Source: a virus
DNA length: 46,451 bases
Direction: 5' to 3' (one strand)
Virus record (IMG/VR): IMGVR_UViG_3300034103_002243
Span: 1-46,451 of that record
Shown here: piece by piece, positions 1 through 46,451 of the stretch
How positions within the stretch are numbered: the stretch's first letter is position 1
Layout of the letters: each line of letters starts with the position of its first letter
Notes under the pieces: generated by a model
What the model saw: only the letters and a program-made list of their open reading frames with translations
Databases searched by the model: none
What the model was told of the DNA's origin: nothing
Program-made: the position numbers and the translations under genes

Positions 1-615
1 TTAAGGAACCATTATTTTCTGATAGTGTTGTTTCGAAATTGTTAATTAATTGTATCATAAGGGGGAATTGTTAATAAATAAATATGTTAAAAAACTTGAT
101 TTTGTCAAAATGTCAGTCTCGTTCGCCTCACAACACAATCCCCTCACCACCTTTTACCACTTTTTCCCCATAGTGTTCTACCCACTTTCTCCCACCAATA
201 ATGGTCCTGTTGCTATAGTGAGAGTGAAAAAATCCCCTCTAGTGATAGCAAGAAGACCACTTTTTTGAGTACTTAAGTTTTCCAGCGAAAAATGTAGTGT
301 TAAAGAACAATTGCCGTGGACAGTCCTTTAGGACGTTAGAGTATGACTTAATGACATATTAAATGATTACTTCAACGACCCTTTAGGGACCATCTTAGAT
401 CCTGACCCCCTAATAATAGACACTACTTTATGACATGTAAACCATGTACTATTCTTTCATTCTAATAGGATTAACCGAAGGTTATATTTATATATGAACC
501 TCATCTACATTACTAAATGATCTACTAATAAACCTCTGTGGTAAAAAGTGGTACACTTATCTGAAAGGTTTACTCACCTGATCACTAATCGTCTACTTAG
601 ATTGTCTACTCATAA

Positions 616-640
616 ATGGGGGTCCCCATATTAGATGGGG
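616..640. repeat. Three-arm, mutually exclusive hairpin element
   Basis: ATGGGG (616-621), CCCCAT (624-629) and ATGGGG (635-640) lie in a row. The middle arm can pair with either neighbour, but the left pairing leaves only a 2-nt loop, while the right pairing leaves a 5-nt loop (ATTAG). The right hairpin is therefore more likely to form. The arrangement resembles a small structural switch; function is unknown. Confidence 0.5.
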
Positions 641-645
641 GAATA

Positions 646-678
646 TCATGTATAGATTATTTAGTTTTCTATACATGA
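646..678. repeat. Perfect 11-bp inverted repeat with 11-nt loop
   Basis: TCATGTATAGA (646-656) is the exact reverse complement of TCTATACATGA (668-678). There is no following T-run, so it does not look like an intrinsic terminator. It sits in the gene-free left end and could be a protein-binding site or an RNA hairpin. Confidence 0.6.
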
Positions 679-877
679 GAACCTCATCATGTTAACGTAA
701 TATACATTACTGTAATGACCATTACAATACTGTTTAATATATGTGGTAATTAATGGGACATATCCTTTATAGAAATGTAAACAGTAAAAAACTTACATTT
801 TAATGTTTGCTCTGAATATGACATTAAAAGAGTGTAGGATAAATTTATGAGGTGAATTCCGTAGTGATAACGGAGGA

Positions 878-1228
878 CTATGAACCGAATGAATTGATCG
901 TACAGTTTTTTAATTTAAGTAATTTATCGAAGTGTTCTCTTGGTTTGATCTTATACTCATGTAAAAAAGGTATAGTGATATCATTTGGATAGTTAATATA
1001 ATTTACTTTAACCACGAACTCTAATTGTGGAAGATACTTTTTTAACTGTACTCGTATGTCCCTAACATCTTTGTTATCTCTTTCATAGTTAATTTTATAT
1101 AATACCCAACTTCCTTTAAGATCTACATTAACATCTATTCTATACACCCCATCTTCTTGCAAACGGATCTCTAACGGGACTTTAACCTCATCAATAAGGG
1201 TTCGTATGTATTTGGTTAGATCTTTCAT
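878..1228 (-). CDS. Small alpha/beta protein with MKDLTKYI leader-like N-terminus
   Basis: 116 aa, not recognised from a named family. The first 13 residues (MKDLTKYIRTLID) form an amphipathic helix matching the starts of the next two genes and resembling the longer leader family M-K-x-L-I-R-x-I-L-K-E found downstream. Residues about 18-80 read as beta-beta-alpha-beta (EIRLQEDGVYRIDVNVDL, then a helix ending QLKKYLPQ, then LEFVVKVNYI), the same order seen in repeats of the 1009-aa protein at 8701-11730. It starts next to the stop of the upstream gene. I infer a paralogous family of small phage proteins; biochemical function unknown. Confidence 0.75.
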   Translation of the reverse strand: MKDLTKYIRTLIDEVKVPLEIRLQEDGVYRIDVNVDLKGSWVLYKINYERDNKDVRDIRVQLKKYLPQLEFVVKVNYINYPNDITIPFLHEYKIKPREHFDKLLKLKNCTINSFGS

Positions 1229-1477
1229 TTATACAAAGATATGTTTAATTTCGAACTTAATATCATCATTAGGAAAATAAATCTCTAAATGTCGCCTAAT
1301 AGCTATTGAATCGGATAATATAATGAAACCTTTGTCTGATTTTGTATAGTGAAAATTTTTTGCGTTTATAGTAATAATATATGTGTTGCCATCTTTGGAC
1401 ACATTTAATCCTCTAATTGCCCCATCACTAAATAACCCATCAAGTATGGATTCTATATATTTGGATAGATCTTTCAT
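1229..1477 (-). CDS. Small paralogue with MKDLSKYIESILD N-terminus
   Basis: 82 aa. The N-terminus is nearly identical to that of the upstream gene at 1474-1713 (MKDLSKYIE[ST][IL]L) and similar to the downstream 878-1228 gene. After this helix comes a beta-hairpin (NTYIITINAKNF), a helix (IAIRRHLEIYFP) and a final strand (KFEIKHIFV). It overlaps the upstream gene by 4 nt (ATGA type), which indicates translational coupling. The leader-like helix has Asp where most other leaders have Glu at the presumed cleavage position, so it may be a non-cleaved variant. Function unknown. Confidence 0.75.
   Translation of the reverse strand: MKDLSKYIESILDGLFSDGAIRGLNVSKDGNTYIITINAKNFHYTKSDKGFIILSDSIAIRRHLEIYFPNDDIKFEIKHIFV
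1234..1241 (-). promoter_or_regulatory. TAnnTTTG promoter-like element (TATCTTTG)
   Basis: On the minus strand TATCTTTG lies 5 nt before the ATG of the 878-1228 gene. It matches the Bacteroidota -7 consensus TAnnTTTG and has the same spacing as the other instances in this window. It also falls inside the last codons of the upstream gene, so chance occurrence is possible. Confidence 0.4.
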
Positions 1478-1713
1478 AATATATAATCAATACAAACATT
1501 AACAAGACATTCTATACTTCCTTTAGAAAAGTAAGTATCGATCACACTTAAAGCCCATTCTTTAACATGTTTTTGGACAAAGTCATTACCGTATCTAATA
1601 TCTTTAAGGTATATATCAACAACATAAATTTTCCCATTAAAATATACTCTACAGTCAGCACCTAAAGCTGTATCTTCAAGAAGCGTTTCTATATATTTGG
1701 ATAGGTCTTTCAC
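1474..1713 (-). CDS. Small paralogue with MKDLSKYIETLLED N-terminus (GTG start)
   Basis: 79 aa, first of three tandem paralogues, with a GTG start. Residues 1-13 form the leader-like helix; LLE at 11-13 would fit a prohead-protease type [LI]xE site. The body has a beta-hairpin (YVVDIYLKDIRY), a helix (KEWALSVIDTYF) and a terminal strand. A TAnnTTTG-like sequence with one mismatch (TATCTTAG, 1718-1725) lies 4 nt before the GTG. No named family recognised. Confidence 0.7.
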   Translation of the reverse strand: MKDLSKYIETLLEDTALGADCRVYFNGKIYVVDIYLKDIRYGNDFVQKHVKEWALSVIDTYFSKGSIECLVNVCIDYIL

Positions 1714-1749
1714 AACGCTAAGATAGTGAAATACCCCGATATTAACAAA

Positions 1750-2436
1750 CTATTTGTTTAGGAATTCTTTCATCTTTGTTAGATCCATGGTGACATTCTT
1801 TGGGATATGTGTGGGTGCCAGGGATTCTTTTACACTTGGGTTTGTTTGTTTGGCCAATTCATATATTGTTTTTTGGTCCGTTCCCACGTTGTATAGACCT
1901 TTTGCGTCTTTTCTGATCAGTTCTATTACCAATGAGGAGATAACGTCTGTGTAGTCAGCATTTGTCATTACATCGGTCCATGCTGAATCATATGGAAATG
2001 GTTTTGGTTTGTGAGACAATCTACAAATAAGATAATTGTTTGAGAACATCTTTATGTAGTTATCTGCGTAGTACTTTGTTACACTGTAATGATTTCTATC
2101 TGGTAACTCTTGATCAGTTTCTTTTGCGTTATTATTTGAGTTGGCGTAAACATAATCAGTTGAGATATGAATAAGTTTGATTGATCTTTTATTACATTCA
2201 CTTACCAAATCTAAAACAAACTTAAAGTTAACTTCTGTCATTAACTTATGATCATCTGAATATGTATTTGTGTTGGCAATACAATTTAATATCACATCAT
2301 ATCCATCTAACTTATTCGACCAACCATCAAAGTCTAATACATTTATATTATCTTTATTTTTTGATAGATAATCCCACCCTGTTTGGTTGATTATTTCTTG
2401 ACCTAATTTTCCATTTCCTAATACTAAAACTTTCAT
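1750..2436 (-). CDS. rmlD: RmlD-like NAD(P)-dependent sugar-nucleotide reductase
   Basis: 228 aa, shorter than cellular RmlD (about 280-300 aa). It has an N-terminal Rossmann glycine motif (GNGKLG, 7-12), the STDYVY segment near residue 92 and the YSVTK catalytic YxxxK near 117, all typical of extended SDR enzymes of the dTDP-4-dehydrorhamnose reductase group. Family knowledge predicts the last step of dTDP-L-rhamnose (or a related deoxysugar) synthesis, in the cytosol. An RmlC homologue lies 31 kb away (33315-33815), and rhamnosyltransferase-like genes lie at 27486-29035, so the phage probably modifies a glycan. The exact substrate cannot be read from sequence. Confidence 0.82.
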   Translation of the reverse strand: MKVLVLGNGKLGQEIINQTGWDYLSKNKDNINVLDFDGWSNKLDGYDVILNCIANTNTYSDDHKLMTEVNFKFVLDLVSECNKRSIKLIHISTDYVYANSNNNAKETDQELPDRNHYSVTKYYADNYIKMFSNNYLICRLSHKPKPFPYDSAWTDVMTNADYTDVISSLVIELIRKDAKGLYNVGTDQKTIYELAKQTNPSVKESLAPTHIPKNVTMDLTKMKEFLNK

Positions 2437-2453
2437 AATTTAAGTATAAAAAA

Positions 2454-2480
2454 AATCCTCCGACTTTAAAGTGGAGGATT
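2454..2480 (-). terminator. Intrinsic terminator after the 2508-3119 gene
   Basis: AATCCTCC (2454-2461) pairs with GGAGGATT (2473-2480), and the loop region adds a further ACTT/AAGT stem. Read on the minus strand, the hairpin runs into an uninterrupted T-run. It separates the leader-gene run upstream from rmlD. Confidence 0.85.
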
Positions 2481-2507
2481 AAAAATTAACTTTTAAATTC
2501 GGGATCT

Positions 2508-3119
2508 TTACATATTAGGGAATATCTTTTGTTTAATCGCATCTAAACCTGTTCCAACTGCTTCAGTCCAATCTGGGTGTTTTGTTTGATACTCACCTAC
2601 GGTTCCTTTGAAGTAGTATTTTCCTCCGTTGTAACAATAATTGTAAGATTTACCTTTAGCAATTTTACTTTTCTTATCTGTGTCACAAACATGGTTAGAC
2701 TTTGGGGTATCTTGGTCAGTTTTTGGTGTTGTTGCTTTTGCGTTACATAATGGTGCTAAAGCCTTTGTTAAACCACCGTATTGTTGGTAGTATTTATCCT
2801 TTGAGAAATTTACCGTGAATTTACCTTCAGCACAATTGTATGTAACATTACCTGCTATTAATTTTGGTTTTCCTTGAGTTGAAGGATTTCCAGTTCGAGT
2901 ATCAACAAATTGATAATTAGTTTTTGCTACTAATAATTTACCATTTTTTACAAATTTAGTTCCTTTGAAAATTTTTAACTCATCTCTAAACTCACTTGTT
3001 GCGTTTTCAAACGTTGCATCATTTTTAACAGTATAACTCATTTCTTCTTGTTCAGAAATTAATGTTTTTACTTCTCCTAATTTTGATTCTAATAAAAGTT
3101 TAAATCTATTTATTTCCAT
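2508..3119 (-). CDS. Leader-bearing protein of unknown function
   Basis: 203 aa. The N-terminus MEINRFKLLLESKLGE is helical and contains LLE|S at residues 9-12, the same cleavage-like position as in other leader proteins; a second candidate, LISE|Q, lies at 20-24. The rest is Lys/Thr-rich and beta-rich. A basic, tyrosine-rich C-terminal part (about 145-203) has two cysteines near KSYNYCYNGGKYYFKG. No catalytic motif or named domain is evident. The gene ends at an intrinsic terminator and begins 20 nt after a TATTTAT-type motif. It fits a packaged virion protein by leader and context; function unknown. Confidence 0.7.
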   Translation of the reverse strand: MEINRFKLLLESKLGEVKTLISEQEEMSYTVKNDATFENATSEFRDELKIFKGTKFVKNGKLLVAKTNYQFVDTRTGNPSTQGKPKLIAGNVTYNCAEGKFTVNFSKDKYYQQYGGLTKALAPLCNAKATTPKTDQDTPKSNHVCDTDKKSKIAKGKSYNYCYNGGKYYFKGTVGEYQTKHPDWTEAVGTGLDAIKQKIFPNM

Positions 3120-3138
3120 AATTTTTTAATATTTTATA

Positions 3139-3146
3139 ATAAATAT
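3139..3146 (-). promoter_or_regulatory. TATTTAT-type promoter-like element
   Basis: Minus strand reads GATATTTATTA about 19 nt before the ATG at 3119. It is one of about ten (A/G/C)TATTTAT sites placed just before run-heading genes and oriented with them. Inferred late promoter. Confidence 0.4.
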
Positions 3147-3150
3147 CTGT

Positions 3151-3174
3151 TTATGTTTGTTCTTGTAGGTTCAT
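3151..3174 (-). pseudogene. Vestigial leader mini-ORF (MNLQEQT)
   Basis: An ATG overlapping the stop of the 3171-3977 gene (ATGA) opens a 7-codon frame, MNLQEQT followed by TAA. Its first six residues are exactly the start of the class B leader MNLQEQISR used by genes at 3171, 3979 and 6880, and the DNA matches those copies. I read it as the decayed or deletion-truncated start of a former leader gene, although a functional micropeptide is not excluded. Confidence 0.55.
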
Positions 3175-3977
3175 ATTTTTTCTCCACCGATCAATTTTAA
3201 TCCTTCCCCTTCTTTCATTTGGATAATGTCTTTTAGGTGTCCCGCACCCACAAAATAAACTCCTGGTCCCGTGTTAATAAGAAATTTATCCCTCAGTGTT
3301 GTTGCTTTTCTTGCAACCTGTCCCGCTTTGTGGGGATATTCTTGCCAATTTTCTGGCCATTGTAGATCTTCCCCTTTGGTTAAAAAATCATCTAAATTTT
3401 CTTTATTTACTTCTTTTTTTGATAGTTTAATAAAATCTACATCATCTTCGCTGATATCTGTTAAAAAGTTTTCAAGATCTTTTTTATTTAAATCAAATTG
3501 ACCCATTTCGGCAGACCATGATGGAATTGTTCTAACAAGGAGATCAAAAATGGTTTCTCCTTCTTTTGCCTGTTTCATAAACTTTTCCAATCTATGATTT
3601 TCGTCCACATTAGAAAATAAGGCATATAAAAAAACTTTTTTGTCTTTATCTTTAATACCTCCTGATTTGATTAGTTTTTCATCCCAACTACCTTTATACA
3701 TTTTTGGATCTAAGTCTTTATAAAATTTGGAGTCAGTCACGGCTTTATTGTATTCTAATCCAATACCTTCTCCATAATAACCATATTTGTTTGCGACACT
3801 AATGACTTTTTTTTCTAAATTTTCCGATAATTCAATTGGTGTTTGGTGCATATCACCAACTAATATTTTGTTTTTACCGTCAAAAATGATTCCCCATGGA
3901 GCATAACTATTTTCTTTGGTTTCTATTATTAAACCCATCATTGATTTCATTCTTGATATTTGTTCTTGTAGATTCAT
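3171..3977 (-). CDS. Leader-bearing TraB/GumN-like protein
   Basis: 268 aa from the ATG at 3977; an in-frame upstream start (4055) would lie inside the preceding gene and lacks the leader. Residues 1-16 are MNLQEQISRMKSMMGL, followed by IIE|T, a [LI]xE-type site. The body has GDMH at 41-44 and VGAGHL at 243-248 near the C-terminus, a pairing reminiscent of the TraB/PrgY/GumN (Tiki) superfamily, whose GExH and GxGH motifs are thought to bind metal. The central part is Lys/Asp-rich and helical. Assignment rests on these two short motifs. Context suggests a virion cargo protein. Confidence 0.55.
   Translation of the reverse strand: MNLQEQISRMKSMMGLIIETKENSYAPWGIIFDGKNKILVGDMHQTPIELSENLEKKVISVANKYGYYGEGIGLEYNKAVTDSKFYKDLDPKMYKGSWDEKLIKSGGIKDKDKKVFLYALFSNVDENHRLEKFMKQAKEGETIFDLLVRTIPSWSAEMGQFDLNKKDLENFLTDISEDDVDFIKLSKKEVNKENLDDFLTKGEDLQWPENWQEYPHKAGQVARKATTLRDKFLINTGPGVYFVGAGHLKDIIQMKEGEGLKLIGGEKI
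3934..3977 (-). repeat. 44-nt leader DNA repeat, copy 1
   Basis: This segment encodes the first 15 residues of the 3171-3977 protein (MNLQEQISRMKSMMG, less one base). It matches 5084-5127 at 43 of 44 positions (one A/G difference), whereas the gene bodies are unrelated. It indicates recent leader duplication or exchange. Confidence 0.85.
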
Positions 3978-3978
3978 A

Positions 3979-5130
3979 TTACTTAAATGCTCTGTGTATA
4001 ACTTTAAAATTTTTCTTTTCTTCGGCTGGTAGTAATAGTGACTTATATTTATCACTCATTAAAGAAATCTTTTTACTCCCATCTTGTTCCCACTCTCCAT
4101 TAAAAGAATATATTTTATTTGTTTTTATATCCACAACTGTGTCTCCTCCTTTCGGTTCCAAATCTTTGTGTTTTTCTATTTTGTCCTCAATTGTTTTTTC
4201 AGAAGAAGAGTCCAAACTATCGTACCAATTCGTATAGTCTACACCTAATATTTCCTTTAATGCTGGAGATATTCTAACAGAACTTTTGTCTGTAAATTTA
4301 TTACTAACAAATTCATTAAAGATCTTTTTGAAATCGACATTTCCATTTCTATCAAAAATAAGAACCTGTTTTTGTAACAATAAAGACATTATATCATTAG
4401 CGTATTTGTCATTCGAAAGAAGATCTTGGTAAACCATTTTAATTTCAGGTGAATTTCCCATACTACTTGTAATGTAACCTAATTTTTTTATCATCGCTAG
4501 ATATATTAGTGTCCCAAGTTTTTTTCCTCTTAATCTTTCGGGAACCCCTTTGGGGAAATGTATTCTGTTTTCCCTTGGTTCAACTGTAACATAAATTTTT
4601 CTTTCCTCAACTGTTAGTTGATTGTTACACTCTTCAGGTAGTTTGATTCTGAAAACTTTACCACCCGGTTCGTTTATCCAATAACTCAATAGAGAGTCTT
4701 TGTCTTTAGCTGTTATTGGCCCTAAAATCTCAAAATTTGTTGGGTCACAACTAACTACACCACTTTGGATTTTATTATTATTATCATCTTCTTTACCATA
4801 ATGTTCAGCAAAAATATCATATAAAAGTGAATTAAATTTTTTAGATCCCATTGAAACCATGTAATTAACAAATCTGTTATCTATGTTGAGGTCGTCCGCT
4901 AATATCGGAGTTCCGTTTTCATCTTTTCCTTTTACAACAGAATTTTTAAACATAACAAAATCCCCATTAGAACTTTCTAACTTAGGTTTCAAAATACTAC
5001 TCAATTCCTCTTTATACTTAGGAAAGTTCTTTATGTTCATCGTAACATAAGAATCACTATCGATGTCAACTCTCTCTTCGAGTCCCATCATTGATTTCAT
5101 TCTTGATATTTGTTCTTGTAGGTTCATCAT
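3979..5130 (-). CDS. Leader-bearing protein with GNAT-like segment
   Basis: 383 aa. ATG 5130 overlaps the upstream stop (ATGA); the next codon (5127) is also ATG and gives exactly MNLQEQISRMKSMMGLEE. Residues 199-240 contain RLRGKKLGTLIYLAMIKKLG, similar to the acetyl-CoA-binding R/Q-x-x-G-x-G/A loop and following helix of GNAT acetyltransferases, and then MVYQDLL. The remainder (1-195 and 245-383) is not recognised. The C-terminus is lysine-rich with a KTNKIYSFNGEWEQDGSKK element that resembles a small beta domain. It may be a virion-packaged modifying enzyme; the acetyltransferase reading is tentative. Confidence 0.6.
   Translation of the reverse strand: MMNLQEQISRMKSMMGLEERVDIDSDSYVTMNIKNFPKYKEELSSILKPKLESSNGDFVMFKNSVVKGKDENGTPILADDLNIDNRFVNYMVSMGSKKFNSLLYDIFAEHYGKEDDNNNKIQSGVVSCDPTNFEILGPITAKDKDSLLSYWINEPGGKVFRIKLPEECNNQLTVEERKIYVTVEPRENRIHFPKGVPERLRGKKLGTLIYLAMIKKLGYITSSMGNSPEIKMVYQDLLSNDKYANDIMSLLLQKQVLIFDRNGNVDFKKIFNEFVSNKFTDKSSVRISPALKEILGVDYTNWYDSLDSSSEKTIEDKIEKHKDLEPKGGDTVVDIKTNKIYSFNGEWEQDGSKKISLMSDKYKSLLLPAEEKKNFKVIHRAFK
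5084..5127 (-). repeat. 44-nt leader DNA repeat, copy 2
   Basis: Second copy of the 3934-3977 repeat, encoding the leader of the 3979-5130 gene. A shorter, diverged relative of the same DNA word occurs at 7736-7764, and a truncated one at 3156-3174. Confidence 0.85.
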
Positions 5131-5957
5131 ACAAAATATAACTTTAGTTGTCCTAATCTCATGGTATCTATAATTGAGTAACCACCAACTGAAGATAGTA
5201 TAAGTTCTAATTCGTCGTTTAAATCATCAAGTTCTCCTTTTCCTGTAATATCCCCCAGTCTAAAAGGATCTTCTTCTTCCCATCCATTATTTGAAGGGAA
5301 AGGTTTATGTTCATAATATTCTCTCCACTGCTTTGCTCCCCACTCTTCATCTACTTTTAATTCTCCGTAAATTGTTAGTGTGTTGGAAAATTCAGAATAA
5401 CTAATACTATTTATTTCTATTTCTTTAAACCAAGAAAACCTCTTTGGTATGATTTTGTTGATCGCACTTTCTATATTGGAGTAGTCTTCTTCTTTTGGTG
5501 TCCAATATTCTTTTAATGATTTATTTTTCTTTTTAACACAATTAGGATATCTCTTACCAAACATAGTTTTCATACCTTTTTGAGTATATCCTTTCCAACA
5601 TTTCTCTGTAAGTTCTTCTTCACTAAGTGAACTTTTATTTTTACAACGTGTTTCCCAAAGATCAATTGTTTCTTTTTCGTACTTATCTATCAGATATTTT
5701 TGAATATATTTACTAGCGACATCCCAATCATCATCTGATACTGTTTCATAGAACCAAGCATGATACAAATCCGATAAAGTTCTTTCATAAAGAACACTTA
5801 ATAAAATGTTAGGATTTCTGTAGTCACAAAAAAGTCTTTTATATCTACTTCTCATATCTTCGAACATCTCATCAATCATATGTTTTCTTCTTAGAACTTG
5901 AGGAGGAACCTGAGTTTCTTCTTTCAATACTTTTTTAATGTGTTCACGTAGATTCAT
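5127..5957 (-). CDS. Leader-bearing protein with CW.GY...GM...NCV motif
   Basis: 276 aa. The N-terminus MNLREHIKKVLKEETQ combines both leader classes and carries LKE|E at 11-14. Residues about 20-120 are helical, charged and rich in aromatics. Around 121-145 lies CWKGYTQKGMKTMFGK then PNCVKKK, a two-cysteine basic motif that I recognise from many uncharacterised phage proteins. From about 158 the sequence forms an alpha/beta unit (IESAINKIIPKRF, SNTLTIYGELKV, ELILSSVGG, RLGQLKLYFV) like the small alpha/beta repeats in neighbouring cargo proteins. The stop overlaps the next ATG. Function unknown. Confidence 0.65.
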   Translation of the reverse strand: MNLREHIKKVLKEETQVPPQVLRRKHMIDEMFEDMRSRYKRLFCDYRNPNILLSVLYERTLSDLYHAWFYETVSDDDWDVASKYIQKYLIDKYEKETIDLWETRCKNKSSLSEEELTEKCWKGYTQKGMKTMFGKRYPNCVKKKNKSLKEYWTPKEEDYSNIESAINKIIPKRFSWFKEIEINSISYSEFSNTLTIYGELKVDEEWGAKQWREYYEHKPFPSNNGWEEEDPFRLGDITGKGELDDLNDELELILSSVGGYSIIDTMRLGQLKLYFV

Positions 5958-5963
5958 TACAAC

Positions 5964-6875
5964 TTATAACTTATATCTATCTTTCACCGCATCAATAATC
6001 TTATAAAGATCTTTGGTGAATTCCTTAAATCCATCAGGATTATATTCTTTTATTTTATCAATGTAGAAATTGTGTTTGTCCAATAGGTTATTAGAAATTC
6101 CTAAGTCAATAATCTTATCTACCGTTCTTTCTACAAATTTTAATATTGATTGTAGTATATTTCTACTTTGAGTTCCTTGTATAAAGTCGTATGTGTCGTT
6201 TGAAAGTTTCTTTTCTTTTCCTGAATAAAAATCTAATAAGTCGTCTAAAACGGCTTTTACTTTATCTTTCTTTTCTTGAGGACTATCGATATTAATTGTT
6301 TTTTCTATCTTTGAAACCAAACTATCAAAGAAGTCTCCCGTCATTGCTTCAAACTCAAACCAACTACTAAAATATAATTTTTCATCTTTTGTATTATAGG
6401 GTATTTTAGTTTTATATTCATTCACATTTGGATCTTTAGCGTGAAGAAATTCATGTTTGATTGTTGAAGTTAAACTGTTTATTCCCGCTTCGCTGTCACC
6501 CGTTAAATCCTTGTATGTTTTATCAACACCTGTCAACATTCTTTTGAATGGTTTTTGTTGTATAACAATAATGTTATCGTCAGGGGTTTTTAAGTCATGA
6601 GCTTGATAATAACCATAAAGACCTGGTGCATCATTTGATACATAAAAAGTAACAACAGCATCTTTACCATCAGCATACTTATAATTTATTTCATCAACAT
6701 ATTCCATATCATTTGGGTCGATGTCAGATCCTGTAACAACTAAAGCTGTTTTACCTATAATGTCATTGAGTCTATCTTTTTCATCAGGTGTGATATAAAT
6801 TCTACCTTCATTAAGGGTTCTTTTGTTTGATCCCATCAACTCATGTATTCTTGATATTTGTTCGTTTAAATTCAT
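5964..6875 (-). CDS. Leader-bearing HExxH metallopeptidase-like protein
   Basis: 303 aa. Leader MNLNEQISRIHELMG continues to TLNE|G at 20-24, an excellent match to the (L/I)xE|G/A/S consensus of T4-type prohead proteases. Residues 141-145 are HEFLH inside a hydrophobic helix (SLTSTIKHEFLHAKDP), the zinc-binding motif of zincin peptidases; the third ligand is unclear, with Glu-rich helices following (WFEFEAMTGDFF near 172). The C-terminal third is helical. Inferred role: a packaged protease acting in the capsid, during injection or in the infected cell. A non-enzymatic HExxH coincidence is possible but unlikely in this helical setting. Confidence 0.65.
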   Translation of the reverse strand: MNLNEQISRIHELMGSNKRTLNEGRIYITPDEKDRLNDIIGKTALVVTGSDIDPNDMEYVDEINYKYADGKDAVVTFYVSNDAPGLYGYYQAHDLKTPDDNIIVIQQKPFKRMLTGVDKTYKDLTGDSEAGINSLTSTIKHEFLHAKDPNVNEYKTKIPYNTKDEKLYFSSWFEFEAMTGDFFDSLVSKIEKTINIDSPQEKKDKVKAVLDDLLDFYSGKEKKLSNDTYDFIQGTQSRNILQSILKFVERTVDKIIDLGISNNLLDKHNFYIDKIKEYNPDGFKEFTKDLYKIIDAVKDRYKL

Positions 6876-6879
6876 TTCT

Positions 6880-7764
6880 TTATGCTTGATGTGTTACAAA
6901 GTATTCAGTAATTTTACCAAAAGGTCCATTAACAACCTTAGTTACAGGTCCAATACATTCTTTACCTTGTTTAGTTAATTTGGTACATTTTCTTGACATT
7001 TTACCACCACCTGGATCATGATTCCATCCACCTCTACGATCTAACTGCCAAACCCCATCACCTTTAGTGATAGGAACCAATATACTTAACATAGAATCTT
7101 TACCATTTTTTCCTGTTTGGAAAGTTATTCCATCTATGTTTGGTTTCATTCCACCCTGAGCTAAAAATGGATTGATTTCACAAATCAAAACATTATATAA
7201 TTGGTGAATGGTATCACCACCATTCATGGCATGAGCAATTGATAATCCTGATGATGGACCATTATATGAAATTAAAAATCCTGAAGTATTTGCTTCTATT
7301 TTGATTTTATCACCCCATTTGGCTAAACCACCTTTACCTCTAAAAGCCTTACAAGATCTCCAATCAGAACCTACGATGTTATCTGAGGATATATTTTGTG
7401 TTCCTGATGTTCCTTTTGGAGCATTAGGGTCTAAACCTACAACTGTTTGTGTTTTGTTTTCTAATGGTGTTTTTTTACATCCTAACCACCCTTTGATTTT
7501 GTTATCTAATAAATCATTTAACTTCCCTCTTGTCTCAGGACCAACAATACCATCTATTCTTATATCTGTAAATGTTTGGAATTCTTTTACACAATCTTCA
7601 GTTTCTTGATCAAACTCACCTGTAACAGGAATCTTCATTAATTCTTGTACTGTTTCAACCTCATCATTTTCAACACCCATTTTCATAGGTTGAGTAAGAT
7701 ACTTAGACTCAGAAATAAATTGGATTACATTTTTTATTCTAGATATTTGTTCTTGTAGATTCAT
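6880..7764 (-). CDS. Leader-bearing peptidoglycan-binding protein
   Basis: 294 aa. Leader MNLQEQISRIKNVIQF then ISE|S at 17-20. Residues about 28-90 match a PG_binding_1 domain (VQELMKIPVTGEFDQETEDCVKEFQ, then IDGIVGPETRGKLNDLL). After a linker, a roughly 160-residue C-terminal domain contains two GG-rich loops and RRGGWNHDPGGGKMSRKCTK; it is not recognised and may be catalytic or a second binding domain. The protein could ride in the virion and engage the cell wall on entry. Its leader DNA is related to the 44-nt repeat. No classical lytic catalytic motif is visible. Confidence 0.7.
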   Translation of the reverse strand: MNLQEQISRIKNVIQFISESKYLTQPMKMGVENDEVETVQELMKIPVTGEFDQETEDCVKEFQTFTDIRIDGIVGPETRGKLNDLLDNKIKGWLGCKKTPLENKTQTVVGLDPNAPKGTSGTQNISSDNIVGSDWRSCKAFRGKGGLAKWGDKIKIEANTSGFLISYNGPSSGLSIAHAMNGGDTIHQLYNVLICEINPFLAQGGMKPNIDGITFQTGKNGKDSMLSILVPITKGDGVWQLDRRGGWNHDPGGGKMSRKCTKLTKQGKECIGPVTKVVNGPFGKITEYFVTHQA

Positions 7765-7776
7765 ATAAATAAATAT
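7765..7776 (-). promoter_or_regulatory. TATTTAT-type promoter-like element
   Basis: Minus strand reads ATATATTTATTTATATG, with the ATG being the start of the 6880-7764 gene. It is the same motif class as at 3139, 14643, 17604, 24446, 31539 and 33297. Low-complexity AT sequence makes the single site weak; the recurrence is what gives it weight. Confidence 0.35.
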
Positions 7777-7810
7777 ATGAAACTTACAAAGTTACTGAAT
7801 ATTGATAATA

Positions 7811-8068
7811 CTAAGCATCTTTAGTTTGACAGAAAATCATACAGTTGTCCCAATCCAAATTCAAATAGTCTCTAAGACCTTTCATTATATCTTGTCTATC
7901 AACACCTTTGTTGATTGTTGCCCATAATCCGTCGGTTGGTTTTAGGTACACTATGATGTGAACATTATACCTTTTTGGTGTTTTTAATACTTGGACTAAA
8001 ATGTCGTCCCTGTGAGATAGATGAGAATACACATATTTCTCTATCACTTTTGATAAATCTTTTTTCAT
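7811..8068 (-). CDS. Small alpha/beta paralogue (MKKDLSKVIEKYV)
   Basis: 85 aa, resembling the three small proteins at 878-1713: an N-terminal amphipathic helix, a beta-hairpin (RYNVHIIVYLKP), a helix (RQDIMKGLRDYLN) and a final strand (DNCMIFCQT). The start overlaps the stop of the 8068-8673 gene by one base, so translation is probably coupled. The leader-like helix lacks a clear [LI]xE site. Function unknown. Confidence 0.7.
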   Translation of the reverse strand: MKKDLSKVIEKYVYSHLSHRDDILVQVLKTPKRYNVHIIVYLKPTDGLWATINKGVDRQDIMKGLRDYLNLDWDNCMIFCQTKDA

Positions 8069-8673
8069 TACAACTCTTTTAAAGATTCCCCCGTTTCTTT
8101 GATTTTAAATTGTGTTACCTGATTGGTCCCACTATTTCCACGTTTACCTGTTAAGAATTTAAGTAAGCCACTATTGTAAAATTTATTTGGTGTATCAAAT
8201 AACTCTCCGTTGAAGTGTAGAATACCTTTTGTGTCTAATAAAACATCGTAATCAATTCCTTTGTATGTTCTAATTAACATCGTATCTTTACCAAATGAGT
8301 TGGCGATCTTTATAAGTCGGTCATCACCACTCAATGTGATTTGATCTTCTTTTATTTGATTCATATCCATTGGTGTTGCACCATAGATATTCATAAAGTT
8401 AATGAACTCACCTGTAAGTGTGTCTTCCTCATCTTTAAACCATTCACCAACAAGTCTTCGGCTGTCAAGGATTGCGTGTAAGAGTTTTTCCACCTTATCC
8501 ATATCGTCTACCATATAAGCAGAGATGATCTTATATCCTATTGGAGATTTTGTACGATTGAGTTGGTATTCTCTTTGAGTGAGAGAAATTGTTTTTCCGA
8601 TCTTTTTGTCTGTGGTGTCTAACTCACGTCCAAGTAAGTCATAGTATTCACCTAAATAGATATATCCTTCCAT
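8068..8673 (-). CDS. T5orf172-type GIY-YIG nuclease domain protein
   Basis: 201 aa. Residues 3-80 follow the T5orf172/MUG113 pattern of the GIY-YIG superfamily: GYIYLGEYYD, then KIGKT (24-28), an Arg a few residues on (REYQLNR), a GYKIISAYMVDD strand, and EKLLHAILDSRRL with GEWFK. The C-terminal part (RTYKGIDYDVLLDTKGILHFNGELFDTPN...) resembles a small RAMA-like beta domain often attached to nucleases or methylases, which is tentative. It has no leader, unlike its neighbours, and carries a TAnnTTTG element 5 nt before the ATG, suggesting independent early expression. It may act in homing, host DNA attack or repair. Confidence 0.7.
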   Translation of the reverse strand: MEGYIYLGEYYDLLGRELDTTDKKIGKTISLTQREYQLNRTKSPIGYKIISAYMVDDMDKVEKLLHAILDSRRLVGEWFKDEEDTLTGEFINFMNIYGATPMDMNQIKEDQITLSGDDRLIKIANSFGKDTMLIRTYKGIDYDVLLDTKGILHFNGELFDTPNKFYNSGLLKFLTGKRGNSGTNQVTQFKIKETGESLKEL

Positions 8674-8678
8674 AAAGG

Positions 8679-8686
8679 CAAAGATA
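8679..8686 (-). promoter_or_regulatory. TAnnTTTG promoter (TATCTTTG)
   Basis: Minus strand TATCTTTG is followed by CCTTT and then the ATG of the GIY-YIG gene. A TTG lies about 22 nt upstream of the element, near the expected -33 position. Such tight spacing predicts a leaderless or nearly leaderless transcript. Confidence 0.6.
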
Positions 8687-8700
8687 AGAAAATTATTTGA

Positions 8701-11700
8701 CTAAAACCAATAACCTCTCTCAACTGTTTCCATCATCCATGAAAGAATTGATAGTAACTCATCATTAGTTAGATTGTTTATAGTTGTTAGGTATTGGTCT
8801 TTGTCTTCTCTATGACCATATTCATCAATATGATACTCAATTATCTCAACAGCAATTTGGTCGCTGTCTTGAACCATTATGTCATTAACATACTTGGTAT
8901 TACTAAGTGGTATTTTCACACCAAAAAGAACTCCACTATTTTCACCACTATTTGGGTCATCTTCTATAACAAATTGCCTGATATATTGTTTTAATATTTC
9001 TTTAGGGTTATCTGTATGTTTTAACAACGATCTAACTTGATTGAATCCTAATCCTGTCATTTCAACAAAGTCATATAGTCCGTCTTTCTCTAATAGTTTA
9101 ACTAAAGATTTTTCTTTAATTGAGGATTCATTTATAGGATTCCATTTACAATTTGGTTTACCGTATGACCCAACATACAAATTATCTATTGGTAAATAAT
9201 CTTTAATGGTAGTTCTAACATTTATTCTCAATTTTGAAATGTGGCTTTGTATCATGGGCACATAAGAAAACTTATCATTCATTTCTTCCGTACTCATAAC
9301 AATATAAACACTATACATATCATCATCATCGTCATATGAAACATTTATATCACATACACCCACCTCGTCTTTGAATGGTTCTACAAGATCTTTAATAATA
9401 TTCAAATACTTTGGTTGTTTGTATTCTGATTCATTTATATCTCTATCGAAATGTATGTAATATTTGAAGTCCATAGGAAATACTTCCAAATCTTCCATGA
9501 CTTGTTTCCCAACTCTTTTAATAACAGAGTTAATTCCTCCACCCAATCTAATCGAGTCTTCAACATTAAAGAATATATTAACAATAACATCATCGTGTGT
9601 GTCTTCATAATACACAGTAAATTTTTTAACACTTGGATATTCGTTGGAGTTTAAATAATCTTCCACATTTTGAATCAATTTATTAAACTTTCTTTCTTGT
9701 TTAGATTCGTCAGATTCGTTTATAACATTACCTTCATCGTCATAGTCTATTTTTTGAACCTTAATAAAAATGTCTGGATTCTTATATTTCCAATCCCAAC
9801 CTAAAGCCCACCACGGAGCTAAAACAACACTATCTCCTGTCATTTCTTTAATTTCATCTATTATTCTATGAGTAAACCAATTATCGTAGTTTGCTGCGGT
9901 ATCCTCTACATCATGATAGACTTCGATAAGTGGTTTTCCTTCGTAATTTGTATTAACTTCAATAAATTCAACCTCATCAAAAAGACTATAAATCATTTCT
10001 TTTACTAACTTAAGTTTTTTGTCTTCTGATTCCATCAAATCATTCTTTGATGAATTCTCCCTTAATATTCTTCTTATTGATTCTTGTAACCTATTAGGCG
10101 AATCTTCAGGCCACGAATTTAAAACATCTTCACTACTTCCTGTTCCTTCATATTTTAGAGTTATTGCCTCTTTTGGAATATCTTGAAATGTTACAATATG
10201 TTTTGACCTTGACTCGAAATGTCTATCTTTAAACCATTTAACATCTGGAATCTTTGTTGTGTCAATAAACCAAATGTCGTCATCATATGTTGAATCAAAC
10301 CAAGATCTTTTGTTTGTTGAGTTGGTTGCAAATATTGCAGGTTTACATTTAACTCCATAACCTACATATATTTTGTAACATTCTCCAGCCCTTACTTTTA
10401 GACCATTTTCCATTATTTTATCTCTGGACATTGGGTTGGACTTGTGTATCACAATTTTATTAGGTATAACTTCTTTTCCTGCAGGAGAATAATCTTCTTC
10501 CCTTAATACTTTTCTTATTGATTCTTGAAGATCGTCCGTTGTATATTTTCTTTTCATTAACTTTTTATATCCATCACAAGAATTAACATGTGAAGCCATC
10601 ATTTCAATATTAAATGGGACAAACGATTTAATGTATTCGTGCAATTCTTCCATTAAATCCAATTCTTTATTTCGTACTGCTTGAGTTCTTGGCCATACTT
10701 TTGAATTTGGTCCACCAATAAAATAAACTTTGATTAAAAATGGAACATTATTCTTATTTAAGAAATTATATTGGTCCGTTCTTTCTTCAGGTGGTATTAT
10801 ATCAACACCACAAAAATGTTTATAATCAAAAACACCAGAAGAATCAATGATACCTTTGATTAACTTTGTTTGGTCTTTTTCACTTCTGTTTGAACTCTCG
10901 TTCATGAACTTAACCTCACCCTCACAATTATCCACAAACCACGGTGCAAAGATATACACTTTGATTCCCATAGATTTTATTGAATCTTCTAAAGAACTTA
11001 ATTCTTTAAGTATTTCATCACTATAAAAATGTCTTACAGTAGTCTTAGACCGTATGTCATATTCTTTATCGTCAGGATTGTATTCTGCCCATATATCACA
11101 AAGTCCATCCCAACTAACTAAAGATAACAATACATTTATTGCCCTTAGATTTTTGTCAATTTCACGATTATCACTTTCGTTTAAACTTTCAGACTCACCA
11201 TAAAGTTTGTCGTGTATTCTTTTCACATCTTCTTTTGAAAAAGGGAATTCTACATCATGTATATCGGTATTTTTACCATTTATTTGTCTAACATCAAAAT
11301 AACCAGAACTTTTAATTTCAGGTAAGTTGGTTTCTATCTTTCCTACAGTATTGTCATTTTGAATTGTGGCAAGGATAGTTATTAGTTTCTTTTTTTCCGC
11401 TGAAGTTAATTTACTGTCATCATAAATAAGATTCAATAAAGGCCAAGAATGCGTGCCCCATGTGTTTTTTTCAATACCTATTATTTCATATTCAATTGGG
11501 AATACAAAAAATCGAGGATCTTTAAACGCATCGTGATATTCGAAATCAACAACTCCTGTTAATCCATCCAATATTTTAGAAATTTCAGGATAGTTCTTGA
11601 ATATTTTTTTTAGGTTTTCTAACCCTCCGACCATGTCTGCAGCATCAAAAATATTACCATCTTCGATAACTTGTTTCAACTCTTGTTGGAGTCTACTTTC

Positions 11701-11730
11701 TTTTAAGATGTGTCTAATCAGTTTTCTCAT
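8701..11730 (-). CDS. 1009-aa multidomain leader protein, apparent polyprotein
   Basis: The N-terminus MRKLIRHILKE|S is the class A leader. The protein contains further [LIM]-x-E|S sites at residues 185/186 (LNE|S), 278/279 (MNE|S), 403/404 (LQE|S), 550/551 (LQE|S), 567/568 (LME|S), 672/673 (INE|S), 767/768 (INE|S) and 868/869 (INE|S). Two of these begin new leader-like helices: LQESIRKVLREE (401-412) and LQESIRRILREN (548-559). The pieces between sites are about 90-175 residues, several with the same helix-strand-strand-helix-strand order as the small proteins at 878-1713. Catalytic motifs are not evident, though 404-550 resembles an ADP-ribosyltransferase or toxin-like fold only vaguely. 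I infer a fused chain of cargo domains matured by a prohead protease. Confidence 0.75.
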   Translation of the reverse strand: MRKLIRHILKESRLQQELKQVIEDGNIFDAADMVGGLENLKKIFKNYPEISKILDGLTGVVDFEYHDAFKDPRFFVFPIEYEIIGIEKNTWGTHSWPLLNLIYDDSKLTSAEKKKLITILATIQNDNTVGKIETNLPEIKSSGYFDVRQINGKNTDIHDVEFPFSKEDVKRIHDKLYGESESLNESDNREIDKNLRAINVLLSLVSWDGLCDIWAEYNPDDKEYDIRSKTTVRHFYSDEILKELSSLEDSIKSMGIKVYIFAPWFVDNCEGEVKFMNESSNRSEKDQTKLIKGIIDSSGVFDYKHFCGVDIIPPEERTDQYNFLNKNNVPFLIKVYFIGGPNSKVWPRTQAVRNKELDLMEELHEYIKSFVPFNIEMMASHVNSCDGYKKLMKRKYTTDDLQESIRKVLREEDYSPAGKEVIPNKIVIHKSNPMSRDKIMENGLKVRAGECYKIYVGYGVKCKPAIFATNSTNKRSWFDSTYDDDIWFIDTTKIPDVKWFKDRHFESRSKHIVTFQDIPKEAITLKYEGTGSSEDVLNSWPEDSPNRLQESIRRILRENSSKNDLMESEDKKLKLVKEMIYSLFDEVEFIEVNTNYEGKPLIEVYHDVEDTAANYDNWFTHRIIDEIKEMTGDSVVLAPWWALGWDWKYKNPDIFIKVQKIDYDDEGNVINESDESKQERKFNKLIQNVEDYLNSNEYPSVKKFTVYYEDTHDDVIVNIFFNVEDSIRLGGGINSVIKRVGKQVMEDLEVFPMDFKYYIHFDRDINESEYKQPKYLNIIKDLVEPFKDEVGVCDINVSYDDDDDMYSVYIVMSTEEMNDKFSYVPMIQSHISKLRINVRTTIKDYLPIDNLYVGSYGKPNCKWNPINESSIKEKSLVKLLEKDGLYDFVEMTGLGFNQVRSLLKHTDNPKEILKQYIRQFVIEDDPNSGENSGVLFGVKIPLSNTKYVNDIMVQDSDQIAVEIIEYHIDEYGHREDKDQYLTTINNLTNDELLSILSWMMETVERGYWF

Positions 11731-12368
11731 TGCCCTTTTAATCTTCTGTATTCAGCACCATTAAGTTGTCCTAAATAAGTGTCTTCAATCCATCCTGGTA
11801 ATCTCTCTTCCCACCACAATATATCCTTCATTTTATATTTTCCATCCTTGAGAATGTGTTCTATCATTTCCTCCTCAGTTACATCATCAGGTTTTGTTAT
11901 CGGTGGAAAACAAATATCACCGTCACTATTATATACATCAAATTCATCAATATATATGTCATTTCTACCCATCTTTTTTTGGATTTCACCTAAATAAGTA
12001 TCGTCAAACCATTCCTCAAAAAGGTATTTTAAATAAGATACTCTCATAGGAAGATCTGTAGTTAAATCATCAAATACATTTTTTGGAACTCCCATTATAC
12101 CTCTATCAAGACTTCTTTCTTCAGTTTTTCTTCTATCCTCATCTCCACTGTAATCAGTATGAAAATATAAAGTAACATCCAATATTTGTTTTCCGTTTTT
12201 ACAAAATTCAAAACTATGTGTTGATTCATAATGTTTTTTATGATACATTTGTACACCATTAAAATAGTTATTCAACCATCTGTAAACAAGTTGTTCTACC
12301 TTTGGTGTAGGTTTAGCGTATTTTCTACTAACCTCATCTTCTAATATCAATTTAATTAAATTTCTCAT
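11727..12368 (-). CDS. Leader-bearing protein of unknown function
   Basis: 213 aa from the ATG at 12368, which shares a base with the upstream stop (TAATG); an earlier in-frame start (12398) would overlap the neighbour and lacks the leader. N-terminus MRNLIKLILEDE is class A, with ILE|D as a weaker cleavage-like site. Residues about 20-75 form a helix plus strands (PKVEQLVYRWLNNYF, then QILDVTLYFHTDYSGDEDRR). Two similar segments, EEWFDDTYLGEIQKK and GWIEDTYLGQLNG, suggest an internal duplication in the C-terminal half. Acidic, no catalytic motif recognised. Confidence 0.65.
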   Translation of the reverse strand: MRNLIKLILEDEVSRKYAKPTPKVEQLVYRWLNNYFNGVQMYHKKHYESTHSFEFCKNGKQILDVTLYFHTDYSGDEDRRKTEERSLDRGIMGVPKNVFDDLTTDLPMRVSYLKYLFEEWFDDTYLGEIQKKMGRNDIYIDEFDVYNSDGDICFPPITKPDDVTEEEMIEHILKDGKYKMKDILWWEERLPGWIEDTYLGQLNGAEYRRLKGQ

Positions 12369-12802
12369 TACGCATCGTATTCCTCTTGTCTTATCCAAAA
12401 TTCTAAAATTAACAGAAATGATTCTTCACCACCAGCTTGCCATTTCATACTAATTGGTATACAACTCATAATCCAATCATGGTCGGGACCTCTTTTAATC
12501 AAACCACCGTTTTCTGTGAATGTGTATTTTCCTTGAATTTTATAAACTTCATCTTCTAATCTATCAATGTGTTTAGCAAGTGAACCAAAATCATGGTCTT
12601 CATAATATGATTTAACCGTAAGTTTTGCTTGGATTTCAGTATATTTAGGGACAAATTCAATTTCACTTATTTCGACAGAGTCAATATGAGATGAAACTTG
12701 ACTTTCAAAGATATATTGAAGTTTTTGCATTGAGTTTTTAAATCTTTTTTCAAGATTGTTTTCCTCGTCTTCTTTTAATATATGTCTTATCAACTTCTTC
12801 AT
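12368..12802 (-). CDS. Leader-bearing small alpha/beta protein
   Basis: 144 aa. MKKLIRHILKE|D is the class A leader. The body begins with a helix (RFKNSMQKLQYIFESQ), then strands (SVEISEIEFVPKYTEIQAKLTVKSY), a helix and further strands, similar in order to the repeat units of the 1009-aa protein. It is coupled by overlap to genes on both sides (ATGA with 12799, TAATG with 12368). Unknown function; likely paralogous cargo. Confidence 0.7.
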   Translation of the reverse strand: MKKLIRHILKEDEENNLEKRFKNSMQKLQYIFESQVSSHIDSVEISEIEFVPKYTEIQAKLTVKSYYEDHDFGSLAKHIDRLEDEVYKIQGKYTFTENGGLIKRGPDHDWIMSCIPISMKWQAGGEESFLLILEFWIRQEEYDA

Positions 12803-13236
12803 CTATACATAAATTTATCAGGATCTAATTCTTTGGGATCGTTATATCTATCTTTTTGAATTAAGTTATCAGGAAGCATTTGGTATATGTCGTTTAATTC
12901 CTGTTTCATTTCATTATACTCTTTGTACTTTTCATCTGGATCCATAGTTTCACTTATTTTCAAAACTGAAGGTGCGTATGCTAAAATATCTTTATATAAA
13001 TCATCTTCGTGTCTTAAATAATAAGTCTTTAAATCACTATTATAAAACTCTTTTAGTTTTTTAATATCACAGATAATATTAAGGTATATTGTGAATGGAC
13101 GCTGATCATTAAGTTCCCAACCAATAATGTAAGGATATGATTTTTTAAGTAACTTAATTGCAAGATCAATTCCTTTCGTATTTGTATCTGAACCTTCCGT
13201 TTCTTCCTTTAATATATGTCTAATTAATTCTTTCAT
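12799..13236 (-). CDS. Leader-bearing small alpha/beta protein
   Basis: 145 aa. MKELIRHILKE|E leader, then a Thr/Ser-rich linker (TEGSDTNTKG) and a helix-strand-strand-helix body (DLAIKLLKKSYPY, RPFTIYLNIICD, KLKEFYNSDLKTY). The C-terminal third is helical and Asp/Met/Tyr-rich. It starts on the stop of the gene upstream (one-base overlap) and overlaps the next by 4 nt. No named family recognised. Confidence 0.7.
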   Translation of the reverse strand: MKELIRHILKEETEGSDTNTKGIDLAIKLLKKSYPYIIGWELNDQRPFTIYLNIICDIKKLKEFYNSDLKTYYLRHEDDLYKDILAYAPSVLKISETMDPDEKYKEYNEMKQELNDIYQMLPDNLIQKDRYNDPKELDPDKFMYR

Positions 13237-14636
13237 TACATTATTTCAGATAAAAACTTTTTAATGGTTCTAACAATTTTTTGTCTGTATGGATCATTTT
13301 CGTTTGAGAAGTTATCAATTGGTTCAATAACATTGTTATTTTCCAACATATCTATAATCAATCTTATTTGTTTTTTTTTATTGTCAAACATTGATATACC
13401 TAAATAATAGTCATCGTCTACTTTGAAATACACTTCTTTAAATTTAATTCGGTCATCGATATTAACTTCATTAACTTTGTGTCTTCTTACTAAGAAATTC
13501 ATAACCTTTTGGTCAATTTCTTCCGTTTCTTCTTTTATGATCTTTTTTAATATATTTTCGTTAATTTCATTTTTTGGTTTTAAAACTATGTTATAGTCTA
13601 ACTCACCTTGACCTCTTTTCATATCATTAAATAAATCGAAAAAATCAACATTCAAATCGTCACTAACTTCTTTCAAATTATTATATGTTTTATCATTATC
13701 TAAATTTACATAAACAAACCCAGGTGGAAAAAGAATATCTAACATTTTATTTCTTTTTGCACTTTTGTAAGCCCTTTCGTTTTCTTCTTTGAATTTATTT
13801 TCGTCATAATAATTAATAGCGATAGATAATATTTCGTCTTTTGAATATGGTGCGTCAGGGAAAAATCTTTTATTCAAACCTTGATTCAATGCTCTCTGAG
13901 TGTTTGCATTTTTAGCCCAATAAGCAAACATTTTAGGGTCACCTTTTTCTAATTCTTCAGGTGTATTATATTGTTTTTCTAATATTTTGTTAACATCTTG
14001 TACCATTCTTCTAGCACTTGCAAAACATCTACCACCTAATTCACCTCCTTTTGTTCTGTTGACTACAATAATTTTACCGGCCCATTCTGCATCAGTCTTG
14101 AAGTGATCTATTAAACACATTTCACCAAAAGCAGCTGTTTCTGCATCAATATAACCGTTTGAAATATTAAAGTACCTATCAAAATTACCGTGTTGTTTAA
14201 TGAAGTTTTGAACTCCAGATTTATTTCCAATTTTACAATTAGGTGCAACATCCATCTCATCTAATATTTCTTTTTCTTCTTTTGTATGTTCATTGTATCT
14301 TCTGTCCTCATCACACGTCAAACCAAAATAAACAGCATTGATATTTTTTTCCCAAATATACATGTATAACATTCTACTATACAAATTACCAAGTGACTTG
14401 TAACCACAAGTCCCACGTATTTTCAACATCATTCTACGTCTGAGAGCCGCTGCATAATATTTATCATCGTTTTTTGAAAAGTCTCTTGCGTTTTTATATT
14501 TACAAGCACGTTCTAAAACCTCTTCATCAGAATATATTCTTGGTCTACCTACTTCATCCAATTCTGATTCATAGATCGATTCCTTAGACTTTCTTGATGT
14601 TTTTTCTTTCAATATGTTTCTTATTAGATCTTTCAT
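13236..14636 (-). CDS. Leader-bearing GIY-YIG-like nuclease
   Basis: 466 aa from ATG 14636, which gives the class A leader MKDLIRNILKE; the longer frame (14663) adds only AT-rich intergenic codons. Candidate cleavage sites are LKE|K (9-12) and IYE|S (21-24). Residues about 91-202 fit a GIY-YIG nuclease core: YMYIWEKNINAVYFGLT, Arg112-113, His117, Glu172 in FGEMCLIDHF and VNRTKGGELGG (192-202). Before it, GRPRIYSDEE and an Arg-rich helix may bind DNA. A second leader-like helix, INENILKKIIKEE, lies near 355-370, so the C-terminal 100 residues may be a separate cargo module. Inferred packaged nuclease; target unknown. Confidence 0.7.
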   Translation of the reverse strand: MKDLIRNILKEKTSRKSKESIYESELDEVGRPRIYSDEEVLERACKYKNARDFSKNDDKYYAAALRRRMMLKIRGTCGYKSLGNLYSRMLYMYIWEKNINAVYFGLTCDEDRRYNEHTKEEKEILDEMDVAPNCKIGNKSGVQNFIKQHGNFDRYFNISNGYIDAETAAFGEMCLIDHFKTDAEWAGKIIVVNRTKGGELGGRCFASARRMVQDVNKILEKQYNTPEELEKGDPKMFAYWAKNANTQRALNQGLNKRFFPDAPYSKDEILSIAINYYDENKFKEENERAYKSAKRNKMLDILFPPGFVYVNLDNDKTYNNLKEVSDDLNVDFFDLFNDMKRGQGELDYNIVLKPKNEINENILKKIIKEETEEIDQKVMNFLVRRHKVNEVNIDDRIKFKEVYFKVDDDYYLGISMFDNKKKQIRLIIDMLENNNVIEPIDNFSNENDPYRQKIVRTIKKFLSEIM

Positions 14637-14642
14637 ACTTTT

Positions 14643-14650
14643 ATAAATAT
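14643..14650 (-). promoter_or_regulatory. TATTTAT-type promoter-like element
   Basis: Minus strand GATATTTATAA lies 6 nt before the ATG at 14636. The same bases read on the plus strand include TATAAATA (14642-14649), the T4 late-promoter word, 26 nt before the plus-strand gene at 14676, so its direction is ambiguous here. Confidence 0.4.
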
Positions 14651-14663
14651 CGATTATTTTCAT

Positions 14664-14671
14664 TATCTTTG
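14664..14671 (+). promoter_or_regulatory. TAnnTTTG promoter (TATCTTTG)
   Basis: TATCTTTG then TAGT then the ATG at 14676. The spacing is the same 4 nt as at 21592, 24830 and 34509. The predicted transcript would start at or within a few bases of the start codon. Confidence 0.6.
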
Positions 14672-14675
14672 TAGT

Positions 14676-14957
14676 ATGAAAAAGATATTCGCATACATCT
14701 TAGTAAATATGTTCACTTGGAACCCTGACAAGTCTTTAGAGATTGTTAGAGAATTTATGGGTGATGAGGTTGGCACTCAAAAAAAATCATTTCCTGTGGT
14801 TAAAAAATCTCAGGTTAATAATCCTACCTCAAACCCTAAATCAAAGAAGGAAGAGGTACTACAAAGTTTGGAGTATTTGAAGTCGAAACAAGTTAAGACC
14901 AAGCAAGATAAAGATTCCATCTACACTTTGGAGATGGTCCTAAAGAGTATGGGTTAG
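14676..14957 (+). CDS. Small basic plus-strand protein, unknown
   Basis: 93 aa. The N-terminus (MKKIFAYILVNMFTWNP) is hydrophobic but too short and polar to be sure of a membrane anchor. The middle is a Lys/Ser/Pro-rich linker (about 33-60), and the C-terminus is a helical KxxKTKQDKDSIYTLEMVLKSMG segment. It lies alone on the plus strand between long minus-strand genes, ends 2 nt before the convergent DHH gene and has its own TAnnTTTG element. No family recognised; an early regulatory peptide is plausible. Confidence 0.65.
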   Translation: MKKIFAYILVNMFTWNPDKSLEIVREFMGDEVGTQKKSFPVVKKSQVNNPTSNPKSKKEEVLQSLEYLKSKQVKTKQDKDSIYTLEMVLKSMG

Positions 14958-14959
14958 AA

Positions 14960-16645
14960 TTAGATTCTTGACGATAGTTGTTTTTTGGTAATTCGTCTAA
15001 CTTGTTCTTCAAGTTCTATTCCTAAATCAGGTTCGGATCTTTCATCTCCTGATGCTTTTATCTTATTTTTTAAGATTGATACGAACTCTGTTTGTATTTC
15101 TTTAACTAAATCAACAAATGTTTTCTTAGGTCTTTCAACTTCACCTGTAGACCAAGAACCTTCTTTATTAATTTGTCTAAGAGCCGCGTCTTTTTGTTTG
15201 TCAGAGATACTACCAAATCTTAATAACTTACCTTTAATGTCTTTAACAAAGTCATTACCTCCCTCGTAAGTTGCGATCGGTTGTAATTCAGCAGGAATTG
15301 ATTCAACATCAGTATTAGTTCTCATTTTTCTATCTCTCAACAAGAAACTTATTCCTGAGATATTAGTAATACATTTGTGACCACCTGAGTTTGCTTTGAT
15401 TACATCTAAACCATTAACAGTTATTTTATCTAACATATCTCTTTGTTTATCACTTAGTTTTCTGTATAAGTTTTGAGAAATGTTTCCAATAATATCTAAA
15501 GTACTTTTACCACCATCAACTTTATATGAAGGGGCATTACCATAAATTGCCATGAAATCTTTTAATGTGAATCCAACAGATCCAAACTCAGCCTCTTGTT
15601 CACCAACTCTTTTAAGATCACCAAAAGTCACTTTGATACTTTCTAATTCTGATGACATTTTATCTAAAACCTCATCCTTAACTTCACCTAAGTTAACACC
15701 TTTAAGTGCTCTATCTTTTTTGTATGGGTTACAAGATGCTTGAACCATTCCTAAATGCATTCCTGTTACTAAGAAATCAGCTTCAGGATAATTTTCAAAT
15801 GGTGTATAACGATCATAAGATCCTGGTTTCATCGTAGAACCAAAACCATATTGACTAATAACTCCATCAGAATATTCAACAGCACCTTCTTTCTTTCTTG
15901 ATTCAATGTAAGCTTCTTTATTTTGCTCTAACTTATCTAAAGTCGCATAACCTTTTTTCTCAATTTGATCTTTAATATTCATCAAAATACTAAGTAATGA
16001 TGGTTGAGCGTTTAATACAATATCACTCAAAAAATTAGGTTTGTTTTTAAAAGCTAATAATAGTTTGTTAGCAACAAATCCCATTTTTCTTTTATTTTCT
16101 TTGAACCCTTTTGTTCTATCAATTTGGAAAAGGTAATTGATAACATCTCTTGGTTTAATGTCGTGTCTTGCGAAGTCTGCAGAGTCAATAATTGAAATTG
16201 TTTCAACGTCTTCAGGTGGAAATATTTCAGATGGAGATACATTTTGTGAGATTGTTTCAACGTTAGATCTTGCAGACTTAAAATTTGTTGATGTATCACC
16301 TTCAACACCAGCTTGAGTATCGTGGTGGTCAGTATGAATAACAAACATTGGTTTACCGTGTGCAAAATCCACAAGAACTGGCATAATCTCACCTTCACCA
16401 TCAGGTTTTTTAACGGCAAATTCTTTTGCTCCATATTGGATTGGTTCGGCGTCTACAACCTTGATACCATTTCTTTCTAAATAATGTTTCATCGCTAAAG
16501 CAGTTGTAACACCATCTAAATCAAGGTGAAAGTAGATTTTAGCCATTTTATATCTTTTAGCAAGATTCTTAATGTCACGAATACCACCTTCAGTTAAAAG
16601 TGATTTTGTTTCTTCCTTTAGTATTCTTTTAATTAAATTTTTCAC
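14960..16645 (-). CDS. Leader-bearing DHH-family phosphoesterase
   Basis: 561 aa with a GTG start that overlaps the upstream TAG by one base. MKNLIKRILKE|E is the class A leader, with a second site LTE|G at 17-20. The body has the motifs of DHH phosphoesterases: DLDG (42-45), Asp93 in LVDFAHG, DHH (106-108), Asp154 in IIDSADF and GGHK (421-424) of the C-terminal DHHA1-type substrate domain. DHH enzymes include RecJ, NrnA oligoribonucleases and cyclic-dinucleotide phosphodiesterases; the substrate here cannot be assigned. The leader implies virion packaging and delivery at infection, which would suit degradation of a nucleotide defence signal or of host nucleic acid. Confidence 0.82.
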   Translation of the reverse strand: MKNLIKRILKEETKSLLTEGGIRDIKNLAKRYKMAKIYFHLDLDGVTTALAMKHYLERNGIKVVDAEPIQYGAKEFAVKKPDGEGEIMPVLVDFAHGKPMFVIHTDHHDTQAGVEGDTSTNFKSARSNVETISQNVSPSEIFPPEDVETISIIDSADFARHDIKPRDVINYLFQIDRTKGFKENKRKMGFVANKLLLAFKNKPNFLSDIVLNAQPSLLSILMNIKDQIEKKGYATLDKLEQNKEAYIESRKKEGAVEYSDGVISQYGFGSTMKPGSYDRYTPFENYPEADFLVTGMHLGMVQASCNPYKKDRALKGVNLGEVKDEVLDKMSSELESIKVTFGDLKRVGEQEAEFGSVGFTLKDFMAIYGNAPSYKVDGGKSTLDIIGNISQNLYRKLSDKQRDMLDKITVNGLDVIKANSGGHKCITNISGISFLLRDRKMRTNTDVESIPAELQPIATYEGGNDFVKDIKGKLLRFGSISDKQKDAALRQINKEGSWSTGEVERPKKTFVDLVKEIQTEFVSILKNKIKASGDERSEPDLGIELEEQVRRITKKQLSSRI

Positions 16646-17598
16646 TACGTTGGTAATTTTTTTCCTTTATCGTGAGTTTTTTCACCTTCTACTCTTATTT
16701 TAATTTTTGCTTTGTAATCTTTTGGTAGTTTTGTTTGAATACCCACAAACTCTCCCATATCATTATCCATTCTAACAACAACAAGTTTTTTGTCAAGATT
16801 CATCATTATTTGACCTGTTGTTTGCATATGATACATGTTTTTTGTTCTATATGGATTCAAAAATGGATCTTTCTTGTATTTCTTTTTCATTGCGTCAATA
16901 ACATCTATGTCTTTTTTTACACTTTCTAAATGTTTTTTTGCCAATTCCATTCTGGTTACAGAAGATTTTCTTTTTCTACCACGAGTATACCCAGCACTCT
17001 TTTGATAAATTCCATGGTTTGTTCTTACAACAATTTTATAATCAGATTTTAATTTTTTAATTATAGGAGAATGTTTAGCGGTCATTTCAACTATATAAAT
17101 ATTTTCATTATTTGAAACTATTGTTTCTCCTTTAAGTCCCACATCTTTTTTATCTTCACCTCTGTAAGAAATGATAGATTTAATTACTTTAGGTAAAGTT
17201 TTATAAGTTAAAGCTTTTCTTATTTTACCACCATCCGCGGCGAATCTTTTCTTTTCGGTCTTATCTTTAGTTTTATCATCAACTTTTCTTTCTTTTTCAA
17301 CCCCTTTACCTTCTTTCTCATCTTGAGCAACCATCAAACTAGAATTTACAATACCAATACCAAATTCATTCATTCCTTCACTCCAATCTGTATCAATATC
17401 TCTCCAATAAACCATTTCAACATCGTTTACAATCTCATGAATAATCTCAACTCTAGCCTTGTAACCTCTATCTCTGTTTTTTGCTAAAACTACGGTGTCA
17501 TCCAATCTTACCGCAGCAATTGTACATTCTTTAATTAAGTCAGGTTTGTTTTGTTGTTGGTAAACTTCATTAAGGATTGATCTAACAAGATTTTTCAT
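16645..17598 (-). CDS. Leader-bearing Ntn-hydrolase (peptidase C45-like)
   Basis: 317 aa from ATG 17598; the longer frame (17634) runs through the terminator hairpin and is rejected. MKNLVRSILNE is the class A leader. Cys25 begins CTIAAVRLDD, followed by NRD (41-43), GMNEFG (75-80) and VVRTNH (190-195), a motif order typical of C45-type N-terminal-nucleophile hydrolases (acyltransferases, linear amide hydrolases), in which a processed N-terminal Cys is catalytic. The residues just before Cys25 are LIKE, a [LI]xE prohead-protease type site, so head maturation could expose the nucleophile. A Lys-rich insert lies at 93-118. Substrate unknown. Confidence 0.62.
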   Translation of the reverse strand: MKNLVRSILNEVYQQQNKPDLIKECTIAAVRLDDTVVLAKNRDRGYKARVEIIHEIVNDVEMVYWRDIDTDWSEGMNEFGIGIVNSSLMVAQDEKEGKGVEKERKVDDKTKDKTEKKRFAADGGKIRKALTYKTLPKVIKSIISYRGEDKKDVGLKGETIVSNNENIYIVEMTAKHSPIIKKLKSDYKIVVRTNHGIYQKSAGYTRGRKRKSSVTRMELAKKHLESVKKDIDVIDAMKKKYKKDPFLNPYRTKNMYHMQTTGQIMMNLDKKLVVVRMDNDMGEFVGIQTKLPKDYKAKIKIRVEGEKTHDKGKKLPT

Positions 17599-17603
17599 TA
17601 CAT

Positions 17604-17611
17604 ATAAATAC
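17604..17611 (-). promoter_or_regulatory. TATTTAT-type promoter-like element
   Basis: Minus strand AGTATTTATATG lies 5-6 nt before the ATG at 17598, just downstream of the terminator that ends the YceI transcript. This position is where a new transcription unit would be expected to begin. Confidence 0.45.
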
Positions 17612-17625
17612 TTTAGTAATAGAAA

Positions 17626-17650
17626 AATCCCCACCTTTTGAGTGGGGATT
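17626..17650 (-). terminator. Intrinsic terminator after yceI-like gene
   Basis: AATCCCCAC (17626-17634) pairs with GTGGGGATT (17642-17650) around a 7-nt loop and is followed on the minus strand by TTTTTC. Its 19-nt core CCCCACCTTTTGAGTGGGG is identical to that of the terminator at 19791-19814. Confidence 0.88.
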
Positions 17651-17679
17651 CTATTATTTAACGTTGTGTAAGAATTATT

Positions 17680-18231
17680 TTATTCTGCTGTTTCAGTTTG
17701 TGGTTCTAATTCACCAACCAATTCCATCATCTGAACATCCAAATTCAGTTTAACCTCATCACTCAACAATACACCACCTGTTTCAAGCGCCGCATTCCAA
17801 GTAAGATCAAAGTCTGAACGGTTAATAGTTCCTGAGATCTCAAATCCGTGTTTTGTGTTACCCCATGGATCAACTGATTTACCATTATACTCAACAGTTA
17901 AATCAATAGTTTTAGTTGTGTCTTTGATAGTCATTTCACCTTTCATTTTACCGTCAGTAAGATTCAAGTAAGTTGATTCGAAATACATTCTAGGGAATCT
18001 CTCCGTGTTGAAGAAGTCTTCTCCATTAAGGTGTGCATCTCTGTCTCCATTTCCTGTTGAGATTGAATTAACTTCAGCCTCAAAACGAATTTGAGCGTCA
18101 CTCATATCTTCAGTAGTATAAGACATACCACCTGAATAATTTGTTAATGTTCCTTTTACGTTTGACACCATCAAATGTCTGATTTTAAATCCCAAGTCAG
18201 AATGAGTTGGGTCAATTACAAGTTGTTTCAT
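17680..18231 (-). CDS. YceI-family lipocalin-like protein
   Basis: 183 aa, the usual mature length of YceI proteins. Family features: start LVIDPTHSDLGFKIRHLMVSNVKG, the NGDRDAHLNGEDFFNTERFP stretch (about residues 60-80), and KDTTKTIDLTVEYNG then an SDF segment. YceI proteins are beta-barrels binding isoprenoid or amphiphilic lipids. This one lacks a signal peptide, so it should be cytosolic unless carried otherwise. It lies in a block with a lipid-A-type phosphoesterase and a glycosyltransferase, ends at a strong terminator and has no leader helix. Probably a host-derived moron gene. Confidence 0.88.
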   Translation of the reverse strand: MKQLVIDPTHSDLGFKIRHLMVSNVKGTLTNYSGGMSYTTEDMSDAQIRFEAEVNSISTGNGDRDAHLNGEDFFNTERFPRMYFESTYLNLTDGKMKGEMTIKDTTKTIDLTVEYNGKSVDPWGNTKHGFEISGTINRSDFDLTWNAALETGGVLLSDEVKLNLDVQMMELVGELEPQTETAE

Positions 18232-18325
18232 TTTTATATTGTTATTGGTTTATTTTCTTTTCAAATGATAATTCTTTTGTCTGAACATGTAAATTGAAAA
18301 CGGATTGATGTATGTTAAGAAAAAA

Positions 18326-19039
18326 CTATATCTCTAATATTTTCCAATTACCTCTTTTATCTTCGACAAGGCATGTAGAGTTCTCACAAAAGTCACCTGA
18401 GTTCATATAATCAACTTCTAGTTTTGGTTGGTGAATATGACCACATACAGCAACATCATATCCTTTCTCACGTGTAAGTCCTTTAGCTCCTGTTTCAAAA
18501 TCAGAAACAAAGTTAATTGCACCCTTTACAGATTGTTTTATATCATTTGCTAATGAATGGTACTTCAATTTGAAAGTCTTTCTAATTTTATTATAAATTG
18601 TGTTTAGTTTAATAACAAAATCATAAGACCATCCACCGACAACTGCCAACCATCTTGCTTTCATAATAACAAAATCTAACACATCACCGTGAAAACAATA
18701 ATAACTTCTTCCATCAACTCCAATATGATTATACATTCTAACAATTTCAATATTGTTCAGTTGAAATGGGATAAAGTCTTTCAAAAAGTCGTCGTGATTT
18801 CCTCGAATATATACCACTTTTGTTTTACCTTCAGATAGTTTGATTATCTTTCTTATTATTTTGGTACAGTCATTGGTCCATTTACCGTTACTTTTGATTG
18901 CCCACCCATCGATGATGTCCCCATTTAATATTAAAGTTTCCATTTCATTTTCTTCTAAGAACTTCAGTATTTTATCTGTTTGTGATTGTCTTGCCCCTAA
19001 ATGAAGATCACTCATTATTACGGTTTTCCACTTTTTCAT
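18326..19039 (-). CDS. LpxH-like metallophosphoesterase
   Basis: 237 aa calcineurin-like phosphoesterase. Metal-ligand motifs are in order: SDLHLG (10-15), NGDIIDGW (about 39-46), RGNHDD (79-84), HGD near 118 and GHIHQP near 200, followed by NSGDFCENST. This pattern, with the helical YHSLANDIKQSVKGAINF segment in the middle, matches the UDP-2,3-diacylglucosamine hydrolase (LpxH) group common in Bacteroidota. It overlaps the GT2 gene upstream by 4 nt, so the pair is translated together. Predicted to act on a lipid-sugar nucleotide at the inner membrane, possibly to alter the host surface. Exact substrate is inference. Confidence 0.8.
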   Translation of the reverse strand: MKKWKTVIMSDLHLGARQSQTDKILKFLEENEMETLILNGDIIDGWAIKSNGKWTNDCTKIIRKIIKLSEGKTKVVYIRGNHDDFLKDFIPFQLNNIEIVRMYNHIGVDGRSYYCFHGDVLDFVIMKARWLAVVGGWSYDFVIKLNTIYNKIRKTFKLKYHSLANDIKQSVKGAINFVSDFETGAKGLTREKGYDVAVCGHIHQPKLEVDYMNSGDFCENSTCLVEDKRGNWKILEI

Positions 19040-19758
19040 TTCCAGTAGTTTTGATCTTTAGTAAAGTAGTTTTTGTTTTTATGGTTAAAGAATGATCCTA
19101 AAAATAACTTGGTCATGTAGATCAATCCTTTGTTCTCAAATCTTCTTGGTGGAGTAAACACTACATTATTTATTCTACCAAATTTCTTTGGTTTTATTTG
19201 TTTTGAGAAGTGGTAGTCTTCTGCAACTTTTATCTCTTCATCAAACCCTCCTAAATTTTCAAATGTTTCCGATCTAACCATCATGAAACCACCTAAACAA
19301 AAAGGTGTGGACCATTTTGACACTAACTGTAGGAAATCGAACAAACGGTAAATATAGTTGTATTTACCGTTATCACTTCTGAACTTAGTGGTTACTAAAT
19401 CAAGGTTATTTTTATGTATTCGAAGAAAAGCTCGTTTGATTATCTTAGGGTCCAATAAGAAAACATCGGCATCTATAAATAAAACATAAGGTGTTGTTAC
19501 CAATTTAAATCCGTTGTTTCTTGCTCTTGCAGGAAGTCCACCATCCATAATATGAAGATCAAATCTGTCTCTTCCTGACTCATATTCCAATCTATCTAGA
19601 AGATATGGTTTTGTAATACCATCATCAGATGAATCACAAACAACAACTTTTATTTTAAAAATGTCTGATTGATAATTTAAAAGATCCAATGTTTTTTCTA
19701 TAATTCTCTTTTCGTTTTTACAAGGAATTACTATTGTGAGATATTCTTTAAGTTCCAT
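19036..19758 (-). CDS. Family 2 glycosyltransferase
   Basis: 240 aa GT-A fold. It starts with TIVIPCKNEKRIIEKTLDLL (residues 8-27), has a nucleotide-binding Asp in VVCDSSDDG, the ARARNNGF segment, the DxD-type metal site FIDADVF (94-100), LGGFMMVRSETF and the acceptor-side ED in VAEDYHF. No transmembrane segment, so it is cytosolic or peripheral. It forms an overlapping pair with the LpxH-like gene. Sugar and acceptor cannot be deduced. Confidence 0.85.
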   Translation of the reverse strand: MELKEYLTIVIPCKNEKRIIEKTLDLLNYQSDIFKIKVVVCDSSDDGITKPYLLDRLEYESGRDRFDLHIMDGGLPARARNNGFKLVTTPYVLFIDADVFLLDPKIIKRAFLRIHKNNLDLVTTKFRSDNGKYNYIYRLFDFLQLVSKWSTPFCLGGFMMVRSETFENLGGFDEEIKVAEDYHFSKQIKPKKFGRINNVVFTPPRRFENKGLIYMTKLFLGSFFNHKNKNYFTKDQNYWK

Positions 19759-19790
19759 AAGAAAATTTAATCATTTTTTATAAAATAATA

Positions 19791-19814
19791 AACCCCACCT
19801 TTTGAGTGGGGGTT
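19791..19814 (-). terminator. Intrinsic terminator after the 29-aa gene
   Basis: AACCCCAC (19791-19798) pairs with GTGGGGGTT (19806-19814, one extra G). The core 19 nt are identical to the 17626-17650 terminator. It lies 4 nt after the stop of the 19819-19908 gene on the minus strand, with a T-rich stretch following. Confidence 0.8.
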
Positions 19815-19818
19815 AGTA

Positions 19819-19908
19819 TTATTTTTTTGACCATTCAATATATTCGTTTCTGTCCTTAATAATTGTAGGAATCATTGTAACTAAAACAAGAAGCCAAAGA
19901 TATATCAT
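19819..19908 (-). CDS. 29-aa single-pass membrane peptide
   Basis: A short frame encodes MIYLWLLVLVTMIPTIIKDRNEYIEWSKK. Residues 2-17 are a hydrophobic helix followed by a charged tail, as in small membrane peptides. Support for a real gene: its ATG overlaps the stop of the 19905-21470 gene (ATGA), and an intrinsic terminator begins 4 nt after its TAA. It would be translated after the T9SS-targeted protein. Function unknown. Confidence 0.65.
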   Translation of the reverse strand: MIYLWLLVLVTMIPTIIKDRNEYIEWSKK

Positions 19909-21470
19909 TTCTTGATTACTATTTTGTTGATGTATAAGTTATTAACTTTAACATAATAAATTCCATCTACAAGATTTGATAGATCTAATTTATCAGTTTT
20001 ACTTTTGATTATCAATTGTCCATTCTGATTAATAACTTCTAATTCAGAAATCTCATCAACATATAGTAAACTTGAAGTTGGGTTAGGATATAGAGTAATC
20101 TTGTTAGTTAATTCATTCACAGTTGAGATTCCTCCGAATACCTCGTCAGAAAAATCAGCTCCTGTAGCAGCAACTGAACCACTGTTTAATCTATAGTCAG
20201 GAGTCAATCCGAGTGGTGCAAATGGTGTAACCCAATTTACATCAAGTAATGTAGATAGTGAGTCATTATCATGTTGCGAGAAATATGAGTTCATGAAACC
20301 TGGTGTTGTTGTGTAACACACAGTTCCTGTGTTGAAATTAGAAAGAATGTTACTGTGAAAACGCATCGTGTCCCCTGCTAAATTATCTTCTACAGGAACT
20401 CCTTCAATCGATACACCTTTTTCAAATCCAGTAACAATACTATTGAAAACAGAAGTTGCAGTATTTCTTCTTAATCTGAAAGCTTTTTCAAATTTTTCAC
20501 CTATTGGAAGGGAAACCGTCCCGTTGCCTTTGGCACCAATTATTGTGAAGTTAGAAAATACTGGTGAAGTCAACGGTTGAGACCCACTACCCTGTGCGTC
20601 ATTATCCGATTCGAAACAATTTGAGTCGCCCGCTGCGTCTGACAAATTTTCATTTCTAATCGCCAAACCAAATTGAACTTTACCTCTGTATCCAAAATCC
20701 GTATCAAAGTCGTCATCCACCGTCGAGTATGAAATTAAATGTTTGCAATTAACTGATCCTCCAAACCATTCAAAAGAATCATCACCACCATAACTTACTT
20801 GTACGTAGTCAACCAAAGTTTGATTACCAACAGATCCAAAAGTTAAACCATTAATCTCTTTATTTGGTTCAAGTGGAATACCAGCAAATTCAATTCTTAC
20901 ATATCTTATTATACCTGAATTGTCGTTATCGTTTGTCCCACCGTATTGTGTATTTGAACTTGGTGGTAATCCTTCAATATTTGCAACACCACCTGGTTGG
21001 TTATTGATTGCATTTCCTAAAATTACAACACCACCCCAATCACCTTCGGTTCTATTACCTACAGGATTATTTGACGTAAATACAATAGGATTCATTTGAT
21101 TACCATCAGCAATAAGTCTAGAACCTTTAGTTACTATTAAAGTTCCTTGTGTGTTATAATCACCTCTAATAATAGTTCCTGGTAGTATTGTTAAAGTTGC
21201 TCCGTTTCTAACATAAACTTTGTTTTGTAATTTGATAACTCCTGACCAAGTTGCGTTTGTTGTCACGTCAGAATTTATAACCATTTGTGTTGATGGGTAT
21301 TGAGTATTTTGTGGATCCCAATTAGACCACCCATAAGTCCAATCAGTTGCAGGTGAGTTATCCGTCACAGGAAAAGCCCCTTTATAATCAGTTGCCGTCC
21401 AAAATTGACTTTGTGAATAAGTCATTACCGTCATTAAAACAGACAGTATTGTTAGGTAAATTTGTTTCAT
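19905..21470 (-). CDS. Secreted beta-helix protein with T9SS sorting domain
   Basis: 521 aa. Signal peptide 1-20 (MKQIYLTILSVLMTVMTYSQ). The centre (about 70-430) has the repeated short strands and Asn/Gly turns of a right-handed beta-helix, of a type common in Bacteroidota surface proteins (VRNGATLTILPGTIIRGD, GDWGGVVILGNA). The C-terminal 80 residues, from ITLYPNPTSSLLYV to IYYVKVNNLYINKIVIKK, form a type A T9SS sorting domain. Family knowledge: such proteins cross the outer membrane through the host T9SS and are anchored or released. A phage copy implies host-surface modification or a recently acquired host gene. Confidence 0.85.
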   Translation of the reverse strand: MKQIYLTILSVLMTVMTYSQSQFWTATDYKGAFPVTDNSPATDWTYGWSNWDPQNTQYPSTQMVINSDVTTNATWSGVIKLQNKVYVRNGATLTILPGTIIRGDYNTQGTLIVTKGSRLIADGNQMNPIVFTSNNPVGNRTEGDWGGVVILGNAINNQPGGVANIEGLPPSSNTQYGGTNDNDNSGIIRYVRIEFAGIPLEPNKEINGLTFGSVGNQTLVDYVQVSYGGDDSFEWFGGSVNCKHLISYSTVDDDFDTDFGYRGKVQFGLAIRNENLSDAAGDSNCFESDNDAQGSGSQPLTSPVFSNFTIIGAKGNGTVSLPIGEKFEKAFRLRRNTATSVFNSIVTGFEKGVSIEGVPVEDNLAGDTMRFHSNILSNFNTGTVCYTTTPGFMNSYFSQHDNDSLSTLLDVNWVTPFAPLGLTPDYRLNSGSVAATGADFSDEVFGGISTVNELTNKITLYPNPTSSLLYVDEISELEVINQNGQLIIKSKTDKLDLSNLVDGIYYVKVNNLYINKIVIKK

Positions 21471-21548
21471 AGTTTTTTTGTTTAATTTTATTTACCAATA
21501 GATAGTTAGTCTTATAACTTAAATCACCAATTTTATTTATTCTTAACC

Positions 21549-21556
21549 CAAAGTTA
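21549..21556 (-). promoter_or_regulatory. TAnnTTTG element upstream of the beta-helix gene
   Basis: Minus strand TAACTTTG lies about 79 nt before the ATG at 21470, inside the 133-nt divergent region. It would give a normal-length 5' leader, unlike the start-adjacent sites. No clear -33 element is seen. Confidence 0.35.
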
Positions 21557-21591
21557 ATCATCTTAACATGTAGTTAATATAAAAAATTTCG

Positions 21592-21599
21592 TATATTTG
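21592..21599 (+). promoter_or_regulatory. TAnnTTTG promoter of uvrC (TATATTTG)
   Basis: TATATTTG then TATT then the GTG start at 21604. The start-adjacent spacing is the same as at 14664 and predicts a leaderless or near-leaderless mRNA. Confidence 0.6.
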
Positions 21600-21603
21600 T
21601 ATT

Positions 21604-22878
21604 GTGATTACAGAGAAACTTTCAAACATACCACAATCTAGCGGTTGCTACCTTTTCAAAAACAAGAAAGGTCAGATCATCTATGTTGGTAAGTCAAAGT
21701 ATCTCCCAAAACGAGTGAAGTCTTACTTTCAAAAAAACCACAAAGATCAGAAGACTTTGTCTTTGGTAAATGAGATCACTGATGTTGAGTTCATGACTAC
21801 TAATGATGAGAGTCAGGCTTTGTTATTGGAGGATGAACTTATCAAATCACACAAACCAAAATACAACATCAAAGCAAAAGATGATCGTTCTCGTCGTTGG
21901 TTTATTACTTTGAGTGAAGATGAGTTCCCAAGACTTTTGGTTTGTAATCCTTCTAACTTTACTGGTGAAGTTCTTTTGGAATCTACAAGTTCCAATTCTT
22001 GTTATGAGATCTACGAGATGGTTCATGACATTTTCAATCTTAGGTCTTGTTCTTACAACTTGACTGAAGAGAATATCCAAAACGAAAAGTTCAAGACTTG
22101 TTTGGAGTTTCATCTTGGTCGTTGTAATGCCCCTTGTGTTTCTTCTATTCAAAAGTTTTCTTACTTGAAGATTGTAAGTGAGATGAAAGATGTATTTTCA
22201 TTTCAGTTCGAAAAAGTTCGAAATCGTTTGAAGAAGTACATGAAGTATCACTCTGATCAGATGGAGTTCGAGATCGCTCAGAACTTCAAAAACAAAATGG
22301 ATGCCGTTGATTTATTGGAGAAAAAACTTGAGTCATTTCGTGTTCGAAAGTATAGTGATGTTGCAAGATCATTCAAAGAACAATTTGGTTTATTGAATGT
22401 CCCAACTCTTATCGAAGCTTTTGACAACTCTCATACTGCAGGTGATTGTCAGGTGTCTGCTCTTGTTCGTTACAAGAATGGTAAAACTGATAAGTCAAAC
22501 TATCGTAAGTTCAACATCAAAACTGTTGAGGGACCTGATGACTATGCGTCCTTTGATGAGGTGTTAAATCGTCGATTCAAGAGACTTTTAAATGAGAAAC
22601 AAGAGTTACCTTCACTTGTCATTATTGATGGTGGTAAAGGTCAGTTGGGTGTTGCAAAGAAAGTATTTGAGGATCTTGGTTTATTGAATCGAGTTGACTT
22701 GATTTCCATTTCAAAAGATGACAAACACAGATCATCTACAATCCACAAGATTGATGGGTCAAGTTTTGATATTCCAAGAAGTGATTTTGGGTTTTTGTTA
22801 GCCGAGATTCAAAATGAAGTTCACCGATTTGTTATTACTTTCCATCGTAAAAAACGAAGTAAATCTATTATCGGATAA
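21604..22878 (+). CDS. uvrC: UvrC-like excision endonuclease lacking the C-terminal HhH region
   Basis: 424 aa against about 600 for cellular UvrC. Domains: GIY-YIG nuclease 1-90 (GCYLFKN at 14-20, IIYVGKS at 25-31, Arg37); Cys-containing middle (CLEFHLGRCNAPC, about 173-185); UVR-like helices about 200-250; RNase-H-like nuclease with DNSH (274-277), DGGKGQ (342-347) and EVHRFVITFHR near the end. Both nuclease centres look intact; the helix-hairpin-helix DNA-binding tail is missing. It uses GTG and its own TAnnTTTG promoter on the plus strand, and overlaps the convergent neighbour by 11 bp. It could repair phage DNA or recruit host UvrB; truncation may relax specificity. Confidence 0.9.
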   Translation: MITEKLSNIPQSSGCYLFKNKKGQIIYVGKSKYLPKRVKSYFQKNHKDQKTLSLVNEITDVEFMTTNDESQALLLEDELIKSHKPKYNIKAKDDRSRRWFITLSEDEFPRLLVCNPSNFTGEVLLESTSSNSCYEIYEMVHDIFNLRSCSYNLTEENIQNEKFKTCLEFHLGRCNAPCVSSIQKFSYLKIVSEMKDVFSFQFEKVRNRLKKYMKYHSDQMEFEIAQNFKNKMDAVDLLEKKLESFRVRKYSDVARSFKEQFGLLNVPTLIEAFDNSHTAGDCQVSALVRYKNGKTDKSNYRKFNIKTVEGPDDYASFDEVLNRRFKRLLNEKQELPSLVIIDGGKGQLGVAKKVFEDLGLLNRVDLISISKDDKHRSSTIHKIDGSSFDIPRSDFGFLLAEIQNEVHRFVITFHRKKRSKSIIG

Positions 22879-23533
22879 ACTTGGTGTCGTAATAAGTTGC
22901 AACATAATCAACGTTAAGAAGTGGATATTGACTAATCACTTGATCAACACCTCGATAATAGTGTTCAGTTTCGTAGTATGTTTCTACCTGTGGTAAGAAT
23001 TCATCAATATATTCATTTATAGCTTCATTAACATCAACATTTTCACCATTTTTTGTTGCAGATAATGGAACAACGGTATTATCAATAGAATATGAGTCAT
23101 CATCAAAATGTTTGTTTTTCAACCCAACAGATTCTATTTGAATTGCCCATCTTTTATATCCAACAAATGGAGTTCCTGTAGTGAACTTGATTTCTCTTAC
23201 AGAGTCAAAAACTTTTTGAATTTGATCCTTTGTTTTGTCGTTAAGATAAAATTTTGGTTGTTCATTCCATAATACTTTAGTAGTTAATCTAAGGCCAACA
23301 TATTCTTCAAACTCCGTTACAATATCTAAAAGATCATCGTCCACTATTGAATAGAAATAAGAAACATCATTTGGATTTTTTATTTTGAATTCAATTGGAT
23401 AGTAAGGTTTATTATGCCTTTTTGATATTATTTCTTCCCCAACTCTAACAGGAATACATTTTAACCCGTGAAGATCAATTGTATCTCCAGCAAATCTTTT
23501 GAATAGTCTTAATATTTTTTCTTGATTAATCAT
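22868..23533 (-). CDS. Unknown protein upstream-coupled to GH24 gene
   Basis: 221 aa. The N-terminus MINQEKILRLFKRFAGD is helical and only loosely leader-like, without a [LI]xE site. The body is alpha/beta with many aromatic and acidic residues; the stretch KRWAIQIESVGLKNKHFDDD and the tail ETYYETEHYYRGVDQV are distinctive but not recognised. It overlaps the GH24 gene by 4 nt and converges with uvrC. Function unknown; operon position suggests use with the lysozyme-type virion protein. Confidence 0.65.
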   Translation of the reverse strand: MINQEKILRLFKRFAGDTIDLHGLKCIPVRVGEEIISKRHNKPYYPIEFKIKNPNDVSYFYSIVDDDLLDIVTEFEEYVGLRLTTKVLWNEQPKFYLNDKTKDQIQKVFDSVREIKFTTGTPFVGYKRWAIQIESVGLKNKHFDDDSYSIDNTVVPLSATKNGENVDVNEAINEYIDEFLPQVETYYETEHYYRGVDQVISQYPLLNVDYVATYYDTKFIR

Positions 23534-24441
23534 ATAAACATTTCAGATTCTTTTTTTCTTCTTGATTTAAGACCAGGAAATTCGTCAAATAAGTTTTCAC
23601 TTGTTGTTAATATTAGTTTTCTCGCTAAATCAAAATCACCTCGTTTAACTGCTTGGATGAAATCTGAAGTTCTTATACCTCTTCCCATATTGAATGACAT
23701 AGAAACCATTGCGTCATACATTCCTTGTGTAATTGGTGGTTTAATTCCTTTTTCTTCCCATTGATCCAAAATTCGATTAACGATACTTTCAGCTTCTCTC
23801 ATATCATCTTTCAATAATGTTTCGGCATCTTCTTTTGTAATTTTTGTTCTACCTGGAATTATTTTTGAGTATCTTGGTAAAAAATCAAATCCTTCTTGTT
23901 CATCAGGAAATATAGCATGTCCATAACCAATGGTATAAGCACCATCACCAAGATCATAGGCAACTAAATTTGGTTGTCCTTTATGTCTAATGGATCCTTC
24001 TTCGTACTTTAAATGATTAATTAAACCTTCTGATGATTTTTTTATTCTTGGTGGTATTACCTTTTTGATGAATTCTTTTTCAGTTTCTACCGCACTTTGT
24101 AATGGAGGATCCAAGTACTTTTCAATTTGTTTCAAACTCAACAAACCTAATAAGGAATAAGCAATATACTTTACGATTCTGTTTTTTAAGTCAGAAGGAA
24201 GATTTTCAATTTTATCTTTAACTTTTTCAATATATTTTATAGCATCTTCCTTCGTTTTAACCCATAACTTGGATAAATCAATTTCTTTTTTGATAGGTTC
24301 AAAATCCCATTCCATATCAGGTTTAGTCTTACCATCTTCTGTAATTAAAGATAGTTTGAAAACAAGATCGTCAAGGATTTGTTCATAAAGCAATTTTGAT
24401 TGTACAACTTTGAGTTGATCTTCTGTAATCGATACTTTCAT
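23530..24441 (-). CDS. GH24 (T4-lysozyme-like) muramidase with leader-like N-terminus
   Basis: 303 aa. The C-terminal half (about 137-303) is a phage lysozyme: HLKYEEGS with the catalytic Glu at 147 or 148, AYDLGDGAYTIGYGH (161-175), ITKEDAETLLKDDM, DAMVSMSFNMG and a final GLKSRRKKESEMF. It cleaves the N-acetylmuramic acid-beta-1,4-GlcNAc bond. The N-terminal 135 residues are extra: MKVSITEDQLKVVQSKLLYE|Q is a class C leader-like start, followed by a helical region with a hydrophobic segment (IVKYIAYSLLGLLSL). The layout suggests a virion-associated lysozyme used on entry, with the GH19 enzyme at 43462 as the lysis endolysin. This division is inference. Confidence 0.82.
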   Translation of the reverse strand: MKVSITEDQLKVVQSKLLYEQILDDLVFKLSLITEDGKTKPDMEWDFEPIKKEIDLSKLWVKTKEDAIKYIEKVKDKIENLPSDLKNRIVKYIAYSLLGLLSLKQIEKYLDPPLQSAVETEKEFIKKVIPPRIKKSSEGLINHLKYEEGSIRHKGQPNLVAYDLGDGAYTIGYGHAIFPDEQEGFDFLPRYSKIIPGRTKITKEDAETLLKDDMREAESIVNRILDQWEEKGIKPPITQGMYDAMVSMSFNMGRGIRTSDFIQAVKRGDFDLARKLILTTSENLFDEFPGLKSRRKKESEMFI

Positions 24442-24445
24442 ATTA

Positions 24446-24453
24446 ATAAATAT
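24446..24453 (-). promoter_or_regulatory. TATTTAT-type promoter-like element
   Basis: Minus strand TATATTTATTAATATG, where the final ATG starts the GH24 gene. Same class as the other run-heading sites. Confidence 0.35.
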
Positions 24454-24462
24454 AAAAGAACT

Positions 24463-24825
24463 CTAAACATATTGAATCTTTGAGATACAAATGTTTTCTA
24501 TCCCGAAGAATTGTAGTTCTTCTAATAACGCTTTTTCGTTAGACCAAGCTCTAACTCGAGAGTTTAATCTTCTTTTATTAGAGTTTATGTAGTAACGAGG
24601 AAAAGGTGCGTTACCAATCATTTTGACATCAACCTCATAACAATATTTATTTTTATCGTTAAAAGACCATGAGTTTTTATATTTTCTGATATTAGTGATT
24701 TGGAATTCAACTTTATCTCTCCAAACATTAAATTCGAAAGACACTCCTTTATTATTTAAAAGTTTTTTAACTCTTTTAATGTGATCGTCCTTAATTACGT
24801 TTCCTGATTTAAATCTGTGTTCCAT
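24463..24825 (-). CDS. Small alpha/beta protein with own promoter
   Basis: 120 aa, basic, without the leader. Strands (SFEFNVWRDKVEFQITNIR, CYEVDVKMIG), a helix (SNEKALLEELQFFG) and a last strand (NICISKIQYV) give a fold order like the small cargo alpha/beta proteins, but the N-terminus differs. A TAnnTTTG element stands 4 nt before the ATG. No family recognised. Confidence 0.65.
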   Translation of the reverse strand: MEHRFKSGNVIKDDHIKRVKKLLNNKGVSFEFNVWRDKVEFQITNIRKYKNSWSFNDKNKYCYEVDVKMIGNAPFPRYYINSNKRRLNSRVRAWSNEKALLEELQFFGIENICISKIQYV

Positions 24826-24829
24826 AAGA

Positions 24830-24837
24830 CAAATATA
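24830..24837 (-). promoter_or_regulatory. TAnnTTTG promoter (TATATTTG)
   Basis: Minus strand TATATTTG then TCTT then the ATG of the 24463-24825 gene; same spacing as the other start-adjacent sites. Confidence 0.55.
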
Positions 24838-24849
24838 ATGAAAAAAATT

Positions 24850-25806
24850 CTAACGCCTCGAATTTCTTTTAATATTTTCTAACTTTGCCTTTTTTAACGC
24901 ATTATTTAAGTTTGAGTGAGTTTGGCGATTTGTTGTTTGATTTACTTGATTATAATTAACAACTTTAATTTCTGTTTGTGGGACTTCTTTTGGTGTATCA
25001 CTAAAAATTGATTCAAGAAGTTTGTGTTTTTTTTCTTTAAGTTCTCTTTGTAAATCAATTTTTCTCTGTTCTAATGTTGATATAGGTTCTGACCATATTT
25101 TAGTTTCATTATCTAACATTTGATAATCAGCCTTTTCTAATTTTGGTAAAGGTCCATGATCAGTTTTGTTCTTAGATATTGAAAAGTATTTTCCTCTTAT
25201 TTCGGAAGCATACCCAGTTTCTTTGGACATAGTAAGACTATTTTCATGTAATCTTCTATGAAATAAAATTAGGTTTGTTAGATTAATTTTTCTTCTTAGT
25301 TTGTACAATCTACCCATAAAATCAGAGTCTGCCGCACATCTCCAACCTTCAAAACCATTCATGGCCAAAAAAACGTTTTTACGGATTGCAAAGACACCCT
25401 CACCATGTAAACCACTATCGTTAATATAAACTCTACCATCTTTGGTATCTTTGAAGTTTATAAATTTTGGTTTAATACATTCATACTTAACTATTAGTTT
25501 GTTAATCTCGGATAAACAACTTTCAGTCATATAATCATCTGAATCAAAGAAAAATAAATTGTCGTATTTTGCAACCTCAGCTAAGGTATTTTTAATCTTA
25601 TAAGGTCCAACATTTTCAACAAAATAGAAAAAAAATACATTTTTAGGAAACTCTTTTTCTTCAATATATTGTTTTGTTTTTTCACAATAATCAACACCAA
25701 TCAAATATTCATGAGGAAAATTTACTTTATTTTTCTCAAATGAATCAAATAACTCATCTAAGAATTCAATATTATTAAATGTTGGGACTATAATAGATAA
25801 CGACAT
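24850..25806 (-). CDS. Family 2 glycosyltransferase with basic C-terminal tail
   Basis: 318 aa. GT-A domain 1-200: LSIIVPTFNNIEFLDELF, the IKNTLAEVAKYDNLFF segment, the DxD-type FFDSDDYM (about 90-97) and GFEGWRCAADSDFMGR, where acceptor-binding residues usually lie. The last 100 residues are a helical, Lys/Gln/Asn-rich extension (KKHKLLESIFSD..., NQVNQTTNRQ). The gene overlaps the next GT by one base and is paralogous to it. Probably modifies a phage or host glycan; sugar unknown. Confidence 0.85.
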   Translation of the reverse strand: MSLSIIVPTFNNIEFLDELFDSFEKNKVNFPHEYLIGVDYCEKTKQYIEEKEFPKNVFFFYFVENVGPYKIKNTLAEVAKYDNLFFFDSDDYMTESCLSEINKLIVKYECIKPKFINFKDTKDGRVYINDSGLHGEGVFAIRKNVFLAMNGFEGWRCAADSDFMGRLYKLRRKINLTNLILFHRRLHENSLTMSKETGYASEIRGKYFSISKNKTDHGPLPKLEKADYQMLDNETKIWSEPISTLEQRKIDLQRELKEKKHKLLESIFSDTPKEVPQTEIKVVNYNQVNQTTNRQTHSNLNNALKKAKLENIKRNSRR

Positions 25807-26861
25807 TATCTTTTTTTATTTAATTTATTTAAAAAACTTGTGTTGTTTCTAGTCTGTTGTGGTATTGTTGGTTTGTTAACTCTCATTGAAGTAAGTTTGT
25901 TGTTATTATTTTGAAAGACGTAATTAACTCTATCATAATCAATTTGAGATCTTTTTTGTTCAATAGTACTCTTAACAGACAGATCCTTGTATTCATTTTT
26001 TGGTGGTTCCTCCACCACATCAGAATTTAAAACTCCATTTAAAGCATCACTTCTTTTTAGTTTTTCCTTTTCAAACATTTCTTGAAAGTTATATGGGTTA
26101 GGTAACTTTAAATGTTCAAAAATAATTTTGTAATTTTTTATATTATTTTGATTTATTTCCAAATATTCAGAAACATTTATTTTTTCTATATTACCATATT
26201 TGTTATTTTTAATTTTTTCTTTTTTAAGTGAATGATAATATAATCTTAGGGGTGATTTCATACCTGTTTTACTATCAACAGTAAGATTTGAGTCGTGTCT
26301 TCTATAATATAAACCGACGTTATTTTTTGTTATTACCTTTTTTTTGGTCATTTCAACTCTCCATTGAAACTCCCCGTCCGCAGCACAAGACCAAGGCTCG
26401 AATCCACCCATTTCCAAAAAAGTATTTTTTTTAATACCAAATGATCCTGCAGGACTTGTTTCGTATTTTTTATATGTGTTAACTTTATTAATATCAAAAT
26501 TACCCCCAAACATTGCAAATTTATATTTAGCAACATCATACTTTTTTAAATTTTCATAAACAAATGCTAAAGTATCATCTGTTAATATATCGTCAGAGTC
26601 AACAAATAACAGATCATCAAATTTAGAAATTTTTGCTAAACTATTTCTAATAACATACGTTCCAACTTTAGGAAATAAAAAGATCTTTACATTTTCAGAT
26701 ATTTTATTGAGGTTATTTTTAATTGAGTCCATTGTAATTTGACAGTTATCAACTCCCAATAAAATTTCATAATCTAAGTTTACGTTACTTTTATTTATAG
26801 AATCTAATGTTTCATATAAAAAAAAATCGTTGTTATGTGCCGTGATTATGATACTTATCAT
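25806..26861 (-). CDS. Family 2 glycosyltransferase, paralogue of 24850 gene
   Basis: 351 aa. ISIIITAHNNDFFLYETLDSI, VIRNSLAKISKFDDLLFVDSDD (DxD-type site near 92) and GGFEPWSCAADGEFQWRVEM closely parallel the adjacent enzyme, including the unusual W-x-C-A-A-D element. The C-terminal 130 residues are again a Lys/Asn-rich extension with little predicted structure. Tandem duplication followed by divergence is evident. Substrate unknown. Confidence 0.85.
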   Translation of the reverse strand: MISIIITAHNNDFFLYETLDSINKSNVNLDYEILLGVDNCQITMDSIKNNLNKISENVKIFLFPKVGTYVIRNSLAKISKFDDLLFVDSDDILTDDTLAFVYENLKKYDVAKYKFAMFGGNFDINKVNTYKKYETSPAGSFGIKKNTFLEMGGFEPWSCAADGEFQWRVEMTKKKVITKNNVGLYYRRHDSNLTVDSKTGMKSPLRLYYHSLKKEKIKNNKYGNIEKINVSEYLEINQNNIKNYKIIFEHLKLPNPYNFQEMFEKEKLKRSDALNGVLNSDVVEEPPKNEYKDLSVKSTIEQKRSQIDYDRVNYVFQNNNNKLTSMRVNKPTIPQQTRNNTSFLNKLNKKR

Positions 26862-26863
26862 TA

Positions 26864-27484
26864 TTAAAAATTTTTAATATTTCTCAAGTGGCCCCATTTT
26901 TGTTTTAATCTTCTTTTGTACTCCGCATAATTACCCCACTGATACTTAACCGTCCTACATGTATAGCTATGGTGTTTGAAGGATAGTGGTAAGTTTTCTT
27001 TACCCCAATTAATTAATATAGTATATGTTCCTCTATTATGTTGCTCTTGACTTCCAATACAATAATCCTCAACACCAAAATGAAATTCATCAAATGTGAT
27101 TTCATCAAATCTTAATGGATTTTCTTTATCGATAACAAAAAAACAAGGATCGCAAAATTTTAGATCATATCTATTAGAAGCTAAAGATCCAACATTTTTA
27201 TTATCACCATTTTTTCCAACAACACATAAAACACCAAAATTAGGAGTTTGGTCTATTGTTTTTTCAATTTGATTTATAATGTCATCCGAAAATGTAACAT
27301 CTTCGTGGGAGAATATAATATATCTGTTTGGGGATTCATTAATAACTTCGTTGTGAAATTTTGATGATTTAATATTTGATTTTGTTATAATATCAACCCT
27401 GTCTTTAATTTTATTTAAACAAGGTCCTAAATATTGATCATACACATCCTTTTTGTATGTTATATATGCGTAAGTGAATTTCAT
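26864..27484 (-). CDS. Glycosyltransferase-like protein (GT2-related)
   Basis: 206 aa. KFTYAYITYKKDVYDQYLGPCL at the N-terminus, the NESPNRYIIFSHEDVTF segment (about 48-64; HED in place of DxD) and GVEDYCIGSQEQ with KHHSYTC late in the chain fit small GT-A enzymes of the kind found in phage and capsule clusters. It is packed between other GT genes with 1-2 nt gaps. Assignment rests on pattern and context. Confidence 0.65.
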   Translation of the reverse strand: MKFTYAYITYKKDVYDQYLGPCLNKIKDRVDIITKSNIKSSKFHNEVINESPNRYIIFSHEDVTFSDDIINQIEKTIDQTPNFGVLCVVGKNGDNKNVGSLASNRYDLKFCDPCFFVIDKENPLRFDEITFDEFHFGVEDYCIGSQEQHNRGTYTILINWGKENLPLSFKHHSYTCRTVKYQWGNYAEYKRRLKQKWGHLRNIKNF

Positions 27485-27485
27485 A

Positions 27486-28160
27486 TTAATTTAATGGCTT
27501 ATCATTTGGGGTTAATTTAGATAAAGTATTATTACCATGAATTCCTAATTTAACATATCCTTTTGGAATATATATAATATTTCTTGTGAATCCTCTTAAA
27601 TGATCGTGAACACAATCCATAATTCCGTGTTTAACATTCTTCTGTATTAAAGTACTAAACATTGAGCATACCTTACTATAATCTCTACCATGAGTATATT
27701 CTTTACCTGTTTCAACAACTAATTTAGTTGGGTGAAAATTCAAAATAAAATCATCAAAGTTGTTTTTATTTTGATTATAAAGATTATGAATGTGTTCGAT
27801 ATAATTTGGTACCATAACATCATCACAATCGTGTCTTGTTTGAATTGTGATATTATTTTTTATTACAAAGTCTCTATAATCTTTCTTGGTGTCCGAAAAA
27901 GGTATTAAATCTATTTTTTGTCTAACTTCTAAATCTTTGTACTCATCATTTTGATCAAAAAATTTAACTATTTCAATTTCTTTGTTGATTTCATTCCTAA
28001 TCAAATCATAATGTCTTGGATTGACAATTAATGCGATTGAAAAATTTTTATCTGTTTGTGAATTTATTGATGGTATGTAAGTTTTTTTCATAACCTCAAA
28101 ATATTTTTGGAATTCCTCATCTTTTCCAAATTTACATCTTGTTACTATAACATGTTTCAT
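27486..28160 (-). CDS. Putative rhamnosyltransferase-family protein
   Basis: 224 aa. HVIVTRCKFGKDEEFQKYF, the SINSQTDKNFSIALIVNP stretch and QTRHDCDDVMVPNYIE (about 107-122, carrying the acidic metal site) follow the putative rhamnosyl transferase family pattern (PF11316-like). The late HDHLRGFTRN and KLGIHGNNTL elements also fit. It overlaps the RgpF-like gene by 4 nt. With RmlC and RmlD in the window, rhamnose or a related deoxysugar is the likely donor, though this is inferred. Confidence 0.7.
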   Translation of the reverse strand: MKHVIVTRCKFGKDEEFQKYFEVMKKTYIPSINSQTDKNFSIALIVNPRHYDLIRNEINKEIEIVKFFDQNDEYKDLEVRQKIDLIPFSDTKKDYRDFVIKNNITIQTRHDCDDVMVPNYIEHIHNLYNQNKNNFDDFILNFHPTKLVVETGKEYTHGRDYSKVCSMFSTLIQKNVKHGIMDCVHDHLRGFTRNIIYIPKGYVKLGIHGNNTLSKLTPNDKPLN

Positions 28161-29035
28161 TTAATAATTTTAATATTTTTATTTTCAAAATAAACCAATA
28201 TACCAAAAACTCTTTCCATTGCATGATTTATTGATGGTTCTCTAACATACCCGTATGGCATCGACTCAATTATTTCATCAATAACATCATTAGATAGATA
28301 TTTTTTTAAAATTTCATTTCTTACCCAAAAAATAGTTCCCCCCACAAAATCAGAATTTTCGTGTATTTTTTTTAGATTAAGTTTGGATAATATTTTTAAT
28401 GTTTCATCATAGTTTAATCCAAAATTGTTGTGTCTTCTGAAACCTACCATTCCAGTGGTTTTATCTTGTGTGAAGTTGTTAATAATATTATTAACCTGAG
28501 TGCTATTAGATAAAACCCCACCCATTAACCCATGAAACCAATTCCTACCGTGATTAACTGCGTAATTACTACCTTTTTTCATCAATTCAATTGATGGAAC
28601 TGTTTCAGACCCTAAACCTTTTTTTGTGTGTATTTTAAGTATTAAATCAGTATCACCCTCAATTTTTTTATATGTATATAAAAACCCACCACAATCAACT
28701 CCTCGGTTTGGTGATAAAAAAATTTGACTATCATTTTTAAAATTTTTTATTTTTTCGTGAACGTCTAAATGATCTTTTCTATAAAATCTACCCTCTTTAA
28801 ATCCATATTTAATAAAATGACTATAAGCCTTTTCGTAATTGTTTTTACCTGCGTTTTTCAGGTCTTGATAGTAATTCACATAAGTATCCCATTGAAAATC
28901 TAAAAGACCGTTTCCATCGGTTTCGTAAGGTAAATTAACATATAATTTATATGGTAAAACTAGATTATTTAAATAGTTTTTAATCTCATCCCACATATCG
29001 GTATGATATAAATGTACACAGACGGCAATCTTCAT
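28157..29035 (-). CDS. RgpF-like (rhamnan synthesis protein F) glycosyltransferase
   Basis: 292 aa. IAVCVHLYHTDMWDEIKNYLNNL at the start, SPNRGVDCGGFLYTYK, DLILKIHTKKG and DFVGGTIFWVRNEIL are hallmarks of the RgpF family. Residues about 51-85 (TYVNYYQDLKNAGKNNYEKAYSHFIKYGFKEGRFY, quoted here only as key words YYQDL, HFIKYG, EGR) form an inserted repeat of the kind seen as Y-x-x-x-N-P-D-L...H-Y-x-x-x-G-x-x-E-G-R in surface and glycan proteins. It starts the five-gene glycosyltransferase block. Confidence 0.78.
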   Translation of the reverse strand: MKIAVCVHLYHTDMWDEIKNYLNNLVLPYKLYVNLPYETDGNGLLDFQWDTYVNYYQDLKNAGKNNYEKAYSHFIKYGFKEGRFYRKDHLDVHEKIKNFKNDSQIFLSPNRGVDCGGFLYTYKKIEGDTDLILKIHTKKGLGSETVPSIELMKKGSNYAVNHGRNWFHGLMGGVLSNSTQVNNIINNFTQDKTTGMVGFRRHNNFGLNYDETLKILSKLNLKKIHENSDFVGGTIFWVRNEILKKYLSNDVIDEIIESMPYGYVREPSINHAMERVFGILVYFENKNIKIIK

Positions 29036-29038
29036 AAA

Positions 29039-29347
29039 TCAATCTCTTTTTTTCTTACCTTGACAATGGGCCTTCTGACTAAAACCTTTTGGGTTATTAC
29101 AATTTATTGACCTTTTATACTTTTCAGACCATTTTTCGTCAATTGGTTCTTTGGATAATTTCTTTTTCCAAAACTTGAATAGGTTTTCTTTATCGTACTT
29201 TTTTTTCTTTTGGTCCCAACCACAATCGTGACAAAGAAAAGGTTGTGGATCACTTTTTTCTTTCTTCCAAGAGTGTTCACACTTTTCACATTCAATCTTG
29301 TCGTTGAATATTCTATCTGCCTGTTTTTCTGATATTAGTATTTTCAT
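29039..29347 (-). CDS. Zinc-ribbon protein with KGFSQKAHC motif
   Basis: 102 aa from ATG 29347, 2 nt after the upstream stop. The start MKILISEKQADRIF is a class C leader-like helix; ISE|K resembles a cleavage site. Two CxxC pairs (CEKC at about 19-22 and CHDC at 38-41) form a zinc ribbon. The C-terminus CNNPKGFSQKAHCQGKKKR is a basic Cys motif I recognise from many uncharacterised marine phage proteins. Probably a nucleic-acid-binding protein; role unknown. Confidence 0.7.
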   Translation of the reverse strand: MKILISEKQADRIFNDKIECEKCEHSWKKEKSDPQPFLCHDCGWDQKKKKYDKENLFKFWKKKLSKEPIDEKWSEKYKRSINCNNPKGFSQKAHCQGKKKRD

Positions 29348-29349
29348 TA

Positions 29350-29943
29350 TTAACAATCTTTGTCATTATAAAGACCAACTAAATAGTCATGGAATTTCTC
29401 TTCCATATAATTTTCAACCTCATCTCTTATTTCTATCATTGATTCTGATGGTCCTTCATAATCTTCAGTTTCTTCATCTTCATCACAATATCCTTCATCA
29501 CAGTAATAAAAATGAATTCCCTGTAAAATACAAAAGTCGGCATAGTCGTCTTCATCCTCAAAATCACAAGGATCTTGTATTTCTGTTTGGTATTCTATTA
29601 TGTCACCAATCTTTTCTAACTCTACTCGCCTTCTAAGTAATCTAATAGGTGTTTCTGAACTTTCATTCATTATTTCATTATCTTTTTCTGATAAATAAAA
29701 ATCCTCCAATTGATCTTTAAACATGTCTTCCATGGCGGATAAAACACTACTATATTTATCTAAGTAATTACTTTCTGATTGATAACTTTCATCGTGCAAT
29801 CTGTTTAATGCACTATCAAATACATCCATCATCCAAGATTGGAAATTTGGATAATCTCTTGTATCAATGTCTCCAGCAGCTTCTTCAACAGTTCCGATTA
29901 TATCATCCAACCTTCTTGTGATCCATATTTGACCTGAATTCAT
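29350..29943 (-). CDS. Highly acidic unknown protein with internal MNE|S site
   Basis: 197 aa, strongly acidic, including DEDEETEDYEGPSES near 150. The first half is helical. IMNE|S near residue 92 matches the cleavage-like sites of the 1009-aa protein and is followed by a basic helix (RLLRRRVELEKIGDIIE), so this may be a two-module cargo protein although its very N-terminus lacks the leader. It overlaps the upstream nuclease gene by one base. No family recognised. Confidence 0.6.
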   Translation of the reverse strand: MNSGQIWITRRLDDIIGTVEEAAGDIDTRDYPNFQSWMMDVFDSALNRLHDESYQSESNYLDKYSSVLSAMEDMFKDQLEDFYLSEKDNEIMNESSETPIRLLRRRVELEKIGDIIEYQTEIQDPCDFEDEDDYADFCILQGIHFYYCDEGYCDEDEETEDYEGPSESMIEIRDEVENYMEEKFHDYLVGLYNDKDC

Positions 29944-30791
29944 TATAATTGAATTTTTTCTTTAGTTTTATTATCATAAATAGTGAAAGGGTTTGCAATT
30001 ATCACCCAATCAACATATTTGTAATCTTGATCATAAGCCTTTTCATTCGCCTTAACTTGGATTGTTTTAACTCCAAAATCAGGATGAGACATAATAAGAT
30101 CGGTTCCAAATACCATATCAATTAAATCACCATTTCCACCTTCATATTCAACTTTGAATCCTTTGTTTTGTAAGTATTCTTTAACTCTTCTTTCGGCACT
30201 TTCACCCTGTTGAGTTGTTCGTTGGATGTTTTTGGTGTAATCGAATAACATCATAGGATCGTCAAAATAATCTTCAATCATTTTCTCTAACTCTGATTTC
30301 ATCCTCATTAAAGTGGTTTTAGGATCTTTGATAATTGCTTGGAATGTAGTATTGTTTTTATTTTTATAGATTAGTTCAGTTAGTAATTCTGCCAAATCAA
30401 AATAATTTGTGTTCAACTTATTTATTGGTTGCCATTCTCCATTCAAATAAACCAATTTGTTATTTATTACGTTATTTTTTATAAAATCATTTTTTTTATC
30501 CTCAGTTATTTTTCCAAGGGATTCTAAAAAAATTGCACAATCAATAAATTTTTTTTGTAAATCTTTTGGTATTTCAGTTTCTAAATCTGAAATTTGTTTT
30601 TCTATAACCGTTTTTAAATCAAGACCGTTACTTCGAGAAAGAAGTCCTTTTAATGATCCGATTTTACTACAAACATACATTTTTTGTTTGTTACCTGAAA
30701 ACCTATCGCAAAAATTGTACTCATTCTTACCTTCCGACTCAATCATCAAACTTTTTATTCTTTCAATATCTTCTCTAATTAGTTTATCCAT
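29943..30791 (-). CDS. Leader-bearing PD-(D/E)xK-type nuclease
   Basis: 282 aa from ATG 30791; the longer start (30806) overlaps the neighbour and hides the leader. MDKLIREDIERIKSLMIE|S is a leader helix ending in a clean MxE|S site at 16-19. The C-terminal 80 residues carry the restriction-endonuclease fold signature: GESAERRVKEYLQNKGFKV, then GGNGDLIDMVFGTD and TIQVKANE (Asp...QxK core). The centre is helical with a CDRF...YVCSK cysteine pair. The leader and fold together suggest a nuclease packaged in the head and delivered into the cell. Confidence 0.7.
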   Translation of the reverse strand: MDKLIREDIERIKSLMIESEGKNEYNFCDRFSGNKQKMYVCSKIGSLKGLLSRSNGLDLKTVIEKQISDLETEIPKDLQKKFIDCAIFLESLGKITEDKKNDFIKNNVINNKLVYLNGEWQPINKLNTNYFDLAELLTELIYKNKNNTTFQAIIKDPKTTLMRMKSELEKMIEDYFDDPMMLFDYTKNIQRTTQQGESAERRVKEYLQNKGFKVEYEGGNGDLIDMVFGTDLIMSHPDFGVKTIQVKANEKAYDQDYKYVDWVIIANPFTIYDNKTKEKIQL

Positions 30792-30793
30792 AA

Positions 30794-31525
30794 TTAAAAT
30801 TTCCAAGTCATATAATGTTCATCCACGTTTTCTTCTACATTTTGGTTGTGATTCAATTCAACAGTTTGGTCTTTGAAATTGAAATCGATAGATCCATTTG
30901 ATCCTTCATTTATTTCCCAACCTCCGTAATATAATTCTAATAAGTCGTAACAAATATATTCTAATTGTTGATTTAAACCTTTTGATCCCTTTGAAGAATC
31001 TACCATATCTTGGACCCATCCACTATCTCCGCTCCCGTCATAACTACATCTACAAGAATCACCATAAACAGATTTCAATTCTTCAACGATTGCAGGATCT
31101 GATAGTTTTTTTGCTTCTCTATCATCTCCTCTCCACCCCGGTCTTATATCTGAAAAGTCTGAAAAATTTTTCTCAATCTGACTATCTTCGGTGCTAATCT
31201 CATAATAATCATACATTACATCTATTTCATTTCTTTCAGCAAAAATTGTAAAAGTTAAAGTACCGTTTTCATTGTCATAATAGTCGTTGTAAAAATTTCC
31301 TGTATCAAAATTATCTCTAATGTTTTCAAAGAATTCTTCAATTGATCCAGGTAAAAATGATAATTCATCACTAACATTTCTACCTCCATGCGTAGGACCA
31401 TACAAATTTTCAAATTCACCATCGTAGCATTGGTAATACCAAGTCACACCATCCTCCATGTTTAAGGAGTTTAATAGCTTTGAATACTTTTTTAAATCTT
31501 GTATTTGTTTTTCTGTAAGTTCCAT
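30794..31525 (-). CDS. Acidic unknown protein, head of a run
   Basis: 243 aa. MELTEKQIQDLKKYSKLL is a helical class C-like start. The body is acidic and aromatic. Noticeable segments are GPTHGGRNVSDELSFLPGS (about 43-61) and CRCSYDGSGDSGWVQDMVD (about 157-175), the latter with a Gly/Ser/Asp loop that might bind metal. The end, WEINEGSNGSIDF, contains INE|G, another cleavage-like site. A TATTTAT-type motif lies 14 nt upstream. Function unknown. Confidence 0.6.
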   Translation of the reverse strand: MELTEKQIQDLKKYSKLLNSLNMEDGVTWYYQCYDGEFENLYGPTHGGRNVSDELSFLPGSIEEFFENIRDNFDTGNFYNDYYDNENGTLTFTIFAERNEIDVMYDYYEISTEDSQIEKNFSDFSDIRPGWRGDDREAKKLSDPAIVEELKSVYGDSCRCSYDGSGDSGWVQDMVDSSKGSKGLNQQLEYICYDLLELYYGGWEINEGSNGSIDFNFKDQTVELNHNQNVEENVDEHYMTWKF

Positions 31526-31538
31526 ACGATATTTTCTA

Positions 31539-31546
31539 ATAAATAC
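31539..31546 (-). promoter_or_regulatory. TATTTAT-type promoter-like element
   Basis: Minus strand AGTATTTATTAG lies 14 nt before the ATG at 31525, in the short gap after the 31549-31902 gene. Confidence 0.45.
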
Positions 31547-31548
31547 TT

Positions 31549-31902
31549 TTAATCTTCAAACTCTAACTTTTTTGTTCGAGTCGCCCATGTTGGTCTTTCA
31601 CCTGACATTAATATTTTCATCCATTCTGATGCTGAAGGAATATACCCATCACAATCTTCTTTAACATGTTGTTCTCCAACATACCTAGTATAAACAGTTT
31701 TATTATCACTATTTTTAAACTCAGGTCCAAACTTCTCTTGAAGTTCAAATATACCCTCTGAGTGATGTCTAAATGCTCTATGTAAAGAATGTCCATACCA
31801 TCCTTTGGTCTCATCTAACCAGTTATGAATGTGAATGTAATCTTCCCACTTTCCACCAAACTTTTTGGCTGAACTCTTCGCATGTAATATCGGGTGTGCC
31901 AT
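31549..31902 (-). CDS. DUF6915-like conserved protein
   Basis: 117 aa. The whole sequence fits a small conserved family I know as DUF6915: MAHPILHAKSSAKKFGG at the start, IHNWLDETKGW, HRAFRHHSEGIFELQEKFG and YTRYVGEQHVKEDCDGYIPSASEW. The many conserved His, Glu and Asp residues suggest metal binding, but no function is established that I can cite. It is first in its transcription unit, opposite the plus-strand zinc-finger gene. Confidence 0.75.
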   Translation of the reverse strand: MAHPILHAKSSAKKFGGKWEDYIHIHNWLDETKGWYGHSLHRAFRHHSEGIFELQEKFGPEFKNSDNKTVYTRYVGEQHVKEDCDGYIPSASEWMKILMSGERPTWATRTKKLEFED

Positions 31903-31951
31903 ACTATTGTTTAATTGATATTTTTTTATTGTATCATTACTAAAAATAAAC

Positions 31952-31959
31952 TATTTATT
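31952..31959 (+). promoter_or_regulatory. TATTTAT-type promoter-like element, plus strand
   Basis: CTATTTATTTG lies 18 nt before the ATG at 31978. The motif appears on the plus strand for this plus-strand gene, so its orientation follows the gene. TTTATTTG, overlapping it, is also one mismatch from TAnnTTTG. Confidence 0.4.
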
Positions 31960-31977
31960 TGAAAAAAGAAATTCATA

Positions 31978-32811
31978 ATGGATCCAAATAAAATTCTTTT
32001 ACTCGTAAAATTCACAAAACAAATACATAAGTCTTTGGAGGATTCTTCTAATCCTAAAATTTTTAATACTGTTGCAGATATTAAATACGAAATCCATGAA
32101 GACGATTTTTTAAGTTTATATCTTTCCAAGTTAAATGGATCTGAAGAAATGTACTTATTTTTTTCAATCTATTACTATCACATAACAGGTGATGTTGCAA
32201 AATCAGTAAAGTATGTTTTAGAAAATCTTAAAGGTTACCAGTTTTTTGTATATGAAGAATTTGGTTATTTAGAGGAGGACTGTTCGTCATGTGATGGGAG
32301 TGGTAAAGAAGCTTGTGATAATTGTGATGGTCAAGGTAATGTAATCTGTAGGTCATGTGATGGTGATGGTAAAGAAGATTGTTCTACTTGTGATGGTACA
32401 GGTGAGGATGATGAAGGCGATGCTTGTGGTGAATGTAATGGAACTGGTGATAAAATTTGTAATGAATGTGATGGTAGAGGTGATGAGATGTGTTACAGTT
32501 GTGATGGCGACGGAGAATTTGATTGTAATAATTGCGATGGTCGTGGGAATGTAGAAACAGATATCATGGGTTACGATGAATTCTACGATAAAGTATATAC
32601 CACAAATAAACTTGGTGATATGGATGACGACATTCCTTTTGAGGGGCGTTATTATAATTCATTAGTACTCAAACAACCTTTCTTAAGAGAAAGGAACTTT
32701 AGAGAAACTTACAGTATGGAAGATATCAAATACGATTGGAATGTAGGTAATGAAATAGATGATCTAAATGATAATAACTTTGTTTTCTTTGGTGGTAAAT
32801 TATTACTGTAA
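31978..32811 (+). CDS. Protein with eight DnaJ-type CxxCxGxG motifs
   Basis: 277 aa. Residues 1-95 are helical without the J domain HPD motif. About 100-195 contain eight CxxCxGxG repeats (CSSCDGSG, CDNCDGQG, CRSCDGDG, CSTCDGTG, CGECNGTG, CNECDGRG, CYSCDGDG, CNNCDGRG), twice the four found in DnaJ, with very acidic spacers. The C-terminal 80 residues are unrelated to DnaJ. The domain should bind about four zinc ions and could bind unfolded proteins or act as a scaffold. It lies on the plus strand and overlaps the convergent 32803 gene by 9 bp. Confidence 0.8.
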   Translation: MDPNKILLLVKFTKQIHKSLEDSSNPKIFNTVADIKYEIHEDDFLSLYLSKLNGSEEMYLFFSIYYYHITGDVAKSVKYVLENLKGYQFFVYEEFGYLEEDCSSCDGSGKEACDNCDGQGNVICRSCDGDGKEDCSTCDGTGEDDEGDACGECNGTGDKICNECDGRGDEMCYSCDGDGEFDCNNCDGRGNVETDIMGYDEFYDKVYTTNKLGDMDDDIPFEGRYYNSLVLKQPFLRERNFRETYSMEDIKYDWNVGNEIDDLNDNNFVFFGGKLLL

Positions 32812-33282
32812 GAATTTCAACTTATACATAGTTGAGTAAGCCAACTCCTGTATAGTATCAATTTGATTCTGTATAAAAGAATCATCACAACAGTCTCTTT
32901 TTTCTTCAATCATATTTAACAAACCTGTAAAGTATTTTAATACTTGGTTTTTGTTTTTATAAGATTGATTCTTGAATGACTTGTAATTAGTCAAAAGACC
33001 GTATTTACCTTGATAAGACTCTATCACACCATCAACAAGAGCATCGATTCCTTCATAATAACCTTGTAATGCTTTGTGTTCAGAATATGATTTAGTACCT
33101 AAATGAAATATATGTACTTGTGTTTGTGAGTGGAGTAATTGACAAACCATGTCACAGAAATCTTCATTGTGATTTGAAGAAGTTTCTTCATCTTGATCTT
33201 CATCTTCATCTTCTTCTTGTTCCCAAAGATTTCGTCTTTTTAATTCTTCTTTCAATTTTTCACTTAAATCAAACTTACTCAT
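32803..33282 (-). CDS. DUF5856-like helical protein
   Basis: 159 aa. The N-terminus MSKFDLSEKLKEELKRRNLWE|Q is helical with an LxE-type site, followed by an acidic linker (EEDEDEDQDEE). From about 45, LLHSQTQVHIFHLGTKSYSEHKAL and YYEGIDALVDGVIESYQGKYG match a family I know as DUF5856, widespread in marine phages. The His/Glu pattern on long helices recalls a four-helix, ferritin- or Dps-like bundle. Function unproven; a metal-binding or DNA-protecting virion protein is possible. Confidence 0.65.
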   Translation of the reverse strand: MSKFDLSEKLKEELKRRNLWEQEEDEDEDQDEETSSNHNEDFCDMVCQLLHSQTQVHIFHLGTKSYSEHKALQGYYEGIDALVDGVIESYQGKYGLLTNYKSFKNQSYKNKNQVLKYFTGLLNMIEEKRDCCDDSFIQNQIDTIQELAYSTMYKLKFLQ

Positions 33283-33296
33283 AATATATTTTTATT

Positions 33297-33304
33297 ATAA
33301 ATAT
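33297..33304 (-). promoter_or_regulatory. TATTTAT-type promoter-like element
   Basis: Minus strand GATATTTATAATA lies about 16 nt before the ATG at 33282, in the gap following rmlC. Confidence 0.45.
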
Positions 33305-33314
33305 CACCAAGTTT

Positions 33315-33815
33315 TTATTTTTCAACTAAATCTTTATCTGCAATCTGAACAAACTCTTCAACAAACCATTCATGATATTTTCTTACTTCTCTAATTATTT
33401 CAGGATAATCAGTCCATACCTTGATTCCTTCGTTTTCAGGGCTATAATCATTATCAACTAAATATTGTACAATACAATCTTCCTCCATGGTTATAAAACC
33501 ATGTGCAAAGTATCTCGGAACATAAACTTCATCCCCTTCTTTCATATCAAAAAAGAAAATTTTATTGTAGTCATCAGAAACAGGTCTCAAATCAACAACA
33601 AAATCTAGTATCCATCCTTTGATGACCTTAATTAGTTTACCTTGGGCAAATTCGTTCTTTTGAAAGTGTAACCCCCGAAGTGTGTATTTACGGGGGTTTA
33701 CACTGATATTACTCTGCACCCAATTCTTATCTAACTTGGCGAGATCTAATGGACTAAATGTTCCTCTTTTATCTTTGAAAACTCTGTTCTCAATAAAATG
33801 TGCTTTTTCCATCAT
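33315..33815 (-). CDS. rmlC: RmlC-like dTDP-sugar 3,5-epimerase
   Basis: 166 aa cupin, close to the usual 180. Landmarks: DKRGTFSPLD near 15-24, YTLRGLHFQ with catalytic His50, QGKLIKVIKGWILDFVVDLR (58-77), VPRYFAHGF and the acidic late NDYSPENEG. It converts dTDP-4-keto-6-deoxy-glucose to the L-configured intermediate reduced by RmlD (1750-2436). RmlA and RmlB are absent from the window and may be elsewhere or supplied by the host. Coupled to the phosphoesterase gene by a 4-nt overlap. A long hairpin lies within the coding sequence. Confidence 0.87.
   Translation of the reverse strand: MMEKAHFIENRVFKDKRGTFSPLDLAKLDKNWVQSNISVNPRKYTLRGLHFQKNEFAQGKLIKVIKGWILDFVVDLRPVSDDYNKIFFFDMKEGDEVYVPRYFAHGFITMEEDCIVQYLVDNDYSPENEGIKVWTDYPEIIREVRKYHEWFVEEFVQIADKDLVEK
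33665..33704. repeat. Long inverted repeat inside rmlC
   Basis: AGTGTAACCCCCG (33665-33677) pairs with CGGGGGTTTACACT (33691-33704), 13 pairs with one bulged T and a 13-nt loop. It overlies codons for NPRKYTLRGL, just before the catalytic His. There is no T-run in either direction, so it is not a terminator. Confidence 0.75.
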
Positions 33816-34504
33816 AAAAATTGTATTTCATTTGTTATTGGGTTCCAATCAATATGCCAAGGTAAATGAGAATATAAGTATCGTTCATTCAACACAGACG
33901 CATTGAAGTAGTGGGTGTGTCCGTCATAGTAGTGCCCATAACCTGTATGAATGTGTCCGCAGATGTGAATCTTTGGTTTGATTTGTTTGATTCGCTCCGC
34001 AAGTAATTCACAACCCAAGTGAACATTACGATTACCTTCAACGTCATCCAAGAATCCCCAAGCTGGACCGTGAGTAATCAAGATATCAATATCTTCAGGT
34101 ATCATATCCCATACAGCTTTTAACTCTTCACCATTTCGTGGTAAGTTAAATGCCCAATTGTAGAACTCAGGTTGCCAAGGACTACCCCAAATTTTAACTT
34201 CAGTCCCATTATCATCTTGAATGGTATGTAGTTGGTCTTGTAGATAAGTCATAGTAGGATAAAAATCAACTATCTCTTTAACTTTCTCAACATTATTTTG
34301 AAAACCCCAATCGTGGTTACCAGCAATGAATACTTTGTGTTTGTACGCATCAAGTCTACTAAACCAAGAAGTAAATTGTACGATCTCGTGTTCATAACCC
34401 ATAGAGGAAATGTCACCAGCATGTAATAACAAATCACCACCTTTCAAGTCACCTTTGACATGATTGTGTTTGTTGTGTGTATCAGAAAGTATTGTAAGTA
34501 TCAT
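33812..34504 (-). CDS. Calcineurin-like metallophosphoesterase
   Basis: 230 aa. Motifs in order: SDTHNKH (7-13), HAGDISS (28-34), AGNHDW (61-66), ILITHGPAWG (about 137-146) and ICGHIHTGYG (about 184-193). This corresponds to the UPF0046/MPEDT-type group of phosphodiesterases. No signal peptide, so cytosolic. A TAnnTTTG element lies 4 nt before the ATG, and the stop overlaps rmlC, so the two are probably cotranscribed. The natural substrate is not predictable. Confidence 0.87.
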   Translation of the reverse strand: MILTILSDTHNKHNHVKGDLKGGDLLLHAGDISSMGYEHEIVQFTSWFSRLDAYKHKVFIAGNHDWGFQNNVEKVKEIVDFYPTMTYLQDQLHTIQDDNGTEVKIWGSPWQPEFYNWAFNLPRNGEELKAVWDMIPEDIDILITHGPAWGFLDDVEGNRNVHLGCELLAERIKQIKPKIHICGHIHTGYGHYYDGHTHYFNASVLNERYLYSHLPWHIDWNPITNEIQFL

Positions 34505-34508
34505 AGTA

Positions 34509-34516
34509 CAAATTTA
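34509..34516 (-). promoter_or_regulatory. TAnnTTTG promoter (TAAATTTG)
   Basis: Minus strand TAAATTTG then TACT then the ATG at 34504. A TTG about 18 nt upstream could serve as the -33 element. Same 4-nt spacing as three other sites. Confidence 0.6.
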
Positions 34517-34663
34517 ATGAATTTTTCCCAAATTCAATTCAAAATATGTATTAAAACATAAAAATGTTCCAACACAAATAAAACAATTATCATAGTAACT
34601 AAATGTTATTCCTAATCCAAGTCCTCTAAAAGTACTTACGAAAAATTCTAATCTTTTAAACAT
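34514..34663 (-). CDS. Possible 49-aa hydrophobic protein
   Basis: A frame from ATG 34663 encodes 49 residues beginning MFKRLEFFVSTFRGLGLG and rich in Phe, Cys and Tyr, ending ELNLGKIH. It fills the otherwise empty 143-nt gap between 34504 and 34648, and overlaps the upstream gene by 16 nt. The residue pattern (alternating hydrophobics, LGLGITFSYY) resembles small phage beta proteins, but no family is recognised. Confidence 0.4.
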   Translation of the reverse strand: MFKRLEFFVSTFRGLGLGITFSYYDNCFICVGTFLCFNTYFELNLGKIH

Positions 34664-34854
34664 AATTTTGTTCTTTTCATATCATATGTCGATTGAAATC
34701 GATACATATAGTTTATCATCTCCATCTTCGGGATTTGTCTGATCCACTTCTGTTTGAAGTTTTCAAATAATTTTTTTGTAGTCAACATTTGTTCGTAAGT
34801 TTTACAAGAACTTACAATTTTTGAAATGTACTGAAAGTCATCTTCGTAAACCAT
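34648..34854 (-). CDS. Small basic helical protein, unknown
   Basis: 68 aa from ATG 34854, 2 nt after the upstream stop; a longer version from 34878 would overlap the neighbour. The sequence is helical and Lys/Met/Tyr-rich (YISKIVSSCKTYEQMLTTKK, KQKWIRQIPKM). Resembles small phage helical proteins without known function. The start choice is based on spacing. Confidence 0.6.
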   Translation of the reverse strand: MVYEDDFQYISKIVSSCKTYEQMLTTKKLFENFKQKWIRQIPKMEMINYMYRFQSTYDMKRTKLCLKD

Positions 34855-34856
34855 TT

Positions 34857-35237
34857 TTAGTCTTCTATTTTTTCCCATTTGTTATCGTGATTATATTTAA
34901 AACTTCCTATATGTTCTCTCTTCCACTCGTTTGGAGATATCAAAGATAGAAATATTTTTCCATCATTCGCATAATATAGGTGATAAATTTTTCCGATTAC
35001 TGGTTCAAAACTAAATTTTGATTTATAGACCAAGTCATTCCATTTATATTCGTCAATAAGTTTTTGATATTCTTTTTTTAATTGTTCGAACCTATCTTCA
35101 AATTGTTTGTTAACATTCAAAACTCTTGGTTCTTTCCAATGTTCTATATTTAAAACTTGAATTGCAGGTGCTCCAACATTACTACCATAAGGAAGTAAAC
35201 CAGGGTTGTCGGAAACATTATCAGGTTTGTTTGACAT
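34857..35237 (-). CDS. DUF2452-like conserved protein
   Basis: 126 aa. PGLLPYGSNVGAPAIQ (13-28), a helix DRFEQLKKEYQKLIDEYKWN, FEPVIGKIYHLYYANDGKIFLSLISP and the ending EHIGSFKYNHDNKWE fit the family I know as DUF2452. The YHLY and LSLI strands suggest a small beta domain after a helical arm. Function not established. Overlaps the upstream gene by one base. Confidence 0.7.
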   Translation of the reverse strand: MSNKPDNVSDNPGLLPYGSNVGAPAIQVLNIEHWKEPRVLNVNKQFEDRFEQLKKEYQKLIDEYKWNDLVYKSKFSFEPVIGKIYHLYYANDGKIFLSLISPNEWKREHIGSFKYNHDNKWEKIED

Positions 35238-35560
35238 TATAAAGTTTCAATTTTGTCTTTAATTTTTTTAATTAGATATTCATCTGTTATACTTTCAGTT
35301 GCCAAAATTTCTTTTAGTAAATTTTCTGTTTCTAATTTTCCTTTGACTTTAACTCTGTGTGTTGCGTTTAACTCAACTTCATATAGTTTATATGCAACCT
35401 CATCAACTTTCTTTAACTTAGTAATATATTTTTCAATCCGTTGGTCAAGTTTTCGTCTTCGTTCCATATTAGTTACAGTTGGGATCGCTTTGTATAATTC
35501 ATCCAATCTTCCTTTAAGATATTGAATCTCTCCGAACTTAAGTATTTCTTGATCTGTCAT
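35237..35560 (-). CDS. Charged coiled-coil-like protein
   Basis: 107 aa, almost entirely helical and Lys/Glu-rich: EIQYLKGRLDELYKAIP, ERRRKLDQRIEKYITKLKKVDE and LLKEILATES suggest two or three long helices. It overlaps its neighbours by 1 and 4 nt. No family recognised; a small structural or DNA-associated protein is possible. Confidence 0.65.
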   Translation of the reverse strand: MTDQEILKFGEIQYLKGRLDELYKAIPTVTNMERRRKLDQRIEKYITKLKKVDEVAYKLYEVELNATHRVKVKGKLETENLLKEILATESITDEYLIKKIKDKIETL

Positions 35561-35850
35561 TTTTTGTGGATTGGGTTTTTACAATTTCCTTTATGTGTTC
35601 CCCAAGCACGAGTGCCAATTCCTACCTTGATGTATTCACACTCTTGGTAAGTGTATTCAGTTACATTTGTAATTTCTGTTGGAATTTCTTTTTGTGATTT
35701 TTGTTCTTCACAGGACACTAAAGACATAAAAACGATACCAAGTAAAAATCCAAGTATAATTGTAAATAATGGAGCAACATCAGGACCTTCTTTGATCATT
35801 CTTGGTTTTACTCTAATAATTTTGTTTGGATCTATTTTAAGTTTTTTCAT
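35557..35850 (-). CDS. Single-pass membrane protein with THKGNCKNP motif
   Basis: 97 aa from ATG 35850 (MKKLKIDPNKII); the longer frame (35937) runs into the upstream gene. A transmembrane segment about 25-45 (LFTIILGFLLGIVFMSLVSC) is followed by an exported tail. The ending YQECEYIKVGIG...WGTHKGNCKNPIHKK is a Cys-His motif frequent in uncharacterised phage proteins. LVSC could be a lipobox, but it lies late for a signal peptide. Role unknown; envelope location is likely. Confidence 0.65.
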   Translation of the reverse strand: MKKLKIDPNKIIRVKPRMIKEGPDVAPLFTIILGFLLGIVFMSLVSCEEQKSQKEIPTEITNVTEYTYQECEYIKVGIGTRAWGTHKGNCKNPIHKK

Positions 35851-35885
35851 ACCTAAAAAATAAATGATTTGTATTGTGAAATCAA

Positions 35886-36338
35886 CTATGGTTTTGAATA
35901 AAATTTGATTTTGTTTTTGGCATTTTCTATTAACCAATTATCAACACACGGTATTTTCTCTAAAAACTCCAACTCGTGTTGATAACATACCACTTCTTCA
36001 AGATTCGGTTTCAGGTTGAAGTTGCTTCTTTTGAAGAATAAATGTAAAGATTCGTGAACAAGTATTGCAGAAATGTTATAGATGTTTCCATCTTTCATTT
36101 CTCTTGTTGAAATAGTAATTGTACTATCTCCTTCTGTCGTTGAAAATCCTCCGTTCCAATATGCAACATCAGAGCAGTTTTCCATAATCAAATAATACTT
36201 CTGAACATCATATTTTTTTATGGTGTCTAAAGCTTGTTCTACTTTATTTTTCCAACCATCTCCAACATCTGCAATACGGATTTGCGAGAAAGATGATGAC
36301 CAAAACATTAACAATATCAAAAGTTGCCATATTCTCAT
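35886..36338 (-). CDS. Secreted HExxH zinc peptidase-like protein
   Basis: 150 aa. Signal peptide 1-19 (MRIWQLLILLMFWSSSFSQ). Residues 95-99 are HESLH in the helix ISAILVHESLHLFF, a zincin motif, and a downstream Glu in NLEEVVCYQHELEF may be the third ligand, as in small gluzincins. Cys55, 118 and 131 could form disulphides in the periplasm. It overlaps the next secreted protein gene by 4 nt and heads the 3' end of the export cluster. It might trim surface or periplasmic proteins; the target is unknown. Confidence 0.72.
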   Translation of the reverse strand: MRIWQLLILLMFWSSSFSQIRIADVGDGWKNKVEQALDTIKKYDVQKYYLIMENCSDVAYWNGGFSTTEGDSTITISTREMKDGNIYNISAILVHESLHLFFKRSNFNLKPNLEEVVCYQHELEFLEKIPCVDNWLIENAKNKIKFYSKP

Positions 36339-36787
36339 ATTTTGATAACAGCTTCGTGTATAGCCTTTTTAAGTGCTGATGATACAGTCATTTTTTCAAA
36401 AGGTAACATCCCCTCTTTTACTTCAATCATTATTGCTCTGATCTCAGTTTCAGATTCCCCAATACCTTCATAACATTTACCATCGTAATATAGTCTTATA
36501 CCAACCTGTGTAACTGATTCTGTTTTCTCAACACCAACAATTCTAATTGTCGTCTTCGGTAATCCAAAGTAATACACCTCAACATCAATATCCTTTCCAT
36601 CTTCAGATAAACAGAACTTCTCAGATAGTTCGTCTTCAACTATTTGTCTTATACCAAAACGAATGTCTCTGTTTCCCATCTCTTTTAATTTAGCTGTGTT
36701 GTAAACTGAATCAACATAAACACATTGTTGAGCCATTGCGAGGTTACCAAGTAGTAACATACCAAGTAGTAAGATTATATTTTTCAT
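36335..36787 (-). CDS. Secreted protein of unknown function
   Basis: 150 aa. Signal peptide 1-20 (...LGNLAMAQ). The mature part is alpha/beta: DIRFGIRQIVEDEL, DIDVEVYYFGLPKTTIRIVGVEK, TQVGIRLYYDGKCYEGIGESET and a C-terminal helix SSALKKAIHEAVIKI. The strand-turn-helix ending resembles the end of CsgG-type and related periplasmic subunits, so it might partner with the CsgG-like protein at 39422. That is context-based; no family is recognised. Overlaps both neighbours by 1-4 nt. Confidence 0.65.
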   Translation of the reverse strand: MKNIILLLGMLLLGNLAMAQQCVYVDSVYNTAKLKEMGNRDIRFGIRQIVEDELSEKFCLSEDGKDIDVEVYYFGLPKTTIRIVGVEKTESVTQVGIRLYYDGKCYEGIGESETEIRAIMIEVKEGMLPFEKMTVSSALKKAIHEAVIKI

Positions 36788-37785
36788 TAGTAATTAACTG
36801 TTGATTTATACCCTGGAGCAATCAGATAATAGTTTTGTGATCCCCCACTTACAGGTGAGTTTATTGTCATAGATGACACACCAGGAATTGCTATTCTCAT
36901 ATCTGATGTATTTGTTGTTAATGTTGTATATTGTGCGGTAGTAAAGAATCTTGCGGGGTTTGTGTTTACCCAACCATTTAAAAAACCAAATCTTCTAAGG
37001 TTAATATAGTTCTCATCAGCAACATTTATTCTACCATCGTAGTTAACATCATATCTATGGTAATGAATACTTTTAATTGGTGTAATACCCAAAACTAACT
37101 TTGAAACCTCAATCATGTCTGTCAATTGTAATGTTGTTACAGGTGTTGTCGCATCAAACTGAATGTACCATTCAACTGATGGGTTTGTTGGTTGAGAAAA
37201 ACTATAATATCCTGTTGCGTTTGTATATACTGTTTGGTGTAACACCCATGGTGTGTATGTAACTATGTATTCAAATTCTAACACATATGGTAGTGAAATT
37301 GCATTTGGTAAGTCATTCCATTTACCTCCCCCTACGAATTGGACGTAATCTTCGTTACCAGCGTTATTTGGTTCACCGGGATTCCATGAGGTGTATGAAT
37401 AAGTTTCATTTGTAACCCATCTCCATTGACCTTCTATTACTTCATCAGTTAATCCAATCCAACCTGAAGGCCATAAACCAAATATAAAAGAATTTTCTGC
37501 TGCGGTTGTTACAGTAACCAAGTGGCCTCCCATATTCAAACAAGCTTGTCTTGCATCACTCCAAAACATAGATCCTGTAGATCTGTAGTATGAATGTCCG
37601 TTGTAATTGTTTTGGGATGTAAACCCATTCATTACAGGTGTTGTTCTTTTATATAACTTTACCGGTACGTTGACGGCTCCTGTACCATCGGCGTTTCTTA
37701 TGTAACCTGAATAAGTAAAAGTCTGTGCATTTAATGAAAAAACAGAAAATAATACTATTGTCCAACTAATAATCTTGTTCCACAT
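36787..37785 (-). CDS. Secreted C-type lectin with dockerin-like repeat
   Basis: 332 aa from ATG 37785, which gives a signal peptide (MWNKIISWTIVLFSVFSLNAQ); the longer frame starts inside the upstream gene without one. About 60-172 is a C-type lectin domain: YYRSTGSMFWSDARQACLNMGGHLVTV, GWIGLTDE, EPN (138-140) and WND (156-158), the Ca2+/sugar-binding residues of mannose-type lectins. Most disulphide cysteines are absent. A dockerin-like Ca2+ loop, DVNYDGRINVADE (246-258), follows. Suggests a glycan-binding surface adaptor linked to the cohesin-like protein at 40821. Confidence 0.78.
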   Translation of the reverse strand: MWNKIISWTIVLFSVFSLNAQTFTYSGYIRNADGTGAVNVPVKLYKRTTPVMNGFTSQNNYNGHSYYRSTGSMFWSDARQACLNMGGHLVTVTTAAENSFIFGLWPSGWIGLTDEVIEGQWRWVTNETYSYTSWNPGEPNNAGNEDYVQFVGGGKWNDLPNAISLPYVLEFEYIVTYTPWVLHQTVYTNATGYYSFSQPTNPSVEWYIQFDATTPVTTLQLTDMIEVSKLVLGITPIKSIHYHRYDVNYDGRINVADENYINLRRFGFLNGWVNTNPARFFTTAQYTTLTTNTSDMRIAIPGVSSMTINSPVSGGSQNYYLIAPGYKSTVNY

Positions 37786-39425
37786 GTTATTGTATAATTT
37801 AAAGTGTTTACCTTGATCGCCCACGCCCCTCCTGCATTTATATTAAATTTAAATCTTTTTGTAATTGCGATGTTTGTACCTAAACTTGGTAGAACCACAT
37901 ATGGTGATTTTAATACCAAATCGTTATAGTAACTTACATATGGTGAATAGACAAATAAAGCCATAAGTTTAACATCTATTCTTTTACCAAACTTCAAGTC
38001 ATACATTCCACCACCAATTAAAGCCGTTCCTAAAAATGATGTTTTATAAACTTGTCCGTATGATACTGTTCCCATATAAACAGCCTTAAGACTTGGGATC
38101 TTTGGGAACATAAACATCTGTCCTCCAGCTAAAGTGCCGTATACTGATCCCCTACCTTCAAACCCTACAGATAAAGTTCCCGATAAAAGTCCAACACTTT
38201 TTTTGTTGATCCATGCATGATATCCTGTTATGTTTGGTCCTTGTTGTGCTGACACATAATCAACCAAACCACCACGAGCAGTTTCACCATCCCAACGCAT
38301 GTTATGATATCCTCCTGTTAATTTTAATCCTGTTCTAACTTCAGAGTTTTGAAAGTTAAAACCCACAAAGTCGCTTGATGCGATAACTGTGGGTTTTCCA
38401 CCTTCCCTATTCTGATTTATTGTTTTGGTTGCCCCTTGTGTAATGTTGGTTCCTCCTCCTTGTTCTTCTGTTTGGGTTGTGGTTTCCTCACCGTTTGGTG
38501 GGTTTCCACTATTATTCCCCACACCAGAGTTCCCACCGTTATTAGAACCATTACCGTTAGGGTTAGTTGTAGAACCATTATTTGTTACTTCTTGGTTCGT
38601 TTGGTTATTTCCTTCACCATTCCCACTAGTCCCATTCCCACTAGACTCCCCAGTATTGCTACCGACAGTAGTATTGCTATTGTTTTCATTCGTATTAGTG
38701 TTTTGATTGTTTATAGGCGACACAGCCTGTGAATTTCCATTTTCATTTGATCCACTTTGAGTTGTAGAGCTTCCTGTTGATGTTGTACCTTGAGTTCCAA
38801 CATTTGTATTAGGGGTTCCATTTCCTCCGTTGTTCGAACTTGTTTCATTTGTTCCAGAAGTGGTTTGACTTCCTTCAGTAGTGTTACTTGTTCCATTATT
38901 TTGGTTTTGATTGTTATTGGTTGTGGAGTTATTAGTATTTGTTGTTGTACCGTTATTATTATTTCCACTTCCATTTTGGGAACTATTCCCATTCTTCTTA
39001 TTACCTTTTTGAGTGTTAGAAGAATTAGATGCTGCGGCTAAACTACCGCTAAGAAAATCTGTCGCCCCATTTGATAGGTCCATTAAAGATGATAGTGAGT
39101 TGATGATACCTATCGTGTTTAATGCCACATCTTGAGCCATGTTTATTTGACCACCAAGTCCAACTATTTCGGCACATGGTGATCCTTGATATTGTGAAAA
39201 AACTTGGTTAGCCCAAGTTTCAAAAGTTCCATCGGTAAATTGTTGTTGAGTAAAGTTCTCGACAAAACCATAATACCCCACCGTGACTGAACCATTGATG
39301 GGGACTATGATATTTTTTACATTTCCTGTACAAGGATCGGTGTATGAATAGTTATAAGTCTGTGCTTTTAGATTGAAGAAACTAAATAAGACAAACAACA
39401 AAGATATGAAAATGTTTATTCTCAC
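37755..39425 (-). CDS. Secreted low-complexity protein with beta-barrel-like C-terminus
   Basis: 556 aa, GTG start overlapping the CsgG-like gene stop. Signal peptide 1-21. Residues 22-125 form a small N-terminal domain with PCTG and PCAE cysteines. About 140-335 is an Asn/Thr/Gly/Ser low-complexity stretch. The C-terminal 200 residues have alternating hydrophobic strands with Gly/aromatic girdles (TGLKLTGGYHNMRWDG, GTLAGGQMFMF, IDVKLMALFVYS) and end in a short strand, as in small outer-membrane barrels. It may form the outer-membrane or surface part of the export system; the role is inferred. Confidence 0.7.
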   Translation of the reverse strand: MRINIFISLLFVLFSFFNLKAQTYNYSYTDPCTGNVKNIIVPINGSVTVGYYGFVENFTQQQFTDGTFETWANQVFSQYQGSPCAEIVGLGGQINMAQDVALNTIGIINSLSSLMDLSNGATDFLSGSLAAASNSSNTQKGNKKNGNSSQNGSGNNNNGTTTNTNNSTTNNNQNQNNGTSNTTEGSQTTSGTNETSSNNGGNGTPNTNVGTQGTTSTGSSTTQSGSNENGNSQAVSPINNQNTNTNENNSNTTVGSNTGESSGNGTSGNGEGNNQTNQEVTNNGSTTNPNGNGSNNGGNSGVGNNSGNPPNGEETTTQTEEQGGGTNITQGATKTINQNREGGKPTVIASSDFVGFNFQNSEVRTGLKLTGGYHNMRWDGETARGGLVDYVSAQQGPNITGYHAWINKKSVGLLSGTLSVGFEGRGSVYGTLAGGQMFMFPKIPSLKAVYMGTVSYGQVYKTSFLGTALIGGGMYDLKFGKRIDVKLMALFVYSPYVSYYNDLVLKSPYVVLPSLGTNIAITKRFKFNINAGGAWAIKVNTLNYTITCGTRLLVGQ

Positions 39426-40162
39426 TTCGGAAATACACCTTTTGATATAAGTCTAGTTACAACTCTTGATGAAGCTGTCTCTAAAGCTTTTTTTGTAGAT
39501 ATACCTACAGTTGATTGATTGAATTTAACATCATCTGAGATATCACCTAAAATTGATGTTGTTTTAATTGTTACCGCTTCTCCAAGTCCTGATCCTACAA
39601 TCACTTGACTTGTTTCAGCATCTACAAATTTGATCTGAAGACCTAATCTTGTAGTTTGATTTACAGTTTGTTGTCCATTAACTTTTACAACTTCGTCTTC
39701 TGATACTGAAAAATCATATACCTCAATATAAACAAAGTACTTAGCTAATACAACATTACCTTTCACTTCGATTTTGTTTGAAGATACTCCCTTGTCTGAT
39801 GCCTTGTCTTGAGCAATCATTCTTTGTTTGATCTCTTCCTTTTCTTCAGTGAAAATAAATCTGTTGGTGTATTCCAAATATTCAATTACAATATTTGTTA
39901 CACCAAGACCTACTCTTTTATCTTTTAACTCAGGATATAATTCGTAAAGTTCTTCGTTAATACCAATCTTTAATAATTGGATTGGAACTTGAATTGATCC
40001 ATCGTAGTCAGCAACCGAGTCTATTGATTGTTTCTTTTCAAAATCGGCAACATATTGTTCTGTCTTAACAGAGCCAATACCCCCTCCGTTTTGAGGGGGT
40101 TGGGCTTGTACTGTTTTACATCCAATCAAAAAGAATGGTAATATGTAAAGTAGATTTTTCAT
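39422..40162 (-). CDS. CsgG-family outer-membrane secretion lipoprotein
   Basis: 246 aa. LIGC at 12-15 is a lipobox in the signal sequence, as in CsgG. Family-like elements: VGLGVTNIVIEYLEYTNRFIFTEEKEEI (about 85-112), the strand VYIEVYDFSVSED, TTRLGLQIKFVDAETSQVIVGSG (about 168-190) and a C-terminal helix ISTKKALETASSRVVTRLI. CsgG makes a nonameric outer-membrane pore for curli subunits; csgG/csgF genes are known in some marine T4-like phages (Pelagibacter phage HTVC008M). Here it is surrounded by exported proteins, so a phage-made outer-membrane pore is likely. Cargo unknown. Confidence 0.75.
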   Translation of the reverse strand: MKNLLYILPFFLIGCKTVQAQPPQNGGGIGSVKTEQYVADFEKKQSIDSVADYDGSIQVPIQLLKIGINEELYELYPELKDKRVGLGVTNIVIEYLEYTNRFIFTEEKEEIKQRMIAQDKASDKGVSSNKIEVKGNVVLAKYFVYIEVYDFSVSEDEVVKVNGQQTVNQTTRLGLQIKFVDAETSQVIVGSGLGEAVTIKTTSILGDISDDVKFNQSTVGISTKKALETASSRVVTRLISKGVFPK

Positions 40163-40443
40163 TATCCTTCTACTTCTTCTTCGTTGTTATCTTTGTTTTT
40201 ACCGGCAAAGTATTTGTCGACAGAAGCGATTCCAAATGAACCTAAAGTGATCCACAAGAAACCATCATAGATGAATTGATTGATTGGCATTTTTTGTCCG
40301 TGAAATCCTGTGTAGATATCTACACCAAGACAAACAACCATCATTAAAAATGATCCGAAACCTACGATTGATTTTTCATTTATGTCGTTGTGATCCATAA
40401 ACATTCTTACTAAGAATGATTTCTTTTTTACTTTCTTTTCCAT
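40162..40443 (-). CDS. Two-helix membrane protein, holin-like
   Basis: 93 aa. Two predicted transmembrane segments: about 28-46 (VGFGSFLMMVVCLGVDIY) and 58-76 (IYDGFLWITLGSFGIASV), with a basic N-terminus (MEKKVKKKSFLVRMF) and an acidic C-terminus (NKDNNEEEVEG), a charge layout like class II holins. It precedes the CsgG-like gene (one-base overlap), and the endolysin is 3 kb away. Could be a holin or an inner-membrane part of the export cluster. Confidence 0.6.
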   Translation of the reverse strand: MEKKVKKKSFLVRMFMDHNDINEKSIVGFGSFLMMVVCLGVDIYTGFHGQKMPINQFIYDGFLWITLGSFGIASVDKYFAGKNKDNNEEEVEG

Positions 40444-40464
40444 AATTTTAATTTTTATTATTTA

Positions 40465-40797
40465 TTACCAAGACTCTTCCTCTTTTTTAGGTTGAGTTTG
40501 AGCTGGTTGTTGAGCCGCAGGTTTTTCGATAATTCTTTCACGAATTACACCACCACCATTATTGTTCTCAGTTTTTTGTTTATTTTCTTGATTTTGTTGT
40601 ACGTTTATTGTGATTGGTGCTTGACCTCCAGTCTGTTCCGTTTTTGTTTCTTCTTTTGGTTCTTCTTCACCGCCACCATATAACATTACACCTAACCATG
40701 TTCCACCACCAGCAATTACTGTTGTTAGTGTTCCGATGATGGTCTTCTTTAATCCTGACCATGTTCCATCATTTGTGTCTTGTGTTTCTTCTGACAT
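40465..40797 (-). CDS. Single-pass membrane protein with Pro/Gln/Glu-rich tail
   Basis: 110 aa. A transmembrane helix about 16-36 (TIIGTLTTVIAGGGTWLGVMLYG) is followed by an acidic stretch and a disordered Gln/Asn/Pro-rich tail (QNQENKQKTENNNGG, PAAQQPAQTQPKKEEESW). The layout suits a periplasm-spanning anchor such as a spanin-like or TonB-like linker. Lies between the holin-like and T9SS protein genes. No family recognised. Confidence 0.6.
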   Translation of the reverse strand: MSEETQDTNDGTWSGLKKTIIGTLTTVIAGGGTWLGVMLYGGGEEEPKEETKTEQTGGQAPITINVQQNQENKQKTENNNGGGVIRERIIEKPAAQQPAQTQPKKEEESW

Positions 40798-40820
40798 TTT
40801 TGTTTTTGTTTATTTTGTGT

Positions 40821-42728
40821 TTATTGTTTTACAATTTTTGAAACTTTAGTTTCTCCGTTTTCCATAGTTAATGTAACTAAGTAAAGACCTCTTTCTAAAC
40901 TACCTAAGTTCTCAACATAGTTATACTCTCCGTTTGGTAATTGACCATCCAATATTGTAATTAACTTTCTTCCAACAACATCTGTAATTGATAGATTTGC
41001 GTTTGTTGTTTCTTTTACTTCAAATGAAATTGTTACTTCATCAATAACAGGATTAGGAACTACAGAAATTGTATTACCGATTACCTCACCCATATTACTT
41101 TTTAATACTTGAAGGATTCCATTTGTTGGTGTGATTGTTAAATCTTCAGATTGAGTTGTTCCTGCAAACTTCAAAGAAGTATAAAGAGGACTTTCTTCCC
41201 ATAGATTCTGTGGTTGTTTTGCAATAAATTGTAAAGTCACAACCTCATCACCATCTACTAATGGTTGTTCATTATTTGTAGGATCAAATCCACCCCAATC
41301 AACTTGACCATCATTTGGATTTATATATGTGATCCATTGCATGGCATTTGATGTTGAGTTAACCCCTTTGAATTCCAATAGGTCTGTATTGTATTTCAAA
41401 CCAAACTGAAGTGATGATAACTCATTCCCATTTGTAAAAACTTTAACGGGTAACTCAACTAAATTTCCAGCTTCTACAGAAATGTTAGGTACATTTACTT
41501 CGATTGTTGATGTTGGAAAATCATACTCAACTTTAGTATCGATTACATTATAGATTTGTGACTCTAAACCTGGCATTGGTCCAACCAATACTTCAATCGG
41601 AGTAACACGAGCCATGTTGTAACCTGTACCGTTAGCATCACCAGGAACCATCACATAATAAACCACAGAGTCAGGTTGACCCGGTAAGATATCAAATGTA
41701 AAGTTTGTTACACCCGCAATTGTTGATGTATAGTTAGTTGCGGATCCGTTGATTGTTGTATATTCAGATACAGTAAAGAACTTAACATCTTTTGTGTTGT
41801 TAGGCCATACGTTAAATCTTCCTGAGATTCTACCAAACACACCCCATACATCGGATATAGTTGTACTATTAGAACCATTCACATCTGCCGTGTAGTAATC
41901 AAATCCAGTCATAGTTCCGTTTCCAAGAACCCACTGATTGATTTGTTGAGCGTCTGTTGATGAAATAATATTACCTACACCCATTGTATCTCCTTGAATT
42001 GCTAATCTTACATCCCAATATGTTGTGTCCAATGGAACTGAGATGTTGAAGTCTCCGTTGATGTCAGTAACATAAGCAGAATGTTGTGTCCAAGTGTTTC
42101 CACCAAATGGTCTTCTTTGTAATGCTAAGTTAAGATATTTGGCAGGAGAACCTGTAACGTTTGTGAACGTTCCATGATAAGCAAAGTTCACAGGAGTAAA
42201 CACACCACCATAGTTATGAACACTTAATGTGGTATCCATACCATCTTGTTTAGCGGCATACGGTGTAAAAGACTGAGGTCCTGTCCAAGTTAAGTTGGAA
42301 ATAGACGCCAAGTTATTAAATGTTGCCGCTGGTGCGTGAGTAAAGGTAATTAGAAATCTCTCACCATTTGGAATCGTATAAGTTGCACTTGGACCTGTAT
42401 AAACCAAAGTAATGGTAATAAAACCATTTGTTGTGTTGGTGATAAACTGAAGGTCTAAGTTTGTTGATGATCCGATAAGAGATACGGTTGCATTTGTAAA
42501 CGCTACATTATCGTAGAATACTCTAAACTGAACCCCTGCAAATTTTGTAAGGGTTGTGTTTTGTAATGTAATCTTCGCATCAGTTGTGCCTTGTGCTGTT
42601 GTCCCAACTTGATATTGGGATGCAATGATACCCCACAATCCGTTTGAAGGTGCTGCGGGTACTTGAGCTTTACCGATAAACGGTAATAAGAATAAAAGTC
42701 CTAATAACAGACCTTTTAGTTGTTTCAT
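40821..42728 (-). CDS. Cohesin/dockerin-like surface protein with T9SS sorting domain
   Basis: 635 aa. Signal peptide 1-22. About 30-160 is a cohesin-like beta domain (KFAGVQFRVFYDNVAFTNATV). A dockerin-like loop, ADVNGSNSTTISDVWGVFG, lies near 279-297. About 405-515 is a second cohesin-like domain (NLVELPVKVFTNG, LSSLQFGLKYNTDLLEFKGV, DEVVTLQFIAKQP). The last 75 residues, VVPNPVIDEVTISF to LVTLTMENGETKVSKIVKQ, form a T9SS type A sorting domain. Predicted to be exported by the host T9SS and displayed on the cell or released. It could assemble with the dockerin-bearing lectin at 36787. Confidence 0.8.
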   Translation of the reverse strand: MKQLKGLLLGLLFLLPFIGKAQVPAAPSNGLWGIIASQYQVGTTAQGTTDAKITLQNTTLTKFAGVQFRVFYDNVAFTNATVSLIGSSTNLDLQFITNTTNGFITITLVYTGPSATYTIPNGERFLITFTHAPAATFNNLASISNLTWTGPQSFTPYAAKQDGMDTTLSVHNYGGVFTPVNFAYHGTFTNVTGSPAKYLNLALQRRPFGGNTWTQHSAYVTDINGDFNISVPLDTTYWDVRLAIQGDTMGVGNIISSTDAQQINQWVLGNGTMTGFDYYTADVNGSNSTTISDVWGVFGRISGRFNVWPNNTKDVKFFTVSEYTTINGSATNYTSTIAGVTNFTFDILPGQPDSVVYYVMVPGDANGTGYNMARVTPIEVLVGPMPGLESQIYNVIDTKVEYDFPTSTIEVNVPNISVEAGNLVELPVKVFTNGNELSSLQFGLKYNTDLLEFKGVNSTSNAMQWITYINPNDGQVDWGGFDPTNNEQPLVDGDEVVTLQFIAKQPQNLWEESPLYTSLKFAGTTQSEDLTITPTNGILQVLKSNMGEVIGNTISVVPNPVIDEVTISFEVKETTNANLSITDVVGRKLITILDGQLPNGEYNYVENLGSLERGLYLVTLTMENGETKVSKIVKQ

Positions 42729-42753
42729 TTTCGTAGTTCTTAAGTTTTAGTTT

Positions 42754-43353
42754 TTATTTTATGTCTGTTGATTCAATCAATGTGTAAGTAAAAGAGTTTC
42801 CGTGAGTGTCTCTAGCCTTTCTACAGATTTTCATAAACGCTTCAAAGTCTGCAGATCTTTTAAAAACTTGACATCCTTCACTCCAATTCTCTACATAAGT
42901 TGAGTCAGCACCAGCCTTGTGAATGTTAATACCAAATACACCCTCAGCAATTTTTGTTTCGTCATAAGTTAAATCACGATTTGGGTCACGATAAACTTTT
43001 ACGTTCTTTGCTTGTTTAAGTGCTTCGTATTTTCCTTGATGAAGACCGATTCCGTGTGAACCTCTGTATTGTCCTTCAACAAGTCTGGCAACACCAGCTT
43101 TGTTGTGATATTCCATCACACCTTTTTTTCCAGGATCTGTGGTTGCCGGCCATTCGTGATATTTCCACGCACCTGTTTCATCTTTGTAACTTAATGTGAT
43201 TAAGTCATCAAACGCGTTCGTTACTTTTTGACCAGTACCGGCGTTTCTTATACCTATAATGTTTACATCGAACCCTTTGTTGTTTGTGTCTTCGAAGTAA
43301 ACATAACCTTTGGCTTTGACGGCAGCCTCGACCTGTTCTCTTGTGTATCCCAT
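42754..43353 (-). CDS. L,D-transpeptidase (YkuD)-like protein
   Basis: 199 aa. VFGINIHKAGADSTYVENWSEGCQVF (key residues His about 148 and the SxGC Cys about 165) matches the HxxG...S-x-G-C active-site pattern of YkuD-like enzymes. Upstream, GSHGIGLHQGKYEALKQ and VKVYRDPNRDLTYD recur in phage members of this group. No signal peptide. Adjacent to the endolysin and divergently oriented. May act on peptidoglycan cross-links during lysis or entry; phage members are poorly characterised. Confidence 0.68.
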   Translation of the reverse strand: MGYTREQVEAAVKAKGYVYFEDTNNKGFDVNIIGIRNAGTGQKVTNAFDDLITLSYKDETGAWKYHEWPATTDPGKKGVMEYHNKAGVARLVEGQYRGSHGIGLHQGKYEALKQAKNVKVYRDPNRDLTYDETKIAEGVFGINIHKAGADSTYVENWSEGCQVFKRSADFEAFMKICRKARDTHGNSFTYTLIESTDIK

Positions 43354-43368
43354 AATTCTCTTTTTCTA

Positions 43369-43376
43369 ATAAGTAT
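43369..43376 (-). promoter_or_regulatory. Degenerate TATTTAT-type element
   Basis: Minus strand GATACTTATTAG lies 15 nt before the ATG at 43353 and differs by one base from the TATTTAT class. Confidence 0.3.
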
Positions 43377-43438
43377 CTTAAAAATTACTAACTGAAGTTT
43401 TTTTTATAATAAAATCTTTACTTTGTCTGAGAATTTAC

Positions 43439-43446
43439 TATTTATA
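43439..43446 (+). promoter_or_regulatory. TATTTATA promoter-like element of endolysin gene
   Basis: Plus strand CTATTTATAGG lies 15 nt before ATG 43462. The orientation follows the plus-strand gene, and a late-expressed endolysin is the kind of gene expected to have it. Confidence 0.45.
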
Positions 43447-43461
43447 GGAAAATCAAAAATT

Positions 43462-44298
43462 ATGGTATTAAAAGTTGGATCAGAAGGAGCTGACGTAAAA
43501 AAACTCCAAGAAAAATTAGGTGTAGAAGCAATCGGAAAATTCGGACCTAAAACTGAAGCAGCAGTTAAAGCTTGGCAAAAGGCAAACGGACTTAAGGATG
43601 ATGGTATCGTTGGTGATGCTACTTGGTCTAAGTTGTTTGGTGAAGAACCAAAACAACCTCAAGTGGTAAAAGAAGACGTAGTTATCCCAAGTGGTGGATC
43701 ATTAAACATTGAAAAATTGAAGGGTCATATTCCTGATGCAGTTCTTGCTCAGATTCCTGAAACTGCTAAAAAATTCAATATTACAAATAATTTGAGACTA
43801 GCTCATTTCTTGTCACAATGTGGTCATGAGTCAGGTAATTTCAAAGCGGTTAGTGAGAACTTGAATTACTCTGCTGATGGTTTGAAAAAAATCTTTGGTA
43901 AATATTTCCCTGGTAATCTAAATGAGTCTTACGCTCGTCAACCTGAGAAGATCGCCTCTCGTGTTTACGCATCAAGAATGGGTAACGGTGATGAAGCATC
44001 TAAAGAAGGTTTCAAGTTTAGAGGAAGAGGTTATATTCAATTAACAGGTAAAGCAAACTACACTAACTTTACAAAATTTATTGGTGAGGACTGTGTTTCT
44101 AATCCTGATTTAGTTGCAACCAAATATCCTTTGGCTTCAGCTGCATTTTTCTTTGACTCAAATAAATTATGGTCAATCTGCGATAAAGGTGCAGATGACG
44201 CAACTGTAACTGCAGTAACAAAAAGAGTGAACGGTGGAACAATCGGGTTACCTGATCGTATTAAACACTTTAAAGAGTATTACAACTTACTTAAGTAA
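43462..44298 (+). CDS. GH19 endolysin with peptidoglycan-binding domain
   Basis: 278 aa from ATG 43462; an upstream TTG (43423) is rejected because it would place the promoter-like motif inside the gene. About 1-62 is PG_binding_1 (GSEGADVKKLQEKLG, IGKFGPKTEAAVKAWQ, DDGIVGDATWSKLF). About 85-278 is a GH19-type catalytic domain: LAHFLSQCGHESGNFKAVSENLNYS (catalytic Glu in HESG), ASRMGNGDE, FKFRGRGYIQLTGKANY and NGGTIGLPDRIKHF. GH19 phage enzymes cleave the peptidoglycan glycan chain. Without a signal peptide it needs a holin; 40162-40443 is a candidate. Confidence 0.92.
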   Translation: MVLKVGSEGADVKKLQEKLGVEAIGKFGPKTEAAVKAWQKANGLKDDGIVGDATWSKLFGEEPKQPQVVKEDVVIPSGGSLNIEKLKGHIPDAVLAQIPETAKKFNITNNLRLAHFLSQCGHESGNFKAVSENLNYSADGLKKIFGKYFPGNLNESYARQPEKIASRVYASRMGNGDEASKEGFKFRGRGYIQLTGKANYTNFTKFIGEDCVSNPDLVATKYPLASAAFFFDSNKLWSICDKGADDATVTAVTKRVNGGTIGLPDRIKHFKEYYNLLK

Positions 44299-44303
44299 AA
44301 CAC

Positions 44304-44327
44304 AAAACCCCGATCACTCGGGGTTTT
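44304..44327. terminator. Bidirectional terminator between endolysin and 44328 gene
   Basis: AAAACCCCGA (44304-44313) pairs with TCGGGGTTTT (44318-44327) around a 4-nt loop, with a T-run on the plus-strand side and A-run on the other. The convergent genes end 5 nt and 1 nt away, so both can use it. Confidence 0.9.
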
Positions 44328-44576
44328 TTATGATATAATATTTATATCACTTGTAGTTTCAATTACCACTCTCGCTCCACAACTCAACAGTGGTTTGGCA
44401 TCAACACCGTGTCCTCCGTATATAATCTTAGAAGGTCCTAAGATTTCCACTTCATTACAATAAGTATTTGTTTTACCTTCCTTTATTGTAATCACGGGTA
44501 GATCAGTCCCTTTTGTTTTATTAGATCTGACGTTGTGTTGATTAACGTGAATACGTTTTACTTTTGGTCGTGCCAT
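44328..44576 (-). CDS. Conserved small phage protein (RPKVKRIHVNQ)
   Basis: 82 aa from ATG 44576; an in-frame TTG two codons earlier is less likely. The pattern MARPKVKRIHVNQHNVR, DLPVITIKEG, EVEILGPSKIIYG and LLSCGARVVIET is one I associate with a small conserved family in marine tailed phages. The start is basic, the rest mostly beta. No function is established. It overlaps the upstream gene by 19 nt. Confidence 0.7.
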   Translation of the reverse strand: MARPKVKRIHVNQHNVRSNKTKGTDLPVITIKEGKTNTYCNEVEILGPSKIIYGGHGVDAKPLLSCGARVVIETTSDINIIS

Positions 44577-44839
44577 TTCCAACCTAACAATAGTTTGGTA
44601 AAGAATCTATAAATCGCTTTTGGTTTTTCTTCAAAGAAGATGTGAAAACTTTTACCAATTTTATAATACCCAACCTGTTTTTGTATTCCTTTTATATTAG
44701 GAATTTCTTCAGATCTCATTACCATTTCATCTACCAAATTAACTTTAGTTTCTTTTTTATTTCTTGGTTTGTAATTTCTTTTCTTTTGCGGTACTGGTCT
44801 TTCTTTACTTACCGTTTCTTTTAATATTTCTTTTTCCAT
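44558..44839 (-). CDS. Basic unknown protein
   Basis: 93 aa. The N-terminal 30 residues are Lys/Glu/Arg-rich (MEKEILKETVSKERPVPQKKRNYKPRNKK); ILKE|T resembles the class A leader end, but the spacing differs. The C-terminus has aromatic strands (YYKIGKSFHIFFEEKP) and FFTKLLLGWKW. Not recognised. Lies between ClpP and the conserved small gene. Confidence 0.6.
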   Translation of the reverse strand: MEKEILKETVSKERPVPQKKRNYKPRNKKETKVNLVDEMVMRSEEIPNIKGIQKQVGYYKIGKSFHIFFEEKPKAIYRFFTKLLLGWKWHDQK

Positions 44840-44876
44840 AATTTAATTTTAATTAAAAATATTTGGGTGTAAATAT

Positions 44877-45602
44877 TTACTTCACACCCAATACTTCTTT
44901 CTTGTAATAATCATCAAACCCATCCAAGTAGTTTGTGATTGTTTTGTTTTTATCCGTTCCGATTACCTCATCGATAAGTCCGAACTCTTTTGCTTCTTCT
45001 GAATTGTACCATCTATCTCTTGCCGAAAAATCCAATACTTCTTGGAATGTTCTACCGCAATTCTCCGCCAAGATCTTGAATAAAATGTAGTTATACTTCT
45101 CACCTTCCATTTGATTAATTCTGGTGTCCTGAATGTTTCCTTGTGTTCCGTGACTTACTTGGTGAGTCATTACTTTTGCGTGGATCAAAGATGATCTTTT
45201 TCCTTTTGTTCCTGATGATACAAGAACTGAACCCATAGATGCACACATACCCAAGTTTGTGGTTACGATATCAGAACTTACATAGTTCATCAAATCTACA
45301 ATACCAAGACCACACATAACAGATCCACCAGGACTATTGATGTAAAGTGTGATGTCTTTCTTCTCAACTGAATCCAAGAACAATAATTGTGCTTGTACAA
45401 TGTCAGACATGTGTTGATTTACAGGTCCTGATAACCATAAGATACGATCACGCATCAATCTTGAGAAAATATCCATCTGAGTTACTCTCATTTCTCTTTC
45501 CTCCAAAATGTATGGTGTTAGTGATGCTTCAAACTGATCTAACGCCAGTGAACTAATTCCTTCGCTCTTTGCGAAACTTCTAAACTCTTTTCCGTAATTC
45601 AT
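44877..45602 (-). CDS. clpP: ClpP-family serine protease
   Basis: 241 aa. Catalytic triad in normal order: Ser122 in GMCASMGSVL, His147 in MTHQ and Asp196 in ARDRWYNSEEAKEFGLID. Also YINSPGGSVMCGLGIVD (88-104) and the glycine-rich region before the Ser. An N-terminal extension of about 45 residues precedes the core. ClpP forms tetradecamers that need an ATPase partner; none is encoded here, so it may use host ClpX/ClpA or act by itself. It might also be a head-maturation-related protease, but it is not of the gp21 type. Coupled to the 45604 gene. Confidence 0.92.
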   Translation of the reverse strand: MNYGKEFRSFAKSEGISSLALDQFEASLTPYILEEREMRVTQMDIFSRLMRDRILWLSGPVNQHMSDIVQAQLLFLDSVEKKDITLYINSPGGSVMCGLGIVDLMNYVSSDIVTTNLGMCASMGSVLVSSGTKGKRSSLIHAKVMTHQVSHGTQGNIQDTRINQMEGEKYNYILFKILAENCGRTFQEVLDFSARDRWYNSEEAKEFGLIDEVIGTDKNKTITNYLDGFDDYYKKEVLGVK

Positions 45603-45603
45603 C

Positions 45604-45837
45604 TTAATTTGCTTTTTCTAATTGGTCTTCGTTAAAAATGTGTAGTAATCCGTATTCATCCATCTCACCTACAACTCGTACATGTCCTTCTACTGTTTGG
45701 AATACTGATACGATTGTACATGGGAACTTATACCCTTTCACTTTGATTGCTTTGTCTCCTACTTTAAACTTAGGTTGGTTTGACGGGAAATCTCCGTCTG
45801 ATAATTGTGGGTCATCCCACGATGTGTTTGTTTGCAT
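45604..45837 (-). CDS. Small SH3/KOW-like beta protein
   Basis: 77 aa. After a polar N-terminus, PKFKVGDKAIKVKGYKFPCTIVSVFQTVEGHVRVVGEMDEYGLLHIFNEDQLE reads as a five-strand SH3/KOW-type barrel (key words KVGDKAIKV, CTIVSVF, RVVGEMD, LLHIF). Such small domains bind nucleic acid or proteins. It sits 1 nt from clpP and 4 nt from thyA, so it is in the same operon. Function unknown. Confidence 0.65.
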   Translation of the reverse strand: MQTNTSWDDPQLSDGDFPSNQPKFKVGDKAIKVKGYKFPCTIVSVFQTVEGHVRVVGEMDEYGLLHIFNEDQLEKAN

Positions 45838-45841
45838 AATT

Positions 45842-46451
45842 TTAATTTGATAATGGTGCTTTAATAGATGGGTGTGATTGATAATCTTTTAATGTGAAAT
45901 CACCAACAACATAAGATTCAATACTTGGTCGTGATCCTTCATAAGTTGGGAACTGATTTAGTGTTGGTAACTCAAATGGTTCTCTACCAATCTGTTCTTT
46001 TGCTTGTTCAATATGATTTAAGTATAAGTGAGTATCACCCAAGTTTCCAATCAATTGGTCAGGAACCATATTCACTTCTTTTGCCAAGATTGTAAGTAAT
46101 AATCCGTAAGATGCAATGTTAAATGGTAAACCTAAGAATGTATCTACTGAACGTTGATTCCACATTAAAGAAAGATATTTACCATCTCTAACATAACATT
46201 GAAACCCATAATGGCAAGGTGGAAGTATCATTTGGTCTAATTCACCTACATTCCATGCATTTACCATCAATCGTCTTGAATCAGGATTTGTTTTAAGGTC
46301 GTTGATTAGGTTTTGGATTTGGTCTATGTATTCAATACTTTCAGTATCTTCCCATTCAATACCCCACCTTCTCCATTGCTTACCATACACAGGACCGAGT
46401 TCACCCCACTTATTTGCAAACTCATCATCCGTTTTGATTTTGTTGATGAAT
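45842..46451 (-). CDS. thyA: Thymidylate synthase, 5' part beyond window
   Basis: The frame is open to the right window edge, so the N-terminus is missing. The visible 202 residues begin FINKIKTDDEFANKW, then GELGPVYGKQWRRWG, SRRLMVNAWNVGELDQM, the catalytic Cys in LPPCHYGFQCYV, the RSVDTFLGLPFNIASYGLL fold signature and the DTHLYLNHIEQ motif. ThyA converts dUMP to dTMP using methylene-tetrahydrofolate. The C-terminus is IKAPLSN, close to the usual IKAPIAV. A short GTG frame start within it (46390) is not the true start. Confidence 0.93.
   Translation of the reverse strand, partial: FINKIKTDDEFANKWGELGPVYGKQWRRWGIEWEDTESIEYIDQIQNLINDLKTNPDSRRLMVNAWNVGELDQMILPPCHYGFQCYVRDGKYLSLMWNQRSVDTFLGLPFNIASYGLLLTILAKEVNMVPDQLIGNLGDTHLYLNHIEQAKEQIGREPFELPTLNQFPTYEGSRPSIESYVVGDFTLKDYQSHPSIKAPLSN

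Follow-up and report, generated by a model that had tools for sequence, protein, structure and literature searches.

The internal-protein (IP) loci of T-even phages, with their capsid-targeting sequence, offer the closest described parallel to the genes reported here. T-even IP loci combine a short conserved N-terminal leader with otherwise dissimilar bodies at polymorphic loci, and they are associated with a gp21-type protease, a gp23 capsid protein, and an [LIVM]xE-like site. Promoter-bearing flanks are said to have been proposed for these loci by Repoila et al. in 1994. The capsid-targeting sequences of T4 are propeptides of 10 to 19 residues that are removed by gp21 (PMC9026906; also PMC3012670 and PMC12373910), and a review suggested that such a tag enables T4-like phages to acquire a variety of proteins (PMC9026906). 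We draw on the T-even IP and capsid-targeting work (Repoila et al. 1994; Mullaney and Black 1996) as relayed by PMC12373910, PMC3012670, and PMC9026906. In the phiKZ-like giants SPN3US and phiKZ, according to an excerpt of PMC5694885, many head and ejection proteins are cut at xxE by a prohead protease, with extra sites in the propeptides.

Here, we describe a leader family in a virus contig fragment from IMG/VR (46,451 bases, GC 31.7%, without any tRNA gene found over that length; hereafter, the window) and in related contigs. As at T-even IP loci, a conserved short N-terminal leader precedes unrelated bodies (71 leader genes with about 40 body families across the contigs sampled), close relatives are polymorphic in gene number, order, and identity, and the relatives encode an S77 protease and a gp23-type capsid protein. 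The principle of a conserved targeting leader joined to diverse bodies at polymorphic loci is already known from the T-even IPs. The leader sequence, however, differs from the T-even one, the roughly 40 body families compare with about 10 reported IPs, and breakpoints fall in the leader-coding DNA of tightly packed genes and also at the modules of a polyprotein. A literature search found no leader-coding-DNA breakpoints, no repertoire of such size, and no polyprotein level. Predicted prohead protease processing at an E motif is shared with SPN3US and phiKZ, as far as they are covered by the excerpt of PMC5694885; the phiKZ-like propeptides described there differ in being mostly long, in forming paralogue families, and in being cut at S/A-x-E, and the excerpt notes no swapping of cassettes at a common leader. 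The cultured Flavobacterium phage immuto (Immutovirus) resembles the relatives of the window in having gp23 together with a serine protease of the prohead core, and leader-type starts are no commoner among its genes than in internal windows (0.16 versus 0.17). We propose that the leader is quite probably a capsid-targeting propeptide of a large, T4-like phage and that it doubles as a recombination adaptor for cargo bodies.

A leader shared by unrelated genes

The genes P1 to P5 lie on the minus strand near one end of the window (Table 1). The shared leader DNA of P1 and P2 is ATGAA[T/C]CTACAAGAACAAATATCAAGAATGAAATCAATGATGGG, encoding the peptide MNLQEQISRMKSMMG. A first-pass annotation of this DNA had claimed 43/44 identity between these two leaders and unrelated bodies behind them; the identity was reproduced exactly, and a P1 query against the window matches P2 over residues 1 to 29 only. 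The 29-nt relative that it placed at 7736 to 7764 is also real (28/29 versus the P2 leader), and there are further copies: a fourth in P4, a diverged one that opens P5 (5957), and an orphan at 3174.

Table 1. Positions of leader copies, genes, and polyprotein features in the window (a slash marks a predicted site)
Feature	Position	Strand	Remarks
Orphan leader, no body	3151..3174	-	MNLQEQT, then stop; ATG at 3174 overlaps P2 stop codon
Gene P2, 268 aa	3171..3977	-	ILVGDMHQ and GVYFVGAGHL motifs; function unassigned
P2 leader	3934..3977	-	MNLQEQISRMKSMMG; 43/44 versus P1 leader
Gene P1, 382 aa	3979..5127	-	Slot in sister contig without P1
P1 leader	5084..5127	-	Plus 3 bases: 47/47 versus leader of unrelated body A (sister contig)
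Gene P5, 276 aa	5127..5957	-	Second leader sub-type, MNLREHIKKVLKE/E
Gene P4, 303 aa	5964..6875	-	Leader 6832-6875, MNLNEQISRIHELMG; HEFLH motif (by eye)
Gene P3, 294 aa	6880..7764	-	Leader from 7764 down, MNLQEQISRIKNVIQFISE; PG_binding_1 domain
Apparent cargo polyprotein, 1009 aa	8701..11730	-	Modules split by [LIVM]NE/S or LRE/ sites
Module M7, residues 768-868	9127..9429	-	Missing in G011 orthologue; join at INE/S
Module M6, residues 673-767	9430..9714	-	92% identical DNA in G008; neighbours 72-77%
Internal leader-like LQESIRRILRE	10057..10089	-	In polyprotein; repeat family D11
Internal leader-like LQESIRKVLRE	10498..10530	-	In polyprotein; repeat family D11
Module M2, residues 186-278	10897..11175	-	Missing in G011 orthologue; join at LNE/S

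Searches of Pfam and PHROGs returned no match for P1, P2, or P4 and no internal-protein match among P1 to P5. AlphaFold models were poor (mean pLDDT 58 for P1 and 68 for P2), with the leader modeled as a low-confidence helix, and a PDB fold search with P2 gave no credible match. Homologues of P1 that are 61 to 67% identical occur in contigs L003, L004, and L006, and the P2 body stands in L009 behind a different leader, MKYLKTYKLFEFN. Cargo bodies include ADP-ribosyltransferase-like, acetyltransferase-like, and kinase-like proteins; for instance, the body of one leader gene (L034:4020-4616) matches ART-PolyVal, an ADP-ribosyltransferase family, at E 1.5e-19. Elsewhere in the window, positions 31978 to 32811 hold Cys-rich repeats (CDGxG; repeat family D1) with the look of a DnaJ zinc finger, and near-identical terminator-like hairpins, CCCCACCTTTTGAGTGGGG, lie at 17612 to 17650 and 19776 to 19814 (repeat family D18).

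The leader pattern matches nine times in the window, against 3.0 matches expected and a maximum of 8 in 100 shuffles, and two scans by pattern through genomes of bacteria and archaea turned up no leader. Most of the leader genes begin at an upstream stop codon or overlap it. Orphan or decayed leaders are frequent in relatives, contig L102 carries six leader cassettes back to back, and exactly the same 44 nt precede five unrelated bodies in five contigs. Codon choice is also biased: Leu3 is encoded by the rare codon CTA in 52 of the 71 leaders versus 9% in bodies and 11% near other gene starts (Fisher P about 7e-30, for genes that are related by descent and not independent draws), and leader Ser is TCA in 95% of cases versus 37% in bodies and 36% at the starts of other genes. 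Because this bias is absent from other gene starts, we conclude that the leader DNA was inherited from a common source.

Neither the window nor its sister fragment covers the head genes, and evidence on the capsid comes from relatives. Peptidase_S77, the gp21-type prohead protease, is encoded by G008 (E 5.6e-24) and G011 (E 9.9e-24), a gp23-type capsid protein by G008, G011, and G016, and a T4-type terminase is also present in relatives. An [LIVM]xE motif occurs within leader residues 9 to 28 in 68 of 71 leaders (96%) versus 29% of windows from their own bodies; for [LI]xE, in line with a gp21-type motif, the values are 89% and 20%. The capsid proteins of relatives show a predicted maturation site, LINE/A, that resembles the [LIVM]xE of the leader and whose position we take to be where T4 gp23 is matured. 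It is this match in anatomy and partners with the T4 system that leads us to read the leader as capsid-targeting, and by analogy the leader proteins would be packaged, cleaved, and injected. What the first-pass annotation had called a packaging signal thus finds strong, if indirect, support in the S77 protease and gp23 of relatives and in the [LIVM]xE at leader ends, and we treat it as a putative capsid-targeting sequence.

Other gene starts in these contigs are also shared among different genes. Most genes between 11727 and 17634 are headed by leaders of a second class, M(K/R)xLIRxILKE/, which is of a capsid-targeting-like type but of different sequence. Three small tandem genes at 878 to 1713 share the start MKDLxKYIxxLxD, and in L037 and L045 related bodies follow a second leader that belongs to the main type. 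Tandem genes at about 234,000 to 238,000 of G011 (L073) have another leader, MKR(I/V)xRLTESDLxRIVRRVIxE, in front of different bodies. A DHH-like protein of 561 aa (14960 to 16645) has orthologues in phages of 634 to 642 kb with other starts (MISKYNQFINE/ and MLRKYGQFINE/); with such differing starts among orthologues, it appears to be one more leader exchange. Phages of 634 to 735 kb were considered as kin and rejected, as the tblastn links are single genes and the genomes are without the leader and have other starts, such as MKYLKxFE.

Breakpoints and unequal divergence at leaders

The sister contig, IMGVR_UViG_3300003413_000606, is syntenic with the window, and most aligned blocks are 90 to 98% identical. 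Homology extends through P2 and ends 4 nt upstream of the P2 leader. In the interval between P5 and P2 of the sister, A (257 aa) and B (120 aa), each with its own leader, replace P1; the A and P1 leaders agree at 47 of 47 nt, and the sequences beyond them are unrelated. The C-terminal part of P5 is missing in the sister, whereas L092 has the full form and L093 and L096 have partial ones. Because P5 is shortened in the sister, one of the breakpoints lies inside P5 and not at a leader. The P5-A junction of the sister recurs in L040, a contig of another sample, at 99.88% identity. Body A is also present in L051, where it is 95% identical from inside its leader into the next leader; other genes of L051 are 65 to 75% identical, and the contig ends soon after body A. 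L006 carries A and P1 in tandem. The difference between the window and its sister could reflect either import or the shortening of a longer ancestral array, and the two cannot be told apart there.

Further replacements occur among other relatives. Contigs L018 and L020 share 6,051 nt at 99.4% identity and then have different bodies after leader base 43, the alternative body of L020 being present in one contig only. L032 and L043 match at 98.2% over 924 nt and diverge after an identical leader; the counterpart of the L032 body lies about 4.6 kb away in L043, where the leader before it differs in its bases, so the leader resident in L032 precedes a body from another place. A cassette of 469 nt, 96.8% identical and leader-bounded on both sides, is common to G011 and L046. 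Across all pairs, the alignments have 126 internal ends, of which 21 lie at leaders in both genomes, with about 6 expected; since alignment ends are not independent, the nominal P (7e-7) is only a guide.

Leaders and bodies also diverge unequally, and they do so in both directions. Between G011 and L041, a body is 92% identical at the nucleotide level and its leader 59% (P about 2e-9), whereas between L045 and L037 a body is 66% identical and its leader 93% (P about 2e-5). In several P1 and A orthologue pairs, discordance between leader and body was not significant (P 0.11 to 0.14).

These comparisons bear on the central proposal of the first-pass annotation, that short homologous leaders let new bodies be placed behind an existing leader. 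Body replacement with breakpoints at the leader, which it had suggested looking for, is seen in the window and its sister, L018 and L020, L032 and L043, and L046 and G011, and the strict co-inheritance with equal divergence that would have spoken against it is contradicted by G011/L041 and L045/L037. Together, the replacements and the unequal divergence argue that new bodies can indeed come to stand behind resident leaders. Of the rapid turnover that it had also asserted, what stands is that contigs 99.4% identical already differ.

An apparent polyprotein divided at the same motif

A large gene farther along the window apparently encodes a cargo polyprotein, with module sites after residues 185, 278, 411, 558, 672, 767, and 868. 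There are five internal [LIVM]NE/S sites, where 0.8 would be expected (P about 0.002, uncorrected for the singling out of this protein). Besides the losses of modules in G011, modules are permuted in G008, where the M6 block both begins and ends at, or a few residues from, INES motifs. Moreover, homologues of M1, M3, M4, and M8 are free genes behind leaders, and the match starts at or just after the E.

With modules lost and permuted at the motifs and with free leader genes matching some of them, exchange at a predicted protease-site adaptor is observed within one gene as well as between genes. We therefore consider a reading in which a protease-site adaptor acts at two levels, heading free cargo genes and separating the modules of a head-delivered polyprotein, with modules gained, lost, and permuted at [LIVM]NE/S and exchanged with free leader genes. 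We give this extension about an even chance.

Leader recombination and alternative explanations

As we picture it, the leader would be an N-terminal propeptide, a short predicted helix ending in an [LIVM]xE prohead-protease site, that directs numerous unrelated cargo proteins into the prohead core before being cut off. Its coding DNA, derived from one ancestral sequence, has spread by descent. Since that DNA is near identical before many bodies, it can serve as a short stretch of homology, and recombination between leader copies, either within a genome or with co-infecting relatives, would delete, insert, or replace bodies while the leader stays in frame. Homologous recombination between short leaders would be the simplest account of the mechanism. 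Among the genes of G011 are those for an SbcC/Rad50-like ATPase and an SbcD-like phosphoesterase, and its RecA-like match is weak and sub-threshold.

It is barely credible that the leaders are alike merely through a constrained targeting peptide and the codon usage of gene starts, with no recombination at that place. The peptide is conserved, and the P1/P2 pair alone gives a codon-model P of 0.007, which is not vanishing (independent coding with the codon usage of the window reaches such identity in 0.7% of draws). Nevertheless, the CTA and TCA preferences, set against the gene-start control, together with body replacements at leader breakpoints between near-identical contigs, which constraint leaves unexplained, rule out convergence or codon bias as the sole cause. 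The replacements weigh as well against gene conversion, in which bodies would stay put while leaders are homogenized. Some orthologous bodies do bear leaders of their own genome, such as P1 in L003, L004, and L006 (MNLQENI) versus the window, but conversion cannot yield body replacements at one slot, and leaders that precede different bodies do not resemble each other more within genomes (0.705) than between them (0.729); we regard it as very unlikely. A highly improbable source of the pattern is an assembler misled by near-identical 44-nt repeats into misjoining at leaders. All relatives compared are metagenomic contigs, the alternative body of L020 rests on a single one, and the L051 case is near a contig end. 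Against this, the P5-A junction is repeated in another sample, both sister flanks regain synteny and would require two errors, and the same pattern appears in diverged contigs (70 to 95%) and in polyprotein modules without a 44-nt repeat.

On a loss-only account, a long ancestral leader array might have been trimmed between repeats without the import of any body, as the A and P1 tandem in L006, the frequent orphan leaders, and the six-cassette array of L102 would suggest. Loss from longer leader arrays probably contributes too; as the whole explanation it is unlikely, given the L032 body behind a resident leader with its L043 counterpart at another place behind another leader, the high identity of body A in L051 relative to the other genes there, and the conserved bodies but divergent leaders of G011 and L041. 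Finally, the leader might be shuffled yet direct proteins elsewhere or aid translation. Some cargo, for example the PG-binding protein, could have its site of action elsewhere, and the evidence for packaging is indirect; on the other side stand the gp21-type protease and gp23 of the relatives, leader ends like the predicted capsid site, and polyprotein modules divided by the same motif, and we judge such another function unlikely. A capsid-targeting leader that doubles as a recombination adaptor is the reading that we prefer.

That reading takes an old suggestion about capsid tags in T4-like phages to recombination events mapped between natural relatives. In this group of large, T4-like phages, all of them seen in metagenomes only, a probable head-packing tag doubles as the point at which cargo is plugged in. 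The cargo genes can be found by the leader alone, without homology between bodies, and their roughly 40 unrelated families are candidate injected effectors or anti-defense proteins. If the two-level reading is true, then the head would carry a combinatorial, protease-released arsenal that is built by recombination at its own cleavage sites.
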